DNA of 64,000 nucleotides, from positions 96,505-160,504 of the forward strand of contig CACHDJ010000001.1 of the NCBI GenBank assembly GCA_902578525.1. The letters run 5' to 3'. Shown here in pieces: positions 1-64,000 of this stretch. The first letter of the stretch is position 1. Every line of letters begins with the position of its first letter. Under the pieces are notes generated by a model. That model had not been told where the DNA came from, did no database searches, and saw nothing but the letters and a program-made list of their open reading frames with translations. The DNA is from an uncultured Pelagibacteraceae bacterium. GTDB lineage: Bacteria > Pseudomonadota > Alphaproteobacteria > Pelagibacterales > Pelagibacteraceae. The position numbers were made by a program, and so were the translations under genes.

Positions 1-1
1 G

Positions 2-349
2 TCACATCATGCTCTTCTAGAAGATGATCGAAAAAGTTTTATACAAGGTTTAACTTTAACAGTAATATTAGGTGTATGCTTTACTGCACTTCAAGCATAT
101 GAATATCATCATGCAACTTTTACTTTCTCAGATCACATATATGGATCAGTGTTTTATATGGCAACAGGTTTCCATGGTTTTCATGTAATAGTTGGGACAA
201 TATTTTTAGCTGTATGTTTGTGGAGAGGAAAGTTAGGTCATTTTAATAAAGATCACCATTTTGGTTTTGAGGCGGCAGCATGGTACTGGCACTTTGTTGA
301 CGTTGTATGGCTATTCTTATTTGCTGCAATATATATTTGGGGAAGCTAA
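2..349 (+). CDS. coxC: Cytochrome c oxidase subunit III, C-terminal part (truncated by window start)
   Basis: Open frame runs from the window edge ([44 protein letters not shown]...) into ORF 149-349; ends [13 protein letters not shown]...[22 protein letters not shown], typical COX3. Confidence 0.95.
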
Positions 350-358
350 TTTTGAATT

Positions 359-1012
359 TTGAAACATAAATTTTTATTTTCAGTTTTTATCTTATTCTTT
401 ATACTAGTTTTTATTGCATTAGGCAGTTGGCAGATAGTTCGCTTAGATTGGAAGAATAATCTCATTTTAGAAATCGAAAATTCATTAAAAATTCCTCCAG
501 TCGAACTTACACAATCAAATAAACAAAATTATCTTAAAATTAAAACATCAGGTAATGTAGATTTTGAAAAACAAATTTACTTATATAATTTAAACGATTC
601 AGGAACACCTGGTTTTGAAGTCTTAAATCCAATTTTAATTGATGGTGAAAACTATTTACTTAATAGAGGATGGATACCCTTTGAAAAAAAGGATATACCA
701 GAGATAAATATATTTGATCAAAATAATATAGTAGGTACTCTCAAAATTCAGGGAAGAAAAAATATATTTAAACCAGATAATGATATAAAAGAAAATTACT
801 GGTTTAGTTTAAATAGAGAAGATATTTCAAAATTTACCGGTAAAAAATTTTCTAAGTACATAATATATTTAGATGGAAATTATCAATTTCCTAGACCAAA
901 AAAAATTACTTCTAATATTTCTAATAATCATAAAAAATATGCAATTACATGGTTTTCGTTAGCGATTTCAATTCTTTTGTTATATCTATATTTTAGAAAA
1001 AAGAATTATTAA
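359..1012 (+). CDS. SURF1 family cytochrome oxidase assembly protein
   Basis: N-terminal TM, LGSWQIVRLDWK, LLNRGWIPF motif, C-terminal TM; directly downstream of coxC. Confidence 0.85.
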   Translation: MKHKFLFSVFILFFILVFIALGSWQIVRLDWKNNLILEIENSLKIPPVELTQSNKQNYLKIKTSGNVDFEKQIYLYNLNDSGTPGFEVLNPILIDGENYLLNRGWIPFEKKDIPEINIFDQNNIVGTLKIQGRKNIFKPDNDIKENYWFSLNREDISKFTGKKFSKYIIYLDGNYQFPRPKKITSNISNNHKKYAITWFSLAISILLLYLYFRKKNY

Positions 1013-2386
1013 ATGAAATATATTAGCACAAGAAATAATCAGAAAATTTTTACTTTTAAAGATGTTTTCCTCAAAGGTTTAGCAGATGATGGAGGGCTAT
1101 TTGTACCTAAATCAATTAAACAATTTAAAAAAGAGCAATTAGATAACTTAAAAAGCCTTAGTTACAATCATTTAGCGGCTGAAATAATTTATCCATTTAT
1201 AGGAGATTTCATGTCTAAAAATGAATTAATCTCTATGATTTCAAAATCTTACTCAAATTTCAGATCTAATGATGTTATAAAAATCTCTGATCTAGGAAAT
1301 CTAAAAGTTTTAGAACTTTTTCATGGCCCCACACTTGCTTTTAAAGATATTGCTATGCAATTAATAGGTAATTTTTATCAATATCATCTAGAACGCGATC
1401 AAAAAAAAATTAATATAATAGTAGCAACTTCAGGTGACACTGGTGCGGCTGCTATAGATGCTTTAAAAGGAAAAAGAAATTTAAATGTTTTTGTATTGCA
1501 CCCAAATAATAAAATTTCACCGGTACAAAGGAGACTAATGACAATACATGAAGAGAGCAACGTATTTAATATTGCAGTAGAGGGTAATTTTGATGATTGT
1601 CAAAATTTAGTAAAAGCAATGTTCAATGACGAAAAATTTTCTAAAGCAATTAACATGTCAGGTGTAAATTCAATTAATTGGGCAAGAATTATTGCTCAAT
1701 CGGTGTATTATTTTTATGCTTACTTTAAAGTTGGAAACGTTCAACCCTTATCTTTTTCTGTTCCAACAGGAAACTTTGGTGATATTTATGCCGGTTACTT
1801 TGCAAAAAAACTAGGTCTTCCAATTGATAAACTAATCGTAGCTACAAATAAAAATGACATACTTCACAGAGCAATATCTGGTGGTGACTATAGTCAAAAG
1901 AAAGTTGAGGAAACAAATACTCCAAGTATGGATATACAAATAGCAAGTAATTTTGAAAGGCTTTTATATGATGTAAAAGATTGTAACTCAGAAATTACAA
2001 AAAATATAATGGCTGAAATAAAAAATAATACTTATAAAATTGATAAAAATGATTTAGATAAAATTAAAAAGAATTTTATATCTGAGACACTTAATGAAAA
2101 TGAAACTGTCGAAATGATAAAAAAAATTAATGATGAACATCAGATGGTAGTTGATCCGCATACTGCGGTTGCTATTGGTGCTGTGAGAAAATTAGGATTG
2201 GAAAAAAATTGTGTTGTTTTATCAACTGCGCACCCGAGTAAATTTCCAAAAGCAATTGAAGATGCAATCTTAAAAAATGAAAATTTACCAGATAGTCTTA
2301 AATATGTTTATGATAGAAAAGAAAAATTTGACCTTCTTGCAAATGATATTGAAAAAGTTAAAAAATATGTGATGAATTCGATATGA
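1013..2386 (+). CDS. thrC: Threonine synthase
   Basis: MKYISTRN...DDGGLFVP, FHGPTLAFKDIAMQ, VATSGDTGAAAIDA motifs. Confidence 0.95.
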   Translation: MKYISTRNNQKIFTFKDVFLKGLADDGGLFVPKSIKQFKKEQLDNLKSLSYNHLAAEIIYPFIGDFMSKNELISMISKSYSNFRSNDVIKISDLGNLKVLELFHGPTLAFKDIAMQLIGNFYQYHLERDQKKINIIVATSGDTGAAAIDALKGKRNLNVFVLHPNNKISPVQRRLMTIHEESNVFNIAVEGNFDDCQNLVKAMFNDEKFSKAINMSGVNSINWARIIAQSVYYFYAYFKVGNVQPLSFSVPTGNFGDIYAGYFAKKLGLPIDKLIVATNKNDILHRAISGGDYSQKKVEETNTPSMDIQIASNFERLLYDVKDCNSEITKNIMAEIKNNTYKIDKNDLDKIKKNFISETLNENETVEMIKKINDEHQMVVDPHTAVAIGAVRKLGLEKNCVVLSTAHPSKFPKAIEDAILKNENLPDSLKYVYDRKEKFDLLANDIEKVKKYVMNSI

Positions 2387-2871
2387 AACTTAAAATAAGA
2401 GACCAAATACCAGATATAGAGATTTTTCAACTCATTAATGGAGAGCCCAAAAAAAAAAAATTAAGAGAAATCATAGGTAATGGAAAAATTGTTTTGTTTG
2501 GTTTACCTGGGGCATTTACATCAACTTGTTCAAAACTTCATCTACCAGGATTTGTAGCAAATGCAGATAAAATTAAAACAAAAGGAATAGAAAATATATT
2601 TTGTTTATCTGTGAATGACCCTTATGTTATGAATGGTTGGGGAGAGATAAACAATACTGGAGATAAAATAAAAATGTTATCTGATCCATATTTGTTATTC
2701 ACTAAAGCAATTGGTGCAGAAGTTGATCGAAATTCAAAAGGAATGGGAATTAGATCAAATCGTTATTTAATGGTGGTTGAAAATTTTACAGTTATTGATA
2801 TCCACGTTGAAAAAGAAACTAAAGAATGCGGTTTAACCTCAGCAGAAAATTTATTAAATAATCTATTATAG
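2383..2871 (+). CDS. Peroxiredoxin (Prx5/AhpC-TSA type)
   Basis: LFGLPGAFTSTCSKLHLPGF active-site motif; ATGA overlap with thrC. Confidence 0.9.
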   Translation: MKLKIRDQIPDIEIFQLINGEPKKKKLREIIGNGKIVLFGLPGAFTSTCSKLHLPGFVANADKIKTKGIENIFCLSVNDPYVMNGWGEINNTGDKIKMLSDPYLLFTKAIGAEVDRNSKGMGIRSNRYLMVVENFTVIDIHVEKETKECGLTSAENLLNNLL

Positions 2872-3288
2872 GTTAGCAGCATTTCTAGCAAGTAAGTCTA
2901 CTTCATTATTTAATTCATCAGTTGAGTGGGCTTTTACCCAATTCCAATTTATTTCAAATTCATTATTTAGAAGATCTAATGCTTTCCAAAGTTCTTTATT
3001 ACTTACTTCTTTTTTGTTTGCAGTTTTCCATCCATTTTTTTTCCAATTTAATATCCACTCTGTAATTCCAGACTTCACATATTTAGAGTCTGTAAAAATT
3101 TGAACTTTGCTACCTTTTGGAATTTTTTTAAGAGCTTCTATAGGTGCTAATAATTCCATCTGATTATTTGTAGTATCATTTTTACTTCCTTTTATTTCAG
3201 TTTTTTTCCCTTTGTCTAATATTATTGCTGCCCAACCACCTTTACCTGGATTGCCAATACACGAACCATCAGTATAAATTTTAATCAT
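2866..3288 (-). CDS. rnhA: Ribonuclease HI
   Basis: IYTDGSCIGNPGKGGWAA, NNQMELLA, IFTDSKYV, WVKAHS motifs. Confidence 0.95.
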   Translation of the reverse strand: MIKIYTDGSCIGNPGKGGWAAIILDKGKKTEIKGSKNDTTNNQMELLAPIEALKKIPKGSKVQIFTDSKYVKSGITEWILNWKKNGWKTANKKEVSNKELWKALDLLNNEFEINWNWVKAHSTDELNNEVDLLARNAANL

Positions 3289-4253
3289 TAAACTAAATAA
3301 TCTTTATATCTTTTTAAATTATTGTGAATTATCAGTTTTTGGTAATATTCTCTTGGATCTTTAATTTTTATCAAAGCAGTTTTTGGAGTATTTGTGTAGT
3401 CGTAAAGTCTTGTAAGAAAATATCTCATTGCTGCACCACGACACAAAACATTTAAAAATTTTTTTTCTTTAATAGAAATTTTTTTAATACTTTCATATCC
3501 TTTAATCAAATTTTTTACCTTTTTTTTATTCAATTTAAATTGTGAGCTTTTTTTATCAAAACACAGAGCGTTTATACATATTGCTATTTCGTACATAAAA
3601 TAGTCATTTGCAGCAAAATAAAAATCAATCATCCCTGATAATTTATTATTTTTAAAAAAAATATTATCTATAAATAAATCTCCATGAATAATTCCACTTG
3701 GTAATTTTTTTGGCCAATTGGTTTTGATGTTTTTAAAATTTACTTTTAGAAATTTCTCTATAGTAGCAAATTTTTTTGATTTAAACTTTATGCTGTTTAG
3801 TAATGGATTTAGATATTTAATACTCATAGAGTTTTTTCTAAAAAGATTTATTTTTTTTGAACATAAATGCATTTCAGCAATCATTTTACCTATGTCATGA
3901 CAGTTTCTTAAAGTAAGTGATTTCTTATCTTTTCCCCTAAGAAAGGACACAATACAAGCTGATTTATTTTTTATTTTTATCAGATAACTACCATTTTTAC
4001 TTTTTTGGGGTTTTGGACAATTTATTTTTAAATTATTTAATTGATCCATTAACTTCATGAAAAATGGTATTTCTCTCTGAGAAACTCTTTTTTCAAAAAT
4101 AGTTAGTATAAATTTTTCATTTTTTGATCTTAATAAATAGTTTGTATTCTCAATTCCTTGTTTAATACCTTTAAAGTTTATAATTTTTTCTATTTGAAAT
4201 TTTTCATTAATATAGGAAATATCTTTTTTACTAATTTTTGTATAAACAGCCAT
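3288..4253 (-). CDS. thrB: Homoserine kinase
   Basis: GIENTNYLL, GIIHGDLFIDNIFF, MIDFYFA motifs; thrB type II kinase family. Confidence 0.9.
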   Translation of the reverse strand: MAVYTKISKKDISYINEKFQIEKIINFKGIKQGIENTNYLLRSKNEKFILTIFEKRVSQREIPFFMKLMDQLNNLKINCPKPQKSKNGSYLIKIKNKSACIVSFLRGKDKKSLTLRNCHDIGKMIAEMHLCSKKINLFRKNSMSIKYLNPLLNSIKFKSKKFATIEKFLKVNFKNIKTNWPKKLPSGIIHGDLFIDNIFFKNNKLSGMIDFYFAANDYFMYEIAICINALCFDKKSSQFKLNKKKVKNLIKGYESIKKISIKEKKFLNVLCRGAAMRYFLTRLYDYTNTPKTALIKIKDPREYYQKLIIHNNLKRYKDYLV

Positions 4254-4254
4254 T

Positions 4255-5208
4255 TTAATTTAATTTTTTAGGAGCTTTGAAAATAACGTTTTCTTTTATA
4301 ATTTCTACTTCATCTATACTGACTGTAAATCTATTTTTTAACTCATTTATAAAATTATTAACTAAAATCTCAGGGGCAGAAGCTCCGGATGAAATACCTA
4401 TAGTATTTACTTTTTTGATTAAATCGAATGGAATTTCACTTTGTGAATGAATTAAAAGTGAATTAGAGCAACCAGATTTTTTAGCAACCTCTACTAATCT
4501 AACTGAATTAGATGAATTTCTACTACCTATTACAAAAAATAAATCACATTTTTTTGCAATATTTTTAACAGCCATCTGTCTATTTGTTGTGGCATAACAA
4601 ATATCCTCTTTCAAAGGCTCCCTTATATCAGGGAATCTCTCTTTTAAAATCTGTATTATATCTTTTGTATCATCAACAGATAATGTTGTTTGTGTAACAT
4701 AAGAAATTTTTTTGTTATTTTGAGGTTTATATTTTCTTGCCTCATTTTCATTTTGAATAAGATCAATTGTTCCCTTGGGTAATTGACCCATAGTACCAAT
4801 AACCTCAGGGTGATTTTGATGTCCTATTAAAATTAGATGATATCCAGCTTTATTTAGATTTTCTGCTTCTCTATGTACTTTAGATACCAATGGACATGTA
4901 GCGTCAACATATGTCATATTGTAGTTTTTAGCATCCTGAGGTATTTTTTTTGGAACTCCATGCGCTGAAAAAATAACTGGTCTAGTTTTATCTTTTATTT
5001 CTTCAAGTTCTTCTACAAATATGGCTCCTTTATTTTTTAAATCATCAACCACATACTTATTGTGAACTATTTCATGACGAACATAAACTGGAGCACCGTA
5101 TTTCTGAATTGATTTTTCAACTATTTCTATCGCTCTTTCAACTCCAGCACAAAATCCTCTAGGTGCAGATAATAATATTTTTAATTCTTTATTTTTCATT
5201 TTTTTCAA
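4255..5208 (-). CDS. ispH: 4-hydroxy-3-methylbut-2-enyl diphosphate reductase
   Basis: LSAPRGFCAGVERAIEIVE, VRHEIVHNKYVV, DATCPLVSKVH, CYATTNRQ motifs. Confidence 0.97.
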   Translation of the reverse strand: MKKMKNKELKILLSAPRGFCAGVERAIEIVEKSIQKYGAPVYVRHEIVHNKYVVDDLKNKGAIFVEELEEIKDKTRPVIFSAHGVPKKIPQDAKNYNMTYVDATCPLVSKVHREAENLNKAGYHLILIGHQNHPEVIGTMGQLPKGTIDLIQNENEARKYKPQNNKKISYVTQTTLSVDDTKDIIQILKERFPDIREPLKEDICYATTNRQMAVKNIAKKCDLFFVIGSRNSSNSVRLVEVAKKSGCSNSLLIHSQSEIPFDLIKKVNTIGISSGASAPEILVNNFINELKNRFTVSIDEVEIIKENVIFKAPKKLN

Positions 5209-6124
5209 TTAAATATTCGAGCAATATATGTGGAAAGGTTAAAGACGCCAAACCTATAAATATAATTTTGAGAACCGAACTATCAAAATCGTAAGTATTA
5301 TTTAATAAATATAGTCCAAATAAACAAAAAGTAGCAGTAAGAATTGTTAGTGGTAAAGCTTTTTTTGTAAAAATTTTCAAGCCATTAGTTAATTCATTTT
5401 TATCTAATTCAGACATTAATGAAATACTGTGTCTTACAGAATGCAAAAAACAGAAATAGATTGTAAATGCTACCAAAGGAGAAAAATAATAGTTTATTAT
5501 CAGAATTGAAAAATAATCTAAAAAGATCGTAAATTTTTTAATCTCAAAATTTTTAACAAATAATACAATACTTGATAAAGTTGATATAATTATACCATAA
5601 AGCAAAATTTTTTTTGTTTCTATAAAATCTAAGAATTCGTAAAAAGACTCATTATCAATTAATAGTAATTTAAATATGGATACTGTTTCATCAAAATGAA
5701 AGTACATTGGCATAAGAATTATTAATGAACCTTTTAAGAAAAATAATAATTGATTAAAAGATGAATTTTTAACTATCAAAAATTGTGTATCTTCTTTGCC
5801 AAAATGATGTGAGGCTATTATCAAAAAAATTATTAAAGAAATAGATGGTATGATTATCCAAAAAAAAATTACAATTATAGAGATTAAAATATATGACAAA
5901 TAAAAAATAAAGAAATTATTAATCCCAAAAATTTGAAAAAGTTTTCTTCCTTTTAGATTATCAAGTGAACCATGGGACACACCAATACTTAGAATCAAAA
6001 ATAAACAAATTAATGGAGAAATTGTAAAATAATCAACCTTAAATGCTATAATAGAAAAAATATTACAAAGTATAAAAAAGATAAAAGAATGATTTAAATT
6101 TATTTTTTTAATCTGATTATTCAT
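5189..6124 (-). CDS. blh: Brp/Blh family beta-carotene 15,15'-dioxygenase (retinal-forming)
   Basis: Polytopic membrane protein with GVSHGSLDN, ASHHFGKED, FCFLHSVRHS histidine motifs; adjacent to crtY/crtB/crtI. Confidence 0.88.
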   Translation of the reverse strand: MNNQIKKINLNHSFIFFILCNIFSIIAFKVDYFTISPLICLFLILSIGVSHGSLDNLKGRKLFQIFGINNFFIFYLSYILISIIVIFFWIIIPSISLIIFLIIASHHFGKEDTQFLIVKNSSFNQLLFFLKGSLIILMPMYFHFDETVSIFKLLLIDNESFYEFLDFIETKKILLYGIIISTLSSIVLFVKNFEIKKFTIFLDYFSILIINYYFSPLVAFTIYFCFLHSVRHSISLMSELDKNELTNGLKIFTKKALPLTILTATFCLFGLYLLNNTYDFDSSVLKIIFIGLASLTFPHILLEYLIEKNEK

Positions 6125-6136
6125 TTTTTTATAAAA

Positions 6137-7204
6137 CTAATAAAATAAAGCTTTTACAAAAGTCCATTTAGGCATTTTTAAAATAATTGATAAATCCTCA
6201 AAAAAATTACTCTTATTTGATAAAAATTTTATAACAGTCTTTGGCGAACTCTTAAACATTTTAAAAAAAATATCAGGCATCATCTCAGGGTTTTTATCAA
6301 TAACCCTTAAAAAAATATGATCTAAGAATTGATATTTTTTTCTTATCTCAAATTTTTTAGCATTTGAAATATTTTCAAAATTTTGACATATGTATTTACT
6401 ATGTTCCTGAATATTTAGAAAAGTATAACCTGTACTTAATCTAGTCATACCTCCAGCAGTTCCAATATTTATTTTGTTTTTTTCTTTTTCATATGTTGGG
6501 TAGAATAATGGTATTGCTCCTTTCTCTTTATAAGTTATTTTATAATTTTTTAAGTTTAACTTATTTTCAATGTAATCTTTAATTTGATTATCATAATCTT
6601 TTTGAGAATTATCATTCATTTTTGATAACCAAGTAGTTTCAATTAATGCCTTATTTTTTGAGTAGGGAAGTGTATAAAAAAAATGAACACTTTCCCTTTG
6701 TGAACAGTCAAAATCCATAAGATTAAAAATTTCATCATCAAAAAAATTATTTTGAGTTTTTACTTCTACACCACAAAAATGCTGCCAAAGGTTACGATGA
6801 TCTTTTTTAATAGATGGAACGCTGTTAAAAATAAAAGAATTTTCCGAATTAATTTCGCTTATATCTTTAAAGAAAGAAATATTTTTATTCTCCTTTAATC
6901 TATTGTTGATTTTTTCATAGAATAATCCACTATCAATACTTTGATAAGGATAATTGATGCATTCTAAATAATTAGTTTTTTTTGGTATATTAACTGAAAA
7001 ATTTTCCCAACTTTTTTTTACGCAATCATCAAAGTTATGAGAAGCTACTTTCCAAAAAGACCAAGTTTTATCTTTTTTATATTCTGTTCTTGGTTCAATA
7101 ATAGCCAAAGTTTTATCTTTTAATTTTTTATTGATTTCGAGTTCATATGCGAGTGATAACCCTGCGCAACCACCACCAATAATAATATAATTAAATTCTT
7201 TCAT
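6137..7204 (-). CDS. crtY: Lycopene beta-cyclase
   Basis: N-terminal FAD motif YIIIGGGCAGLSLAYEL, IEPRTEYKKDKTWSFW, GTAGGMTRLSTGYTF. Confidence 0.92.
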   Translation of the reverse strand: MKEFNYIIIGGGCAGLSLAYELEINKKLKDKTLAIIEPRTEYKKDKTWSFWKVASHNFDDCVKKSWENFSVNIPKKTNYLECINYPYQSIDSGLFYEKINNRLKENKNISFFKDISEINSENSFIFNSVPSIKKDHRNLWQHFCGVEVKTQNNFFDDEIFNLMDFDCSQRESVHFFYTLPYSKNKALIETTWLSKMNDNSQKDYDNQIKDYIENKLNLKNYKITYKEKGAIPLFYPTYEKEKNKINIGTAGGMTRLSTGYTFLNIQEHSKYICQNFENISNAKKFEIRKKYQFLDHIFLRVIDKNPEMMPDIFFKMFKSSPKTVIKFLSNKSNFFEDLSIILKMPKWTFVKALFY

Positions 7205-8042
7205 CTAAATTTATTTCTTCATAAATCAAATTATGATCATGTTGTATTTGATCATCTCTATTAAAGCTGAATGATAGTTTAATTAAGTCAAAAATTGATA
7301 GAAAAGTCTCGAAGATTTTTTCTATATTTGAAACATATATCTTTCCTGAATTTTGATAATTTTCTATACTTTTTTTGTTAAGAATTTTATAACCTATTTT
7401 TCTATATACTCTTCTAGCAACTAAAATAGAAAAACGGAAACTCAGTGGTAAATCCTTAATTGAATAAAATGAATTTTTGTAAAAAGTATCAGCAAGATTG
7501 ATAGTTGATGAAATTTCCTCGAAATTTTCATCTATATAAAAACGATTATTTCTAGCATCTTCAATTACATCTCTGGATATATTAGTAAGCTGCATTGCAA
7601 TTCCAAGATCAATTGCTGATTTTAGTGAACTTTTTTTATTAACTTTTAAAATTTTCGCCATCATTAACCCTACAGTTCCAGCTACCCTGTATGAATAAAT
7701 CAATAAATCTTTTTTTGAATTTAATTTAACTTTATTTTTAATATCTGATTTAATTCCAAATAATAAATCTTGAACGATTATCAAAGATATATTGAACTCT
7801 TCAATAAGATTCCACATATTCTTAATAATAGGATTATCAAAGTTTTTTTGGTTAAAATCGTTTTCAAAAAGACTAAATTTTTTTTCTTTATTTTCTATTT
7901 TTTCATCATCATCTGCAATGTTGTCTGCTACTCTGCAAAAATCATACAATGCAGAACATTTTTTAAACGTTTTTTTAGGTAAAAAAAAACCAGCCCAATT
8001 GAATGACTTAGCATAAACAGACAAGTAACTTTTATCAGACAT
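7191..8042 (-). CDS. crtB: Phytoene synthase
   Basis: SFNWAGFFLP, YDFCRVADNIADDDE, YRVAGTVGLMMAKI, GIAMQLTNISRDVIEDA motifs. Confidence 0.93.
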   Translation of the reverse strand: MSDKSYLSVYAKSFNWAGFFLPKKTFKKCSALYDFCRVADNIADDDEKIENKEKKFSLFENDFNQKNFDNPIIKNMWNLIEEFNISLIIVQDLLFGIKSDIKNKVKLNSKKDLLIYSYRVAGTVGLMMAKILKVNKKSSLKSAIDLGIAMQLTNISRDVIEDARNNRFYIDENFEEISSTINLADTFYKNSFYSIKDLPLSFRFSILVARRVYRKIGYKILNKKSIENYQNSGKIYVSNIEKIFETFLSIFDLIKLSFSFNRDDQIQHDHNLIYEEINLDERI

Positions 8043-9502
8043 TATAAAATTTTATCTAAAACTTTTGCCGAAGATAGCACTCCTGGTACACCAGCCCCTG
8101 GATGAGTACCCGCTCCTACAAAATAAAGTCCATCATATATTTCAGATTTGTTATGAAACCTAAAATAAGCTGATTGTGAAAATTTTGGCTGGATTGAAAA
8201 ACCTGAACCATATTTAGTATTTAAATCTTTTTCAAAATAATCTGGTGTTAGATAGAAATCTTCAACAATATTTTCCCTAAGATTTGACATCAAATCTTTT
8301 TCCATTTTGTCTATTACCAAGTTTTTCATTTTTTCACCCTCAACTGACCAATCAATTTTTGATTGATTATTTGGGACTGGAACTAAAACATAAAAACAAT
8401 CTTGTCCATTAGGTGCCATAGATTTATCCGTAGCTGAAGGCCTATGAAGATAATAGCTTATATCATTATTTAATTTTTTATTTTCAAATATATCATCAAG
8501 ATGTTCTTTATATTTGTTACCAAACTTTATTGTATGATGCTCTACTTCACTATAAGTTTTTTTAGTCCCAAAATAGTAAACGAATAATCCCATAGAATAT
8601 TCCATTCTATTTTTTTTCCATCTAAACATGAGTGAATTATCTTTATTTTCATTTAACATTTTTTCATAAACAGCAGGAGGGTCAGCATTACAAATAACGT
8701 TATTAGCCTCAATCTTAGTTTGATTATTTAATTGAACACCAGTTACCTTTTTGCCATTAGAAATAATTTTTGTCACTTCATGACCCTTTATTGTTTCTAT
8801 ACCGACTTCACTCATTAGTTTTTCAAAACCTTTTATGATATTACCTGTTCCTCCCATCGAGTAATGGATACCCCATTTTTTTTCTAGATATAAAATCAGT
8901 CCATAAATAGAAGTAGTTGTAAAAGGATTTCCACCCACTAAAAGAGGGTGCATACTTAATACTCTTCTTAGTTTCTCATTTTTTACATAAGATGAAACTA
9001 ATGAATAAACTGATTTATAACTTTTAAGTTTCAAAAGTGCTGGCAATTGTTGCATCATGACCAAAGGTTTATCAAAAGGTACATCTGCAAGTTCTGTAAA
9101 CCCTTTATCAAAAATTTTTTTTGTAAAATTTACTAATTTTTCATAACCTTTTACATCTTCTTTACTTATTTCTTCAATTTGTTTTTTCATCTCGGTTTCA
9201 TCACCTGAGTAATTAAATCTCGAATTGTCTTCAAAAACGAATTGATACCAAATTTTTAGCGGTGAAAGTTTAATATAATCTCTTGGATTTTTTTTAAATA
9301 ATTCAAATAGTTCGTTGATTAAATATGGTGCTGTAATAACTGTAGGACCACCATCATAGATAAATCCATTTCTCTTGAAAACTCTTGCTCTACCTCCGAG
9401 ATCTGGATGTTTCTCAACCAAAGTAACTTTATGGCCTTTAGCTTTAAGACGGAGTGCTGCAGCTATACCCCCAAAACCAGAACCTATTACAACTGAATTC
9501 AT
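8042..9502 (-). CDS. crtI: Phytoene desaturase
   Basis: VIGSGFGGIAAALRLKAKGHKVTLVEKHPDLGGRARVF and C-terminal YFVGAGTHPGAGVPGVLSSAKVL. Confidence 0.96.
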   Translation of the reverse strand: MNSVVIGSGFGGIAAALRLKAKGHKVTLVEKHPDLGGRARVFKRNGFIYDGGPTVITAPYLINELFELFKKNPRDYIKLSPLKIWYQFVFEDNSRFNYSGDETEMKKQIEEISKEDVKGYEKLVNFTKKIFDKGFTELADVPFDKPLVMMQQLPALLKLKSYKSVYSLVSSYVKNEKLRRVLSMHPLLVGGNPFTTTSIYGLILYLEKKWGIHYSMGGTGNIIKGFEKLMSEVGIETIKGHEVTKIISNGKKVTGVQLNNQTKIEANNVICNADPPAVYEKMLNENKDNSLMFRWKKNRMEYSMGLFVYYFGTKKTYSEVEHHTIKFGNKYKEHLDDIFENKKLNNDISYYLHRPSATDKSMAPNGQDCFYVLVPVPNNQSKIDWSVEGEKMKNLVIDKMEKDLMSNLRENIVEDFYLTPDYFEKDLNTKYGSGFSIQPKFSQSAYFRFHNKSEIYDGLYFVGAGTHPGAGVPGVLSSAKVLDKIL

Positions 9503-9541
9503 TGTGATAATTTATAGTTTTTTAGAAAAATTGTAAGACTA

Positions 9542-10078
9542 TTATGAGTTAATTTTTTTTAACTCTTCTTTAGTTTCGTGTAAATTTTTTTGAAACAATG
9601 TATCAAGCTTAGATTTATCAACAGATGTAGTAATAATTTTTTTTACTGAATCTAAAGCAATCTTTATTGAAGCATCTTTAATTTCTTTAATTGCTGCCTC
9701 TTTCATCTGATCTATTTTGTTCTTATTTAGATTTTTTTTAATTTCAGATGTCTTATGAAATTTATCATTTAGTTCAATTACAAGTCTATCACCATCTTTT
9801 TTAGCTTGCTCAAGAATTTCGTTACTTACTGATTTAGCAGTATCTAATTTTTTTTGTGCATTATCTAGTAATGTTTTAGCTTCAGTTCTTAGTTTTTCGC
9901 TTTCATCAATTTCATTTTTGATATCTAAAATTAATTTATTGAGAATCTCGTTAACTTTTTGAGGGATTTTTAAATATACAAGCCCCCCAAAAAAAATAAT
10001 GAAAGAAATAGCTACCCAGAAAGTTGAATCAATTTCCATAGTATTTATCTCCATTTCTTTTTGACAAATCATCAACAA
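9542..10078 (-). CDS. atpF: F0F1 ATP synthase subunit b (true start probably at ~10039)
   Basis: FWVAISFIIFFGGLVYLKIPQKVNEIL followed by coiled coil; adjacent to b', c, a. Confidence 0.88.
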   Translation of the reverse strand: MLMICQKEMEINTMEIDSTFWVAISFIIFFGGLVYLKIPQKVNEILNKLILDIKNEIDESEKLRTEAKTLLDNAQKKLDTAKSVSNEILEQAKKDGDRLVIELNDKFHKTSEIKKNLNKNKIDQMKEAAIKEIKDASIKIALDSVKKIITTSVDKSKLDTLFQKNLHETKEELKKINS

Positions 10079-10634
10079 TTGCAGAGATACTACTGTTGTT
10101 TATTTCAGCACCAATTAATTTTTTTACAAGTTCAGAAGAAGTTTCAATCGCAATTTTATTAATTTTTTCTGGAGCACTTTTTTTGAGAACTTCAATTTCT
10201 TCTTCTACTTTTTTAACTTCCTGATCAATTTGTTTATCTAAAATTTCTTTTTTAGAATTTATATCTTTAAGAACTTTTTCTCTTATATTTTTAAAAATAT
10301 TTTTTGCTTCTAATTTACTTTTTAAAACAATATCATCATACTCTTTAAGCTTTGACTCACTACTTTCTCTTTGTTTTTCTGCTGCCTCAATATTCTCTTG
10401 TATTTGAGATTTTCTTAATTCCAAATTTTTACTTATCTTTGGCAGTATAAGTTTCGATAGAACTACATACAAAAGACCAAAAGTAAGTGTTAGCCAGAAT
10501 ACTTGTGAAATCCAAAACTCTGGATTTAATTGAGGCATACCTCCACTTTCAGCTGCAAAAACTTTTTTAATAAAAAAAAAATTAAAAAATATTAACTGAA
10601 AAAATATTTTTTTAATCATTAATTTAAAATGCAA
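10029..10634 (-). CDS. F0F1 ATP synthase subunit b' (true start probably ~10619)
   Basis: Signal-like N-terminus, MPQLNPEFWISQVFWLTLTFGLLYVVLSK; operon context. Confidence 0.88.
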   Translation of the reverse strand: MHFKLMIKKIFFQLIFFNFFFIKKVFAAESGGMPQLNPEFWISQVFWLTLTFGLLYVVLSKLILPKISKNLELRKSQIQENIEAAEKQRESSESKLKEYDDIVLKSKLEAKNIFKNIREKVLKDINSKKEILDKQIDQEVKKVEEEIEVLKKSAPEKINKIAIETSSELVKKLIGAEINNSSISAIVDDLSKRNGDKYYGN

Positions 10635-10851
10635 AAAGAATGATTAACGCAACTACTAATCCAAATAATCCTGTTGCTTCTGCAAGTGCAAAGCCTAAAA
10701 GCAAATTAGGAAACTGTTTTTGTGCAGCAGATGGATTTCTCATTGCTCCTGACAAATAGTTTCCAAAAATTATTCCAATACCAACACCAGCACCAGCTAG
10801 AGCAATTGCTGCTAGACCTGCACCGATCATTTTTGCTGCTTCTAATTCCAT
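10624..10851 (-). CDS. atpE: F0F1 ATP synthase subunit c
   Basis: 75 aa, GAGLAAIALAGAGVGIGIIFG and ALAEATGLFGLVVALIILF. Confidence 0.97.
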   Translation of the reverse strand: MELEAAKMIGAGLAAIALAGAGVGIGIIFGNYLSGAMRNPSAAQKQFPNLLLGFALAEATGLFGLVVALIILFAF

Positions 10852-10869
10852 TATATCCTCCTATATTAA

Positions 10870-11604
10870 TTAATGGTGTAAGTTTAATGCATCATTTAAA
10901 TAGATGCAGGTTAAGATTGCAAAAACATATGCTTGAAGAAAAGCAACTAAGATCTCCAAACCTGTTAAAGCAACCGAAAAACTCAGTGGAAGCCATCCAC
11001 CAACTATTCCAAGACTTATTACAAAGCCTCCGAAAACTTTCATCATAGTATGGCCCGCCATCATATTAGCAAATAATCTTACAGATAAACTGATTGGTCT
11101 ACTTAAATAAGAAATTATCTCAATAACTACAATTAATGGAAGTAAAACTACAGGCACACCACTTGGAACGAATAACTTTAAATATCCAAACCCATGTTTA
11201 ATAAATCCAATAATAGTGACCCCAATAAAAATAAACCCTGCTAACACAAATGTTACTATTATATGACTCGTTACTGTAAAAGAGTAAGGTATCATGCCAA
11301 ACATATTACAGAACAACACAAACATAAATAAAGAAAATATAAAAGCAAAGTAGGGTCTTGCTTTAGATCCAGCAGTGTCACTAATCATTTTCGAGACAAA
11401 GGTATAACTTAGCTCTGCCATTAACTGTAATTTATTGGGTAACATTGAATTTTTTTTTGATCCCAAATTAAAAATTATTAAAATTGCTAATGAGCTTATA
11501 ACCATAAACAAACTAGAATTAGTAAATGAAATATCAAAATCACCTATTTTAATCTCTGGTCCAATTCTATAAACTTCGAATTGTGTCATTGGGTTTGCGG
11601 CCAT
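10870..11604 (-). CDS. atpB: F0F1 ATP synthase subunit a
   Basis: SLSVRLFANMMAGHTMMKVF, LEILVAFLQAYVFAILTCIYLNDA motifs. Confidence 0.97.
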   Translation of the reverse strand: MAANPMTQFEVYRIGPEIKIGDFDISFTNSSLFMVISSLAILIIFNLGSKKNSMLPNKLQLMAELSYTFVSKMISDTAGSKARPYFAFIFSLFMFVLFCNMFGMIPYSFTVTSHIIVTFVLAGFIFIGVTIIGFIKHGFGYLKLFVPSGVPVVLLPLIVVIEIISYLSRPISLSVRLFANMMAGHTMMKVFGGFVISLGIVGGWLPLSFSVALTGLEILVAFLQAYVFAILTCIYLNDALNLHH

Positions 11605-11615
11605 AATGTCTTTAT

Positions 11616-11891
11616 CTATTTTTGCATATTTTTTGCAGATTTAATTACGTTAGTTATTCCAGCAACTACCCCTACAAAAAAAAATATTAAAATTAACCAT
11701 GGTTTAGTACCAAAGGTCTTGTCTAAAATAAACCCAATAATTGTCCCTACAGCAACTGCTGATACTAATTCTGTACTTAGCTTAAAAGCAGTGCCAATAG
11801 GGGATGGATTAAGTTTTTTATTATTCAAGTCTCTTTTAGAGGCCTTATTTTTTGCAATCTCTAAGCGAGTTTTGAATGGATCTTTGGACAT
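11616..11891 (-). CDS. atpI: AtpI/AtpZ-like F0F1 ATP synthase accessory protein
   Basis: Two-TM small protein directly upstream of atpB; GTIIGFILDKTFGTKPWLILIFFFVGVVAGITNV. Confidence 0.8.
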   Translation of the reverse strand: MSKDPFKTRLEIAKNKASKRDLNNKKLNPSPIGTAFKLSTELVSAVAVGTIIGFILDKTFGTKPWLILIFFFVGVVAGITNVIKSAKNMQK

Positions 11892-11902
11892 TTTTAGTTT
11901 GA

Positions 11903-14299
11903 TTATGCAACCATACTCTCTGCTTTTTGTAAATCAACAGCAACTAATTGACTGATACCTTTTTCAGCCATTGTGACACCATATAGTCTATTCATTTTAG
12001 ACATTGTTAAGGCATGGTGAGTTACAATTATAAATTTGGTATTTGTAATTTTTGTAAGCTCTTCAAGTAAATTGCAGAACCTAGTGACATTGGCGTCGTC
12101 TAATGGAGCATCCACCTCATCAAGCACACAAATTGGTGATGGGTTCGTTAAGAAAACTGCAAAAATTAGAGATAAAGCAGTTAACGCCTGCTCACCACCT
12201 GATAATAAAGTAATTGACTGAAGTCGTTTTCCTGGAGGACTTACCAGCATTTCTAATCCTGCTTCAAGAGGATCATCTGAATCTACTAATTCTAATTTTG
12301 CATTTCCTCCATTAAATAGCTTTGTATAAACTTCATTAAATTTTCTATTAACTTTTTCAAAAGCTTCAATTAATCTTTCTCTACCTTTTTGATTTAGTTC
12401 ATTAATGCTTTCTTTGAGTTTTACTATAGCTGTTACTAAATCTATACGGTCTTGCTCCATTTTTTTAATTTCAGACTCATATTTATTTGTTTCTTCATCA
12501 GCCTTTAAATTTACAGATCCTAATTTTTCTCTTTCTTGTTTTTTTTTATCTAATAAATCCTCTTGATTAACAGCATCTGGAAGTTCTTCTTTTCCAAAAA
12601 GATTGGAATTTTCTAAAATATTCTCTTCAGTGTAATTAAGTTCAGAGTTAACTCTATCTATCAAGTCATTCTTTCTTTTTTTTAAACCTTCGATCGTTGC
12701 ACCTGAGCTTGCTTTTCTTTCTCTTATTTGAATGGATTGCTCTTGAATTTCATTTAATTGAGCTCTTAGGGTCTCTATTTTTTCATCAGTAGTATTTATA
12801 ATAGTTTCATTTTCAGTTTTTTCTTGTTCGGAAATTCTTAAACCTTCAGAGATTTGACCTTTTTTTTCAGCTTGTAAATTTGGTTGATTATCTAATTTTT
12901 TTAATTGTGAGTCTAATTTATTTTTTCTCTCTGTAAGCTCAGCTATCATTTTTTCAGAATTTGATAATAAATTTTTCCAGCTTTCTATTTCTTTATCAAT
13001 AATATTTATTCTTTCGTTCCTTTTTACAGACTCTTTTTTAATATTTTGGTTTTTGCTAAAAGTATTGGCGTACTCATCAATTATTCCTTTGCAGTTATCG
13101 AGAACTGATATAGCTTCCTCATTTTTGTGTGAATTTATTAATTCTTTAATTCTATCTATTTCTAAATTTAATCTACCTTTAGCGTTGTCCAAATCTTCAT
13201 TAGATTTTTTTTCAGTTTCATAATATTTTGAGTCAATTTCAATAAGCTCATTTTTTTCTTCTTTTAATCTTTTTTCGTTTGAGTTTGCGTCTATAACTAT
13301 TCCTTTTTCTCTATTGATATCATCATCAAAAGTTTGAAGAGATTTCTTTATACTTTCTATTTCATCTTGAATCCTAATATTTTCCTCATCGAGCCCTTGT
13401 AGCTCTAAATTAAGTCTTTGAATTTTTGATAGATTTTCAATATTTTTCTCTCTTAATGGTGAAACTTTATCTGTCTCAGATTTAATTAGATTTTCAAGTT
13501 CAGAAATCTTATCATTAAAACCACTTACTTCTCCCTCTGCTTCAGTGTTAATTTCATTTTCAACTTTAATTTCTTTATCAATTTCTAATAATTTTAGATA
13601 ATATAAACCAGCTTCTATTTTTTTTATATCATCAGATATATTTTTATATTTAGTTGCCTCCTCAGCTTGTTTTTGAAGATTAGCAAGTTGCTTTTCTTGC
13701 TGTCTTCTTAATTCATCTGCTCTTTTTAAATTATTTTCTGCAGCCCCTAATCTTAATTCAGCTTCGTGCCTTCTTACATGCAAGCCTGATATTCCTGCAG
13801 CTTCCTCTAAAATAGCTCTTCTATCTGTTGGTTTTGCTGTTACTAAAGCTCCAATACGACCCTGACTAATAATTGAAGGTGAGTGAGCTCCAGTTGATAA
13901 ATCAGCAAAAAACATTTGTGCATCTCTAGCTCTTACTTCCTTGTCATTTATATAAAATTTAGATCCTTTATCTTTTTCTATTTTTCTTCTAACATTGACT
14001 TCACTAAGTTCCCTGAATTGGATGGGACCTTCATTGTTTTCATTTGCTACTGTAACAGAAACTTCTGCAATATTTTTAGAAGTTTTGTTTGAAGTTCCAG
14101 AAAAAATTACATCTTCCATTCCAGAACCTCTCATACTTTTAGCTGAGGTTTCTCCCATAACCCATCTAAGAGACTCCACTATATTCGACTTTCCACAACC
14201 ATTTGGGCCAACAATTCCTGTTAAACCATCTTCGATTAGAAAATTGGTTTTATCAGCAAAAGATTTAAACCCATTGAGTTGGATTTTTTTAAACTCCAT
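11903..14299 (-). CDS. smc: SMC-family chromosome segregation ATPase (short, 798 aa)
   Basis: Walker A GPNGCGKSNIVESLRWVMGE; signature LSGGEQALTALSLIF; Walker B ICVLDEVDAPLDDANV; long coiled coil between them. Confidence 0.93.
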   Translation of the reverse strand: MEFKKIQLNGFKSFADKTNFLIEDGLTGIVGPNGCGKSNIVESLRWVMGETSAKSMRGSGMEDVIFSGTSNKTSKNIAEVSVTVANENNEGPIQFRELSEVNVRRKIEKDKGSKFYINDKEVRARDAQMFFADLSTGAHSPSIISQGRIGALVTAKPTDRRAILEEAAGISGLHVRRHEAELRLGAAENNLKRADELRRQQEKQLANLQKQAEEATKYKNISDDIKKIEAGLYYLKLLEIDKEIKVENEINTEAEGEVSGFNDKISELENLIKSETDKVSPLREKNIENLSKIQRLNLELQGLDEENIRIQDEIESIKKSLQTFDDDINREKGIVIDANSNEKRLKEEKNELIEIDSKYYETEKKSNEDLDNAKGRLNLEIDRIKELINSHKNEEAISVLDNCKGIIDEYANTFSKNQNIKKESVKRNERINIIDKEIESWKNLLSNSEKMIAELTERKNKLDSQLKKLDNQPNLQAEKKGQISEGLRISEQEKTENETIINTTDEKIETLRAQLNEIQEQSIQIRERKASSGATIEGLKKRKNDLIDRVNSELNYTEENILENSNLFGKEELPDAVNQEDLLDKKKQEREKLGSVNLKADEETNKYESEIKKMEQDRIDLVTAIVKLKESINELNQKGRERLIEAFEKVNRKFNEVYTKLFNGGNAKLELVDSDDPLEAGLEMLVSPPGKRLQSITLLSGGEQALTALSLIFAVFLTNPSPICVLDEVDAPLDDANVTRFCNLLEELTKITNTKFIIVTHHALTMSKMNRLYGVTMAEKGISQLVAVDLQKAESMVA

Positions 14300-14307
14300 G
14301 GGCTAAC

Positions 14308-14883
14308 TTATATCAGTTTTTCTAATGTTTTTTTTAAATTTTTGTAATTGAGAGATTTTTCAAACTTTTCGTCATTAATTATAATCGTAGGAGTAGCATT
14401 TATCTTGAAGTTTTTGGCACCTTCGATTCGATCGTTTAAAACAAAATCTTCAATTTCTTTATTATTTATACACTTTTCAAAATCTAAGTTGAAGCCCACT
14501 TTTTTAATAAATTTCCTTAAATTATTATTAATCTCTTCGACAGTACTTCCTTTTATCCAAGACTGTTGATTTAAATATAAACTTTCTAAAATTTCTAACC
14601 CTTGGTCACTTTTACATTGTGCGATTTTAGATGCATTGAAAGCAGCTATATCTAATGGATAGTGTCTAAATTCTATTTTAGCTAAACCAGTATCAATATA
14701 TTCTTTTTTAAGTTGAGGATAAACGTCTTTATGAAAATTAGCACAATGATTACAAGTTAAAGATTCATAAGCAATAATTGTAATCTTTGCATTCTGATTT
14801 CCTGAAATTATTCTTTTAGTTTCGGCACCTATATTGTTTGTAAAACTAAAAAACAAAAATATTACAATAAATACTTTTTTCAT
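14308..14883 (-). CDS. DsbA-family thiol:disulfide interchange protein
   Basis: Signal peptide; thioredoxin-fold CNHC motif in ITIIAYESLTCNHCANFHKDVYPQLK. Confidence 0.85.
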   Translation of the reverse strand: MKKVFIVIFLFFSFTNNIGAETKRIISGNQNAKITIIAYESLTCNHCANFHKDVYPQLKKEYIDTGLAKIEFRHYPLDIAAFNASKIAQCKSDQGLEILESLYLNQQSWIKGSTVEEINNNLRKFIKKVGFNLDFEKCINNKEIEDFVLNDRIEGAKNFKINATPTIIINDEKFEKSLNYKNLKKTLEKLI

Positions 14884-15368
14884 TTTTTTTTAAACACTTT
14901 TGTCAATTCAATTAGTGATTTTTTAATTTTTTCATTTTTAACATCATTAATCTTTTTTTGATATTTTTTATTTGCCACATTCTCTTGATGATCATTTTTT
15001 TTTAAATTAACCTTTTTTTCGTCATCAAAACTAATAAATTTAAGTTTTTCAACTACCAAATATCCAAAAAAATTGTTCATTTTATTCATTATATCTTTTT
15101 TTGAATATTCTAAATCAACCTCATGGCCTCTTTTTACCATTATTGATAAAGTGTTAACTCCAAAGTTACTTGAATTTTTAAATGATTTTGGATAACAAAC
15201 TTTAAATAGATTTTCTCCAACAATATATTTCCAATTATTTAGAGTTTCAGAATAAATATGACCTTTTTTATTAATGACCTTTTTAATATTTTTTGGCAAA
15301 GTGTCTTTAATAGATCTTAAGCCTTGAATGCTTCTATTTCTCTGCTTAGTATATTTTTTAAATTGCAT
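14880..15368 (-). CDS. DUF721 / DciA-like protein
   Basis: LNNWKYIVGENLFKVCYPKSF...LSIMVKRGHEVDLEYSKKDIMNKMNNFFGY; DUF721-like; start taken at the second Met. Confidence 0.65.
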   Translation of the reverse strand: MQFKKYTKQRNRSIQGLRSIKDTLPKNIKKVINKKGHIYSETLNNWKYIVGENLFKVCYPKSFKNSSNFGVNTLSIMVKRGHEVDLEYSKKDIMNKMNNFFGYLVVEKLKFISFDDEKKVNLKKNDHQENVANKKYQKKINDVKNEKIKKSLIELTKVFKKK

Positions 15369-16349
15369 ATGAAAGAACAATTATTAACAAAAAAAATTCT
15401 TAATTGGTATGATTTAAATAAAAGGATATTACCATGGCGAAAAAATGTTTCTTTACAAAAAAAACAATATTATACATTAGTAAGTGAGTTTATGTTGCAG
15501 CAAACACAGGTTGTAACTGTAATTCCGTATTTTAATAGATTTATAAAAAAAATTCCAAACCTTAAGAGTCTAGCAAAGGTGAATAATAAAAAACTTATTA
15601 AACTTTGGGAGGGTCTTGGATATTATTCTAGAGCAAGAAATTTAAAAAAAACTGCTCAAAAAATTATTAAAAATTATAATGGAAAACTACCTAATAATTT
15701 TGAAGGCCTATTATCACTACCAGGAATAGGAAATTACACTGCAAGTGCAATTTTATCTATTGCTTTTAACAAACCATATATCCCTTTAGATGGAAATATA
15801 GAAAGAGTCTTAAAGCGGTATTTGTTCTTAAAAAAAGAGAGAGATATTAAAAAAGAAAACCTTATTAAAAAAAAATCAGTATTTGGTACATCATCAAGAT
15901 CTAGTGACTATGCTCAAGCTTTAATGGAATTAGGAGCATTAATTTGTAAACCAATTAATCCTTTATGTAATAAATGTCCTATTTCAAAAAAATGCATGTC
16001 GTTACAAAAAAAGAATTTTGACATAGTCAAAAATAATAAGAAAAGTAAAGAGAAGTACTTTATTTTAAAAGTATTTAAAAAGGATCAAAGATATTTATTA
16101 ATTAAAAATACTAAGTTCAATTTTTTAAAAAATTTAATAATATTTCCTATGGAAGAACTCTATAAACCAAAAAATTTTAATGAAAATTTAAACTTTAAAA
16201 TGTCTAATATGAATATGAATATAAAAATTGAATATTTGAAAAAAAATGAAAATTTTCTATCGCCTTATTGGGTTAATGAAAAAAAAATAGATAATTATAT
16301 GCTTCCATCATTTACAAAAAAAATTGTGAAATATTTGGAAAAGAATTAA
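15369..16349 (+). CDS. mutY: A/G-specific adenine glycosylase
   Basis: RILPWRK, EFMLQQTQVVTVIPYFNRF, LPGIGNYTASAI, 4Fe-4S cysteines CKPINPLCNKCPISKKC. Confidence 0.95.
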   Translation: MKEQLLTKKILNWYDLNKRILPWRKNVSLQKKQYYTLVSEFMLQQTQVVTVIPYFNRFIKKIPNLKSLAKVNNKKLIKLWEGLGYYSRARNLKKTAQKIIKNYNGKLPNNFEGLLSLPGIGNYTASAILSIAFNKPYIPLDGNIERVLKRYLFLKKERDIKKENLIKKKSVFGTSSRSSDYAQALMELGALICKPINPLCNKCPISKKCMSLQKKNFDIVKNNKKSKEKYFILKVFKKDQRYLLIKNTKFNFLKNLIIFPMEELYKPKNFNENLNFKMSNMNMNIKIEYLKKNENFLSPYWVNEKKIDNYMLPSFTKKIVKYLEKN

Positions 16350-17491
16350 TGAAAAAAATAGCTATTATTGGTGCTGGAATTTCTGGACTATTTATAGCCA
16401 ACTTATTTAAAAGAAGTCCCAATTATCAAATTACAATTTATGAAAAAAAAACCTCAATTGCTTTAGAGCAGGGTTATGGTGTTCAACTATCCGTAAACAG
16501 TATTAAGTTTTTAAATGAAATTGGATTTCAAAAACTTGAAAATAATGAAAAATTCAACCCAGAGAAAATTGATTTTTATTCTAATGAAAATTTAAAAAAA
16601 ATATGTGAGTTAGATATCACGAACTTCAATTCAGAAGATTGCAAGTATACCACCTTAAAAAGGTCATCTTTGATAAATTTTTTAAAAAGAGATTTAGAAG
16701 GTTTGATTAAGGCTGGCTACAATATTTCAAAAATTGACCAACAAAACAAAAAAATAAAACTTTCTTTTGAAAATGGTGAATTAATAGAATGTGATTATTT
16801 GATTATTTCAGATGGGATTTTTTCAAAAAGTAAAAGTCTCATTTCTAAAAGTGAAGCTAGAACAAAGTATAATAACACATTAGCAATTAGAGGTATTTTA
16901 ACTAAATATCCTAAAAACATTGATAATAAAAATATTGCTTTATTTTTAGGTTCAGATTTTCATCATGTAATTTATCCAGTGAGTCCAAATGGAGACTTAA
17001 ATTTTATAGCTATAATGAAATACCCACTTTCAGAAGAAGAACAAAAAAATCGATTATTATTTGATGATAAATCATTTATAAAAAAAGTATTAGAAAATTT
17101 TCCTTTAAGAGATAAAGATTTTTTAGAGGATCTAAAAGAACTAAAAATATTTCCAGTATTTGTGAGTGACAATTTCTATAAATCGCAAAATAATATTCAT
17201 TTGATTGGTGATGCCTTTTTTGCTTTTCCACCATCATTTGCTCAGGGTGCGTCACAGTCTATAGAGAGTGCTTATGATTTATTTAAAAGTATCGAAAATA
17301 ATACAGAAAAAAGTTTTTTTAAGAAAAGAGTTAACAAATCAAAAATGGTTAATATCAGATCAAAATTTAATCAGTTTGTTTTCCATTTATCCAATCCTTT
17401 AACCACATTCGCTAGAAACATTTTTTTAAAAAGATTGGTTAAAAATAAAAAATTTTTAGAGTCTTACTTGGGAAAAATCTACGAGAATTAG
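16349..17491 (+). CDS. FAD-dependent monooxygenase (UbiH/COQ6-like)
   Basis: IAIIGAGISGLFIANLF FAD motif and IHLIGDAFFAFPPSFAQGASQSIESAYDL. Confidence 0.82.
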   Translation: MKKIAIIGAGISGLFIANLFKRSPNYQITIYEKKTSIALEQGYGVQLSVNSIKFLNEIGFQKLENNEKFNPEKIDFYSNENLKKICELDITNFNSEDCKYTTLKRSSLINFLKRDLEGLIKAGYNISKIDQQNKKIKLSFENGELIECDYLIISDGIFSKSKSLISKSEARTKYNNTLAIRGILTKYPKNIDNKNIALFLGSDFHHVIYPVSPNGDLNFIAIMKYPLSEEEQKNRLLFDDKSFIKKVLENFPLRDKDFLEDLKELKIFPVFVSDNFYKSQNNIHLIGDAFFAFPPSFAQGASQSIESAYDLFKSIENNTEKSFFKKRVNKSKMVNIRSKFNQFVFHLSNPLTTFARNIFLKRLVKNKKFLESYLGKIYEN

Positions 17492-18558
17492 CTATTATTA
17501 AATAATCGTTGTCTTAAATGATCAATTGGAACTACTGAACCATTTAGATTATAATGCCAATAAGTCCATCCATTACAGCTTTCAGCACCTAAAATTTTTG
17601 CAGCTACTTTATGAATTGAGCCCTCTGTTTGTGCGTGTTTAATACTGCCATCAGCCATTATTTTTGCGCTTATCTTCTTCTTATTATCAAAAATAGTAGT
17701 ACCTGGTTTTATTATTCCAAGTTCAACTAATGAACCAAAAGGTATTCTTGGTTTAGATCTATTATTTTTTAGAGTATCTAAGCAATCATCCTCAATAGGT
17801 TTTGTATTTTTCAATCTTTGTTCTGCAGCTTTAAAATAAATTTTTTCTTTTTCTATACCGTAATAATTTCTACATAATTTTTTAGCTACTGATGCTGTTG
17901 TTCCAGAACCTAAAAAGGGGTCTAAAATTAAATCATTTTTTTTTGAAGTTGCTAATAGAATTCTATGAAGTAAAGCCTCAGGTTTTTGAGTTGAATGGAT
18001 TTTTTTGCCGTTCTTCTTAAGTCTTTCAGATCCATTACAAATTGGTAGATCCCAATTAGATCTCATTTGAAGATCATCATTTAAGCATTTTAAAGATTGA
18101 TAGTTAAAAGTGTATTTTGATTTCTCTGATTTTGAAGCCCAGATTAAAGTTTCATGAGCATTAGTAAATCGAGTTCCTCTAAAGTTTGGCATTGGATTTT
18201 TTTTATTCCAAATAACGTCATTTAAAATCCAAAAGCCTAAATTTTGAATTACGGTACCAACCCTAAAAATGTTGTGATAGCTACCAATAACCCAAATAGC
18301 TCCATCTTTTTTTAAAATTCTTTTGCATTCATTTAACCAGGCATATGTGAAATCATCATATTTTTTAAAATTTTCAAATTGATCCCACTTGTCATTAACT
18401 GCGTTTACTTTAGATCTATCAGGTCTGGTTAATTCATTTTTTAATTGTAGGTTGTAAGGAGGGTCTGCAAAAATTAAATCAAAAGACTCATTAGGAATTT
18501 TTCTTAATTCCTCTAGGCTATCGCCATTTACTAATTTATTTTTAAGATCTAACTTCAT
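17488..18558 (-). CDS. ccrM: CcrM-type site-specific DNA adenine methyltransferase (likely GANTC)
   Basis: DLIFADPPYNLQL (DPPY), LDPFLGSGTTASVAKKLCRNYYGIE, CcrM-type C-terminal domain (RIPFGSLVELGIIKPGTTIF...SIHKVAAKILGAESCNGWTYWHY). Confidence 0.93.
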   Translation of the reverse strand: MKLDLKNKLVNGDSLEELRKIPNESFDLIFADPPYNLQLKNELTRPDRSKVNAVNDKWDQFENFKKYDDFTYAWLNECKRILKKDGAIWVIGSYHNIFRVGTVIQNLGFWILNDVIWNKKNPMPNFRGTRFTNAHETLIWASKSEKSKYTFNYQSLKCLNDDLQMRSNWDLPICNGSERLKKNGKKIHSTQKPEALLHRILLATSKKNDLILDPFLGSGTTASVAKKLCRNYYGIEKEKIYFKAAEQRLKNTKPIEDDCLDTLKNNRSKPRIPFGSLVELGIIKPGTTIFDNKKKISAKIMADGSIKHAQTEGSIHKVAAKILGAESCNGWTYWHYNLNGSVVPIDHLRQRLFNNS

Positions 18559-18676
18559 TTGTAAAAACAAATTAGACTCGAAAAAGATTCTTAGGTCAAC
18601 CTGGGATTGAATTATTTAGATTCAAATTGTGTAAGAATTTTTGGGTGTAACAAGATATTGTGTTTCTACGTGAAAC

Positions 18677-19237
18677 TTACTTAAATTTATAAATTGGTGA
18701 AAAATTCTTTCTATGTTGGATAGTTATTCCTAAATTCTTAATTGCTTTTAGATGTTGTTTTGTTCCATATCCATAATTTTGATCCCAGTAATAACCCTTA
18801 AATTTTTTTCCTAAATTAGTTATCATTTTATCACGTGTAACTTTAGCAATAATTGATGCAGCCGAAATGGAAGGTATTTTTTGATCACCTTTTATTATTG
18901 ATCTAAGATTGTAATTTTTTATTTTAGGTAATTTATTTCCATCAATTAAAACTAGAACTGGTTTTTTTTTGAGTTTTTTTATAGCTCTTTTCATAGCTAA
19001 TAAACTAGCCTGAAGAATATTGATTTTTTCTATTTCTTTTACTGATGCTTTACCAACAGCCCATATTGAATTTTTTTTAATATATTTAGATAAATTTTCT
19101 CTTTTGTTTTTTGTTAAACTCTTTGAATCTTTTAAAATTTTTTTGTCTATGGATTTATTCAATATAACTGCAGCAGCATACACTGGTCCGATTAAACTTC
19201 CTCTACCAACTTCATCAACTCCAGCGATAATTTTCAT
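18677..19237 (-). CDS. rnhB: Ribonuclease HII
   Basis: IAGVDEVGRGSLIGPVYAAAVIL; DQNYGYGTKQHLKAI. Confidence 0.96.
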   Translation of the reverse strand: MKIIAGVDEVGRGSLIGPVYAAAVILNKSIDKKILKDSKSLTKNKRENLSKYIKKNSIWAVGKASVKEIEKINILQASLLAMKRAIKKLKKKPVLVLIDGNKLPKIKNYNLRSIIKGDQKIPSISAASIIAKVTRDKMITNLGKKFKGYYWDQNYGYGTKQHLKAIKNLGITIQHRKNFSPIYKFK

Positions 19238-19956
19238 TAAACTTTAATATTTAAATCTTGAATTTTTTGTTTTATTTTTTTTAAATCCTCCCAAGAAAAT
19301 TTTTTATTTTCAGGAAATCTAATTAAATAAGAAGGGTTAAATGTTACCATTAAAGGATAAGTTTTATTTTTTAAAATAATCTCTTTCCATTTACCCCTCT
19401 CGGTAGAAATTTTTTTATTAGAGGGTATGACAGACTCCATTGCAGTACTTCCAAATAAAATGACAATTTTAGGATTTATAATTGATATGTGTTCTTTTAA
19501 AAAAATAGAATATCTTTTTATTTCTTGAGATGTAGGCTTTCTATCTTCAGGAGGCCTAAAGTTAATCGCATAGCAAGAATAGATATTTTTTTTTTCAACA
19601 TTTATAGCTGAGAGCATTTTTTCCAATAATATGCCTGACTCACCTTGAAATGTTTTATAAGTCCTTTCCTCTTCTTTTCCTGGAGCTTCACCTACAATCA
19701 TAATCGGGCTATCAACATTTCCATCTCCTAAAATTAGGTTTTTTGAATTCTTTTTTAAATTACAATTTTGGATTGAATTTACTAGCTTTTTTAGCTCATT
19801 TATTTGTACAGTTTTATTTAAATTTTTTTTTTCAATATTTGTTTCATTAGTTTTAAATCTATTTATTGGTTTTTTACTAAAAATAAAATTTGGCTCTATT
19901 GAATTTATTAATTCTTCTTTATATGACATAATTAGATTAGAAGACTTTTTATTCAT
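19237..19956 (-). CDS. Uracil-DNA glycosylase family 4/5-like
   Basis: MIVGEAPGKEEE...FQGESGILLEKML, CYAINFRPPEDRKPTSQEI, NPSYLIRFPENKK; start uncertain (Met10 at 19929 possible). Confidence 0.88.
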   Translation of the reverse strand: MNKKSSNLIMSYKEELINSIEPNFIFSKKPINRFKTNETNIEKKNLNKTVQINELKKLVNSIQNCNLKKNSKNLILGDGNVDSPIMIVGEAPGKEEERTYKTFQGESGILLEKMLSAINVEKKNIYSCYAINFRPPEDRKPTSQEIKRYSIFLKEHISIINPKIVILFGSTAMESVIPSNKKISTERGKWKEIILKNKTYPLMVTFNPSYLIRFPENKKFSWEDLKKIKQKIQDLNIKV

Positions 19957-19966
19957 ATTTTAACTT

Positions 19967-21652
19967 ATGTTTAACAAAAAATTTATAATTATTTTAATTT
20001 TATCATTATTCTATCAGAGCTGTCTGCTATCTAAAAGTAATAGTTTTAATGAATTAAGCTCAAATAATTTATCGAAATATTTTTCAGGAATAGTTGCTTT
20101 TGAAAATAAAGATAATTCAGAAGCTTTAAGTTTTTTTAAGTCTTCAAAAATATTAATTGATAAACACGATCCTTACCTAGAAAGATTCGTAATGTCTTTG
20201 GTATTAGATAATAAGGTTATCCAAGCAATTAATATTATTAAGAATAATACTAAAAAAAGTAATTCAAATTTTTTTGACGCTTATATTTTGTTAGCTTTGG
20301 ATAGTCTTAAAAAAAATGATATTAATAAAACACTAACAATCTTAAATGAAGTACCTGAAAATTTACAAAAAGATCGATTTAATTACATTATTCTTAATTT
20401 TCTTAAGGAATATACTTATGTTTTTAAAAATAAAAAAATTTTAAAAGAAAAGAAAAAATTTGGTGATTTATCGTTAATAGCCGAAACTTTTCAGAAATGT
20501 TATTTAGGAAATGAAAATACCGATCAATTTTTTTTAAAATTAATTAATAAGACCAAAACAGATTATTCAAGATATATCTATTTCTATTTAACTTATCTAG
20601 TAGAAAATAATAAAATAGATAAAGCTAAAGCAGTCATAGATAAATTAGATTATATTAATTCTACTCTTTTATTATCCCAAGGAAAAAGCTGGATCGAAAA
20701 TGATAAACTTATTAAATTCAGCAAAGTTTTTTCATGCAATAACCATAACGATTTAATAGGAGAATTTTTATTTTTAATATCCAATCTTTATTCATCACAA
20801 AATAAATATGAAAAATCTAATTTTTATCTAAGTCTATCAAGTTATTTAAATCCAAAATTTGTTTTCAACTTATCTTTAGTAGCTGAAAATCTATACCTTA
20901 ATAAAGATTATAAAAAATCAAAAAAAGTATTAAAAAATTTCGAAAAAGATCAAAATTTTTATTATTGGTACAGAATAAAAAAAGAAGCCCAAATTTTATC
21001 TAAAACAAAAAATCAAAAAGAAGCGTTAAATTATATTACATCAAAATTTCAAAAAATTAATGATTCCAATAATAAATTTTTATTAGATATTGCTAATTTT
21101 AATAAAAATGCAGGAGAATATAAACAAGCTATAAAGTATTATTCATTAATTATAAATACTTTATCCGTAGAAGATAAAACAAAATCAGATTTATTGTATC
21201 GACGAGGTGCAAGTTATGAAAGATTAAAAGATTATTCAAATGCTGACAAAGATTTACTTTATGCTTTAGAAATTAATCCTGAAGATGCATATATTTTAAA
21301 TTACCTTGCCTATTCTTGGTTAGAAAGAGATTATAAAATTGATGATGCTATTAAAATGCTTGAAAAGGCTTATTCAAAAAAAAAAAATGATCCATATATT
21401 ATAGACTCAATTGGGTGGGCTTATTATTTGATAAAAGATTTTGTTAAAGCAGAAAAATTTTTGAAAAGGGCAGTTCAACTAATGCCCGAAGATCCAATTG
21501 TGAATGATCATTATGGAGATATATTGTGGAAATTAGATAGAAAAATCCAAGCAAGATATTTTTGGTCAATGGTATTAAAGATGAAAGATACAGAGCCAGA
21601 ACTAATAGATCAAATTCAAAATAAATTAGTTGAAGGGCCTAAAAGCTCTTAA
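19967..21652 (+). CDS. TPR-repeat lipoprotein-like protein
   Basis: N-terminal signal/lipobox-like (LFYQSCLL), multiple C-terminal TPR motifs (LYALEINPEDAYILNYLAYSWLE etc.). Confidence 0.75.
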   Translation: MFNKKFIIILILSLFYQSCLLSKSNSFNELSSNNLSKYFSGIVAFENKDNSEALSFFKSSKILIDKHDPYLERFVMSLVLDNKVIQAINIIKNNTKKSNSNFFDAYILLALDSLKKNDINKTLTILNEVPENLQKDRFNYIILNFLKEYTYVFKNKKILKEKKKFGDLSLIAETFQKCYLGNENTDQFFLKLINKTKTDYSRYIYFYLTYLVENNKIDKAKAVIDKLDYINSTLLLSQGKSWIENDKLIKFSKVFSCNNHNDLIGEFLFLISNLYSSQNKYEKSNFYLSLSSYLNPKFVFNLSLVAENLYLNKDYKKSKKVLKNFEKDQNFYYWYRIKKEAQILSKTKNQKEALNYITSKFQKINDSNNKFLLDIANFNKNAGEYKQAIKYYSLIINTLSVEDKTKSDLLYRRGASYERLKDYSNADKDLLYALEINPEDAYILNYLAYSWLERDYKIDDAIKMLEKAYSKKKNDPYIIDSIGWAYYLIKDFVKAEKFLKRAVQLMPEDPIVNDHYGDILWKLDRKIQARYFWSMVLKMKDTEPELIDQIQNKLVEGPKSS

Positions 21653-22497
21653 TGAGTTATCTAAAAATAAAATCACATGCCAAGATCAATTTAGCATTAA
21701 ATGTGGTTGGCAAAACCTCCTCTTTACATAAAGTTGAAAGTATAGTTTCTTTTTTAAACTTACATGATCAAATATTAATTAGAAGTATCAAACATAAAAA
21801 TCATAAAATAAAATTTATTGGAAGGTTTTCAAATAATATAACTTCTAATAACACAGTATCTAAATTACTAGAAATAATAGATAAAAAAAGATTTCTTAAA
21901 AACACTAAATTTGAAATTATAATAAAAAAAAATATTCCATTTAAAGCTGGACTTGGAGGTGGATCCATGAATGCAGCTTCTATTTTGAAGTTTCTGATTG
22001 AAAAAAAATTGATTAAGATTTCGAAAAGAGAAATATATAAAATTTGTAATTTAATTGGATCAGATGTTATTTTAGGATTATATTCTAACAATTTAATTCT
22101 AAAATCAAATAAAGTAATTAGAAGATTTAAAATCAAAAATAAAATTAACACCTTATTAGTTAAGCCTAATTTTGGATGCTCAACGAAAAAAATTTACTCT
22201 AAATTAAAGAAATTTAAAAAAGCTGAATTTAATTTACCTAGAAAATATATGTTTAACTTTGGTTTCTTGAAAAAAACAAGTAATGACTTAGAATTAATTG
22301 CATTAAGCAAATATCCAAAACTTAACACTTTAAAAAAGTTTTTAGAAAATTCATCTAAAGCAGAATTTGTAAGAATGACTGGCTCAGGTTCTGCAATTAT
22401 TGCTTATTTTAAATCACATAAAATGTGTATAGAGGCTGAAAAAAAAGTTAAAAAACAATTTAAAAATTACTGGTGTAAAATCGCAAAAACTATATAA
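21652..22497 (+). CDS. ispE: 4-diphosphocytidyl-2-C-methyl-D-erythritol kinase
   Basis: SHAKINLALNVVGK, IPFKAGLGGGSMNAASIL, MTGSGSAIIAYF GHMP kinase motifs. Confidence 0.93.
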   Translation: MSYLKIKSHAKINLALNVVGKTSSLHKVESIVSFLNLHDQILIRSIKHKNHKIKFIGRFSNNITSNNTVSKLLEIIDKKRFLKNTKFEIIIKKNIPFKAGLGGGSMNAASILKFLIEKKLIKISKREIYKICNLIGSDVILGLYSNNLILKSNKVIRRFKIKNKINTLLVKPNFGCSTKKIYSKLKKFKKAEFNLPRKYMFNFGFLKKTSNDLELIALSKYPKLNTLKKFLENSSKAEFVRMTGSGSAIIAYFKSHKMCIEAEKKVKKQFKNYWCKIAKTI

Positions 22498-22530
22498 ATT
22501 TTTCTTTTTTGTGTTATATGAAGATTATAT

Positions 22531-22604
22531 TGGGGCGTAGCCAAGTGGTAAGGCACGGGTTTTTGGTACCTGCATCCTAGGTTCGAATCCTAGCGCCCCA
22601 GCCA
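22531..22604 (+). tRNA. tRNA-Gln (anticodon TTG), CCA encoded
   Basis: Acceptor TGGGGCG/CGCCCCA, anticodon loop TTTTGGT, T arm CTAGG-TTCGAAT-CCTAG, 3' GCCA. Confidence 0.95.
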
Positions 22605-22608
22605 TAAT

Positions 22609-23883
22609 ATGATTAATTTTTTAGATAAATTTTTAACTAGAACTAATAATTTAGACTATATAGGTCAAGGTTTTAATGATTTATTAAAAAATACTCCTAT
22701 AAAAAAAGTTTTTGAATCAATTAATAATTTTTCTTCTAATAGTGAAATTCGATATGTAGGTGGTTGTGTTAGAAAAATAATTCAAAAAGAATTAGTAGAT
22801 GATATTGATTTGGCTACAAACTTAAATCCTCAACAAGTAAGTGAAGCTCTTAAAAATGATAATATAAATTTTTATGAAACTGGAATTGAACATGGTACTA
22901 TAACAGCGGTTATAGAAGATTATAAATTTGAAATAACTAGTTTAAGAGAGGATCTAGAGACTGATGGCAGACATGCTAGAGTTAAGTTTTCAACTAACTG
23001 GAAAAAAGATGCCTCAAGAAGAGATTTTACAATCAATTCAATTTTTTCTGATATCGAAGGTAATTTGTTTGATCCTTTTAATGGAAAAGAAGATTTAAAA
23101 AATGGTTTAGTCAAATTTATTGGAGACCCAGAAAAAAGAATTAAAGAAGATTATTTAAGAATCCTCCGATATTTAAGGTTTTTTTTAAAATATTCAAATA
23201 ACAAGCATGAAACTGAAACCTTAAAAGTAATTAAAAAAAATCTAGTTGGGATTTCATCTTTATCAAGTGACAGGTTGTTGGATGAATTAAAAAAGTATGT
23301 AAAGGCTCGTATTTTAACAAAACTGTCAAAAGATAAATTTTCTATTGAAGTGTTTAAAATTATTTTTCCACAAATCAAAAAAATCAAACTTTTTTCCAAT
23401 CCAAATACATTTGCAAAAACAAAGATTCAAGAGGCAAATTTTATATTTTTGCTCTCTTTGTTAATAATTGATGGCTCTGATAATGCTGATTATTTTATAT
23501 ATAAATTTAATATTTCAAAAAAAAATCAAAAAAGATTAAAAATAATTGATAATTTTTATAATGAAAAAATTACTATAAGATCTTTTACAGAACAAAATTT
23601 AAATAAATTTTTTTATTATCATGGTAAACAAGCTGTTATAGATATTTTAAGTTATAGGTTGTTTACTTTAAAAAAAGTCGATGAAAAATTACTTAACTTT
23701 ATACGTATATTTGAGTCAAAAAATTTACCAATTATGCCAATTAATGCGAAAGTATTAATAGAAAAATATCATATTCCAAAGGGTATAACTCTGGGAAATA
23801 AACTAAAGATGATAGAGGAAAAGTGGGTTAACAATAATTTTCAATTATCTGAGAAACAAATAAATAAACTCATAAGTGGTTAA
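22609..23883 (+). CDS. cca: CCA tRNA nucleotidyltransferase / poly(A) polymerase family
   Basis: IRYVGGCVRKIIQKELVDDIDLATNL, HGTITAVIEDYKFEITSLRED, RRDFTINSIF, RILRYLRFFLKY motifs. Confidence 0.92.
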   Translation: MINFLDKFLTRTNNLDYIGQGFNDLLKNTPIKKVFESINNFSSNSEIRYVGGCVRKIIQKELVDDIDLATNLNPQQVSEALKNDNINFYETGIEHGTITAVIEDYKFEITSLREDLETDGRHARVKFSTNWKKDASRRDFTINSIFSDIEGNLFDPFNGKEDLKNGLVKFIGDPEKRIKEDYLRILRYLRFFLKYSNNKHETETLKVIKKNLVGISSLSSDRLLDELKKYVKARILTKLSKDKFSIEVFKIIFPQIKKIKLFSNPNTFAKTKIQEANFIFLLSLLIIDGSDNADYFIYKFNISKKNQKRLKIIDNFYNEKITIRSFTEQNLNKFFYYHGKQAVIDILSYRLFTLKKVDEKLLNFIRIFESKNLPIMPINAKVLIEKYHIPKGITLGNKLKMIEEKWVNNNFQLSEKQINKLISG

Positions 23884-24356
23884 ATATATTTAACATCTTT
23901 GATTTCAAAATTTTTTATTCCGGCAGGTGTGTTGATTTCTACAAGATCATTTTTATTTTTACCTATAAGCCCTCTACCTATTGGAGATTGAAAATAAATA
24001 AGTTTTTTTTTTAAGTCAGCCTCATCTTTGCCTACAATTTTATAATCTATTTTTTCATTGGTATCTAAATTTTCAAGATAAACTGTAGAACCAAAGATGA
24101 CTTTTCCATTATTGTTTAGCTTAGTAACATCAATGACATTTGCTCTTGCAATAATATCATTAATTTCGGTAATTCTTCCCTCGTTATGAGATTGTTCTTC
24201 TTTTGCAGCATGATATTCTGCATTTTCTTTTAGATCTCCGTGAGATCTGGCCTCAGCAATTGCCGAAACAATTTCTGGTCTCTTCTTTTCTTTTAAAAAA
24301 ATTAATTCCTTTTTTAATTTTTCTAATCCTAACGATGTTATAGGTTCTTTATCCAT
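23880..24356 (-). CDS. greA: Transcription elongation factor GreA
   Basis: EKLKKELIFLK..RPEIVSAIAEARSHGDLKENAEYHAAKEEQ; SPIGRGLIGK. Confidence 0.97.
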   Translation of the reverse strand: MDKEPITSLGLEKLKKELIFLKEKKRPEIVSAIAEARSHGDLKENAEYHAAKEEQSHNEGRITEINDIIARANVIDVTKLNNNGKVIFGSTVYLENLDTNEKIDYKIVGKDEADLKKKLIYFQSPIGRGLIGKNKNDLVEINTPAGIKNFEIKDVKYI

Positions 24357-25202
24357 TTAATTCCATTTCGCTAAAGGGGGGAGCGACATTAAAATTCCTT
24401 CAATATTCCCACCAGTATGTAATCCAAATTTGGTACCTCTATCATAAAGCAAGTTGAATTCTGCATATCTACCTCTTTTAATATATTGAGCTTCCTTATT
24501 TTTAATACTCCATTTTTTTTTTAACTTTTTTCTAATTATCTTATTAAACAGTATCTGAAATGTAATACTTAGATCTCTTACAAAATTAAAATCTTTTTCA
24601 AAATTATTTTTTTTATAATCAAAGAAAATTCCACCTATACCTCTTGCTTCTCTTCGATGTTGAAGATAGAAATATTCATCACACCATTTTTTATATTTTT
24701 TATAATAATTTTTATTATGCCGGTTACACATATTCTCTAAAGTTTTATGAAAATCATTTTTTTCTGGAACATCTTTTATTGATGGTGTTAAATCTACTCC
24801 ACCACCAAACCATTGTTGAGTTGTACAAATGAATCTAGTGTTAAAGTGCATAGCAGGTATTAAAGGATTTTTCATATGCATTACTACTGATACCCCTGAA
24901 GCCCAAAATCTAGGATCTTTGCTTGCTCCTGGAATATTTTTTTGAAATTTTTTTGGAAATTTTCCATAAACTTTAGAAAAATTCACACCAACTTTGTCAA
25001 ATATTTTTCCATTTCTTAATATTCTATATTCACCGCCACCTTCATCTTTTTTTTGATTTCTTTTCCACGTTTTAGAACTAAATTTTATTTTATTATTTTC
25101 TAAAACGCTGATGTCATAACAGAATGCGTCTTGTATTAATTTAAACCAATTACTTGCCAGATCTTTTTTGATATCTAAATCCATTTTGTTTGTTTTAAAC
25201 AT
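24357..25202 (-). CDS. hemF: Oxygen-dependent coproporphyrinogen III oxidase
   Basis: WKRNQKKDEGGGEYRIL, PAMHFNTRF, WFGGGVDLTP, RGRYAEFNLLYDRGTKFGL motifs. Confidence 0.96.
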   Translation of the reverse strand: MFKTNKMDLDIKKDLASNWFKLIQDAFCYDISVLENNKIKFSSKTWKRNQKKDEGGGEYRILRNGKIFDKVGVNFSKVYGKFPKKFQKNIPGASKDPRFWASGVSVVMHMKNPLIPAMHFNTRFICTTQQWFGGGVDLTPSIKDVPEKNDFHKTLENMCNRHNKNYYKKYKKWCDEYFYLQHRREARGIGGIFFDYKKNNFEKDFNFVRDLSITFQILFNKIIRKKLKKKWSIKNKEAQYIKRGRYAEFNLLYDRGTKFGLHTGGNIEGILMSLPPLAKWN

Positions 25203-25648
25203 TCAGCTAAGGTAATTGCAACAGATGATGCTAAATTTAATGAACGTTTACTACTTTTCATAGGTATTTTTAGTCTGTTATTTATTAATTTATGTACTTT
25301 TTCCGGAACTCCTGCACTTTCACGTCCAAATAAAATCGTATCATTTTTTTTAAATTTAAATTTTGTATAAGATATAGAGGCTTTAGTAGTCATTAATATT
25401 ATTCTTTGATCTTTTTTAGATTTAAAAAAAATATTTGCATTTCTGTAAAAATTTATATCCTTTTCATCCATGTAATCCATTACAACTCTTTTAAATCTTT
25501 TATCAGATAGCAAAAATCCGCATGGTTCAATTATTTCAAGTTTTGCTCCGAGACATGCACAAGTTCTAATTATTGCAGCTGTATTTTGGGGGATATCAGG
25601 TTCAAATAATGCTATTTTAGGGCTAAGATTAGTTAAATTCTGTGTCAT
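25175..25648 (-). CDS. trmL: tRNA (cytidine(34)-2'-O)-methyltransferase (SpoU/TrmL)
   Basis: ALFEPDIPQNTAAIIRTCACLGAKLEII, DTILFGRESAGVP, RSLNLASSVAITLAE. Confidence 0.92.
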   Translation of the reverse strand: MTQNLTNLSPKIALFEPDIPQNTAAIIRTCACLGAKLEIIEPCGFLLSDKRFKRVVMDYMDEKDINFYRNANIFFKSKKDQRIILMTTKASISYTKFKFKKNDTILFGRESAGVPEKVHKLINNRLKIPMKSSKRSLNLASSVAITLAECLKQTKWI

Positions 25649-25740
25649 TCTATCAGTAGTAAAATTAATATTTTATATTATATGAAATCATATATTAAGT
25701 GGAAATAATCAATTTTAAGTATATTTAATTAGAGTTACTG

Positions 25741-26250
25741 ATGTCTGAAAAAAAAACTAATAGAAGAGATTTCTTATTTACAGCAACCTATGCCGTAGGA
25801 GCGGTAGGTGTGGGTGCTACAGTCTGGCCTATGATAGATCAAATGAATCCGGATGCCTCTGTTAAAGCATTAGCTAGTACAGAAGTAGATATAAGTTCAG
25901 TAACGCCTGGAAAAACAATTACAGTTCTTTGGAGAGGCAAACCAGTTTTTATCAGAAGAAGAACACAAGAAGAAATAACTGAGGCAAAATCCGTCAAGAT
26001 GGAAGAATTAAAAGATCCAGAAAAAGATGAGGATAGAGCTAAGAATCCTGAGTGGCTAGTAATGCTAGGCGTTTGTACTCACTTAGGTTGTGTTCCACTT
26101 AATGATAAAGGAGATTATAACGGTTGGTTTTGTCCATGCCATGGTTCACATTATGATACTTCAGGTAGAATTAGAAAAGGTCCAGCACCAACAAATATGG
26201 AAGTTCCAAAATATGAATTTGTTAACTCTAATACAATTAAAATTGGATAA
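25741..26250 (+). CDS. petA: Ubiquinol-cytochrome c reductase Rieske iron-sulfur subunit
   Basis: [34 protein letters not shown] and CPCHGSHYD cluster motifs. Confidence 0.97.
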
Positions 26251-26255
26251 AACTA

Positions 26256-27518
26256 ATGAGTGATCACGAATATATTCCTAAATCAAAATTTGGAAAATGG
26301 TTCAATGACAGGCTTCCGTTACTTTCTTTAGCAAATCATTTAACTGATTATCCAACACCCAAAAATTTAAATTATTGGTGGACTTTTGGAGGAATTCTTA
26401 CTTTCTGTTTGATTACTCAAATTGTTACAGGACTAGTCTTGGCAATGCACTATATTGCCCATGCTGATATGGCCTTTGAAAGTGTTGAGCATATTATGAG
26501 AGATGTAAACTATGGATGGTTGATTAGGTATATACATGCAAACGGTGCATCTATGTTTTTTCTAGCAGTTTATATTCATATATTTAGATCTTTATTCTAT
26601 GGATCTTATAAGTCGCCAAGAGAAATAATATGGATTATTGGTATCATAATTTATTTATTGATGATGGCTGCGGCTTTTATGGGGTATGTTTTGCCATGGG
26701 GACAAATGAGTTTTTGGGGAGCCACTGTTATTACAAATTTATTTAGCGCAATTCCTTTAGTAGGAGAAGGAATCGTCACTTGGTTGTGGGGTGGTTACTC
26801 GGTAGATAATCCAACATTAACAAGATTTTTTACTTTGCACTATTTAATTCCTTTTTTAATTTTAGGATTAGTAGTTTTACATATTTGGGCATTACACGTC
26901 CCTGGTAATAACAATCCTGTCGGAATAGATATCAAAAAACCCTCTAAGGATACTGTTCCATTTCACCCTTACATAGTAATTAAAGATGGTTTTGCGTTAT
27001 TAATGTTTTTAATTGTTTTTGCTTTTTTTGTATTCTACACGCCAAATATTTTAGGACATGCGGATAATTATATTGAAGCAGATCCCTTGGTGACACCTGC
27101 ACATATTGTTCCTGAATGGTATTTATTACCTTTTTATGCAATCTTAAGATCTGTTCCTGATAAACTTTTGGGTGTGATCGCGATGTTATCTGCAATCTTA
27201 ATTTTAGCAGCTCTACCATGGCTTGATACTTCAAAAATTAGATCTGCTGTTTTCAGACCTTTATATAAACAGTTTTACTGGATCTTAGTTGCTGATGTTT
27301 TAATTTTAGGATACGTAGGAGCAATGCCTGCTGAAGGATTATATTTATTAATAGCAAGGGTGGCTACAGCATATTATTTTTTACACTTTTTAGTGGTACT
27401 CCCAGTTTTAGGATTTAAAGAAAAAACGTTACCAGTTCCATTAAGCATTACCGAGCCTATATTAGGGGGATCTCCAAATTTAGTAGCAGCAAAAAATGAT
27501 GAAAGATTAAAAGAATAA
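26256..27518 (+). CDS. petB: Cytochrome b (bc1 complex)
   Basis: [63 protein letters not shown]. Confidence 0.98.
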
Positions 27519-28298
27519 GTGAAATTTTTTTTTAAAATATTTTTGTTTATTACTATATTTTTTTTAAGCCCATATACCTTAAATGCCGCTGAAAAAGTTG
27601 AATATTTAAAAACTGACTGGAGTTTCAAAGGTCTTTTTGGGAAATTTGATCGGGGAGCGCTACAAAGAGGCTATCAAGTTTACACTGAAGTATGCTCATC
27701 TTGTCATTCTATGAAATATTTAAGTTACAGAAATTTATCTCAGAAGGGTGGACCTGAATTTACAGAGGAGCAAGCAAAAGCAATAGCAGCATCTTTTGAG
27801 GTTAAAGATGGACCAAATGCAGATGGAGAAATGTTTACTAGACCAGGGAAACTATCAGATAAATTTGTTATGCCTTATGATAATGTTAAAGCAGCACAAG
27901 CTGCAAATGGAGGAGCATACCCACCAGATATGTCAGTTCTAGCTAAAGCAAGAGGGGGTGGAGTAGATTATATTTATTCTCTTCTCCAAGGATATGAGGA
28001 ACCACCAGCTGGAGTAACTTTAGACGATGGAGTTTATTATAACAAATATATGTATGGTAATAAAATTAAAATGTCTAATCAACTATCTGATGGGTTAGTC
28101 GAATATGGTGATGGCACAAATGCGACAGTTGAACAGATGTCTAAAGATGTAACAACATTTTTGATGTGGGCAGCTGAACCTCATTTAGAGTCGAGACATC
28201 AGATGGGTTTTAAAGCCATAGTATATTTAATTATTTTGACAATATTGGTTTATTTTAGCATGAAAAGAATTTGGTCACGTATTAAAACGGAAGTTTAA
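27519..28298 (+). CDS. petC: Cytochrome c1 (GTG start)
   Basis: CSSCHSMKYLSYRNL heme site, signal peptide, C-terminal TM; follows petAB. Confidence 0.96.
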   Translation: MKFFFKIFLFITIFFLSPYTLNAAEKVEYLKTDWSFKGLFGKFDRGALQRGYQVYTEVCSSCHSMKYLSYRNLSQKGGPEFTEEQAKAIAASFEVKDGPNADGEMFTRPGKLSDKFVMPYDNVKAAQAANGGAYPPDMSVLAKARGGGVDYIYSLLQGYEEPPAGVTLDDGVYYNKYMYGNKIKMSNQLSDGLVEYGDGTNATVEQMSKDVTTFLMWAAEPHLESRHQMGFKAIVYLIILTILVYFSMKRIWSRIKTEV

Positions 28299-29348
28299 TA
28301 CGTCTCCATCTTTAACAATATAATCTTTGCCTTCTAGTCTCATTTTTCCATTTGTTTTAGAATTAACCCACCCTTTATTAGTAATAAAATCATCATAAGA
28401 TATAGTTTCTGCTCTAATAAACCCTTTTTCAAAATCAGAATGAATCTCGCCTGCAGCTTTTGGAGCTGTACAATTTTTCTCAATGGTCCATGCTCTTGTC
28501 TCTTCTGGACCGGATGTAAAATATGTTTCTAGTTCTAAGATTTTATACCCTTTTTGTATTAACATATTCAATCCAGTTTCTTTTGAACCAATCATTTCCA
28601 TATAATTTTTTTTTTCTTCGCTTTCTAATTCATTAATTTGATTTTCTATATCTGCAGAAACAATTAATGTGTTTTCTTCTTTGTATTTATTTATGAAGTT
28701 TTTTGTATATTTGTTTCCATTTTGAACACTTTTTTCATCTACATTACATACAAATATCTTTGGTTTTATTGAGAGTAATCCACTTTGATTTAAAAGTTTT
28801 TTATCAAATTGATCTTTTAAAATAGATAAATCCCTATCTTTATTAATACAATCTAATGCTATTTGTAATATTTTTAATTGTTCTTCATCAATATTCTTTT
28901 TATTGCTTTTTTCTAATCTTTTTTGGATAGACTCTAAATCAGCCAACATCATTTCAGTTTCAATAATCTCTAAATCCCTGATTGGATCAACTGTTTGATT
29001 TACACTTTGAATGTCGTCTGAATCAAAGCATCTAATCATATGAATAATGGCATCTACCTCTCTAATATGGGACAAAAATTTATTACCCAAACCTTCACCT
29101 TTAGATGCTCCTTTTACTAGTCCAGCGATATCAACAAAAGAGATAGTTGTGTTTATTATTTTTTTCGATTTAGATATATTTGCTAAATTATTTAATCTTT
29201 CATCAGGCACAGGAACAACTCCGATATTAGGATCAATTGTACAGAATGGAAAGTTTGCAGCCTGTGCTTTGCTAGAATTTGTTAAGGCATTAAATAAGGT
29301 TGATTTACCAACGTTTGGCAAACCTACTATTCCACATTTGAAACTCAT
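28275..29348 (-). CDS. ychF: YchF family ribosome-binding GTPase/ATPase
   Basis: GIVGLPNVGKSTLFNALT, FVDIAGLVKGASKGEGLGN, C-terminal TGS-like domain. Confidence 0.97.
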   Translation of the reverse strand: MSFKCGIVGLPNVGKSTLFNALTNSSKAQAANFPFCTIDPNIGVVPVPDERLNNLANISKSKKIINTTISFVDIAGLVKGASKGEGLGNKFLSHIREVDAIIHMIRCFDSDDIQSVNQTVDPIRDLEIIETEMMLADLESIQKRLEKSNKKNIDEEQLKILQIALDCINKDRDLSILKDQFDKKLLNQSGLLSIKPKIFVCNVDEKSVQNGNKYTKNFINKYKEENTLIVSADIENQINELESEEKKNYMEMIGSKETGLNMLIQKGYKILELETYFTSGPEETRAWTIEKNCTAPKAAGEIHSDFEKGFIRAETISYDDFITNKGWVNSKTNGKMRLEGKDYIVKDGDVLNFRFNT

Positions 29349-29908
29349 TATTTGTTATTAACAGTGCTAGAAAATAGATCTAATTTTTTCTTAATCAGAT
29401 CACCTATAGAGTCAGTTATATTTTTAGATATTTTATTAATTCCTATAATTTCATCTTCATCAAAATTTTGTAAAACATAATCACTAATTTCAATTTTAAC
29501 TTTTGGCTTACCAATGCCAATCCTTACTCTAGAATAGTCTTTGCCAATAAATTTATCTATTGATGCTATTCCATTATGTCCAGCACTTGATCCTCCAAAT
29601 TTTGCCTTAATTTTTCCAAATTCGACATCTAGATCATCATGAAAAACTATCACATCTCCTGCATCAATCTTAAAATATTCTAATAATTCTCTGATACAAA
29701 TCCCTGAGTTATTCATAAAAGTTAATGGTTTTATCGCATAAACTTTTTCACCTTCAATATTTCCTGTTGTAAGTAATCCTTTAAATTTTGGTTTTTGTTT
29801 TGATAAACTAAATTTCTTGTTAATTACATCAATAATTTTGAAACCAACATTATGTCGATTATTTTCACTATTTGGTGTTGGATTGCCAAGACCTACAAAT
29901 AAAAGCAT
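29348..29908 (-). CDS. pth: Peptidyl-tRNA hydrolase
   Basis: LFVGLGNPTPNSENNRHNVGF, FHDDLDVEFGKIKAKFGGSSAGHNGIAS. Confidence 0.97.
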   Translation of the reverse strand: MLLFVGLGNPTPNSENNRHNVGFKIIDVINKKFSLSKQKPKFKGLLTTGNIEGEKVYAIKPLTFMNNSGICIRELLEYFKIDAGDVIVFHDDLDVEFGKIKAKFGGSSAGHNGIASIDKFIGKDYSRVRIGIGKPKVKIEISDYVLQNFDEDEIIGINKISKNITDSIGDLIKKKLDLFSSTVNNK

Positions 29909-29944
29909 AATTTCTTATTGGTGTTTAAATTTCAATTTAATTGA

Positions 29945-30700
29945 TTATTTTTTTGCTTCAGCAGGTTTTTTATCAGAAGGTTTTTTATCAGAAGGTTTTT
30001 TATCATCACCTTCTTTTTTATCACCTTCTTTTTTATCACCTTCAGCTGCTTGTTTTTCTCCATCAGCCAGGGCTTCTGCACCTTCAGCTCCCTCTTCACC
30101 TTCCGCTGATTCTGCTTCCGCAGGTTTTTCTGGTTCTTTCATAACCGTAGGTGCTGCTAATGTTGCTATAACGAAATCTCTTCCTTGAATAGTTGGGACA
30201 ACATCACTTTCTAATTTTACAGAGGAAATTTTAAAACTTTCTCCAATATCTACACCTTCAAGATCTATTGTTAATTTTTCTGGAATTTTTTCACTCGGAC
30301 ATTTAAGCTCAACTTTTCTTCTAACAATGTTAAGAACACCCCCTCTTTTAAGACCTGGTGACTTCTCATGATTAATAAATTCTACAGGTACTTCTATTCT
30401 AATTTTAACACCTGGTACTACTCTTAAAAAATCAACATGTATTGGTTCGTCTGTCAAAATGTCATAAACCACTTCTCTCGGTAATACATTTTGATTTTTA
30501 CCATTTACTTTAATAGTTACTATATTTGATAAAAAATTTTCTTTTTCTATAGTTAGTTTCAGTAATTTTTTTGAAATAGAAATTTTTTCGTTTTTTTCTT
30601 TACCCCCATAAATTATAGCAGGGACATTTCCGTTACCTCTTATCGCGCTTAGCTCACCTTTAGTTTTATTTTCTCTGGTATTTGCGTCTAGTGAAATCAT
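29945..30700 (-). CDS. rplY: 50S ribosomal protein L25/general stress protein Ctc, with low-complexity charged tail
   Basis: ISLDANTREN..KGELSAIRGNGNVPAIIYGG; VHVDFLRV-like; context prs-rplY-pth-ychF. Start taken at MISLD (30700). Confidence 0.93.
   Translation of the reverse strand: MISLDANTRENKTKGELSAIRGNGNVPAIIYGGKEKNEKISISKKLLKLTIEKENFLSNIVTIKVNGKNQNVLPREVVYDILTDEPIHVDFLRVVPGVKIRIEVPVEFINHEKSPGLKRGGVLNIVRRKVELKCPSEKIPEKLTIDLEGVDIGESFKISSVKLESDVVPTIQGRDFVIATLAAPTVMKEPEKPAEAESAEGEEGAEGAEALADGEKQAAEGDKKEGDKKEGDDKKPSDKKPSDKKPAEAKK
29964..30041. repeat. Short tandem repeats in the 3' end of rplY encoding Lys/Glu/Asp/Pro/Ser-rich tail
   Basis: + strand ggttttttatcagaa repeated, then tcaccttctttttta repeated; translates to GDKKEGDKKEGDDKKPSDKKPSDKKPAEAKK. 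Confidence 0.85.
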
Positions 30701-30704
30701 AAAA

Positions 30705-30725
30705 ACACAGGTTTTTAACCCATGT
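30705..30725 (-). terminator. Terminator-like stem-loop with U-tract between prs and rplY
   Basis: Minus strand ACATGGGTT-AAA-AACCTGTGT followed by TTTT and then the rplY ATG. Confidence 0.45.
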
Positions 30726-30744
30726 TGACAAATAATCAAGGTAA

Positions 30745-31677
30745 TTATTTAAATAAATCTGAAACAGAAGTTGAGTTAGATATTCTTTTTATAGCCTCTC
30801 CCATAAGGCCAGAAATAGGTAAAACTTCTATATTTTTAACATTTTGAGTTTTTTTCCCATTATCTATTGTGTCGGTAATCACTAAATTTTTAATTACAGA
30901 GCTTTTTATTTTTTTAACTGCATCACCACTTAAAACTCCATGAGTAATGTAAACATAAACTTCTCTAGCACCTCTGTTTTTTAAAGCTTTAGCCGCATTT
31001 ATTATAGTACCACCTGAATCAATTATATCATCTACAATTATGCAAGTTTTATCTTTTACATCTCCAATAACATTCATTACTTGTGATTGTCCAGCTTTTG
31101 GTCTTCTTTTATCTACAATAGCTAGACCAACATTAAGAAGTTTTCCAAGAGCTCTAGCCCTCTCAGTTCCACCAACATCAGGTGCAACACAAATAATTTT
31201 TTTACTTTTTATTTTCTTTTTTACATGCCTTGCAAATATTGGTGTAGCAAATAGGTTATCTACAGGAATATCGAAGAAGCCTTGAATTTGACCAGCGTGC
31301 AAATCAACAGTAACAACTCTATCAGCACCAGCTTTAGTAATTAAATTTGAAACTAATTTTGCAGATATTGATGTTCTAGGTACTACCTTTCTGTCCTGTC
31401 TTGCATAGCCAAAATATGGAATAACTGCTGTAATGTTTTTAGCAGAGGATCTCTTTAAAGCATCTATAGATAATAATAATTCCATTAAATTATCATTTGC
31501 TGGTGAAGATATAGATTGAATAATAAAAATGCTATTTCCTCTTATATTTTCATTAATCTCTACATAGATTTCACCATCTGAAAATTTTCTAATACTTGAG
31601 TTCACAAGTTTTGATTTTAAATATTTAGCAATATTTTTACTTAAAATTTTATTACTATTTCCAGTTAATAATTTCAT
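30745..31677 (-). CDS. prs: Ribose-phosphate pyrophosphokinase
   Basis: [54 protein letters not shown]. Confidence 0.97.
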
Positions 31678-31686
31678 TGAAAAAAT

Positions 31687-32448
31687 TTAATTAATCATAA
31701 TTATTGAAATATTTCTACCATAATCAGCATGTTTTGATTTTAATGATCGTCTAGCACTAAAAAAATTATTTTTTTTATCGTAAGTATCAACATTTATCAT
31801 ATCAATTTTACTAATCTTGTTAAATTTCAACTGAGATTTAATATAATTAGGCAAATCAAAATAAATTAATTTATTTATATTCTTAAAGAAAATTTTGTTT
31901 TTTTTATGTTTTTTGATGAATTTATTCTTAAAATCCAGCTTAACATCATAGTTTTTTTGAGTAATTGATGGTCCAATAGCAACTGTGATATCTTTTCTAT
32001 TACAGCCTTTCTTTAACATAAAATTAATAACTCTATTTATGACACCTTTTATAGCACCTTTCCAACCTGCATGAATTGCTGCGATCATTTTTCTTTTTTT
32101 ATCAAAAACTAAAAGTGGCACACAATCAGCTGTTAAGACTGCTATAGGAATTTTTTTTTTTTCTGTAATTATAGCATCTGCATTAATACTTCTATTTTTG
32201 ATTTTTGCATTTTTAGATAAAAATATAAATTTGTTACTATGAATTTGTTTAACTAAAAAAATCTCTTTAGATTTTTTACTAACTTTTTTTTTTACAATAA
32301 AAAGATTTTTTTTTACGTTATTTTTTTTATCTTTTGAGCCAATTCCACAGTTTAAACTTTTATAAATTCCCCCTGATACACCTCCATTTTTATTAAAAAA
32401 ACCATGACTAATTTCTGAAAATTTTGATAATTTTTTTGATTTAAACAA
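31687..32448 (-). CDS. PgeF/YfiH family (laccase domain, DUF152) protein
   Basis: VLTADCVPLLVFD, AAIHAGWKGAIKGV, AIGPSITQKNYDV motifs. Confidence 0.9.
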   Translation of the reverse strand: MFKSKKLSKFSEISHGFFNKNGGVSGGIYKSLNCGIGSKDKKNNVKKNLFIVKKKVSKKSKEIFLVKQIHSNKFIFLSKNAKIKNRSINADAIITEKKKIPIAVLTADCVPLLVFDKKRKMIAAIHAGWKGAIKGVINRVINFMLKKGCNRKDITVAIGPSITQKNYDVKLDFKNKFIKKHKKNKIFFKNINKLIYFDLPNYIKSQLKFNKISKIDMINVDTYDKKNNFFSARRSLKSKHADYGRNISIIMIN

Positions 32449-32449
32449 T

Positions 32450-33496
32450 TTAAAATCCTATTTGAGAACTATTGTTTGATTTTTTTATTAACATTACTTT
32501 AAATAAATCACCCATCTCATTTTTATCTATGAGTCTTCTAAGTCTGTAAAATATATCTGATTTCTGGGTAAAGGTTTTATTTTTGCCTATTATCTCAGCT
32601 CTTTGACAAATACCTAAGTTAGTTAAGAATTTTTTTTGTGATGTAAAATTTATATTTAATTCTTTAAAGCTCTTAACAATTTTTTCAATAAAATAAAAAT
32701 TAATATTATATGTAATATCTGATTTACCAATATTTTCTAAAACTTTTGAATATTTTTGTTTATAAATTGCTTGAAGTGTGTCTTGCATTTTTTGATCGAA
32801 ATATCCGTAATCTATAATAAGAATTCCACCATTATTTTTTTTAATAAGCCCCGAAATATCTTTTAAATATTTTAATCCTATAGGCGAATATTCTATAAAA
32901 TTTTGGCCATTTGAAACTTTAAAATTAATTTTTTTTTCTATTTTTTTTATATTGATTTTTTTATTTATAAATTTGGCTTTTTTATTACTTGATATATGCA
33001 CAAACTTTTCAAACCAATCATTTCTGTTTTTTAAAAATTGCTTAACAGGGATAGCATCAAAAAACTCATTTGCTAAAAAAATACTTGGAGATTTATCTAA
33101 TTTTTTTAAATTTTTTATCCATTTAATATTTCTAGATTTAATTTTTTTTTTTTGTTCTTCGATTAATTTTGGACTTTTTTCAAAAATGAAAATATTACAA
33201 CTGCTAATAAAAGATGGAAATCTTTTAAAACTTTCAATCATCACACTCATCATTTCTCCATTTCCAGCACCCAATTCAATTAAATTAAATTTTTTTGGTG
33301 ACCCTAAGCTTTCCCAAAAACTTATTGTCCATATTGCAATCATTTCTGAAAAAAGTCTTGAAATGTTTGGAGCCGTAGTAAAATCCCCGGCCATTCCAAA
33401 TGGATTACTATTCATATAGTAACCATTTTTTTTATCATATAGGCAATAATTAATAAATCTATCTAACGGTATTCTATTATCTTTTTTCAGTATCAT
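32450..33496 (-). CDS. NDUFAF7/MidA-like SAM-dependent methyltransferase (COG1565)
   Basis: CLYDKKNGYYMNSNPFGMAGDFTTAPNISRLFSEMIA, LIELGAGNGEMM, LANEFFDAIPVKQF. Confidence 0.9.
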   Translation of the reverse strand: MILKKDNRIPLDRFINYCLYDKKNGYYMNSNPFGMAGDFTTAPNISRLFSEMIAIWTISFWESLGSPKKFNLIELGAGNGEMMSVMIESFKRFPSFISSCNIFIFEKSPKLIEEQKKKIKSRNIKWIKNLKKLDKSPSIFLANEFFDAIPVKQFLKNRNDWFEKFVHISSNKKAKFINKKINIKKIEKKINFKVSNGQNFIEYSPIGLKYLKDISGLIKKNNGGILIIDYGYFDQKMQDTLQAIYKQKYSKVLENIGKSDITYNINFYFIEKIVKSFKELNINFTSQKKFLTNLGICQRAEIIGKNKTFTQKSDIFYRLRRLIDKNEMGDLFKVMLIKKSNNSSQIGF

Positions 33497-34253
33497 TTTT
33501 TATATAATATAAGAAGAGCCCCGTTATAAAAAATAAAAAACTTAACAATTGGCCCATTGTTAAATTTAGGACCAAATATCCTAATTGATCATCTGGTGAG
33601 CGAAAATATTCAATTATAAATCTAAAAACTGAATAAAAAATTAAAAATAAAGATGATAATTTTCCTGGAGTTTTTAGATAATCTTTAGTCCAAAAGTATA
33701 TAAGTATCAAAAATAAAATGATACCTTCAAAAACAGCCTCATATAATTGTGAAGGGTGACGATATAAATTATCAATTTGTATAAATTTAACAGCCCAATT
33801 AACTGACGTTTCTCGACCGTATAATTCTGAATTAATAAAATTGGCAATCCTACCAAAAAAAATTCCAATTGGTGATATTAAAGCAATTATATCTAGATAT
33901 TTAAAAACATCCTCATTATTTTTTTTTGAAAATAATAAGCTTGAAATAATTATTCCAATCACTGCTCCATGAAAAGACATTCCTCCTTGCCAAATTTTAA
34001 ATATATCCAAAAAATTATTTAGATAATGATCTAGATTATAAAATAGTACATAGCCTAATCTCCCACCTAATATTAAGCCAATGATCACAAAGGTAACGTA
34101 GTCATCAAATCTATCTTTGATATTGCTATATATAAAAACTTTTTTAGCTAAATACCAACCCATCAAAATACCAACAATATAGGCTAAAGAGTACCATCGA
34201 ATCTCTAAAGAAAAAATTTCAATAGCAACTGGGTCAAAATTATTAATGAACAT
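33477..34253 (-). CDS. lgt: Prolipoprotein diacylglyceryl transferase
   Basis: WYSLAYIVGILMGW, GGRLGYVLFYN, GRIANFINSELYGR, RHPSQLYEAVFEG. Confidence 0.96.
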   Translation of the reverse strand: MFINNFDPVAIEIFSLEIRWYSLAYIVGILMGWYLAKKVFIYSNIKDRFDDYVTFVIIGLILGGRLGYVLFYNLDHYLNNFLDIFKIWQGGMSFHGAVIGIIISSLLFSKKNNEDVFKYLDIIALISPIGIFFGRIANFINSELYGRETSVNWAVKFIQIDNLYRHPSQLYEAVFEGIILFLILIYFWTKDYLKTPGKLSSLFLIFYSVFRFIIEYFRSPDDQLGYLVLNLTMGQLLSFLFFITGLFLYYIKNDTEKR

Positions 34254-34303
34254 TATAAATTATAATAATAAGATATAAATATATTAAGTAATTAAATAAA
34301 TAT

Positions 34304-34555
34304 ATGAAAAATTCTAAATTTGTATTAGATAAAATAACCAAACTACTAGAACAAAGTCTCATTTCTTCAAGAGATTTGACCAATGAATTAATAACAATTT
34401 TAAAATCTAAAAGAGACGAAATAGTCCTAAAAATGAAACTTACAAGTAAAGATGAATTTGAGGTTTTATCTCATAGGGTAGAAAACTTGGAAAAAAAATT
34501 TGAGAAATTAAATATTCAAAAAAAAAAGAAGACTAAACGGGTAAAAAAATCTTAA
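34304..34555 (+). CDS. UbiK-like accessory factor (BMFP family)
   Basis: 83 aa; RDEIVLKMKLTSKDEFEVLSHRVENLEKKFEKL matches the BMFP/UbiK C-terminal coiled coil. Confidence 0.75.
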   Translation: MKNSKFVLDKITKLLEQSLISSRDLTNELITILKSKRDEIVLKMKLTSKDEFEVLSHRVENLEKKFEKLNIQKKKKTKRVKKS

Positions 34556-35852
34556 CTCCAAGACCATTCAGATTAGATTTTTCTAATTTTATATTACCTC
34601 CATGGGAACGAATAATATCGGAAGCAATTGATAAACCTAATCCAACACTTGATTTTGTTTCAGCTCTTCCTTTATCTATTTTATAAAATGGTTTGAACAC
34701 ATTTTCATATTCCTTTTCAGATATACCAGGACCGTCATCCTCTATTTTTATAAATATGTTTGTAGTCTTTTTAGACAGCTCTACATTTACATTTTTCCCA
34801 TATTTCAAAGCATTATCAATTAGATTATTAATACATCTTTTTATAAGATTTTTTCTTCCATTAAGATAAATTCTAGTAGGTAAATGTTTAGATATATTTT
34901 GATTATTATATTTATTTATGATTTCCTCAATTAGTTCACTGAGATTAAATAATTCGTCTTTTTCTAGATAAGATGAACTTGTGAATTGTAGATATTCATT
35001 AAGCATTTTTTCCATTTCATTAATATCCTCAGTTAACTTATTAGCTATATCTTTATCTTTAACAAATGCCATTTGTAACTTCATTCTAGTTAAAGGAGTT
35101 CTTAGATCATGACTTATGCCTGACAACATTTCTGATCTTTGATTCAAATGTCTTAAAATTCTTTTTCTCATTCTATCAAATTCAAACCCAGCTTGTCTTA
35201 TTTCAGCCGCTCCTGAGGGTTTAAATTCCTCAATCTCTTCTCCTCTACCAAATCTCTCAGCTACTTTTGCTAAAGCAGTGATGGGTCGAGTTTGATTTTT
35301 TAAAAAAATTAGAGAAATAATTACCATTATTATTGCTGGTACTGTTATCCACAATCCAAATATTCTAGCTGAAGAACTTGTTAATCTATCTCTCGGAATC
35401 AGAAATTTAAAGTAACCATTTTGATATTTTATTCTTATATCTATTAATTCTTTATAGCTGGTTGTATTAAACCAGTATCCTTCATTTCCAAATCTAGACT
35501 TTAATTCTCTTCTCAATGTTCTGTCTAACGGACTAAACCATCTTTCATCAAAGATATAATTAAATTTTTCACTTTGAATGAATTCGATATTTAAATCTTG
35601 ATAAACCGAAAAAAGATTTGTTATTTCTTCTTTATCGTAATTATCATTATTATAGACTTCTATATAAGTTTTAATTTCACTAGCCAATGCTCTAGTCATT
35701 CCTTTGTTTGTTTTTATCCAAAGGCTATCAAAAAAAACTATAGTGATAATTAATTGAATCACTATTACTGGTATAGCTACGATTAATAGCGCTCTATAAA
35801 ATAACCTTTTTGGTAACAAGTTTTTTACAAATTTACTCAATCCATAAAACAT
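34533..35852 (-). CDS. EnvZ-like sensor histidine kinase
   Basis: HAMP-like region, GISHDLRTPLTRMKLQ H-box, NALKYGK, GPGISEKEYENVFKPFYK, GLGLSIASDII. Confidence 0.93.
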   Translation of the reverse strand: MFYGLSKFVKNLLPKRLFYRALLIVAIPVIVIQLIITIVFFDSLWIKTNKGMTRALASEIKTYIEVYNNDNYDKEEITNLFSVYQDLNIEFIQSEKFNYIFDERWFSPLDRTLRRELKSRFGNEGYWFNTTSYKELIDIRIKYQNGYFKFLIPRDRLTSSSARIFGLWITVPAIIMVIISLIFLKNQTRPITALAKVAERFGRGEEIEEFKPSGAAEIRQAGFEFDRMRKRILRHLNQRSEMLSGISHDLRTPLTRMKLQMAFVKDKDIANKLTEDINEMEKMLNEYLQFTSSSYLEKDELFNLSELIEEIINKYNNQNISKHLPTRIYLNGRKNLIKRCINNLIDNALKYGKNVNVELSKKTTNIFIKIEDDGPGISEKEYENVFKPFYKIDKGRAETKSSVGLGLSIASDIIRSHGGNIKLEKSNLNGLGVKIFLPV

Positions 35853-36510
35853 AGCCAGCTCCTCTTATAGTTTGAAGAAATTTGGGATTTTTGGGGTCCA
35901 ATTCAATTTTTTTTCTTAATCTTGTTATAATTACATCAATTGATCTTTCTTTATCTAAGTCTATTAATTTACCTATTTCCATTCTCTCAAAAGTTTTACC
36001 TGGATTATTTATCATTTTTTCTAATATAATTTTTTCGGTATTATTAATTTTGAACTCTAAATCATTTCTAAAAATTAGTTTTTTATTAAGATCAATTTTA
36101 ATATTTTCAAATTCAATAACTCTTTTTAAATCTTTTGTTTTAGTTTTATTTAAAATATTTTTAATTCTTAAAATTAATTCCTTAGGTTCAAAAGGTTTTG
36201 GTAAATAATCATCAGCTCCAATTTCAAGTCCTTCAACTCTTTCATTAGCTTGACCTTTAGCAGTTAATAATATTATTGGCGTTTCTAATTTTTTTTTGCT
36301 TTCTTTAATAAATTCTAGACCATTTTTACCAGGCATCATGATGTCTAAAATAATTAAATCAAATTTAATAATTCTAACTTTCTCACTGGCATCCTCTGCA
36401 CTTTCTGCTGTTGTAATTAAATATTTATTTTCATTCAAATATCTTTTTACTAACGACCTTATCCCTTCATCATCATCAACAACTAATATATGTGCTAAAA
36501 AATCATCCAT
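35833..36510 (-). CDS. OmpR-family response regulator
   Basis: Receiver ILVVDDDEGIRSLVKRYL, LDIMMPGKNGLEF, GADDYLPKPFEPKELILRI; C-terminal winged helix. Confidence 0.94.
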   Translation of the reverse strand: MDDFLAHILVVDDDEGIRSLVKRYLNENKYLITTAESAEDASEKVRIIKFDLIILDIMMPGKNGLEFIKESKKKLETPIILLTAKGQANERVEGLEIGADDYLPKPFEPKELILRIKNILNKTKTKDLKRVIEFENIKIDLNKKLIFRNDLEFKINNTEKIILEKMINNPGKTFERMEIGKLIDLDKERSIDVIITRLRKKIELDPKNPKFLQTIRGAGYVLWIE

Positions 36511-36940
36511 TTAAAATTTTACTTAAAACACTGTCAAAATTAAGCACCTCTTCAGATTTAGAATTTAGTAATGCATTATAAATTCTTTTTTTTTGAGTTT
36601 GAAAAATTTCGTAAAAAATTTTTTTACCCTTATCTGTTAAAAATACATGTTTTATTCTAGTATCATGTTCATCCTTTTTGAACTCAATAACCTCTATTTT
36701 GATTAAATCTTTTAAAACTCTATTAAGGCTTTGCTTTGTAACCTTAAGTCTTTTGAGCAACTCAGAAATAGAAATTCCTTCATACATAGACAATAAATGA
36801 ATTACTTTATTATGAGCCAGTCCAATAGAGTATTTATCTAACACTTTTTTAGAGTCTGAAAATATTTCTCGATATCCTATGAATAATTTTTCGATTAGAT
36901 CTTTTAGTTGCTCATCTTTTAAATAAAGAAGTTCTTTCAT
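36503..36940 (-). CDS. MarR-family transcriptional regulator (PetP-like position)
   Basis: wHTH: ISISELLKRLKVTKQSLNRVLKDLIKIEVIEFKKDEHDTRIKHVFLTDKGKKIF. Confidence 0.88.
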   Translation of the reverse strand: MKELLYLKDEQLKDLIEKLFIGYREIFSDSKKVLDKYSIGLAHNKVIHLLSMYEGISISELLKRLKVTKQSLNRVLKDLIKIEVIEFKKDEHDTRIKHVFLTDKGKKIFYEIFQTQKKRIYNALLNSKSEEVLNFDSVLSKILNG

Positions 36941-37007
36941 TATTGGTAAGTTATATTGACATATTATAGATACAAAGATAATTTTTAATAATAATTTTTA
37001 TTTCAAA

Positions 37008-37889
37008 ATGATACCTTACGATAAAAGAACTGGCAAAATATGGTACAATAGCGAATTAGTTGACTGGTCCGATGTTAAACTACATGTTTTGAGCCATGGA
37101 TTGCATTATGCTAGCTGCGTTTTTGAAGGTGAAAGGGTTTACGATGGCTCTATATTTAAATTAGAGGAGCATACTTCAAGATTTTTTCACTCAGCAAGAA
37201 GAATGGGATTTGAAATTCCTTACAGTGAAGAACAAATAAATATTGCCTCAAAACAAATAATATCAAATCAAAAAGTTGAGAATGGATACGTGAGACCTGT
37301 TGCTTGGAGGGGGAGTGAAATGATGGCAATATCTGCTCAACAAACTAAAATTCATGTCGCAATTGCAACTTGGGAGTGGGGTTCGTATTTTGATCCAAAA
37401 TTAAAAATAGAGGGAATTAAATTAAATATTTCTAGTTGGAGAAGACCAGCTCCTAATACAATACCTTGGGATACAAAGGCATCTGGACTATATATGATTT
37501 GTACACTTTCAAAACATGAAGCAGAAAAACAAGGTTATACCGACTCTCTAATGCTTGATCATGAAGGAAATGTAGCAGAGGCTACAGGTGCAAATATTTT
37601 TTTTAAAGATAAAAAAGGAGAAATTCATACTCCAATTCCAGATTCGTTTTTAGATGGTATTACTAGAAGAACGGTTATTGAAATTGCAAAATCAAAAAAT
37701 ATAAAAATTCATGAAAGAAAAATTAAACCGTCTGAGCTTAAAAATTTTGTAGGATGTTTTTTGACAGGTACAGCAGCTGAAGTTACTCCTGTTTCATGTA
37801 TTGCTGAAAATCAATTTAAAGTTTGTGAGACAATATTAGATTTAAATGAAAGCTATCAAGCTTTAGTCAGAAAGAAAAAAGCAGCTTAG
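37008..37889 (+). CDS. ilvE: Branched-chain amino acid aminotransferase
   Basis: LSHGLHYASCVFEGERVYDG, YVRPVAWRG, EATGANIFF, GITRRTVIEIA. Confidence 0.95.
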   Translation: MIPYDKRTGKIWYNSELVDWSDVKLHVLSHGLHYASCVFEGERVYDGSIFKLEEHTSRFFHSARRMGFEIPYSEEQINIASKQIISNQKVENGYVRPVAWRGSEMMAISAQQTKIHVAIATWEWGSYFDPKLKIEGIKLNISSWRRPAPNTIPWDTKASGLYMICTLSKHEAEKQGYTDSLMLDHEGNVAEATGANIFFKDKKGEIHTPIPDSFLDGITRRTVIEIAKSKNIKIHERKIKPSELKNFVGCFLTGTAAEVTPVSCIAENQFKVCETILDLNESYQALVRKKKAA

Positions 37890-38470
37890 TCTTTATTGTC
37901 CTCGGATATTGCATGATCAATTCCCTTACGCATATATTCGTAACCTGTAAACAATGTAAGAGCTGCTGATAACCATAATAAAATAATACCAATTGTTTGA
38001 GCATTATAATCTTGAAAATTTATTATTTTATTTCCTGTTTCACCAGATAATAAAAGAGCTATAGAGACCATTTGTAAAATAGTTTTTAATTTTGCAAGAT
38101 TTGATACTGGTAGTTTTATTTTTCCTTTAGCAAGAAATTCTCTTAAACCTGAAATTAATATTTCCCGGGTTAGAATAATAATTGCTGCAATAACCTCATA
38201 GTTTCTAATTGTTCCGTCCATAACTAAAAGTATTAAAGCAGTTGCTACTATGATTTTATCAGCAATAGGGTCTAACAGTTCTCCAAGTTTAGATTCTTCT
38301 CCAAGCATTCTAGCCAGCATTCCATCTAAAAAATCTGTAAAAGATGCTACAATAAATAATATTAGTGCGGTTAAATCTCCATATAGTCCAGGAAGATAAT
38401 AAGCTATAACAAAAAATGGGACTATAATAATTCGTCCTATTGTCAAAATATTAGGTATTTTTTTAAGCAT
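37886..38470 (-). CDS. pgsA: CDP-diacylglycerol-glycerol-3-phosphate 3-phosphatidyltransferase
   Basis: NILTIGRIIIVPFF, SFTDFLDGMLARMLGEESKLGELLDPIADKI CDP-alcohol phosphatidyltransferase motif. Confidence 0.95.
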   Translation of the reverse strand: MLKKIPNILTIGRIIIVPFFVIAYYLPGLYGDLTALILFIVASFTDFLDGMLARMLGEESKLGELLDPIADKIIVATALILLVMDGTIRNYEVIAAIIILTREILISGLREFLAKGKIKLPVSNLAKLKTILQMVSIALLLSGETGNKIINFQDYNAQTIGIILLWLSAALTLFTGYEYMRKGIDHAISEDNKD

Positions 38471-38472
38471 AA

Positions 38473-40338
38473 TTATTCATGGAAAAAATTATATATTTTT
38501 TTTGCAACTTTTACCTCTACACCTTCGACAGATTTTATTTCATCTAGGCTGGCAGATTCTACTGCTCTAGCAGAACCAAAATGATTTAATAGTGCTCTTT
38601 TTCTAATGACTCCTATACCCTCAATTTGGTCTAATAAAGATTTGTTAATTCCTTTTTTTCTTTTGGCTCTATGAGCACTTATAGCAAAACGGTGAGATTC
38701 GTCCCTAATTCTTTGAAGAAAGAATAGAGTAGGGTCATTTTTACTAAATTTAAATTCTTTACCGTTATGAAAAAAGGTTTCATTTCCACTATTTCTAAAT
38801 TTACCTTTGGCTATCGCAAGAATAGGTATATCGTGAAGTCCTAATTCATTCAAAGTCTCTCTTGCAACAGAATATTGTCCTTTTCCACCATCTACCATTA
38901 CCAGATCAGGTAGAGAGAGATAATTATCTTTTTCTTTAATGGCTTTTTTGAATCTTCTATTTAAAACTTCTCTCATCATTCCATAGTCATCTTGTTTATT
39001 TTTTTGTATTTTTATATTAAATTTTCTATATCTTTTTTTAATGAATCCTTCATCACCGTAAGCAATCAAAGCCCCAACACTGTTCGTACCTTGATTATGA
39101 CTATTATCATAAACTTCAATTAGACTAATACTTGTTTCAAGATTAAATTTACTTGATACAGCTTCAAATAACTCTTTATTATTCTGACTTTCATGAAGCT
39201 TTCTATTTAAACTATCTTTTGCATTTTTAATTGCCTGATTGATAACTTTAAGTTTAGAGCCTTTTTTTGCAACTGAAATATCAATTTGTTTATCCTCTTT
39301 TTGTGACAGAGTTTTTTCTATTAAAATTTTTTCTTTAATTTCTTCAGATAATATTATTGATGAAGGTACATTTTTATTTTCATAAAACTGAGAAACAAAC
39401 GAATTAATAATATCGCTTAATTTATCATCTGGATCATGCTTAGGAAAAAAAGCTTGATTACCCCAATTTTGTTTTGAACGATAAAAAAAAACTTGAATAC
39501 ATGTTTTACCAGACTCTTTATATCCTGCAATTACATCAGCTTCAATTAAGTTTGCTTCGTTAATTCTTTGGGATGATTGAATAATATTTAGAGACTTAAT
39601 TCTATCTCTTAAAATTACAGCTTTTTCAAAATTTAAATCTTCACTAGCTTTTTCCATTTGATCTGAAAGACTTTTTTGTATTTTTCTAGATTTACCAGAA
39701 ACAAACTCTATTGCATCATCAACAGTTTTTTTATACTCATTTTTTTCAATATATCCTACGCATGGCCCAGAGCATCTTTTAATTTGGTATAAAATACATG
39801 GACGTTCTCTATTTTTAAAAACAGTGTCGTCGCAAACTCTTAAATGGAAAATTTTTTGTATCATTTTGATAGTCCAGTTTGCAGAACCTGCAGAAGCAAA
39901 GGGGCCAAAGTAAAAACCTTCTTTTGTTTTTTTTCCTCGGTGCCTTTTAATTTGAGGCCAATTATCTTTATTTCCAATAAATATGAATGGGAAGGATTTG
40001 TCATCTCTTAAAAGAATATTAAATTTTGGTTTATGTTTTTTAATTAAGTTTGCCTCTAGAAGTAGTGCCTCACTTTCATTAGAAGTTGTTGTTATTTCTA
40101 ATTTTCTTGTTTGAGAAAGCATTCTATCAGTTCTAATTATATGGTTTTTATCTGTAACATAACTTTTAAGCCTGTTAGGTAAGTTTTTAGCTTTTCCAAC
40201 GTAAAGAATATCTCCCTTATCATTAAGCATACGATATACACCAGGCAATTTAGGAATTAGTGGAAGTTCTTTTTTAATTATTTCTTTTCCGATATCAGAA
40301 CTTATCATGACTTCTTTTTTTGGTAATTTGAATACCAA
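38473..40338 (-). CDS. uvrC: Excinuclease ABC subunit C
   Basis: [59 protein letters not shown]-terminal HhH. Confidence 0.97.
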
Positions 40339-40720
40339 CTGATGAGCATTCTTTTAAAATCTCTAATTTTTCAATTTTGAGCATTATTTTTCCAATTCTA
40401 TTATCTTTAAATAATTCATCAAATACAGCTTCAGCAAGAGTTTCTAAGAAATTATAATGTTTCTTTTTAACAAGTTTCGATATGAGTTTAACAACCGTAG
40501 AATAATTTACGATAGATTTAATATCTTTATCATTCGTTGCTTTCTTATCTTCATAATCAATTTCAAGACTAAATTTAACTTTTTGGGGATTCTTTCTTTC
40601 AAAATCATAATACCCAAGTTTTAAATCTAAAATTAATTCGTTGATAAGAATTTTTTTTTCATAATTGAATAGGATTTTAGATTTATCTATTTTTATGATT
40701 TTAAAATTACTTTTTTTCAT
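40295..40720 (-). CDS. folB: Dihydroneopterin aldolase family
   Basis: [64 protein letters not shown]. Confidence 0.82.
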
Positions 40721-41450
40721 TCTTTTCCTAAAACATCAGGTGTTTGCCAATTTAAATTTTGACCACTATCTATAGCTAAAACTTGTCCAGTAATAGAACT
40801 GTTTTTAATTAAGAAGTCAACAGCATTGGATATTTCTTCTACATCAACCTGTCTTTTAAGTGGAGTAGCTAAATACTGTTTTTTAAAATGCTGATCAGAT
40901 TGTCTTTTGTTTTTTATTGTTGGACCCGGGGCAATCCCATTTACTCTAATGTTTGGTGCTAAACTCATTGCACTTGTTTTTGTAAGAGTATAAAGGCCAG
41001 TTTTACTTAATGTGTAAGAAAAAAAATATGGAGTAAGCTTAAATATTCTTTGATCAATTATATTTATAATATTATTATTTTTCCCTCTAACATTTTTCGA
41101 AAATTCTTTAGATAAAATTGCAGGGGCTCTTAAATTAGTTGAGATATGTTTTTCCCAACTAATAGTTTTGAAGTTTTTCAATTTATCATTTTCAAATAAG
41201 GAAGCATTATTCACAAGACAATCAAAATATTTTAGCTTAGATTTTGCAAATTTCACGATTTTTAAGATGTCCTTTTCTTTACTTAGATCACCTTTAACTA
41301 AATAAATTTTTGTACCGTAACTTTGAAGTTTTCTTTTAAGCAAGTCAGCTTTTGATTTTGATTTGTTAAAGTGAATAACGATTTCTTTATTCAAACCAGA
41401 TAATTTTTCTGCAATCGCTGCTCCTATTCTTGTCGCTGCACCAGTAATAA

Positions 41451-41469
<19 letters not shown>
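40717..41469 (-). CDS. SDR-family oxidoreductase (FolM/pteridine-reductase-like)
   Basis: [65 protein letters not shown]; next to folB. Confidence 0.85.
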
Positions 41470-44848
<3,379 letters not shown>

Positions 44849-44854
44849 ATAATA

Positions 44855-45802
44855 TTATTTTTGGTTTAATATTTTTCTAGCCGGTGTGGTTTTTTTAATC
44901 CAAGATTTAGGGATAGTATTTACTCCTTTTAAAGCAGCAAAATATGCTCCAATAAAATTAACTCTTGAACAGTTACAACCACCAGCTTTAATTGTTCTTA
45001 AAATTGCATTTTTATAATTTGTTGAATTAATAATTGAATGGATTGAGCTGTTAAAAGTTCCGGGATAGCTACATGCCATTCCTAATTTTTTAACTAGAAG
45101 TGAGTGAGGCTTTGATTTTAGTCTTTTCACTTTACGAATATCATTTACAACATTTTTGAAATATGAATTTTTTTTAAATTTTTTAATGAATTCATTTATT
45201 GGATCTTTACTACCTTTTAGTGCTAAATCTAGTAGATAAAATTTTGCTAAAGCATACTTGAGACTAATTTTTGAAACAGTTACTATTGAGATAATTTTTT
45301 TTAGACTTTTAAAATTATAGCCATACAAAAAATATGGAAGAGCAGCACAATAACCATCAGACTCATTTACCTTTATTCCTCCAGTTAATTTTTTTTTAGC
45401 ATTAATATTTCTTACAGTTTCTATGATATTTTGATGGATCCAAGGTCCTTTAATTATTCCTCGCCAATCTTTAACTTTTTTATATTTTGCTCTTAGACTC
45501 AAATTTTTCCAATAAATACTTCCTGGACCAAAACTTTTCGTAATATTTTTTTTAAATCTTTCCTCAATATTTCCATGATCCTTAAGTAATGTTTTGAACA
45601 TAACTTGACCAATTTCATTATATCCTGAAACTTTTCCTGTCTTGATATCGTAAAATGGACTTTTATTTTTTTTTAAGAAAGTAAAATCTTTTTTTCCTTT
45701 TATATAACTAAGAAGTTTTTTTTGATTATATACCCAATGTAATGGTCTTGCGGCTGCATCAGCTACAGTTGCTCCTAAAAAAACATGCAAATTATTTTTC
45801 AC
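44855..45802 (-). CDS. ADP-ribosylglycohydrolase (ARH/COG1397)-like protein with altered metal motif
   Basis: N-terminal GATVADAAARPLHWVY; C-terminal ILRTIKAGGCNCSRVNFIGAYFAALKG aligning by eye to the family GGD.(D/S) motif. Confidence 0.7.
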   Translation of the reverse strand: MKNNLHVFLGATVADAAARPLHWVYNQKKLLSYIKGKKDFTFLKKNKSPFYDIKTGKVSGYNEIGQVMFKTLLKDHGNIEERFKKNITKSFGPGSIYWKNLSLRAKYKKVKDWRGIIKGPWIHQNIIETVRNINAKKKLTGGIKVNESDGYCAALPYFLYGYNFKSLKKIISIVTVSKISLKYALAKFYLLDLALKGSKDPINEFIKKFKKNSYFKNVVNDIRKVKRLKSKPHSLLVKKLGMACSYPGTFNSSIHSIINSTNYKNAILRTIKAGGCNCSRVNFIGAYFAALKGVNTIPKSWIKKTTPARKILNQK

Positions 45803-45803
45803 T

Positions 45804-46751
45804 TTACTTATGTGAAAGGTGCTTTTCAGCCTCTAATGCTGCCATACAACCCATTCCAGCAGCAGTTACAGCTTGTCTGAAAGTTTTGTCCTTAACGTCT
45901 CCAGCAGCATAAACTCCAGGTATATTAGTTTCAGTGGAATCTGGTTTAGTAATTAAATAACCTTCTTTATCCATTTTTAATTGTTCTTTGAACAATGATG
46001 TTGCTGGATCATGTCCAATTGCTATAAATAAACCGTCAACTTTTATCTCTTCAATTTTATTGGTTTTTAAATTTTTAATTTTAACTCCTTTTACGTTTTT
46101 AGGCTTTTTCTCTCCAACTACATCTTCAACTACCGAGTCCCAAATTATCTCAATTTTTTTATTTTCCATTAGTTTTTTTTGCAACATCTTTTCCGCTCTT
46201 AGACTGTCTCGTCTATGAATTAATTTTACTTTTGAGGCAAACTTTGTAAGAAACATTGCTTCTTCAACAGCAGCATTACCACCACCAACAACTGCAACTT
46301 CCTTTTCTTTAAAGAAAAATCCATCACATGTAGCACAAGCTGAAACACCAAAACCTCTAAATTCCTGTTCTGATTTGAGATTTAACCATCTCGCCTGCGC
46401 ACCAGTAGAAATAATTATGCTATCAGCAGTATATTTTTGACCACTATCTCCAACTGCTTCAAAAGGTTTAGATTTTAAATTTACAGAACTAATATGATCT
46501 TCAATCATTTCAGTTCCAACTGCTTTTGCCTGATCTTTCATTTGGTCCATTAGCCAAGGTCCTTGTATCACCTCAGCAAATCCAGGATAATTTTCAACAT
46601 CAGTAGTTGTTGATAATTGTCCTCCAGGCTCAGACCCATAAACTAAAATTGGATTTAGCATTGCGCGTGCCGCATAAACTGCAGCAGTATATCCAGCTGG
46701 ACCGGATCCAATTATTAACACTTTTGTGTGTTTAGTTGGATTTTGACTCAT
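45804..46751 (-). CDS. trxB: Thioredoxin-disulfide reductase
   Basis: VLIIGSGPAGYTAAVYAARA, SACATCDGFFFK, VVGGGNAAVEEAMFLT, VYAAGDVKDKTFRQAVTAAGMGCMAA. Confidence 0.97.
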   Translation of the reverse strand: MSQNPTKHTKVLIIGSGPAGYTAAVYAARAMLNPILVYGSEPGGQLSTTTDVENYPGFAEVIQGPWLMDQMKDQAKAVGTEMIEDHISSVNLKSKPFEAVGDSGQKYTADSIIISTGAQARWLNLKSEQEFRGFGVSACATCDGFFFKEKEVAVVGGGNAAVEEAMFLTKFASKVKLIHRRDSLRAEKMLQKKLMENKKIEIIWDSVVEDVVGEKKPKNVKGVKIKNLKTNKIEEIKVDGLFIAIGHDPATSLFKEQLKMDKEGYLITKPDSTETNIPGVYAAGDVKDKTFRQAVTAAGMGCMAALEAEKHLSHK

Positions 46752-46772
46752 ATGAGAGCTATATAGTAATTA

Positions 46773-47717
46773 ATGAACAAATTAAAAGGGATATTATTGA
46801 CTGAAGGCATGCATGGTATGATCAGTCAAGTAGAAGGACTGGCAAAAGCTTTAAACATTGATTTTACACACCAGACAGTTGAACTAAATAATTTTTGGAA
46901 AATGATTCCTCCTAAACTTACCCCAATTTCACAAATTGTTTATAAAAAAATTAACCAACCTGAGTTTGACGTAATTATATCTTGTGGACGTAAAAGTGTG
47001 ATACCCTCAATTCACTTAAAAAAAAATTCAAAAAAAAAGATAATCAATATTCATATCCAAGATCCAAAGGTAAACTTTAATCATTTTGATTTTATTGTTG
47101 CTCCTGAGCATGACTTTATAAAAGGTCAAAATGTAATTAATACGAAAGGTGCAATTCACTATCTTACAGTTGAAGAAATTATTAAAAATAAAGATTATTT
47201 AAGTTCATTCATTAAAAGAGATCATAGAAAAATTTGTTCATTAATTTTAGGCGGTCCAACAAAATATTACGATTATTCTTTAGATAATATGAAAAATATT
47301 TTTTCCATTTTGAATAATTTACTGAAAAAAAATGACCTTCAACTTGTTGTTATTCCATCTATGAGAACTCCAAAAAATTCAATTGATTATGCGAAAAAAT
47401 ATTTTGGAGAAAATCATACAATTATAGACAACGTCGATAAAAAAGCCTATTTATCTGCTTTATCTATATCTAATAGTATAGTTGTTACTTGTGACTCAAG
47501 CTCAATGATTTCAGAGGCAGCATTAACTGGAAAACCTATTTATGTCGCAAATATTTCACCAAGAAAAAATGATAAAAGATTTCAAGAATTTAGAAATTTA
47601 TTTAGAAAATTAAATATAATAAGAAATTTAGGGGAAGATGTAGAAAATTGGAACTATCAAAAACTAGATGAAACGAATAGAGTGGCAAATATCATTAAAC
47701 AAAAAATTAACTCTTAA
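46773..47717 (+). CDS. ELM1-like (mitochondrial fission ELM1/DUF1022 family) protein
   Basis: LTEGMHGMISQVEGLAKAL, HIQDPKVNFNHFDFIVAPEHD, LILGGPTKYYDYS, VTCDSSSMISEAALTGKPIYV. Confidence 0.8.
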   Translation: MNKLKGILLTEGMHGMISQVEGLAKALNIDFTHQTVELNNFWKMIPPKLTPISQIVYKKINQPEFDVIISCGRKSVIPSIHLKKNSKKKIINIHIQDPKVNFNHFDFIVAPEHDFIKGQNVINTKGAIHYLTVEEIIKNKDYLSSFIKRDHRKICSLILGGPTKYYDYSLDNMKNIFSILNNLLKKNDLQLVVIPSMRTPKNSIDYAKKYFGENHTIIDNVDKKAYLSALSISNSIVVTCDSSSMISEAALTGKPIYVANISPRKNDKRFQEFRNLFRKLNIIRNLGEDVENWNYQKLDETNRVANIIKQKINS

Positions 47718-48382
47718 TGTCCTTTTTAAATTCAATTAAAGATAAATCTAAAAAGCATGAATTTCCTTTTGATCATTGGGAGTATACTAATCCTCTAGCT
47801 AATGAAGCTATAGAAGAAATTATTAAAGCAGATATTCCAGATATAAGTGAACATAATCTTAATTATGATGGAACAAGAGCTATTGATGGTGGTGCAGCTG
47901 AGTTTAGAGAGGGAATAGCATCAGGAGGTGAAGCAATTAAATTTAGATGTTTTGTAACAAAGAAAAATTCTTCAGAGTTTCCCCACTTAGTAAAATTTAT
48001 TAATGAACTTCAGGCTAAAGAAACCTATGAAACAATTTCAAAAATGATTAACAAAGATTTATCAAATTCATATGTTAGAGTTGAAGTTATTTGTGATAGA
48101 GAAGGTTTTTGGTTAAAACCTCATTGTGATATTAAAGAAAAATTAATGTCAGGATTAATTTTTGTTAATAATACAAATGAGCCAGAAGATTTAGGGACAG
48201 ATTTTTATAATGAAAAATTAGAAAAAGTAAAAACGGTTCCTTATAAACATAATTATGGATATCTTTTTACCAGCGGTCCTAATACTTGGCATGGAATGGA
48301 AAAAAAGAAGATAATTAAAGAAAGACGATGCATACAGGTCAATTATGTAACTTTCGAAACAGATTGGAAAGTAAATACTTAA
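47717..48382 (+). CDS. 2-oxoglutarate/Fe(II)-dependent oxygenase-like protein
   Basis: HxD motif [20 protein letters not shown], distal [22 protein letters not shown]. Confidence 0.65.
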
Positions 48383-51300
48383 ATATCCTGAAGAGATGTA
48401 ACTTCCAACTTTTTAGTCTTAAGTGATTTAATTGCTTCTAGACATGCAAGTGCAGTTGACATATTGGTACAATAAGGAACTTTATTTTTTAGAGTTCCTC
48501 TTCTAAGAGCAATTGCGTCATTTAATCGATGTTCAGAATTTCCTCCGCCAGTATTGATTACCAAAGCAATTTTTTTAGAGTCCAAGATATCTACTATGTG
48601 AGGAGATCCACTACTTACTTTATTAATAATTCGACATTTCATTCTGTGTTTTCTAATATATTCAGCAGTTCCTCTTGTTGCACATAACGTGAAATTTAAC
48701 TTTATAAGTTCTTTTGCTAAATCGATACCTTCATCTTTATGTGAGTCTTTTAAAGATATAAAAGCAAGACCTTGTTTTGGTAAAGAATTTGCAGAGGCTA
48801 TTTGACTTTTAGCAAATGCCATCCCAAAGTTTTTATCAAAGCCCATCACTTCACCAGTTGACTTCATTTCAGGACCTAAAAGTAGATCACTGTTGGGGAA
48901 TTTATTAAAAGGAAATACAGCTTCTTTAACTGCATACATTCCTTTAGAATTATCTTTTAAATTAAATTTAAATAATTTTTCACCTGCCATCACTCTTGAT
49001 GCAATTTTAGCAAGTGGTAAACCTTTTGCTTTTGAGACAAATGGCACTGTTCTACTTGCTCTAGGGTTAACTTCGATCACATAAATTTCATCTTTTTTAA
49101 TTGCAAATTGAACATTCATGAAACCTTTAACTTTTAAAGCTAAAGCCAATTTCTTAGTTTGATTTTCAATTTCTTTAATTAAATATGGTTTGATAGATAT
49201 TGGAGGCAAGCTACAGGCTGAGTCACCAGAGTGAATTCCAGCCTCTTCAATGTGCTGCATGATACCTGCTACATGTACTTGCTTTCCATCAGATATTGCA
49301 TCAACATCAACTTCCATTGCATGATTAATAAACTTATCAACTAGAATTGGATTTTTTTCGGCTGCTTTAAATGCTTCCTCTACAAAATTTTTAAGCTGGC
49401 TTTTTTCATGAACAATTTCCATTGCTCTTCCACCAAGAACATATGAGGGTCTAACCATCAAAGGTAAGCCGATTTTATCAGCAATTTCAATAGCTTGTTT
49501 AAAAGTTTTAGCAATTCCGCTTTCAGCTTGTTTTAATTTTAATCTATTAAGTAAATTTCTAAATCTATCTCTATCTTCTGCTAAATCAATCGATGTGTAT
49601 TGTGTTCCTAAGATTGGAAATCTGTTATCATGTAAAAATTTTGCAAGTTTAATTGGGGTTTGGCCACCAAATTGAGCAATAATTCCAACTAAGTTTCCTT
49701 TTTCTTTTTCTCTCTTAATAATATTAAAAACATACTCTTCTTTGAGTGGTTCAAAATATAATCGGTCGCTTGTATCATAATCTGTTGAAACTGTTTCAGG
49801 GTTACAATTAACCATAATCGTCTCATATCCAGCTTCTTTTAATGAAAAACTTGCCTGGCAGCAGCAATAGTCAAATTCTATTCCTTGTCCAATCCTATTA
49901 GGACCACCCCCTAGAATGATAATTTTTTTCTTAGTTGATGGATCTGATTCACATTCTGAATTAATTGAGAAATTTCGTTGATATGTTGAGTACATATAAG
50001 GTGTGAATGATTTAAATTCAGCTGCACACGTATCTACTTTTTTAAATACTGGTAAAATTTTTAGGGCCGTTCTTTTTTGTCTTATTATATCTTCAGATTT
50101 ATTTGTTAACTCTGCTAATTTTTTGTCTGAAAAGCCTATTGATTTTATTCTATTAAATTCATTGAAATTTTTAGGTATTCCCTTACTCTTAATCTTAATT
50201 TCATTATCTACTATTTCTTTAATTTGCTCTAGAAACCATGGATCAATTTTTGATAATATAAATATTCTTTTTAAATTAATTTTTTTTCTCATCGCTTCAG
50301 CAACCAGTAACAGTTTATTTGGAATATTTTCTTTAAGTTTTTTTTCGATTTGTTTTTTATTTAAATCAAATATTCTGTCTAATCCTGAAAAACCAGTTTC
50401 AAGAGATACAAAAGCTTTTTGGAGAGACTCTTTAAAATTTCTTCCTATAGCCATAGCCTCACCAACTGATTTCATTGATGTACCTAGAGTTGCTGGAGAA
50501 GTCGAAAATTTTTCAAAAGTAAATCTTGGAATTTTTGTTACCACATAATCAATACTTGGTTCAAATGAAGCGGGTGTTATTTTGGTGATTTCATTTTTTA
50601 ATTCGTCCAAAGTGTAACCTACTGCGAGTTTTGCAGCAACTTTTGCAATTGGAAATCCAGTTGCTTTTGATGCAAGTGCTGATGACCTCGATACTCTTGG
50701 GTTCATTTCAATTATAACCATTCGGCCATTTTTAGGATTAATTGCAAATTGAACATTTGATCCACCTGTTTCAACTCCAATTTTTCTTAAACATGCAATA
50801 GAGGCATTCCTCATTATTTGGTATTCTTTATCAGTCAATGTAAGAGCTGGAGCAACAGTTACTGAGTCACCAGTATGTATTCCCATCGGATCAACATTTT
50901 CAATTGAGCAGATGATGATGCAGTTATCTTTTTTATCTCTTACAACTTCCATCTCAAATTCTTTCCAGCCTTCCAAACATTCTTCAACCAATACTTGACT
51001 AACTGGAGACTCGTGAAGTCCGTTTTTAATTATCTTAAGGTAGTCTTTTTTATTTTTAGCTATACCACCACCAAGACCTCCAAGTGTAAATGCAGGTCTT
51101 ATAATTGCAGGAAGACCAATTTTTTTTAAAATTTTTGATGCTTGATTGATATTGTTTACAATTTCAGATTTAGGTAAATCTAAACCAATATCGATCATAT
51201 TTTTTCTAAATTTTTTCCTATCCTCTGCATTAGCAATTGCTTTAGAGTTTGCCCCAATGAGTTCAATCTTATATTTTTTTAATATTCCTTTTTTTTCAGC

Positions 51301-51603
51301 TTCAATTGCAAGATTCAGTGCAGTCTGACCACCCATGGTTGGCAGAATTGCATCTGGTTTCTCTTTTTTAATAATTTTTTCTAAAACTTCTAATGTTATT
51401 GGCTCTATATAAGTTTTATCTGCAACATCTGGATCAGTCATAATAGTTGCAGGGTTTGAGTTAATTAAAACTACTTTGTAACCTTCATCTTTTAATGCTT
51501 TACAAGCTTGTGTGCCTGAATAATCAAACTCACATGCTTGACCTATAATTATCGGTCCAGCTCCTACAACTAATATTTTTTTAATATCTTTTCTTTTTGG
51601 CAT
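48379..51603 (-). CDS. carB: Carbamoyl-phosphate synthase large subunit
   Basis: [26 protein letters not shown], duplicated ATP-grasp, C-terminal MGS domain; 1074 aa. Confidence 0.98.
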
Positions 51604-52774
51604 TTTTTCTCATGTTGTTAATAAATTCTTGGAACAAGTAGACGCTATCTTGTGGTCCAGGGTTTGATTCTGGATGATATTGTACTGAAAATATTGGCTT
51701 GTTCTTTAGTCTTATTCCTTCAATTGTATTATCAAAAAGAGATTTATGAGTAACTTCAATTTTTTTTGGTAAAGTTTCTTCAACCACTACAAAACCATGA
51801 TTTTGACTGGTGATTTCAACTTTATCATGGACTAAATTTTTAACAGGATGGTTGGCACCTCTATGCCCCAATTTCATTTTTTTTGTTTTTCCACCCAAAG
51901 CTAATGCTAAAATTTGATGACCTAAACAAATCCCAAATATAGGTAAATTTTTATTAATCAATTTATTAACTATTTCTATTGCATATTTTCCTGTTGCTGC
52001 TGGATCTCCAGGACCATTGGATAAAAATATTCCATGAGGCTTAAGATCCAATATTTTCCCCGCAGAAGTTTTGCAAGAAACAACTGTTACTTTACACTTA
52101 AAGTCTGAAAAATATCTTAAAATATTTTTTTTTATTCCATAATCAATTGCAACCACATGAAAAGAATTTTTTGTATTTTTTTTATATCCTGTTTCTTTCT
52201 TCCAAGTTTTAAGGCCTTTCCAAATATAGTTTTTTGAGGTCGTTACAGTTTCTGCAAGATCAAGATTTTTTAATCCACTCCACTTAATGGTTGAGTTTGT
52301 TAATTTTTTAATATTAAACTTTCCATTTTTTGAATAAGAAATTGTTCCCTTAGGTGCCCCTCTATCTCTAATAAAGTTTGTTAAACTTCTGGTATCTAGT
52401 CCTATGATTCCAACAATTTTATTTTTTTTGAGCCAGGCATCTAAATGCAAGAATGCTCTATAATTTGAAGGAGAGGTTATTTCAGAATTAAAGATTACAC
52501 CTTTGGTCCATATTTTGTCAGACTCAATATCCTCTTTGTTAGTTCCAACATTCCCAATATGTGGGAATGTAAAGTTAATTATCTGACCCGCATAGGAAGG
52601 ATCAGAAATAATTTCTTGGTATCCGGTTAAAGAAGTATTAAAGCAGACTTCCCCAGTTGCTTCTCCCTGATAGCCAATTCCAATCCCTTTAAAAACCTTC
52701 TTATTTTCAAGAACTAAAACGCCTGTATTAAATTGTGAATTTTTTGAGTTTGTTTTTTTTGCTTTTTTGATCAA
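51581..52774 (-). CDS. carA: Carbamoyl-phosphate synthase small subunit
   Basis: [62 protein letters not shown]. Confidence 0.97.
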
Positions 52775-52900
52775 TTACAACTCATAAGTTAAAGGTTAAT
52801 ACAATAATTGATTTATTATCGCAACACAGATGTATTATAAAATTGTAAAAAAACAATTTTTTCTTTTGAAGATTTTTTTCTTTGAAGTAGATTAAAAAAT

Positions 52901-53362
52901 ATGTCACTAAAAGAAACAATCGAAACTGAATACAAAAATGCTTTAAAAGCTAAAGATAAAACGAAAATATCAACTTATAGGTTAATTTTATCATCAATAA
53001 AGGATCTTGATATATCTAACAGATCAGGTCCAAATAAAAAAGAAACGGATGATCAGGACATTAAAAAGCTTCTAAAAAAAATGGTTAAGCAAAGAGCCGA
53101 ATCGATAGATATTTATAAAAAAAATAATAGGACAGATCTTTTAGAGGTTGAACAAAATGAATACAATATTTTGACAGGTTTTTTGCCTAAACAACTTAGT
53201 GAGGCAGAAACTGAAAAAATATGTTCAGAGATAATTTCCAAACTTGATGCAAATTCAGTCAAAGACATGGGCAAAGTTATGGGAGAATTAAAAAAACTTC
53301 ACTCTGATGAAATTGACTTTGCTAAGGCAGGCGCTTTAATTAAAAAATTATTGAATAGTTAA
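52901..53362 (+). CDS. GatB/YqeY domain protein
   Basis: STYRLILSSIKDLDI, LLKKMVKQRAESIDIYKKNNRTDLLEVEQNEYNILTGFLPKQLSE. Confidence 0.93.
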   Translation: MSLKETIETEYKNALKAKDKTKISTYRLILSSIKDLDISNRSGPNKKETDDQDIKKLLKKMVKQRAESIDIYKKNNRTDLLEVEQNEYNILTGFLPKQLSEAETEKICSEIISKLDANSVKDMGKVMGELKKLHSDEIDFAKAGALIKKLLNS

Positions 53363-55137
53363 TGAAATACCCAAAAGAATATCTTGATGAAATTAAAACA
53401 AGATTAAAAGTTTCAACTGTTGTATCAAAATCGGTCGCTCTAAAAAAAAGGGGTAAAGAGTTTGTTGGTTTGTCTCCATTTAAAAATGAAAAAACACCAT
53501 CATTTACTGTAAATGATGAAAAAGAATTTTACCATTGTTTTGCAACATCAGAGCATGGAAACATTTTTGATTTTGTAATGAAAATTCAAAATCTTAAATT
53601 TGGTGAGGCAGTAAAGCATTTAGCTCAATTAGCTGGAATGCAGCCTTATATGTTTTCAAAACAAGATGAGGAAAGAGAAAAAAAGTGGAAAGAGTACCAA
53701 TCCATCTTTAGTCAATATGTAGATTTTTACCATAATAAATTATTAAAAAATGAAAGTTATTCTGTTGCAAGAGATTATTTAAAAAACAGATCTTTAACTA
53801 AAGAGGAAGTTAAAAAATTTAAAATTGGATATATAGAAAAAAATCCAAATTTCTATGAAAGATTAAAAGATAATTATAGTGAACAAACTTTAGTCGAAAC
53901 TGGTTTGTTTTATTTAGATGAAAAAAAGAAAATATATGTTGAAAGATTTAGAGGTAGATTAATTTTTCCAATCAATAATATTTCAGGTCAACCAATAGCA
54001 TTAGGAGGAAGAATAATTGAAAATCTAGACTATTTGGCTAAATATATAAATTCACCTGAAACAAATTTTTTTAAAAAAGGATCTAATTTATATAATTTAG
54101 ATGTAGCTCGAAAACTTTCTAATAAAATAGATCATATTTATTTAGTTGAGGGTTATATGGATGTAGTTGGTTTAAGTAAAAATGGAGTCGAAAATGTAGT
54201 TGCTAATCTAGGAACTTCTTTGACAGATAAACAAATTTTAACTCTCAACCAATTTTTTGATGATATCATTATCTGCTTTGATGGTGATGAAAGCGGTTAT
54301 AAAGCAGCTTTAAGAGCAGCAGAGAATTCTATTAAAGAATTAAAACCTGAAAAAAAAATTTCATTTTTATTTTTACCAAATAAGGAAGATCCCGACAGCT
54401 ATGTAAATAAAAATGGTAAAGCTAATTTCATTGATTTTACCAAACAAAGTAAGCTATCTATTCACCAGTTTATTTTTAGTCATTATAAAAAACAAACAGA
54501 AAATAATCCTTCCTCGTTGGCAATTTTTGAAAAAAAATTAAGAAATATTGCTAATACAATTAAAGATGATTTTATAAAAAAATATGTATTAGAATATTTT
54601 CTAGAAAAAATTGCAGAATTAACACCTCATTCAAATCAAAATCAGAAAAAGTTTTTTGTTAAAAGAGCCAAATCGCTAGATAAAACCAAAAAACATTTTA
54701 ATGATAGCCAATCATTAACTGGTGTAGAACTTAAAGAGTTTTCCTTATTATATTTAGTAATGAATAACTTAAATTTGTTACAAGCGAATATTCATTTAAT
54801 TGAAAATATTAAGTTATTTACTGAAGTTAATAAAAAAATATTTAAAGTAATAATCGAGAAGTTGAAATCTGGAGAACAAATTATAAAAGAGGATTTAGAG
54901 TTAGATAGTCAATTGTTAGAAAAAATAAATAAATTTGCACCTATCAAACATATCCTCAAAAATCAGGCTGATGATGATCAAAAAATTATTGAGTTATTAG
55001 AGGATATTTCAAGAGATTTGATTAATTATGATCTGGAATTTAGAATTCAAGAATTAGAATCGAAGTTCTCGGCTGACATGAGCGAGACAACATTTAATGA
55101 GCTAAAAGAGCTGAAAAAAAAGCAGAATCTCAATTAA
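53362..55137 (+). CDS. dnaG: DNA primase
   Basis: SPFKNEKTPSFTVNDEKEFYHCFA zinc domain; TOPRIM VEGYMDVVGL, CFDGDESGYKAA. The zinc-ligand pattern is not fully checked. Confidence 0.96.
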   Translation: MKYPKEYLDEIKTRLKVSTVVSKSVALKKRGKEFVGLSPFKNEKTPSFTVNDEKEFYHCFATSEHGNIFDFVMKIQNLKFGEAVKHLAQLAGMQPYMFSKQDEEREKKWKEYQSIFSQYVDFYHNKLLKNESYSVARDYLKNRSLTKEEVKKFKIGYIEKNPNFYERLKDNYSEQTLVETGLFYLDEKKKIYVERFRGRLIFPINNISGQPIALGGRIIENLDYLAKYINSPETNFFKKGSNLYNLDVARKLSNKIDHIYLVEGYMDVVGLSKNGVENVVANLGTSLTDKQILTLNQFFDDIIICFDGDESGYKAALRAAENSIKELKPEKKISFLFLPNKEDPDSYVNKNGKANFIDFTKQSKLSIHQFIFSHYKKQTENNPSSLAIFEKKLRNIANTIKDDFIKKYVLEYFLEKIAELTPHSNQNQKKFFVKRAKSLDKTKKHFNDSQSLTGVELKEFSLLYLVMNNLNLLQANIHLIENIKLFTEVNKKIFKVIIEKLKSGEQIIKEDLELDSQLLEKINKFAPIKHILKNQADDDQKIIELLEDISRDLINYDLEFRIQELESKFSADMSETTFNELKELKKKQNLN

Positions 55138-55204
55138 TGCAGTAAATTTAGTCATGGATTTTTACTGATTTAATATTATATAAGACTTCCAAACTTATAT
55201 TACT

Positions 55205-57025
55205 GTGGAACGAATTATAACTAAATCATTTGCTAGATTGATGGGTCGAGGAACCCATAGAGGTTTTATAACTTATGAAGAATTAAGCAAATCATTAGGT
55301 AAGAGGAATCTTTCAGATGAAAATTTATCTAAAGCATTTATTCATATCTTAAATGAGAGCGTTACTTTAGTAGAAAAAAAATCTGATTATAAAGTTTTAA
55401 GAAAAAAAGAATCATCATCAAAAGAAGAGGGTAAATCAATAGAAAAAAGTGATGACCCAATTCGAATGTACCTAAGAGAGATGGGTGGAGTCGAACTTCT
55501 TTCGAGAGAGGGTGAAATAGCAATAGCAAAAAGAATAGAAGCAGGTAAAGATGTAATGTTAATAGCCTTATCTCAAAGCCCTATTACTGCTCAACAATTT
55601 TTTGAGTGGAATGAAAAATTACAAAAAGATGAAATTTTAGTTAGAGAGATTATTGATATTGACACAAATTATATGGAAGATGAAAGCACAGGACCAAGTG
55701 CCAAACAAAAAAATGCTGGTGAAACTGATAAAGAGGAAGGATCAACCGATGATGATGATTTTAATCCTACACTTGCTGCAATGGAGACAGAAATTAAACC
55801 TAAAGTTCTTAAGACAGTTCATGTTTTAACAAAAGAGTATAATAAGTTAATTAAATATCAAAAAGAAAAACTTGAACTTGTTTTAAAATCACAAACATTT
55901 TCTCCAGCAAAAGAAAAAACTTATGAAAAAATTGTAAACGATATCTTGAAAAATATTAAATCTCTCCAATTATCTCCCTCAGTTCTAGAGGATCTTGTTC
56001 AAAAAATTTATATAGAAAATAAAAAGATCATTTCTCTTGAAGGAAATCTTTTGAGACTTGCAATGGATAATAAGATTTCAAGAAATGAATTTATAAAATT
56101 TTATATTGGTAACGAAATAAATCCAAATTTGAAAAAGTTTTTAGATACTAATCCAATTTGGAAACAATTTTTTGCAAAAAATAAAGATGAATTTAAAAAT
56201 ATTAGAGAGAGATTAGTCGAAATAAGTCATAAACTTGGTATGTCTGTAACAGATTTTAAAAAGCTAGTTAGTAGAGTTCAAAAGGGTGAAAAAGAGTCAA
56301 GAATAGCTAAGAAGGAGATGGTTGAGGCTAACTTAAGATTAGTTATATCTATTGCTAAAAAATATACCAACAGAGGATTGCAATTTTTGGACTTAATTCA
56401 AGAGGGAAATATAGGTTTAATGAAGGCAGTAGATAAATTTGAGTATAGAAGGGGATATAAATTTTCAACTTATGCAACTTGGTGGATTAGACAAGCAATA
56501 ACAAGATCTATTGCTGACCAAGCAAGGACAATTAGAATTCCAGTTCATATGATTGAGACAATTAATAAGATTGTAAGAACTCAAAGATTAATTTTAAGTG
56601 AATTTGGTAGAGAAGCAACACCAGAAGAATTAGCAAAAAAACTTAGAATGCCCTTGGATAAAGTAAGAAAAGTTTTAAAAATTTCTAAAGAGCCAGTTTC
56701 ATTAGAAAAACCAGTTGGAGACGAAGAAGATAGTAGTTTAGGAGATTTTATAGAAGATACAAAAGCTTTAGCTCCATTAGAGCAGGCAATCAAATCAAAT
56801 TTAGGAGAAGCAACTACAAAAATATTATCTACTTTAACACCAAGAGAGGAAAGAGTTTTGAGAATGAGATTCGGTGTTGGTATGAATACAGATCACACTT
56901 TAGAGGAAGTCGGGCTACAGTTTTCAGTAACTAGAGAAAGAATTAGACAAATTGAGGCTAAAGCTCTTAGAAAACTTAAGCACCCGAGCAGATCGAAACA
57001 ATTAAAAAGTTTCTTAGAAAGCTAA
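55205..57025 (+). CDS. rpoD: RNA polymerase sigma-70 factor RpoD (GTG start)
   Basis: [83 protein letters not shown]. Confidence 0.98.
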
Positions 57026-57033
57026 TATCTGCT

Positions 57034-57108
57034 GGGCCGTTAGCTCAATAGTAGAGTACTGCATTGACATTGCAGGGGTAGTTGGAGCGTAACCAACACG
57101 GCCCACCA
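57034..57108 (+). tRNA. tRNA-Val-like (anticodon GAC), CCA encoded, with aberrant D- and T-loops
   Basis: GGGCCGT/ACGGCCC acceptor, anticodon arm CTGCA-TTGACAT-TGCAG, T-stem GTTGG/CCAAC, A73+CCA; but D-loop AATAGTA and T-loop AGCGTAA. Confidence 0.75.
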
Positions 57109-57169
57109 TCTAAATCAATAAAAATAGAAATCAGGAGTAAAATATTTTCTTTTAGTTTTTTGAATTTTT

Positions 57170-57895
57170 TTATTTCTTAATTTTTTTTTTTAATATATCT
57201 CTTAATTTTTTGATATTGACTGAACTATCTTTTGGGAAATTTTTGGAGTCTTTTCTACTAATAGGTTTGACGTCAGGTTTAGACTTTTTTGCGAATGAAT
57301 AAATGCTCTCAGATTTGTTCGAGCCTATATTTATAATTCCTTTTTCATCAAGAATTTTAGGTAAAATCTCAATTACATCTTTTCTATAAATAAAATTATT
57401 TTTAGCATCTTTAAAAGCCTTATTATGAATAAATGGGAACTCGGTCATAGCTAATCTTAAAATAAGTGAATTTTTATAAAGTTTTACACTTGCCTCGCCA
57501 CCTAATTTAGACCAAGCATAGTTATTAACTGGTTTTAAAGGATCGTCTTCATGATAATTTCCATTAATTCCAGGGTAAACATAGTTTGTTGAAAAATAAA
57601 TTAGCTTAATATTTTTGTCGGAGCATTTTTTTACGATATTTGCAGTACCAATTATATTTGTGTCAATGCTAAGTTTAATATCCTTCTCATGCATAATCAT
57701 TGGTCTAGATAAAGATGCCAAGTGAATTAAGTAATTTGGTTTGTATTTGTTTAAGCAATTATCAATTGATTTAGTATCTAGTATATCTAGCTGTTTTCTT
57801 GAGGTATAAATGATATTTTTACCAAAAAAAGATTTACTAAGCTCTCTTCCGAATCTACTATTTCCGCCTGTAATGACGATTTTTTTATTTGTCAT
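57170..57895 (-). CDS. NAD-dependent sugar epimerase/reductase (RmlD-like)
   Basis: IVITGGNSRFGRELSKSFF, LIHLASLSRP, YFSTNYVYPGINGNYHEDDPLKPVNNYAWSKLGGEASV. Confidence 0.82.
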   Translation of the reverse strand: MTNKKIVITGGNSRFGRELSKSFFGKNIIYTSRKQLDILDTKSIDNCLNKYKPNYLIHLASLSRPMIMHEKDIKLSIDTNIIGTANIVKKCSDKNIKLIYFSTNYVYPGINGNYHEDDPLKPVNNYAWSKLGGEASVKLYKNSLILRLAMTEFPFIHNKAFKDAKNNFIYRKDVIEILPKILDEKGIINIGSNKSESIYSFAKKSKPDVKPISRKDSKNFPKDSSVNIKKLRDILKKKIKK

Positions 57896-58038
57896 TAAAC
57901 CTATAATTTTTTTTTCTCATAAAATACATTTTGTATTATTTAGATAATATTATTAGATATTTCTAGTAATTATATCATATTTCGTTTTCTTAACTTGATC
58001 GTAAATTAAAAACAAAGTAAAAGCTTGATAATTAATCA

Positions 58039-58115
58039 GGGCCTGTAGCTCAGTTGGTTAGAGCAGTACACTCATAATGTATTGGTCCCAGGTTCGAGTC
58101 CTGGCGGGCCCACCA
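58039..58115 (+). tRNA. tRNA with CAT anticodon (elongator Met or Ile2), CCA encoded
   Basis: GGGCCTG/CGGGCCC acceptor, anticodon loop CTCATAA, T-arm CCAGG-TTCGAGT-CCTGG, ACCA end. Confidence 0.93.
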
Positions 58116-58134
58116 AAAATTATTTTTTTAATAA

Positions 58135-58731
58135 CTATTCAGTAAATTTTTTTAAATTTTCAAATAAAGCATCAATATTTTCATTATTAGTTTGAATTAT
58201 GGATGAAAATTCCTCTTTTTGAGTTCGAGCTAGACTTAAACCCTCAATTATTAAGTCTCTGATTTTAAGATCATCAGGATTTTTTGTATATATTCTCCAA
58301 ACTATATTCACTTCAGGTCTTTGCTCAGTTGCAACTAAGATGCTTGAAACCATCGTATAATTTTTATTTAACGTCTCTTTAGAATTTACTTGAATTTCAG
58401 GGTTTGAATATTCGGCTAATCTACTAGAAAAAGTTTTTAAAAAATATTTTTTGAAAAGAATTTCATATTCTTTTTTTTGGGACTCGCTCATAACTTTACG
58501 GTATGATCCCATAGTATACATACCTATACCTTTAATATCGACAGTCTCTTCCGCTAAAGATTTAAGCTTTTCTATTTTTTGATCTTTAGTTAAATTTTGA
58601 CTAAGAATTTGAGACGCCCGATTGACTGTAGATTGAACAAATATATCTGGCTCAATTGCGTAAGAATTAAATACACTTGTTAAGTAAATAATTGTAAATG
58701 AAAAAAATGTTAGAATCTTTTTAAGTTTCAT
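58135..58731 (-). CDS. mlaC: MlaC/Ttg2D-like phospholipid-binding protein
   Basis: Signal peptide; YTMGSYRKVMSESQKKEYEILFKKYFLKTFSSRLAEY; WRIYTKNPDDLKIRDLIIEGLSLARTQKEEFSSII. Confidence 0.88.
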   Translation of the reverse strand: MKLKKILTFFSFTIIYLTSVFNSYAIEPDIFVQSTVNRASQILSQNLTKDQKIEKLKSLAEETVDIKGIGMYTMGSYRKVMSESQKKEYEILFKKYFLKTFSSRLAEYSNPEIQVNSKETLNKNYTMVSSILVATEQRPEVNIVWRIYTKNPDDLKIRDLIIEGLSLARTQKEEFSSIIQTNNENIDALFENLKKFTE

Positions 58732-58747
58732 TAATTGGTTATTAAGT

Positions 58748-59539
58748 TTATTGAGTCTCTAACTCTTCCCATTCACCTTCGTATATAATTTCGATAGTTG
58801 CACCAGTTTTTGTGTTATTTATTTTTCTTTGTCTATCTTGCAAGTATAAACTTTTAACTGAAGCATAGAAATCAAGAGAATTTTTCTCTAAATTATCAAA
58901 TGACTCTAAGTTTTTAGCTCTAAAATCTATTGCGGTTAAAGTTTTTGTTAACATATAGTCAGATCTATCTAGATATTGATTATTTCCGTGAGCAGAAACA
59001 TTATAGTAAGGATCCCCACCCATTACATTTATAAATGAACCTGCAGTATCTCTTATCGTAGATGGTCCTAGCACTGGTAATACAATATAACATCCTGGAC
59101 CAACACCCCACTTAGCTAGTGTTTGACCATAATCTTCTTTTTGATATTCTGAAAAACCGATTTCTGACGCAACATCAAATATTCCAAGTATTCCCACAGT
59201 AGTATTTATAATAAATCTTCCTGTATTTACACCAGCTGTTTTCAAATCACCTTGTAAAACATTATTTGGAATCGTTATTAGAGACGAAAGATTTTCAAGA
59301 ACATTACCTGTTCCGGTTCTAACAGGAGATGGTAGTGATCTATAAGCTTGAGCAACAGGTTTGAAAATAACTTTATCTAAACCTTGGTTGAGGGCAAATG
59401 TGCCTCTATTTAAAGCTTCAAAACAATCTTTAATTTTTTCTGGATTGTTTTTAGAGAGATTATATTTCCCATCACTGCCTGCAATAGCATTGAAAGTAAG
59501 TAAAAAAGTTAAAAAAAATGTAATTACAATTTTATTCAT
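58748..59539 (-). CDS. mlaA: MlaA/VacJ family lipoprotein-like protein
   Basis: CFEALNRGTFALNQGLDKVIFKPVAQAYR, NVLENLSSLITIPNNVLQGDLKTAGVNTGRFIINTTVGILGIFDVA. Confidence 0.92.
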   Translation of the reverse strand: MNKIVITFFLTFLLTFNAIAGSDGKYNLSKNNPEKIKDCFEALNRGTFALNQGLDKVIFKPVAQAYRSLPSPVRTGTGNVLENLSSLITIPNNVLQGDLKTAGVNTGRFIINTTVGILGIFDVASEIGFSEYQKEDYGQTLAKWGVGPGCYIVLPVLGPSTIRDTAGSFINVMGGDPYYNVSAHGNNQYLDRSDYMLTKTLTAIDFRAKNLESFDNLEKNSLDFYASVKSLYLQDRQRKINNTKTGATIEIIYEGEWEELETQ

Positions 59540-59617
59540 TATTTGTTAATTGTTATAATATTATATTGTATATAATTACAAAGCAAATCAACATTTAGTG
59601 CTAAAAGTGACTTAAAT

Positions 59618-60361
59618 ATGGCCTTAAAAACTAAATTATATTATTCTCCAAACTTTAGTCCTAAAAAAAGAAATTTTAAGGAAATTAAATATTTAATTTT
59701 TCATTATACTGGCATGAAAAAAGAGTCAGAAGCTTTAAAAAAACTTACAAAAATACAATCTGAGGTTAGCAGTCACTACTTTATCAAAAAAAATGGAGAT
59801 ATAGTTGTTCTGGTGCCAGATTTATACATTGCTTGGCACGCTGGAAAATCATCTTGGAAAAATTATGCGTCTTTAAATAAAAATTCTATAGGTATAGAAA
59901 TTAGTAATCCAGGACATCAATTCGGCTATAAAAACTATTCAAAAAAACAAATTAATTCTGTTGTGAAATTAGGTAAATTTTTACAAAAAAAATATAAAAT
60001 AAAATCTAAAAATATCTTGGGACACTCTGATATTGCACCTAATCGAAAAAAAGATCCAGGAGAAAAGTTTCCCTGGAAATATTTGGCCAAAAATAGAATT
60101 GGTTTTTGGCATTCTGTTTCTGGTCATATACTTAAAAAAAATAGACTAATTAAAATCGACGAGGAGGATAAAAAAAATTTTTTAAAAAATTTATGTAAGA
60201 TTGGATATTCTAGAGAATATTTAAAAAACTTTAAAAAAAAAAAATATTTGAGACCTATTGTTAAAGCCTTTCAAAGAAGATTTAGACAAGAATTGATTAA
60301 TGGTAAAATTGATAAAGAATGTCTAATTATAAGCAATAATGTTCTTAAAAAACATCATTAA
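59618..60361 (+). CDS. N-acetylmuramoyl-L-alanine amidase (AmpD-like)
   Basis: YLIFHYTGMK, VSSHYFIKKNGDIVVLVPDLYIAWHAGKSSW, NSIGIEISNPGH, ILGHSDIAPNRKKDPGEKFPWKYL. Confidence 0.92.
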   Translation: MALKTKLYYSPNFSPKKRNFKEIKYLIFHYTGMKKESEALKKLTKIQSEVSSHYFIKKNGDIVVLVPDLYIAWHAGKSSWKNYASLNKNSIGIEISNPGHQFGYKNYSKKQINSVVKLGKFLQKKYKIKSKNILGHSDIAPNRKKDPGEKFPWKYLAKNRIGFWHSVSGHILKKNRLIKIDEEDKKNFLKNLCKIGYSREYLKNFKKKKYLRPIVKAFQRRFRQELINGKIDKECLIISNNVLKKHH

Positions 60362-60401
60362 TTTTATGTTGAATTTTTATAGTTTAATATTAAATTAGAA
60401 T

Positions 60402-60757
60402 TGCCAGATAAATGACTTATCGCTTTAAAATTTTAAAGAGGAAAGTCCGGGCTCCGCAAGGATACAGTGCCAGGTAATACCTGGCGGGGGAAACCCTAGG
60501 GATAGTGCCACAGAAAATATACCGCCATAACATGGCAAGGGTGAAAAGGTGTGGTAAGAGCGCACCGGTTCTATTGGTAACAATGAACGCTGGAAAACCC
60601 CACTGGGAGCAAAACTAGGTAGAGATGACATTGTTGTAAAACTAAAAGCCATCCTTGGCTCGTCATCAGGGTTAGTTGCTTGAGCTTAAGAGTGATCTTA
60701 AGCCTAGACAAATGATAAGTTTAAACGACAGAACCCGGCTTACAGTTTATCTGGCAA
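60402..60757 (+). ncRNA. rnpB: RNase P RNA (bacterial class A)
   Basis: GAGGAAAGTCCGGGCTCC near 5' end; GGTAAGAGCGCACCGG; GACAGAACCCGGCTTACAG near 3' end; terminal helix GCCAGATAAA/TTTATCTGGC. Confidence 0.95.
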
Positions 60758-60844
60758 ATACTTTTTAAAAATCTCATAAAAATGTTCACGTTTTGATTCA
60801 CTTTTAAGATCAATATTAAGTGATTTATATTTAAATTGTTGGTA

Positions 60845-60887
60845 TTGACTCTGGTAATAAAAACCCATAATATCCCAAAAATTCCCA
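60845..60887 (+). promoter_or_regulatory. Putative mraZ promoter (TTGACT-17-TAATAT) with 10-bp spaced CCCA (TGGG) MraZ-type boxes
   Basis: TTGACT 60845-60850, TAATAT 60868-60873; CCCA at 60864, 60874, 60884. Confidence 0.6.
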
Positions 60888-60916
60888 ATTACTGGGAATA
60901 AAGGAATTTATGGTTT

Positions 60917-61372
60917 ATGTTTTTATCAACCTACGAAAACAAATTAGACAAAAAAGGGAGGGTGTCGGTGCCTGCAAGTTTTAGATCATATTTATCTAAT
61001 CTTGGATATAATGGAGTGGTTTGTTTTCCATCATTTAATAATCAATCTATAGAAGCGTGGCCGCAAGATAGAATAGAAAAAATTTCAAACACAATTGACT
61101 CATTAAATCCTTTTGAGGAAAAGAGAGATTATTTTGCAACATCAGTTTTAGCTGAAAGTATTAATTTACAGTTTGACGGTGAGGGTCGAATTTCTCTTAC
61201 ACAAAAATTATTAAAGCATGCTGCAATTAGAAATAGCATGATTTTTGTTGGTCAAGGCAGAACGTTCCAAATATGGGAACCAAAAATATTTGAAAAATTT
61301 AGGGTTAAAGCAAAGAAAAAAGCAAATTCAAATCGCGCTAATCTTAAATGGGAACTTCAATTAAATAAATAA
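60917..61372 (+). CDS. mraZ: Transcriptional regulator MraZ
   Basis: [46 protein letters not shown]; AbrB-like duplicated domains. Confidence 0.95.
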
Positions 61373-61391
61373 AAAGAGGGGGGATAATAAG

Positions 61392-62876
61392 ATGACGATT
61401 AATATAAGAACACCAGAGATAAAAGAATTACAGCCACGATTATTAGTTTTAGGAGTTGGAGGCGCAGGTGGAAATGCAATTAATGAGATGATAGGTAATG
61501 GAATGCAAGGTGTAGAATTTATAGCCGTAAATACTGATGCACAAGATTTGAAGCATAGTAAAGCAAAATCAAAAATTCAAATTGGTTTAAATTTAACAAA
61601 GGGATTAGGTGCAGGTGCTAAACTTGATATTGGTCAAGCAGCAGCCGATGAATCTTTGAATGATATTATCAATGTTTTGCAAGGTGCTAACATGGTTTTT
61701 ATTGCAGCTGGAATGGGCGGTGGAACTGGAACGGGCGCTGCACACGTAATTGCCAGAGCTGCAAAAGAATTAAATATACTTACTGTTGGGGTAGTTACAC
61801 TCCCATTTTTATATGAAGGTCCGTCTAGAATGAGAAGAGCTCAAATTGGACTTGAAGAGTTAAGAAAACATGTTGATACGATTATAGTTATCCCAAATCA
61901 GAATCTTTTCAAAATAGCAAATGAGCAAACTACTTTTGAAGAGTCTTTTAATCTTTCAAATAACGTTTTGATGCACGGAGTACAAAGTGTTACAGATTTA
62001 ATGGTTAGACCAGGCATAATAAATCTAGATTTTGCTGATGTTGAAACCGTAATGGCTTCAATGGGCAAAGCAATGATGGGAACTGGTGAAGCTGAGGGAG
62101 AAGGCAGAGCTATGCAAGCGACTGAAATGGCAATTAGTAATCCTTTGATCGATGATTATACTTTAAAAGGAGCAAAAGGGTTATTAGTTAACATAACAGG
62201 AGGAAAAGATCTTAAACTTTTTGAAGTTGATGAAGTAGTGAATAAAATTAGATCAGAAGTAGAGGCTGACGCCGAGGTAATTATAGGTGCGATAACAGAT
62301 GAAGCTCTTGCTGGCAAAATTAGAGTTTCAATAGTTGCGACTTCTCTTGATGGTCAGCAGCCTGAAGCTAAATCAGTTATTAATATGGTTCATAGGATAC
62401 AAAATAGAAATCCTGGTTATTCTGATTTTTCTAATATGGGACCTACACCATCTTTTAATTTTTCAAATAATAATTTTAACCCCGTTTCACATGGTGCTAA
62501 TGCACTAAAACTTGATAATGAAATTGCTTCCGAAAGTAGCTTAAGTCAGCCAACAACAGAAGAGGATATTAATCAGGTTAATAATCAATATCATGAAGAA
62601 TTATTAAAAAATCAGCAAGTAGAAAATATTGTTGAAAATACTTCTAATGAAAATGAAGTTTCTTTCACTCATGAGGCTACTTCTGAGATAGAAACTTCAT
62701 CTAATAATGAAGATGCAAATAATAATTTAAGTGAATTTGGCGTAGATTCAGATACTCCAGATTTATTTAATACTGACCTAGAGTCTTCAAGCTCAAATGA
62801 ATTGTTGTCATCAGAAAGTGATGAAACAGAAGATGATCTTGAAATACCTGCATTTTTAAGAAGACAAAAAAATTAA
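61392..62876 (+). CDS. ftsZ: Cell division protein FtsZ
   Basis: [34 protein letters not shown]-terminal peptide [13 protein letters not shown]; strong RBS AGAGGGGGG upstream. Confidence 0.97.
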
Positions 62877-62894
62877 TGGTCTTCAAAAAAATAA

Positions 62895-63905
62895 ATGGAA
62901 GCCACCATAGTACCGGATAATGTCAAACATTATCCAGTACTGCTAAAAGAAATTATTAGCGTTATTACCCCTCAACATGGTGGCACATTTATTGACTGCA
63001 CTTTTGGTCAAGGCGGATATACTCAAGAAATCTTAAGATATAAAAATACCAAAGTAATAGGCCTAGACAGGGATATAAGTAGTGCGATAGTTGGTGAAAA
63101 AATATTAAACAAATTTCCTAATCGTTTTAAATTTAAAAATCTAAAATATAGTAATTTAAATAATTTAAAATTAAGGAATGAAAACATTAAAGGTATTATA
63201 TTTGATTTAGGATATTCTTATACTCAAATAAAAGACTTAAATAAGGGTTTATCATTTGACTCATTAGGTGAACTTAAAATGACAATGGGTTTAAATAATT
63301 TTTCTGCAAAAGAAGCTGTAAATCATTTAAAGGATAAAGAATTAGAGAAAATATTAAAATATTTTGGTGATGAAAATGATGCAAAAATAATTTCTAGAAA
63401 TATAGTTAAAGAAAGACTTTTGAAGAAATTAGATACTCAAGATTTAGTTAAGATTATAGAAAGGTCTAAAAGAAAAAAAAATTATAAAATTCATAACGCT
63501 ACAAAAACTTTTCAAGCTTTAAGAATATTTGTAAATCAAGAAATAAGTGAATTGATTTATGGTTTAATTAATTCAGTTAAAATTCTAAAAAAAAATGGAG
63601 TATTAGCTGTTGTTACATTTCATTCATTAGAGGATAAAATAGTAAAATATTTCTTTAAGACTCTTTCAGAACATAAAAGTATTTCAAGATATGAACCAAA
63701 ATTAGAACAAAAAAAAATTTTATTTAAGATGCCTTTAAAAAAACCTATTACTCCCTCTGAAAAAGAATTAAAAGAAAATCCACCATCTAGATCAGCAAAA
63801 TTAAGGTATCTAATTAAACAAGAAGACGTATTTGAAATTAATACTGACATTTTAGAAAAATTTAATCATTTACTGGAAATTGAAAATTTAGGTTCTAAAT
63901 TATGA
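62895..63905 (+). CDS. rsmH: 16S rRNA (cytosine(1402)-N(4))-methyltransferase
   Basis: [68 protein letters not shown]. Confidence 0.97.
62909..62941 (+). promoter_or_regulatory. Strong hairpin at the start of rsmH (14-bp stem with 1 mismatch, 5-nt loop)
   Basis: AGTACCGGATAATG-TCAAA-CATTATCCAGTACT. Confidence 0.55.
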
Positions 63906-64000
63906 GAAAATCTATAGTTTTTTTTGTACTATTCATTTTAATTTTGAGTACTTCAATTGTTAAAAATTCAACTAAAGAATTAGATGATAAAATTTATTCA
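63902..64000 (+). CDS. FtsL-like small membrane protein, N-terminal part (truncated by window end)
   Basis: ATGA overlap with rsmH stop; [33 protein letters not shown]; position after rsmH. Call is mainly positional. Confidence 0.55.

Follow-up and report, generated by a model that had tools for sequence, protein, structure and literature searches.

Can a tRNA gene whose D-loop and T-loop both depart from the consensus that builds the tRNA elbow still encode a working tRNA? The question is raised by a tRNA-Val(GAC) gene in a stretch of 64,000 nucleotides from an uncultured Pelagibacteraceae bacterium (hereafter the window), which a preliminary description, made from the sequence, presented as having lost all of its elbow contacts. 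We consider it best explained as a working Pelagibacter tRNA reading GUU and GUC, in which the G19-C56 contact would have been kept and the rest of the elbow rebuilt and held by selection, and we give this reading a probability of about 85%.

A tRNA-Val(GAC) gene with an alternative elbow

The gene and its parts are as follows.

55205-57025, forward strand: rpoD (sigma-70), directly upstream of the tRNA gene (open reading frame)
57034-57108, forward strand: tRNA-Val(GAC) gene with an alternative elbow, CCA encoded (ARAGORN; Rfam RF00005, 53.6 bits)
57047-57053, forward strand: D-loop A14 A15 U16 A18 G19 U20 A21, with A18 at 57050 and G19 at 57051 (Rfam alignment; canonical orthologue AGTGGTA)
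57066-57068, forward strand: anticodon GAC, reading GUU/GUC (ARAGORN)
57076-57080, forward strand: variable loop GGGTA, with A48 (sequence; invariant in the alignment of versions)
57086-57092, forward strand: T-loop A54 G55 C56 G57 U58 A59 A60, in place of UUCRANY, with C56 at 57088 (sequence)

The full-length RF00005 alignment scores 53.6 bits (gathering score 29), and the cloverleaf is the minimum-energy fold (z = -3.3). As described earlier, all stems are paired (acceptor 7/7, D stem GCTC/GAGT, anticodon 5/5, T stem 5/5), giving the 7/4/5/5 bp stems and CCA of the family's cloverleaf, and the bases A35, C36 and A73 of the valine identity set (PMC9976931) are all present. When the E. coli acceptor determinants are considered, G3-C70 is found in eight of the ten distinct versions of the gene recovered from SAR11 genomes and pair 4-69 is C-G or A-U; the determinant U4-A69 and the minor element G20 are absent from the variant. 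As previously noted, 8 nt separate the rpoD stop from the gene, which is probably co-transcribed with rpoD. We regard it as real and, in all likelihood, functional, and its product would be charged with valine. The window also contains a class A RNase P RNA (RF00010, 60404-60758, forward strand, 290 bits), for which this tRNA, altered elbow included, must be a substrate, and a bablM sRNA (RF01784, 18555-18623, reverse strand, 68.7 bits).

Two contacts typical of RF00005, although not strictly defining it, are missing: in the Rfam alignment G18-Psi55 (G18-U55 in the gene) is replaced by A18/G55, and U54-A58 by A54/U58. The 15-48 position is A15/A48, non-canonical as reported. A canonical tRNA-Val(GAC) of the sister family within the SAR11 order (locus L201) is of the same isotype, anticodon and D-loop length and has the same T stem, GTTGG/CCAAC, as the common Pelagibacter version, and it carries AGTGGTA and TTCGATC where the variant has AATAGTA and AGCGTAA. 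Placed side by side, the two make the base correspondence plain: only G18 has changed, to A, while G19 and C56 are kept. The earlier statement that both G18 and G19 are absent is thus incorrect, and the supposed loss of every elbow contact holds for G18-Psi55 and U54-A58, which are replaced, but not for G19-C56, which can still form and whose two bases are invariant across the versions.

How might such an elbow be held together? A18 would take the intercalated place of G18 and pair or stack with G55, A54-U58 would close the T-loop as a swapped form of the reverse-Hoogsteen U54-A58, and the retained G19-C56 would still offer the flat outer face that the ribosome and RNase P use (PMC4810234). 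A further contact between positions 16 and 59 (U16-A59 or A16-U59), proposed from covariation, would probably help to hold the D- and T-loops together; a 16-59 contact is known from tRNA-Sec, as C16:C59 or U16:U59 (PMC7609411). The product is predicted to lack T54, Psi55 and m1A58, since U54, U55 and A58 are absent, and the T-loop GUUYRANYC recognised by TruB (PMC7912444) is not present in the variant.

Among known systems, the eukaryotic initiator tRNA shares A54, but there A54 pairs with A58, whereas position 58 is U in SAR11 (PMC7912444). Mammalian mitochondrial type II tRNAs also depart from G18G19 and TPsiC, and do so without interaction between the D- and T-loops (PMC7609411), whereas in SAR11 the G19-C56 pair and matched replacements remain. 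The mitochondrial-like, elbow-less interpretation first proposed is unsupported, since the gene retains G19-C56, its other changes are matched two by two, and 18-55 and 16-59 covary; the best reading is that the elbow has been rewired, and the interest of this tRNA lies in its matched replacements rather than in the loss claimed earlier. The literature on suppressor-tRNA selection deals with the 54-58 pair. Our literature search found no paper on A18-G55 tRNAs, nor on this feature of SAR11.

Conservation and probable decoding role in SAR11

We label the Pelagibacter genus g1, other genera of the family g5 to g10, and the sister family f2. A first search of the family matched 30 of 61 relatives, mostly at 100% identity and with one match per genome, and a motif scan of the whole collection found the variant in well over 100 independent assemblies, the matches listed being titled Pelagibacteraceae or Pelagibacterales; a sequencing error in the loops is thereby excluded. 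The identical 75-mer occurs in about 138 of the 151 first-round motif loci (Pelagibacter genus). Around 135 identical genes, the downstream 100 nt have a mean identity of only 46%, and the upstream rpoD coding DNA 68%; since the gene stays identical while its flanks diverge, it must be under strong purifying selection, and it is selection that maintains the rewired elbow. At 127 of 160 variant loci the distance from rpoD to the tRNA downstream is 3 to 36 nt.

Pairing reaches 100% of stem cells over the ten distinct versions, and in 12 pairs both partners have changed (totals that include the proposed 16-59 pair), the rarer versions having paired substitutions in the acceptor, anticodon and T stems. 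With the 16-59 pair again counted in, the covariation score is 0.518, versus at most 0.10 for slid controls. Positions 14, 15, 18, 19, 21, 48 and 54 to 58 are invariant; one version, in genomes G105 and G191, combines the D-loop AAAAGTA with the T-loop AGCGTTA. The comparison of orthologous loci that had been proposed as a check therefore shows compensatory changes in the stems while the non-canonical loops are held, and the idea that the two loops co-evolved is strongly supported: A18 accompanies G55 in every SAR11 case, and in nearly every phage case described below.

A decaying gene, a pseudogene or an assembly error would agree with the fact that 53.6 bits is the lowest tRNA score in the window. 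However, the near-invariance in well over 100 assemblies, the compensatory changes and the single, essential-looking copy leave this explanation with practically no credit, and the suggestion of decay is refuted by the near-perfect conservation of a single-copy gene. The pseudogene hypothesis was rejected, neither stem nor anticodon decay being found in relatives. At one locus (L030, genome G028) the variant is recognisable in its 3' half only, for which a chimera, a junction or decay are candidate causes.

Is the variant the only tRNA of its kind in the cell? In a complete relative (G012), a second tRNA-Val(GAC) was looked for and none was found: its 32 tRNAs include one Val(GAC), the variant, plus a canonical Val(UAC). 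When 76 genomes of the family were searched for either type of Val(GAC), 55 had exactly one and none had both. The variant was found in 18 g1, two g7 and one g8 genomes, that is, in all matched g1 genomes and in one of the 24 matched g8 genomes, and the canonical type in 34 (g5, g6, g8, g9 and g10), as it is in f2. Orthologues with canonical loops, which the preliminary description held would count against it, are thus present in sister genera, but there the canonical gene is present instead of the variant. One canonical Val(GAC), in genome G065 (locus L284), has C33 instead of the near-universal U33.

The last Val(GAC) pattern found no match in twelve g1 genomes. Four of them are about 97% complete; the other eight, for which the first search too gave nothing of full length, are 55 to 86% complete. 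These cases may reflect fragmentation, a variant that the pattern misses (as it would the version in G022) or loss of the gene. Neither type of Val(GAC) was found in two g7 genomes (G075 and G144) and several g1 genomes.

As GUU and GUC make up 59% of the valine codons in the long open reading frames of the window, the variant, if it is the decoding tRNA for these codons in Pelagibacter as these data suggest, apparently serves most valine codons. Could it instead donate valine outside the ribosome, as the peptidoglycan tRNA-Gly of Staphylococcus donates glycine? That tRNA is also altered at positions 18-19, but it loses G19, has the weak EF-Tu-binding T-stem pairs A49-U65/A51-U63 and stands among extra isoacceptors (PMC4052509). 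The SAR11 variant keeps G19 and, in its T stem, G49-C65, G52-C62 and G53-C61; over the ten versions, 49-65 is always G-C and never A-U, and 51-63 is U-A, A-U or G-C, so that A51-U63 does occur in some. Nor does the variant supplement a canonical isoacceptor: neither G012 nor any of the 55 matched genomes has a second GAC tRNA, of canonical type, that could serve translation. The codon usage likewise argues against a non-ribosomal role, and no gene for a partner transferase was seen adjoining the tRNA gene. We consider this explanation highly improbable, and the repurposing suggested earlier is unlikely because the complete relative has no other GAC tRNA. A working tRNA-Val(GAC), used on the ribosome, would account for these observations.

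Other SAR11 tRNAs and the loss of truB

The other two tRNAs of the window have canonical T-loops, as reported, but the claim that the change is specific to this gene does not stand. The tRNA-Phe(GAA) of the same genus, its only Phe tRNA and also present in the source genome, has AGGAGTA and TGCGAAT, with A18/G55; the tRNA-Thr(GGT) of G012 has AGGTAGTA and TGCAAGT, again with A18/G55; and a tRNA-His (locus L236) of the g5 genome G061, which is truB-positive, has AGTTAGTTA and TGCAACT, with the same two bases. Among 125 distinct tRNAs compared, G55 occurs only alongside A18, and A18 only alongside G55. Over 386 alphaproteobacterial genomes, an A18+G55 pattern matched in genus g1 only, but it spans one common D-arm form, so that rarer forms elsewhere, the His case included, would escape it. 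Within the genomes examined, the A18/G55 tRNA-Phe is found in g1, g8 and g9, and a canonical tRNA-Phe in truB-positive genomes and in g10.

The truB gene encodes the tRNA Psi55 synthase. It is cleanly deleted in g1, g8, g9 and g10 (loci L326-L341): the order infB-rbfA-truB-rpsO-pnp of f2, g5 and g7 becomes infB-rbfA-rpsO-pnp, without truB, in five g1, three g8, two g9 and one g10 genomes, and no leftover TruB match was found in the rpsO regions of the g1, g8, g9 and g10 genomes examined. The domain PF01509 is absent from five g1, one g8 and one g9 genomes, and present in f2, g5, g6 (where presence rests on the family search), g7 and 14 of 14 controls. In the incomplete source genome (G000) the rpsO region was not found. 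In a tree built from parts of RbfA, RpsO and Pnp, the truB-less genera group together with a support of 93.

A tentative scenario, to which we would give about one chance in three, is that deletion of truB, whose product is both Psi55 synthase and tRNA chaperone, left U55 without its advantage, and that G18-U55 could then drift to A18/G55 in several tRNAs. The truB-less genera form a clade, with truB retained in f2, g5, g6 and g7, and the distribution of the A18/G55 tRNA-Phe among g1, g8, g9 and truB-positive genomes fits it. However, in g10 truB is gone and tRNA-Phe is canonical, whereas the Val variant is found in two truB-positive g7 genomes (G191 and G132) and the His variant in truB-positive G061; truB loss cannot, therefore, be the sole cause. 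Relaxation would also leave A54-U58 unexplained. The loss of truB may nevertheless permit the A18/G55 change.

Phage tRNAs with similar elbows

Beyond SAR11, the rewired set of elbow bases was seen in this analysis in phage tRNAs only. With the A18+G55 pattern, hits were obtained in at least 115 viral contigs, mostly in real tRNAs of many isotypes, and a scan for the SAR11-type elbow matched eight. A third viral scan left positions 16 and 59 free, and 18 and 55 each free between two bases. Arrays of tRNAs in IMG/VR contigs (L342-L461, L465 onwards) contain many alternative elbows, with A18/G55 and with A-U, A-A, G-G or C-A at 54-58. Phage tRNA-Val(TAC), Ile(GAT), His and Met (L345, L458, L461, L385 and L457) have a T-loop of the same class as the SAR11 variant, A-K-C-G-U-W-A. 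The tRNA-Ile(GAT) combines AAAAGTA with AGCGTTA, as do G105 and G191, and Pseudomonas phage Astolliot has a T-loop of the A54-U58 class, ATCGTAA. These counterparts mostly have other anticodons and lie in tRNA arrays, whereas the SAR11 variant lies on a cellular chromosome, as the only GAC isoacceptor there.

The same pairing rule is followed by the phage A54-U58 tRNAs, which have either A18/G55 or G18/U55. In 722 bystander phage tRNAs, those picked by neither the A18+G55 nor the A54-U58 pattern, positions 18/55 are G/U in 655, A/G in 33, G/C in 15, A/U in 2 and G/G in none, with a few other combinations, and positions 54/58 are U/A in 662, A/U in 35, A/A in 15 and G/G in 5; the contigs having been picked for their unusual tRNAs, these numbers do not represent phages in general. 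The 18-55 association in phages exceeded all 1000 shuffles, with duplicate loop combinations removed and relatedness ignored by the shuffling. Within the A54-U58 class, 16-59 covariation was reached by 0 of 5000 shuffles for 8-nt D-loops and, more weakly, by 40 of 5000 for 7-nt D-loops (relatedness again ignored), and a 15-59 control gave no signal (505 of 1000).

Phage contigs L385, L433 and L460 carry a tRNA called tRNA-Pyl(cta) by ARAGORN, probably an amber suppressor. In Erythrobacter phage vB_EliS-L02 (OL955261.1), an unannotated tRNA-Val(GAC)-like gene (L462:301-375) has A18/G55, G54/G58 and the T-loop GGCAGCA.

Did the SAR11 gene come from a phage? An array tRNA could have entered SAR11, displaced the canonical Val(GAC) in Pelagibacter and sporadically reached neighbouring genera, a claim about origin that is compatible with a working tRNA. 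The spread of the variant is patchy with respect to the tree, g5, g6, g9, g10, f2 and all but one matched g8 genome being canonical, and its location differs, behind rpoD at most g1 loci and beside the initiator tRNA-Met in g7; together these suggest gene replacement, possibly from phage. Moreover, the highest scores outside SAR11 belong to phage tRNA-Val(TAC), whose AATAGTA, GGGTA and AGCGTAA are identical to those of the SAR11 tRNA. However, these scores (35 to 32) are barely above the 31 of the sister family's canonical Val(GAC). Convergence would also be easy, given that phage Met has the same loops and phage Ile and His have similar ones. No pelagiphage with the variant gene was found, either in the stricter viral scan or by blastn against named phages. 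A phage origin appears rather unlikely.

A broader scheme, which we hold only tentatively, would be that a second elbow code (A-G at 18-55, A-U at 54-58 and a 16-59 pair), widespread in phage arrays, was taken over, possibly by phage transfer, by the only GUU/GUC tRNA of SAR11, after or alongside the loss of TruB.

For annotation, a consequence is that ARAGORN misses some genes of this kind, several phage tRNA-like genes with such T-loops having escaped it. For the biology of free-living SAR11, the dominant bacteria of the ocean, the point is that two supposedly universal elbow contacts, G18-Psi55 and U54-A58, have both given way to others in the tRNA apparently responsible for most valine codons, and that Psi55 is also ruled out in the sole tRNA-Phe. 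These tRNAs are natural compensated mutants with which to ask which elbow contacts translation requires. Taken with their phage counterparts and the deletion of truB, they make testable the functional definition of the elbow, the role of TruB in tRNA evolution and the divergence of phage tRNAs.
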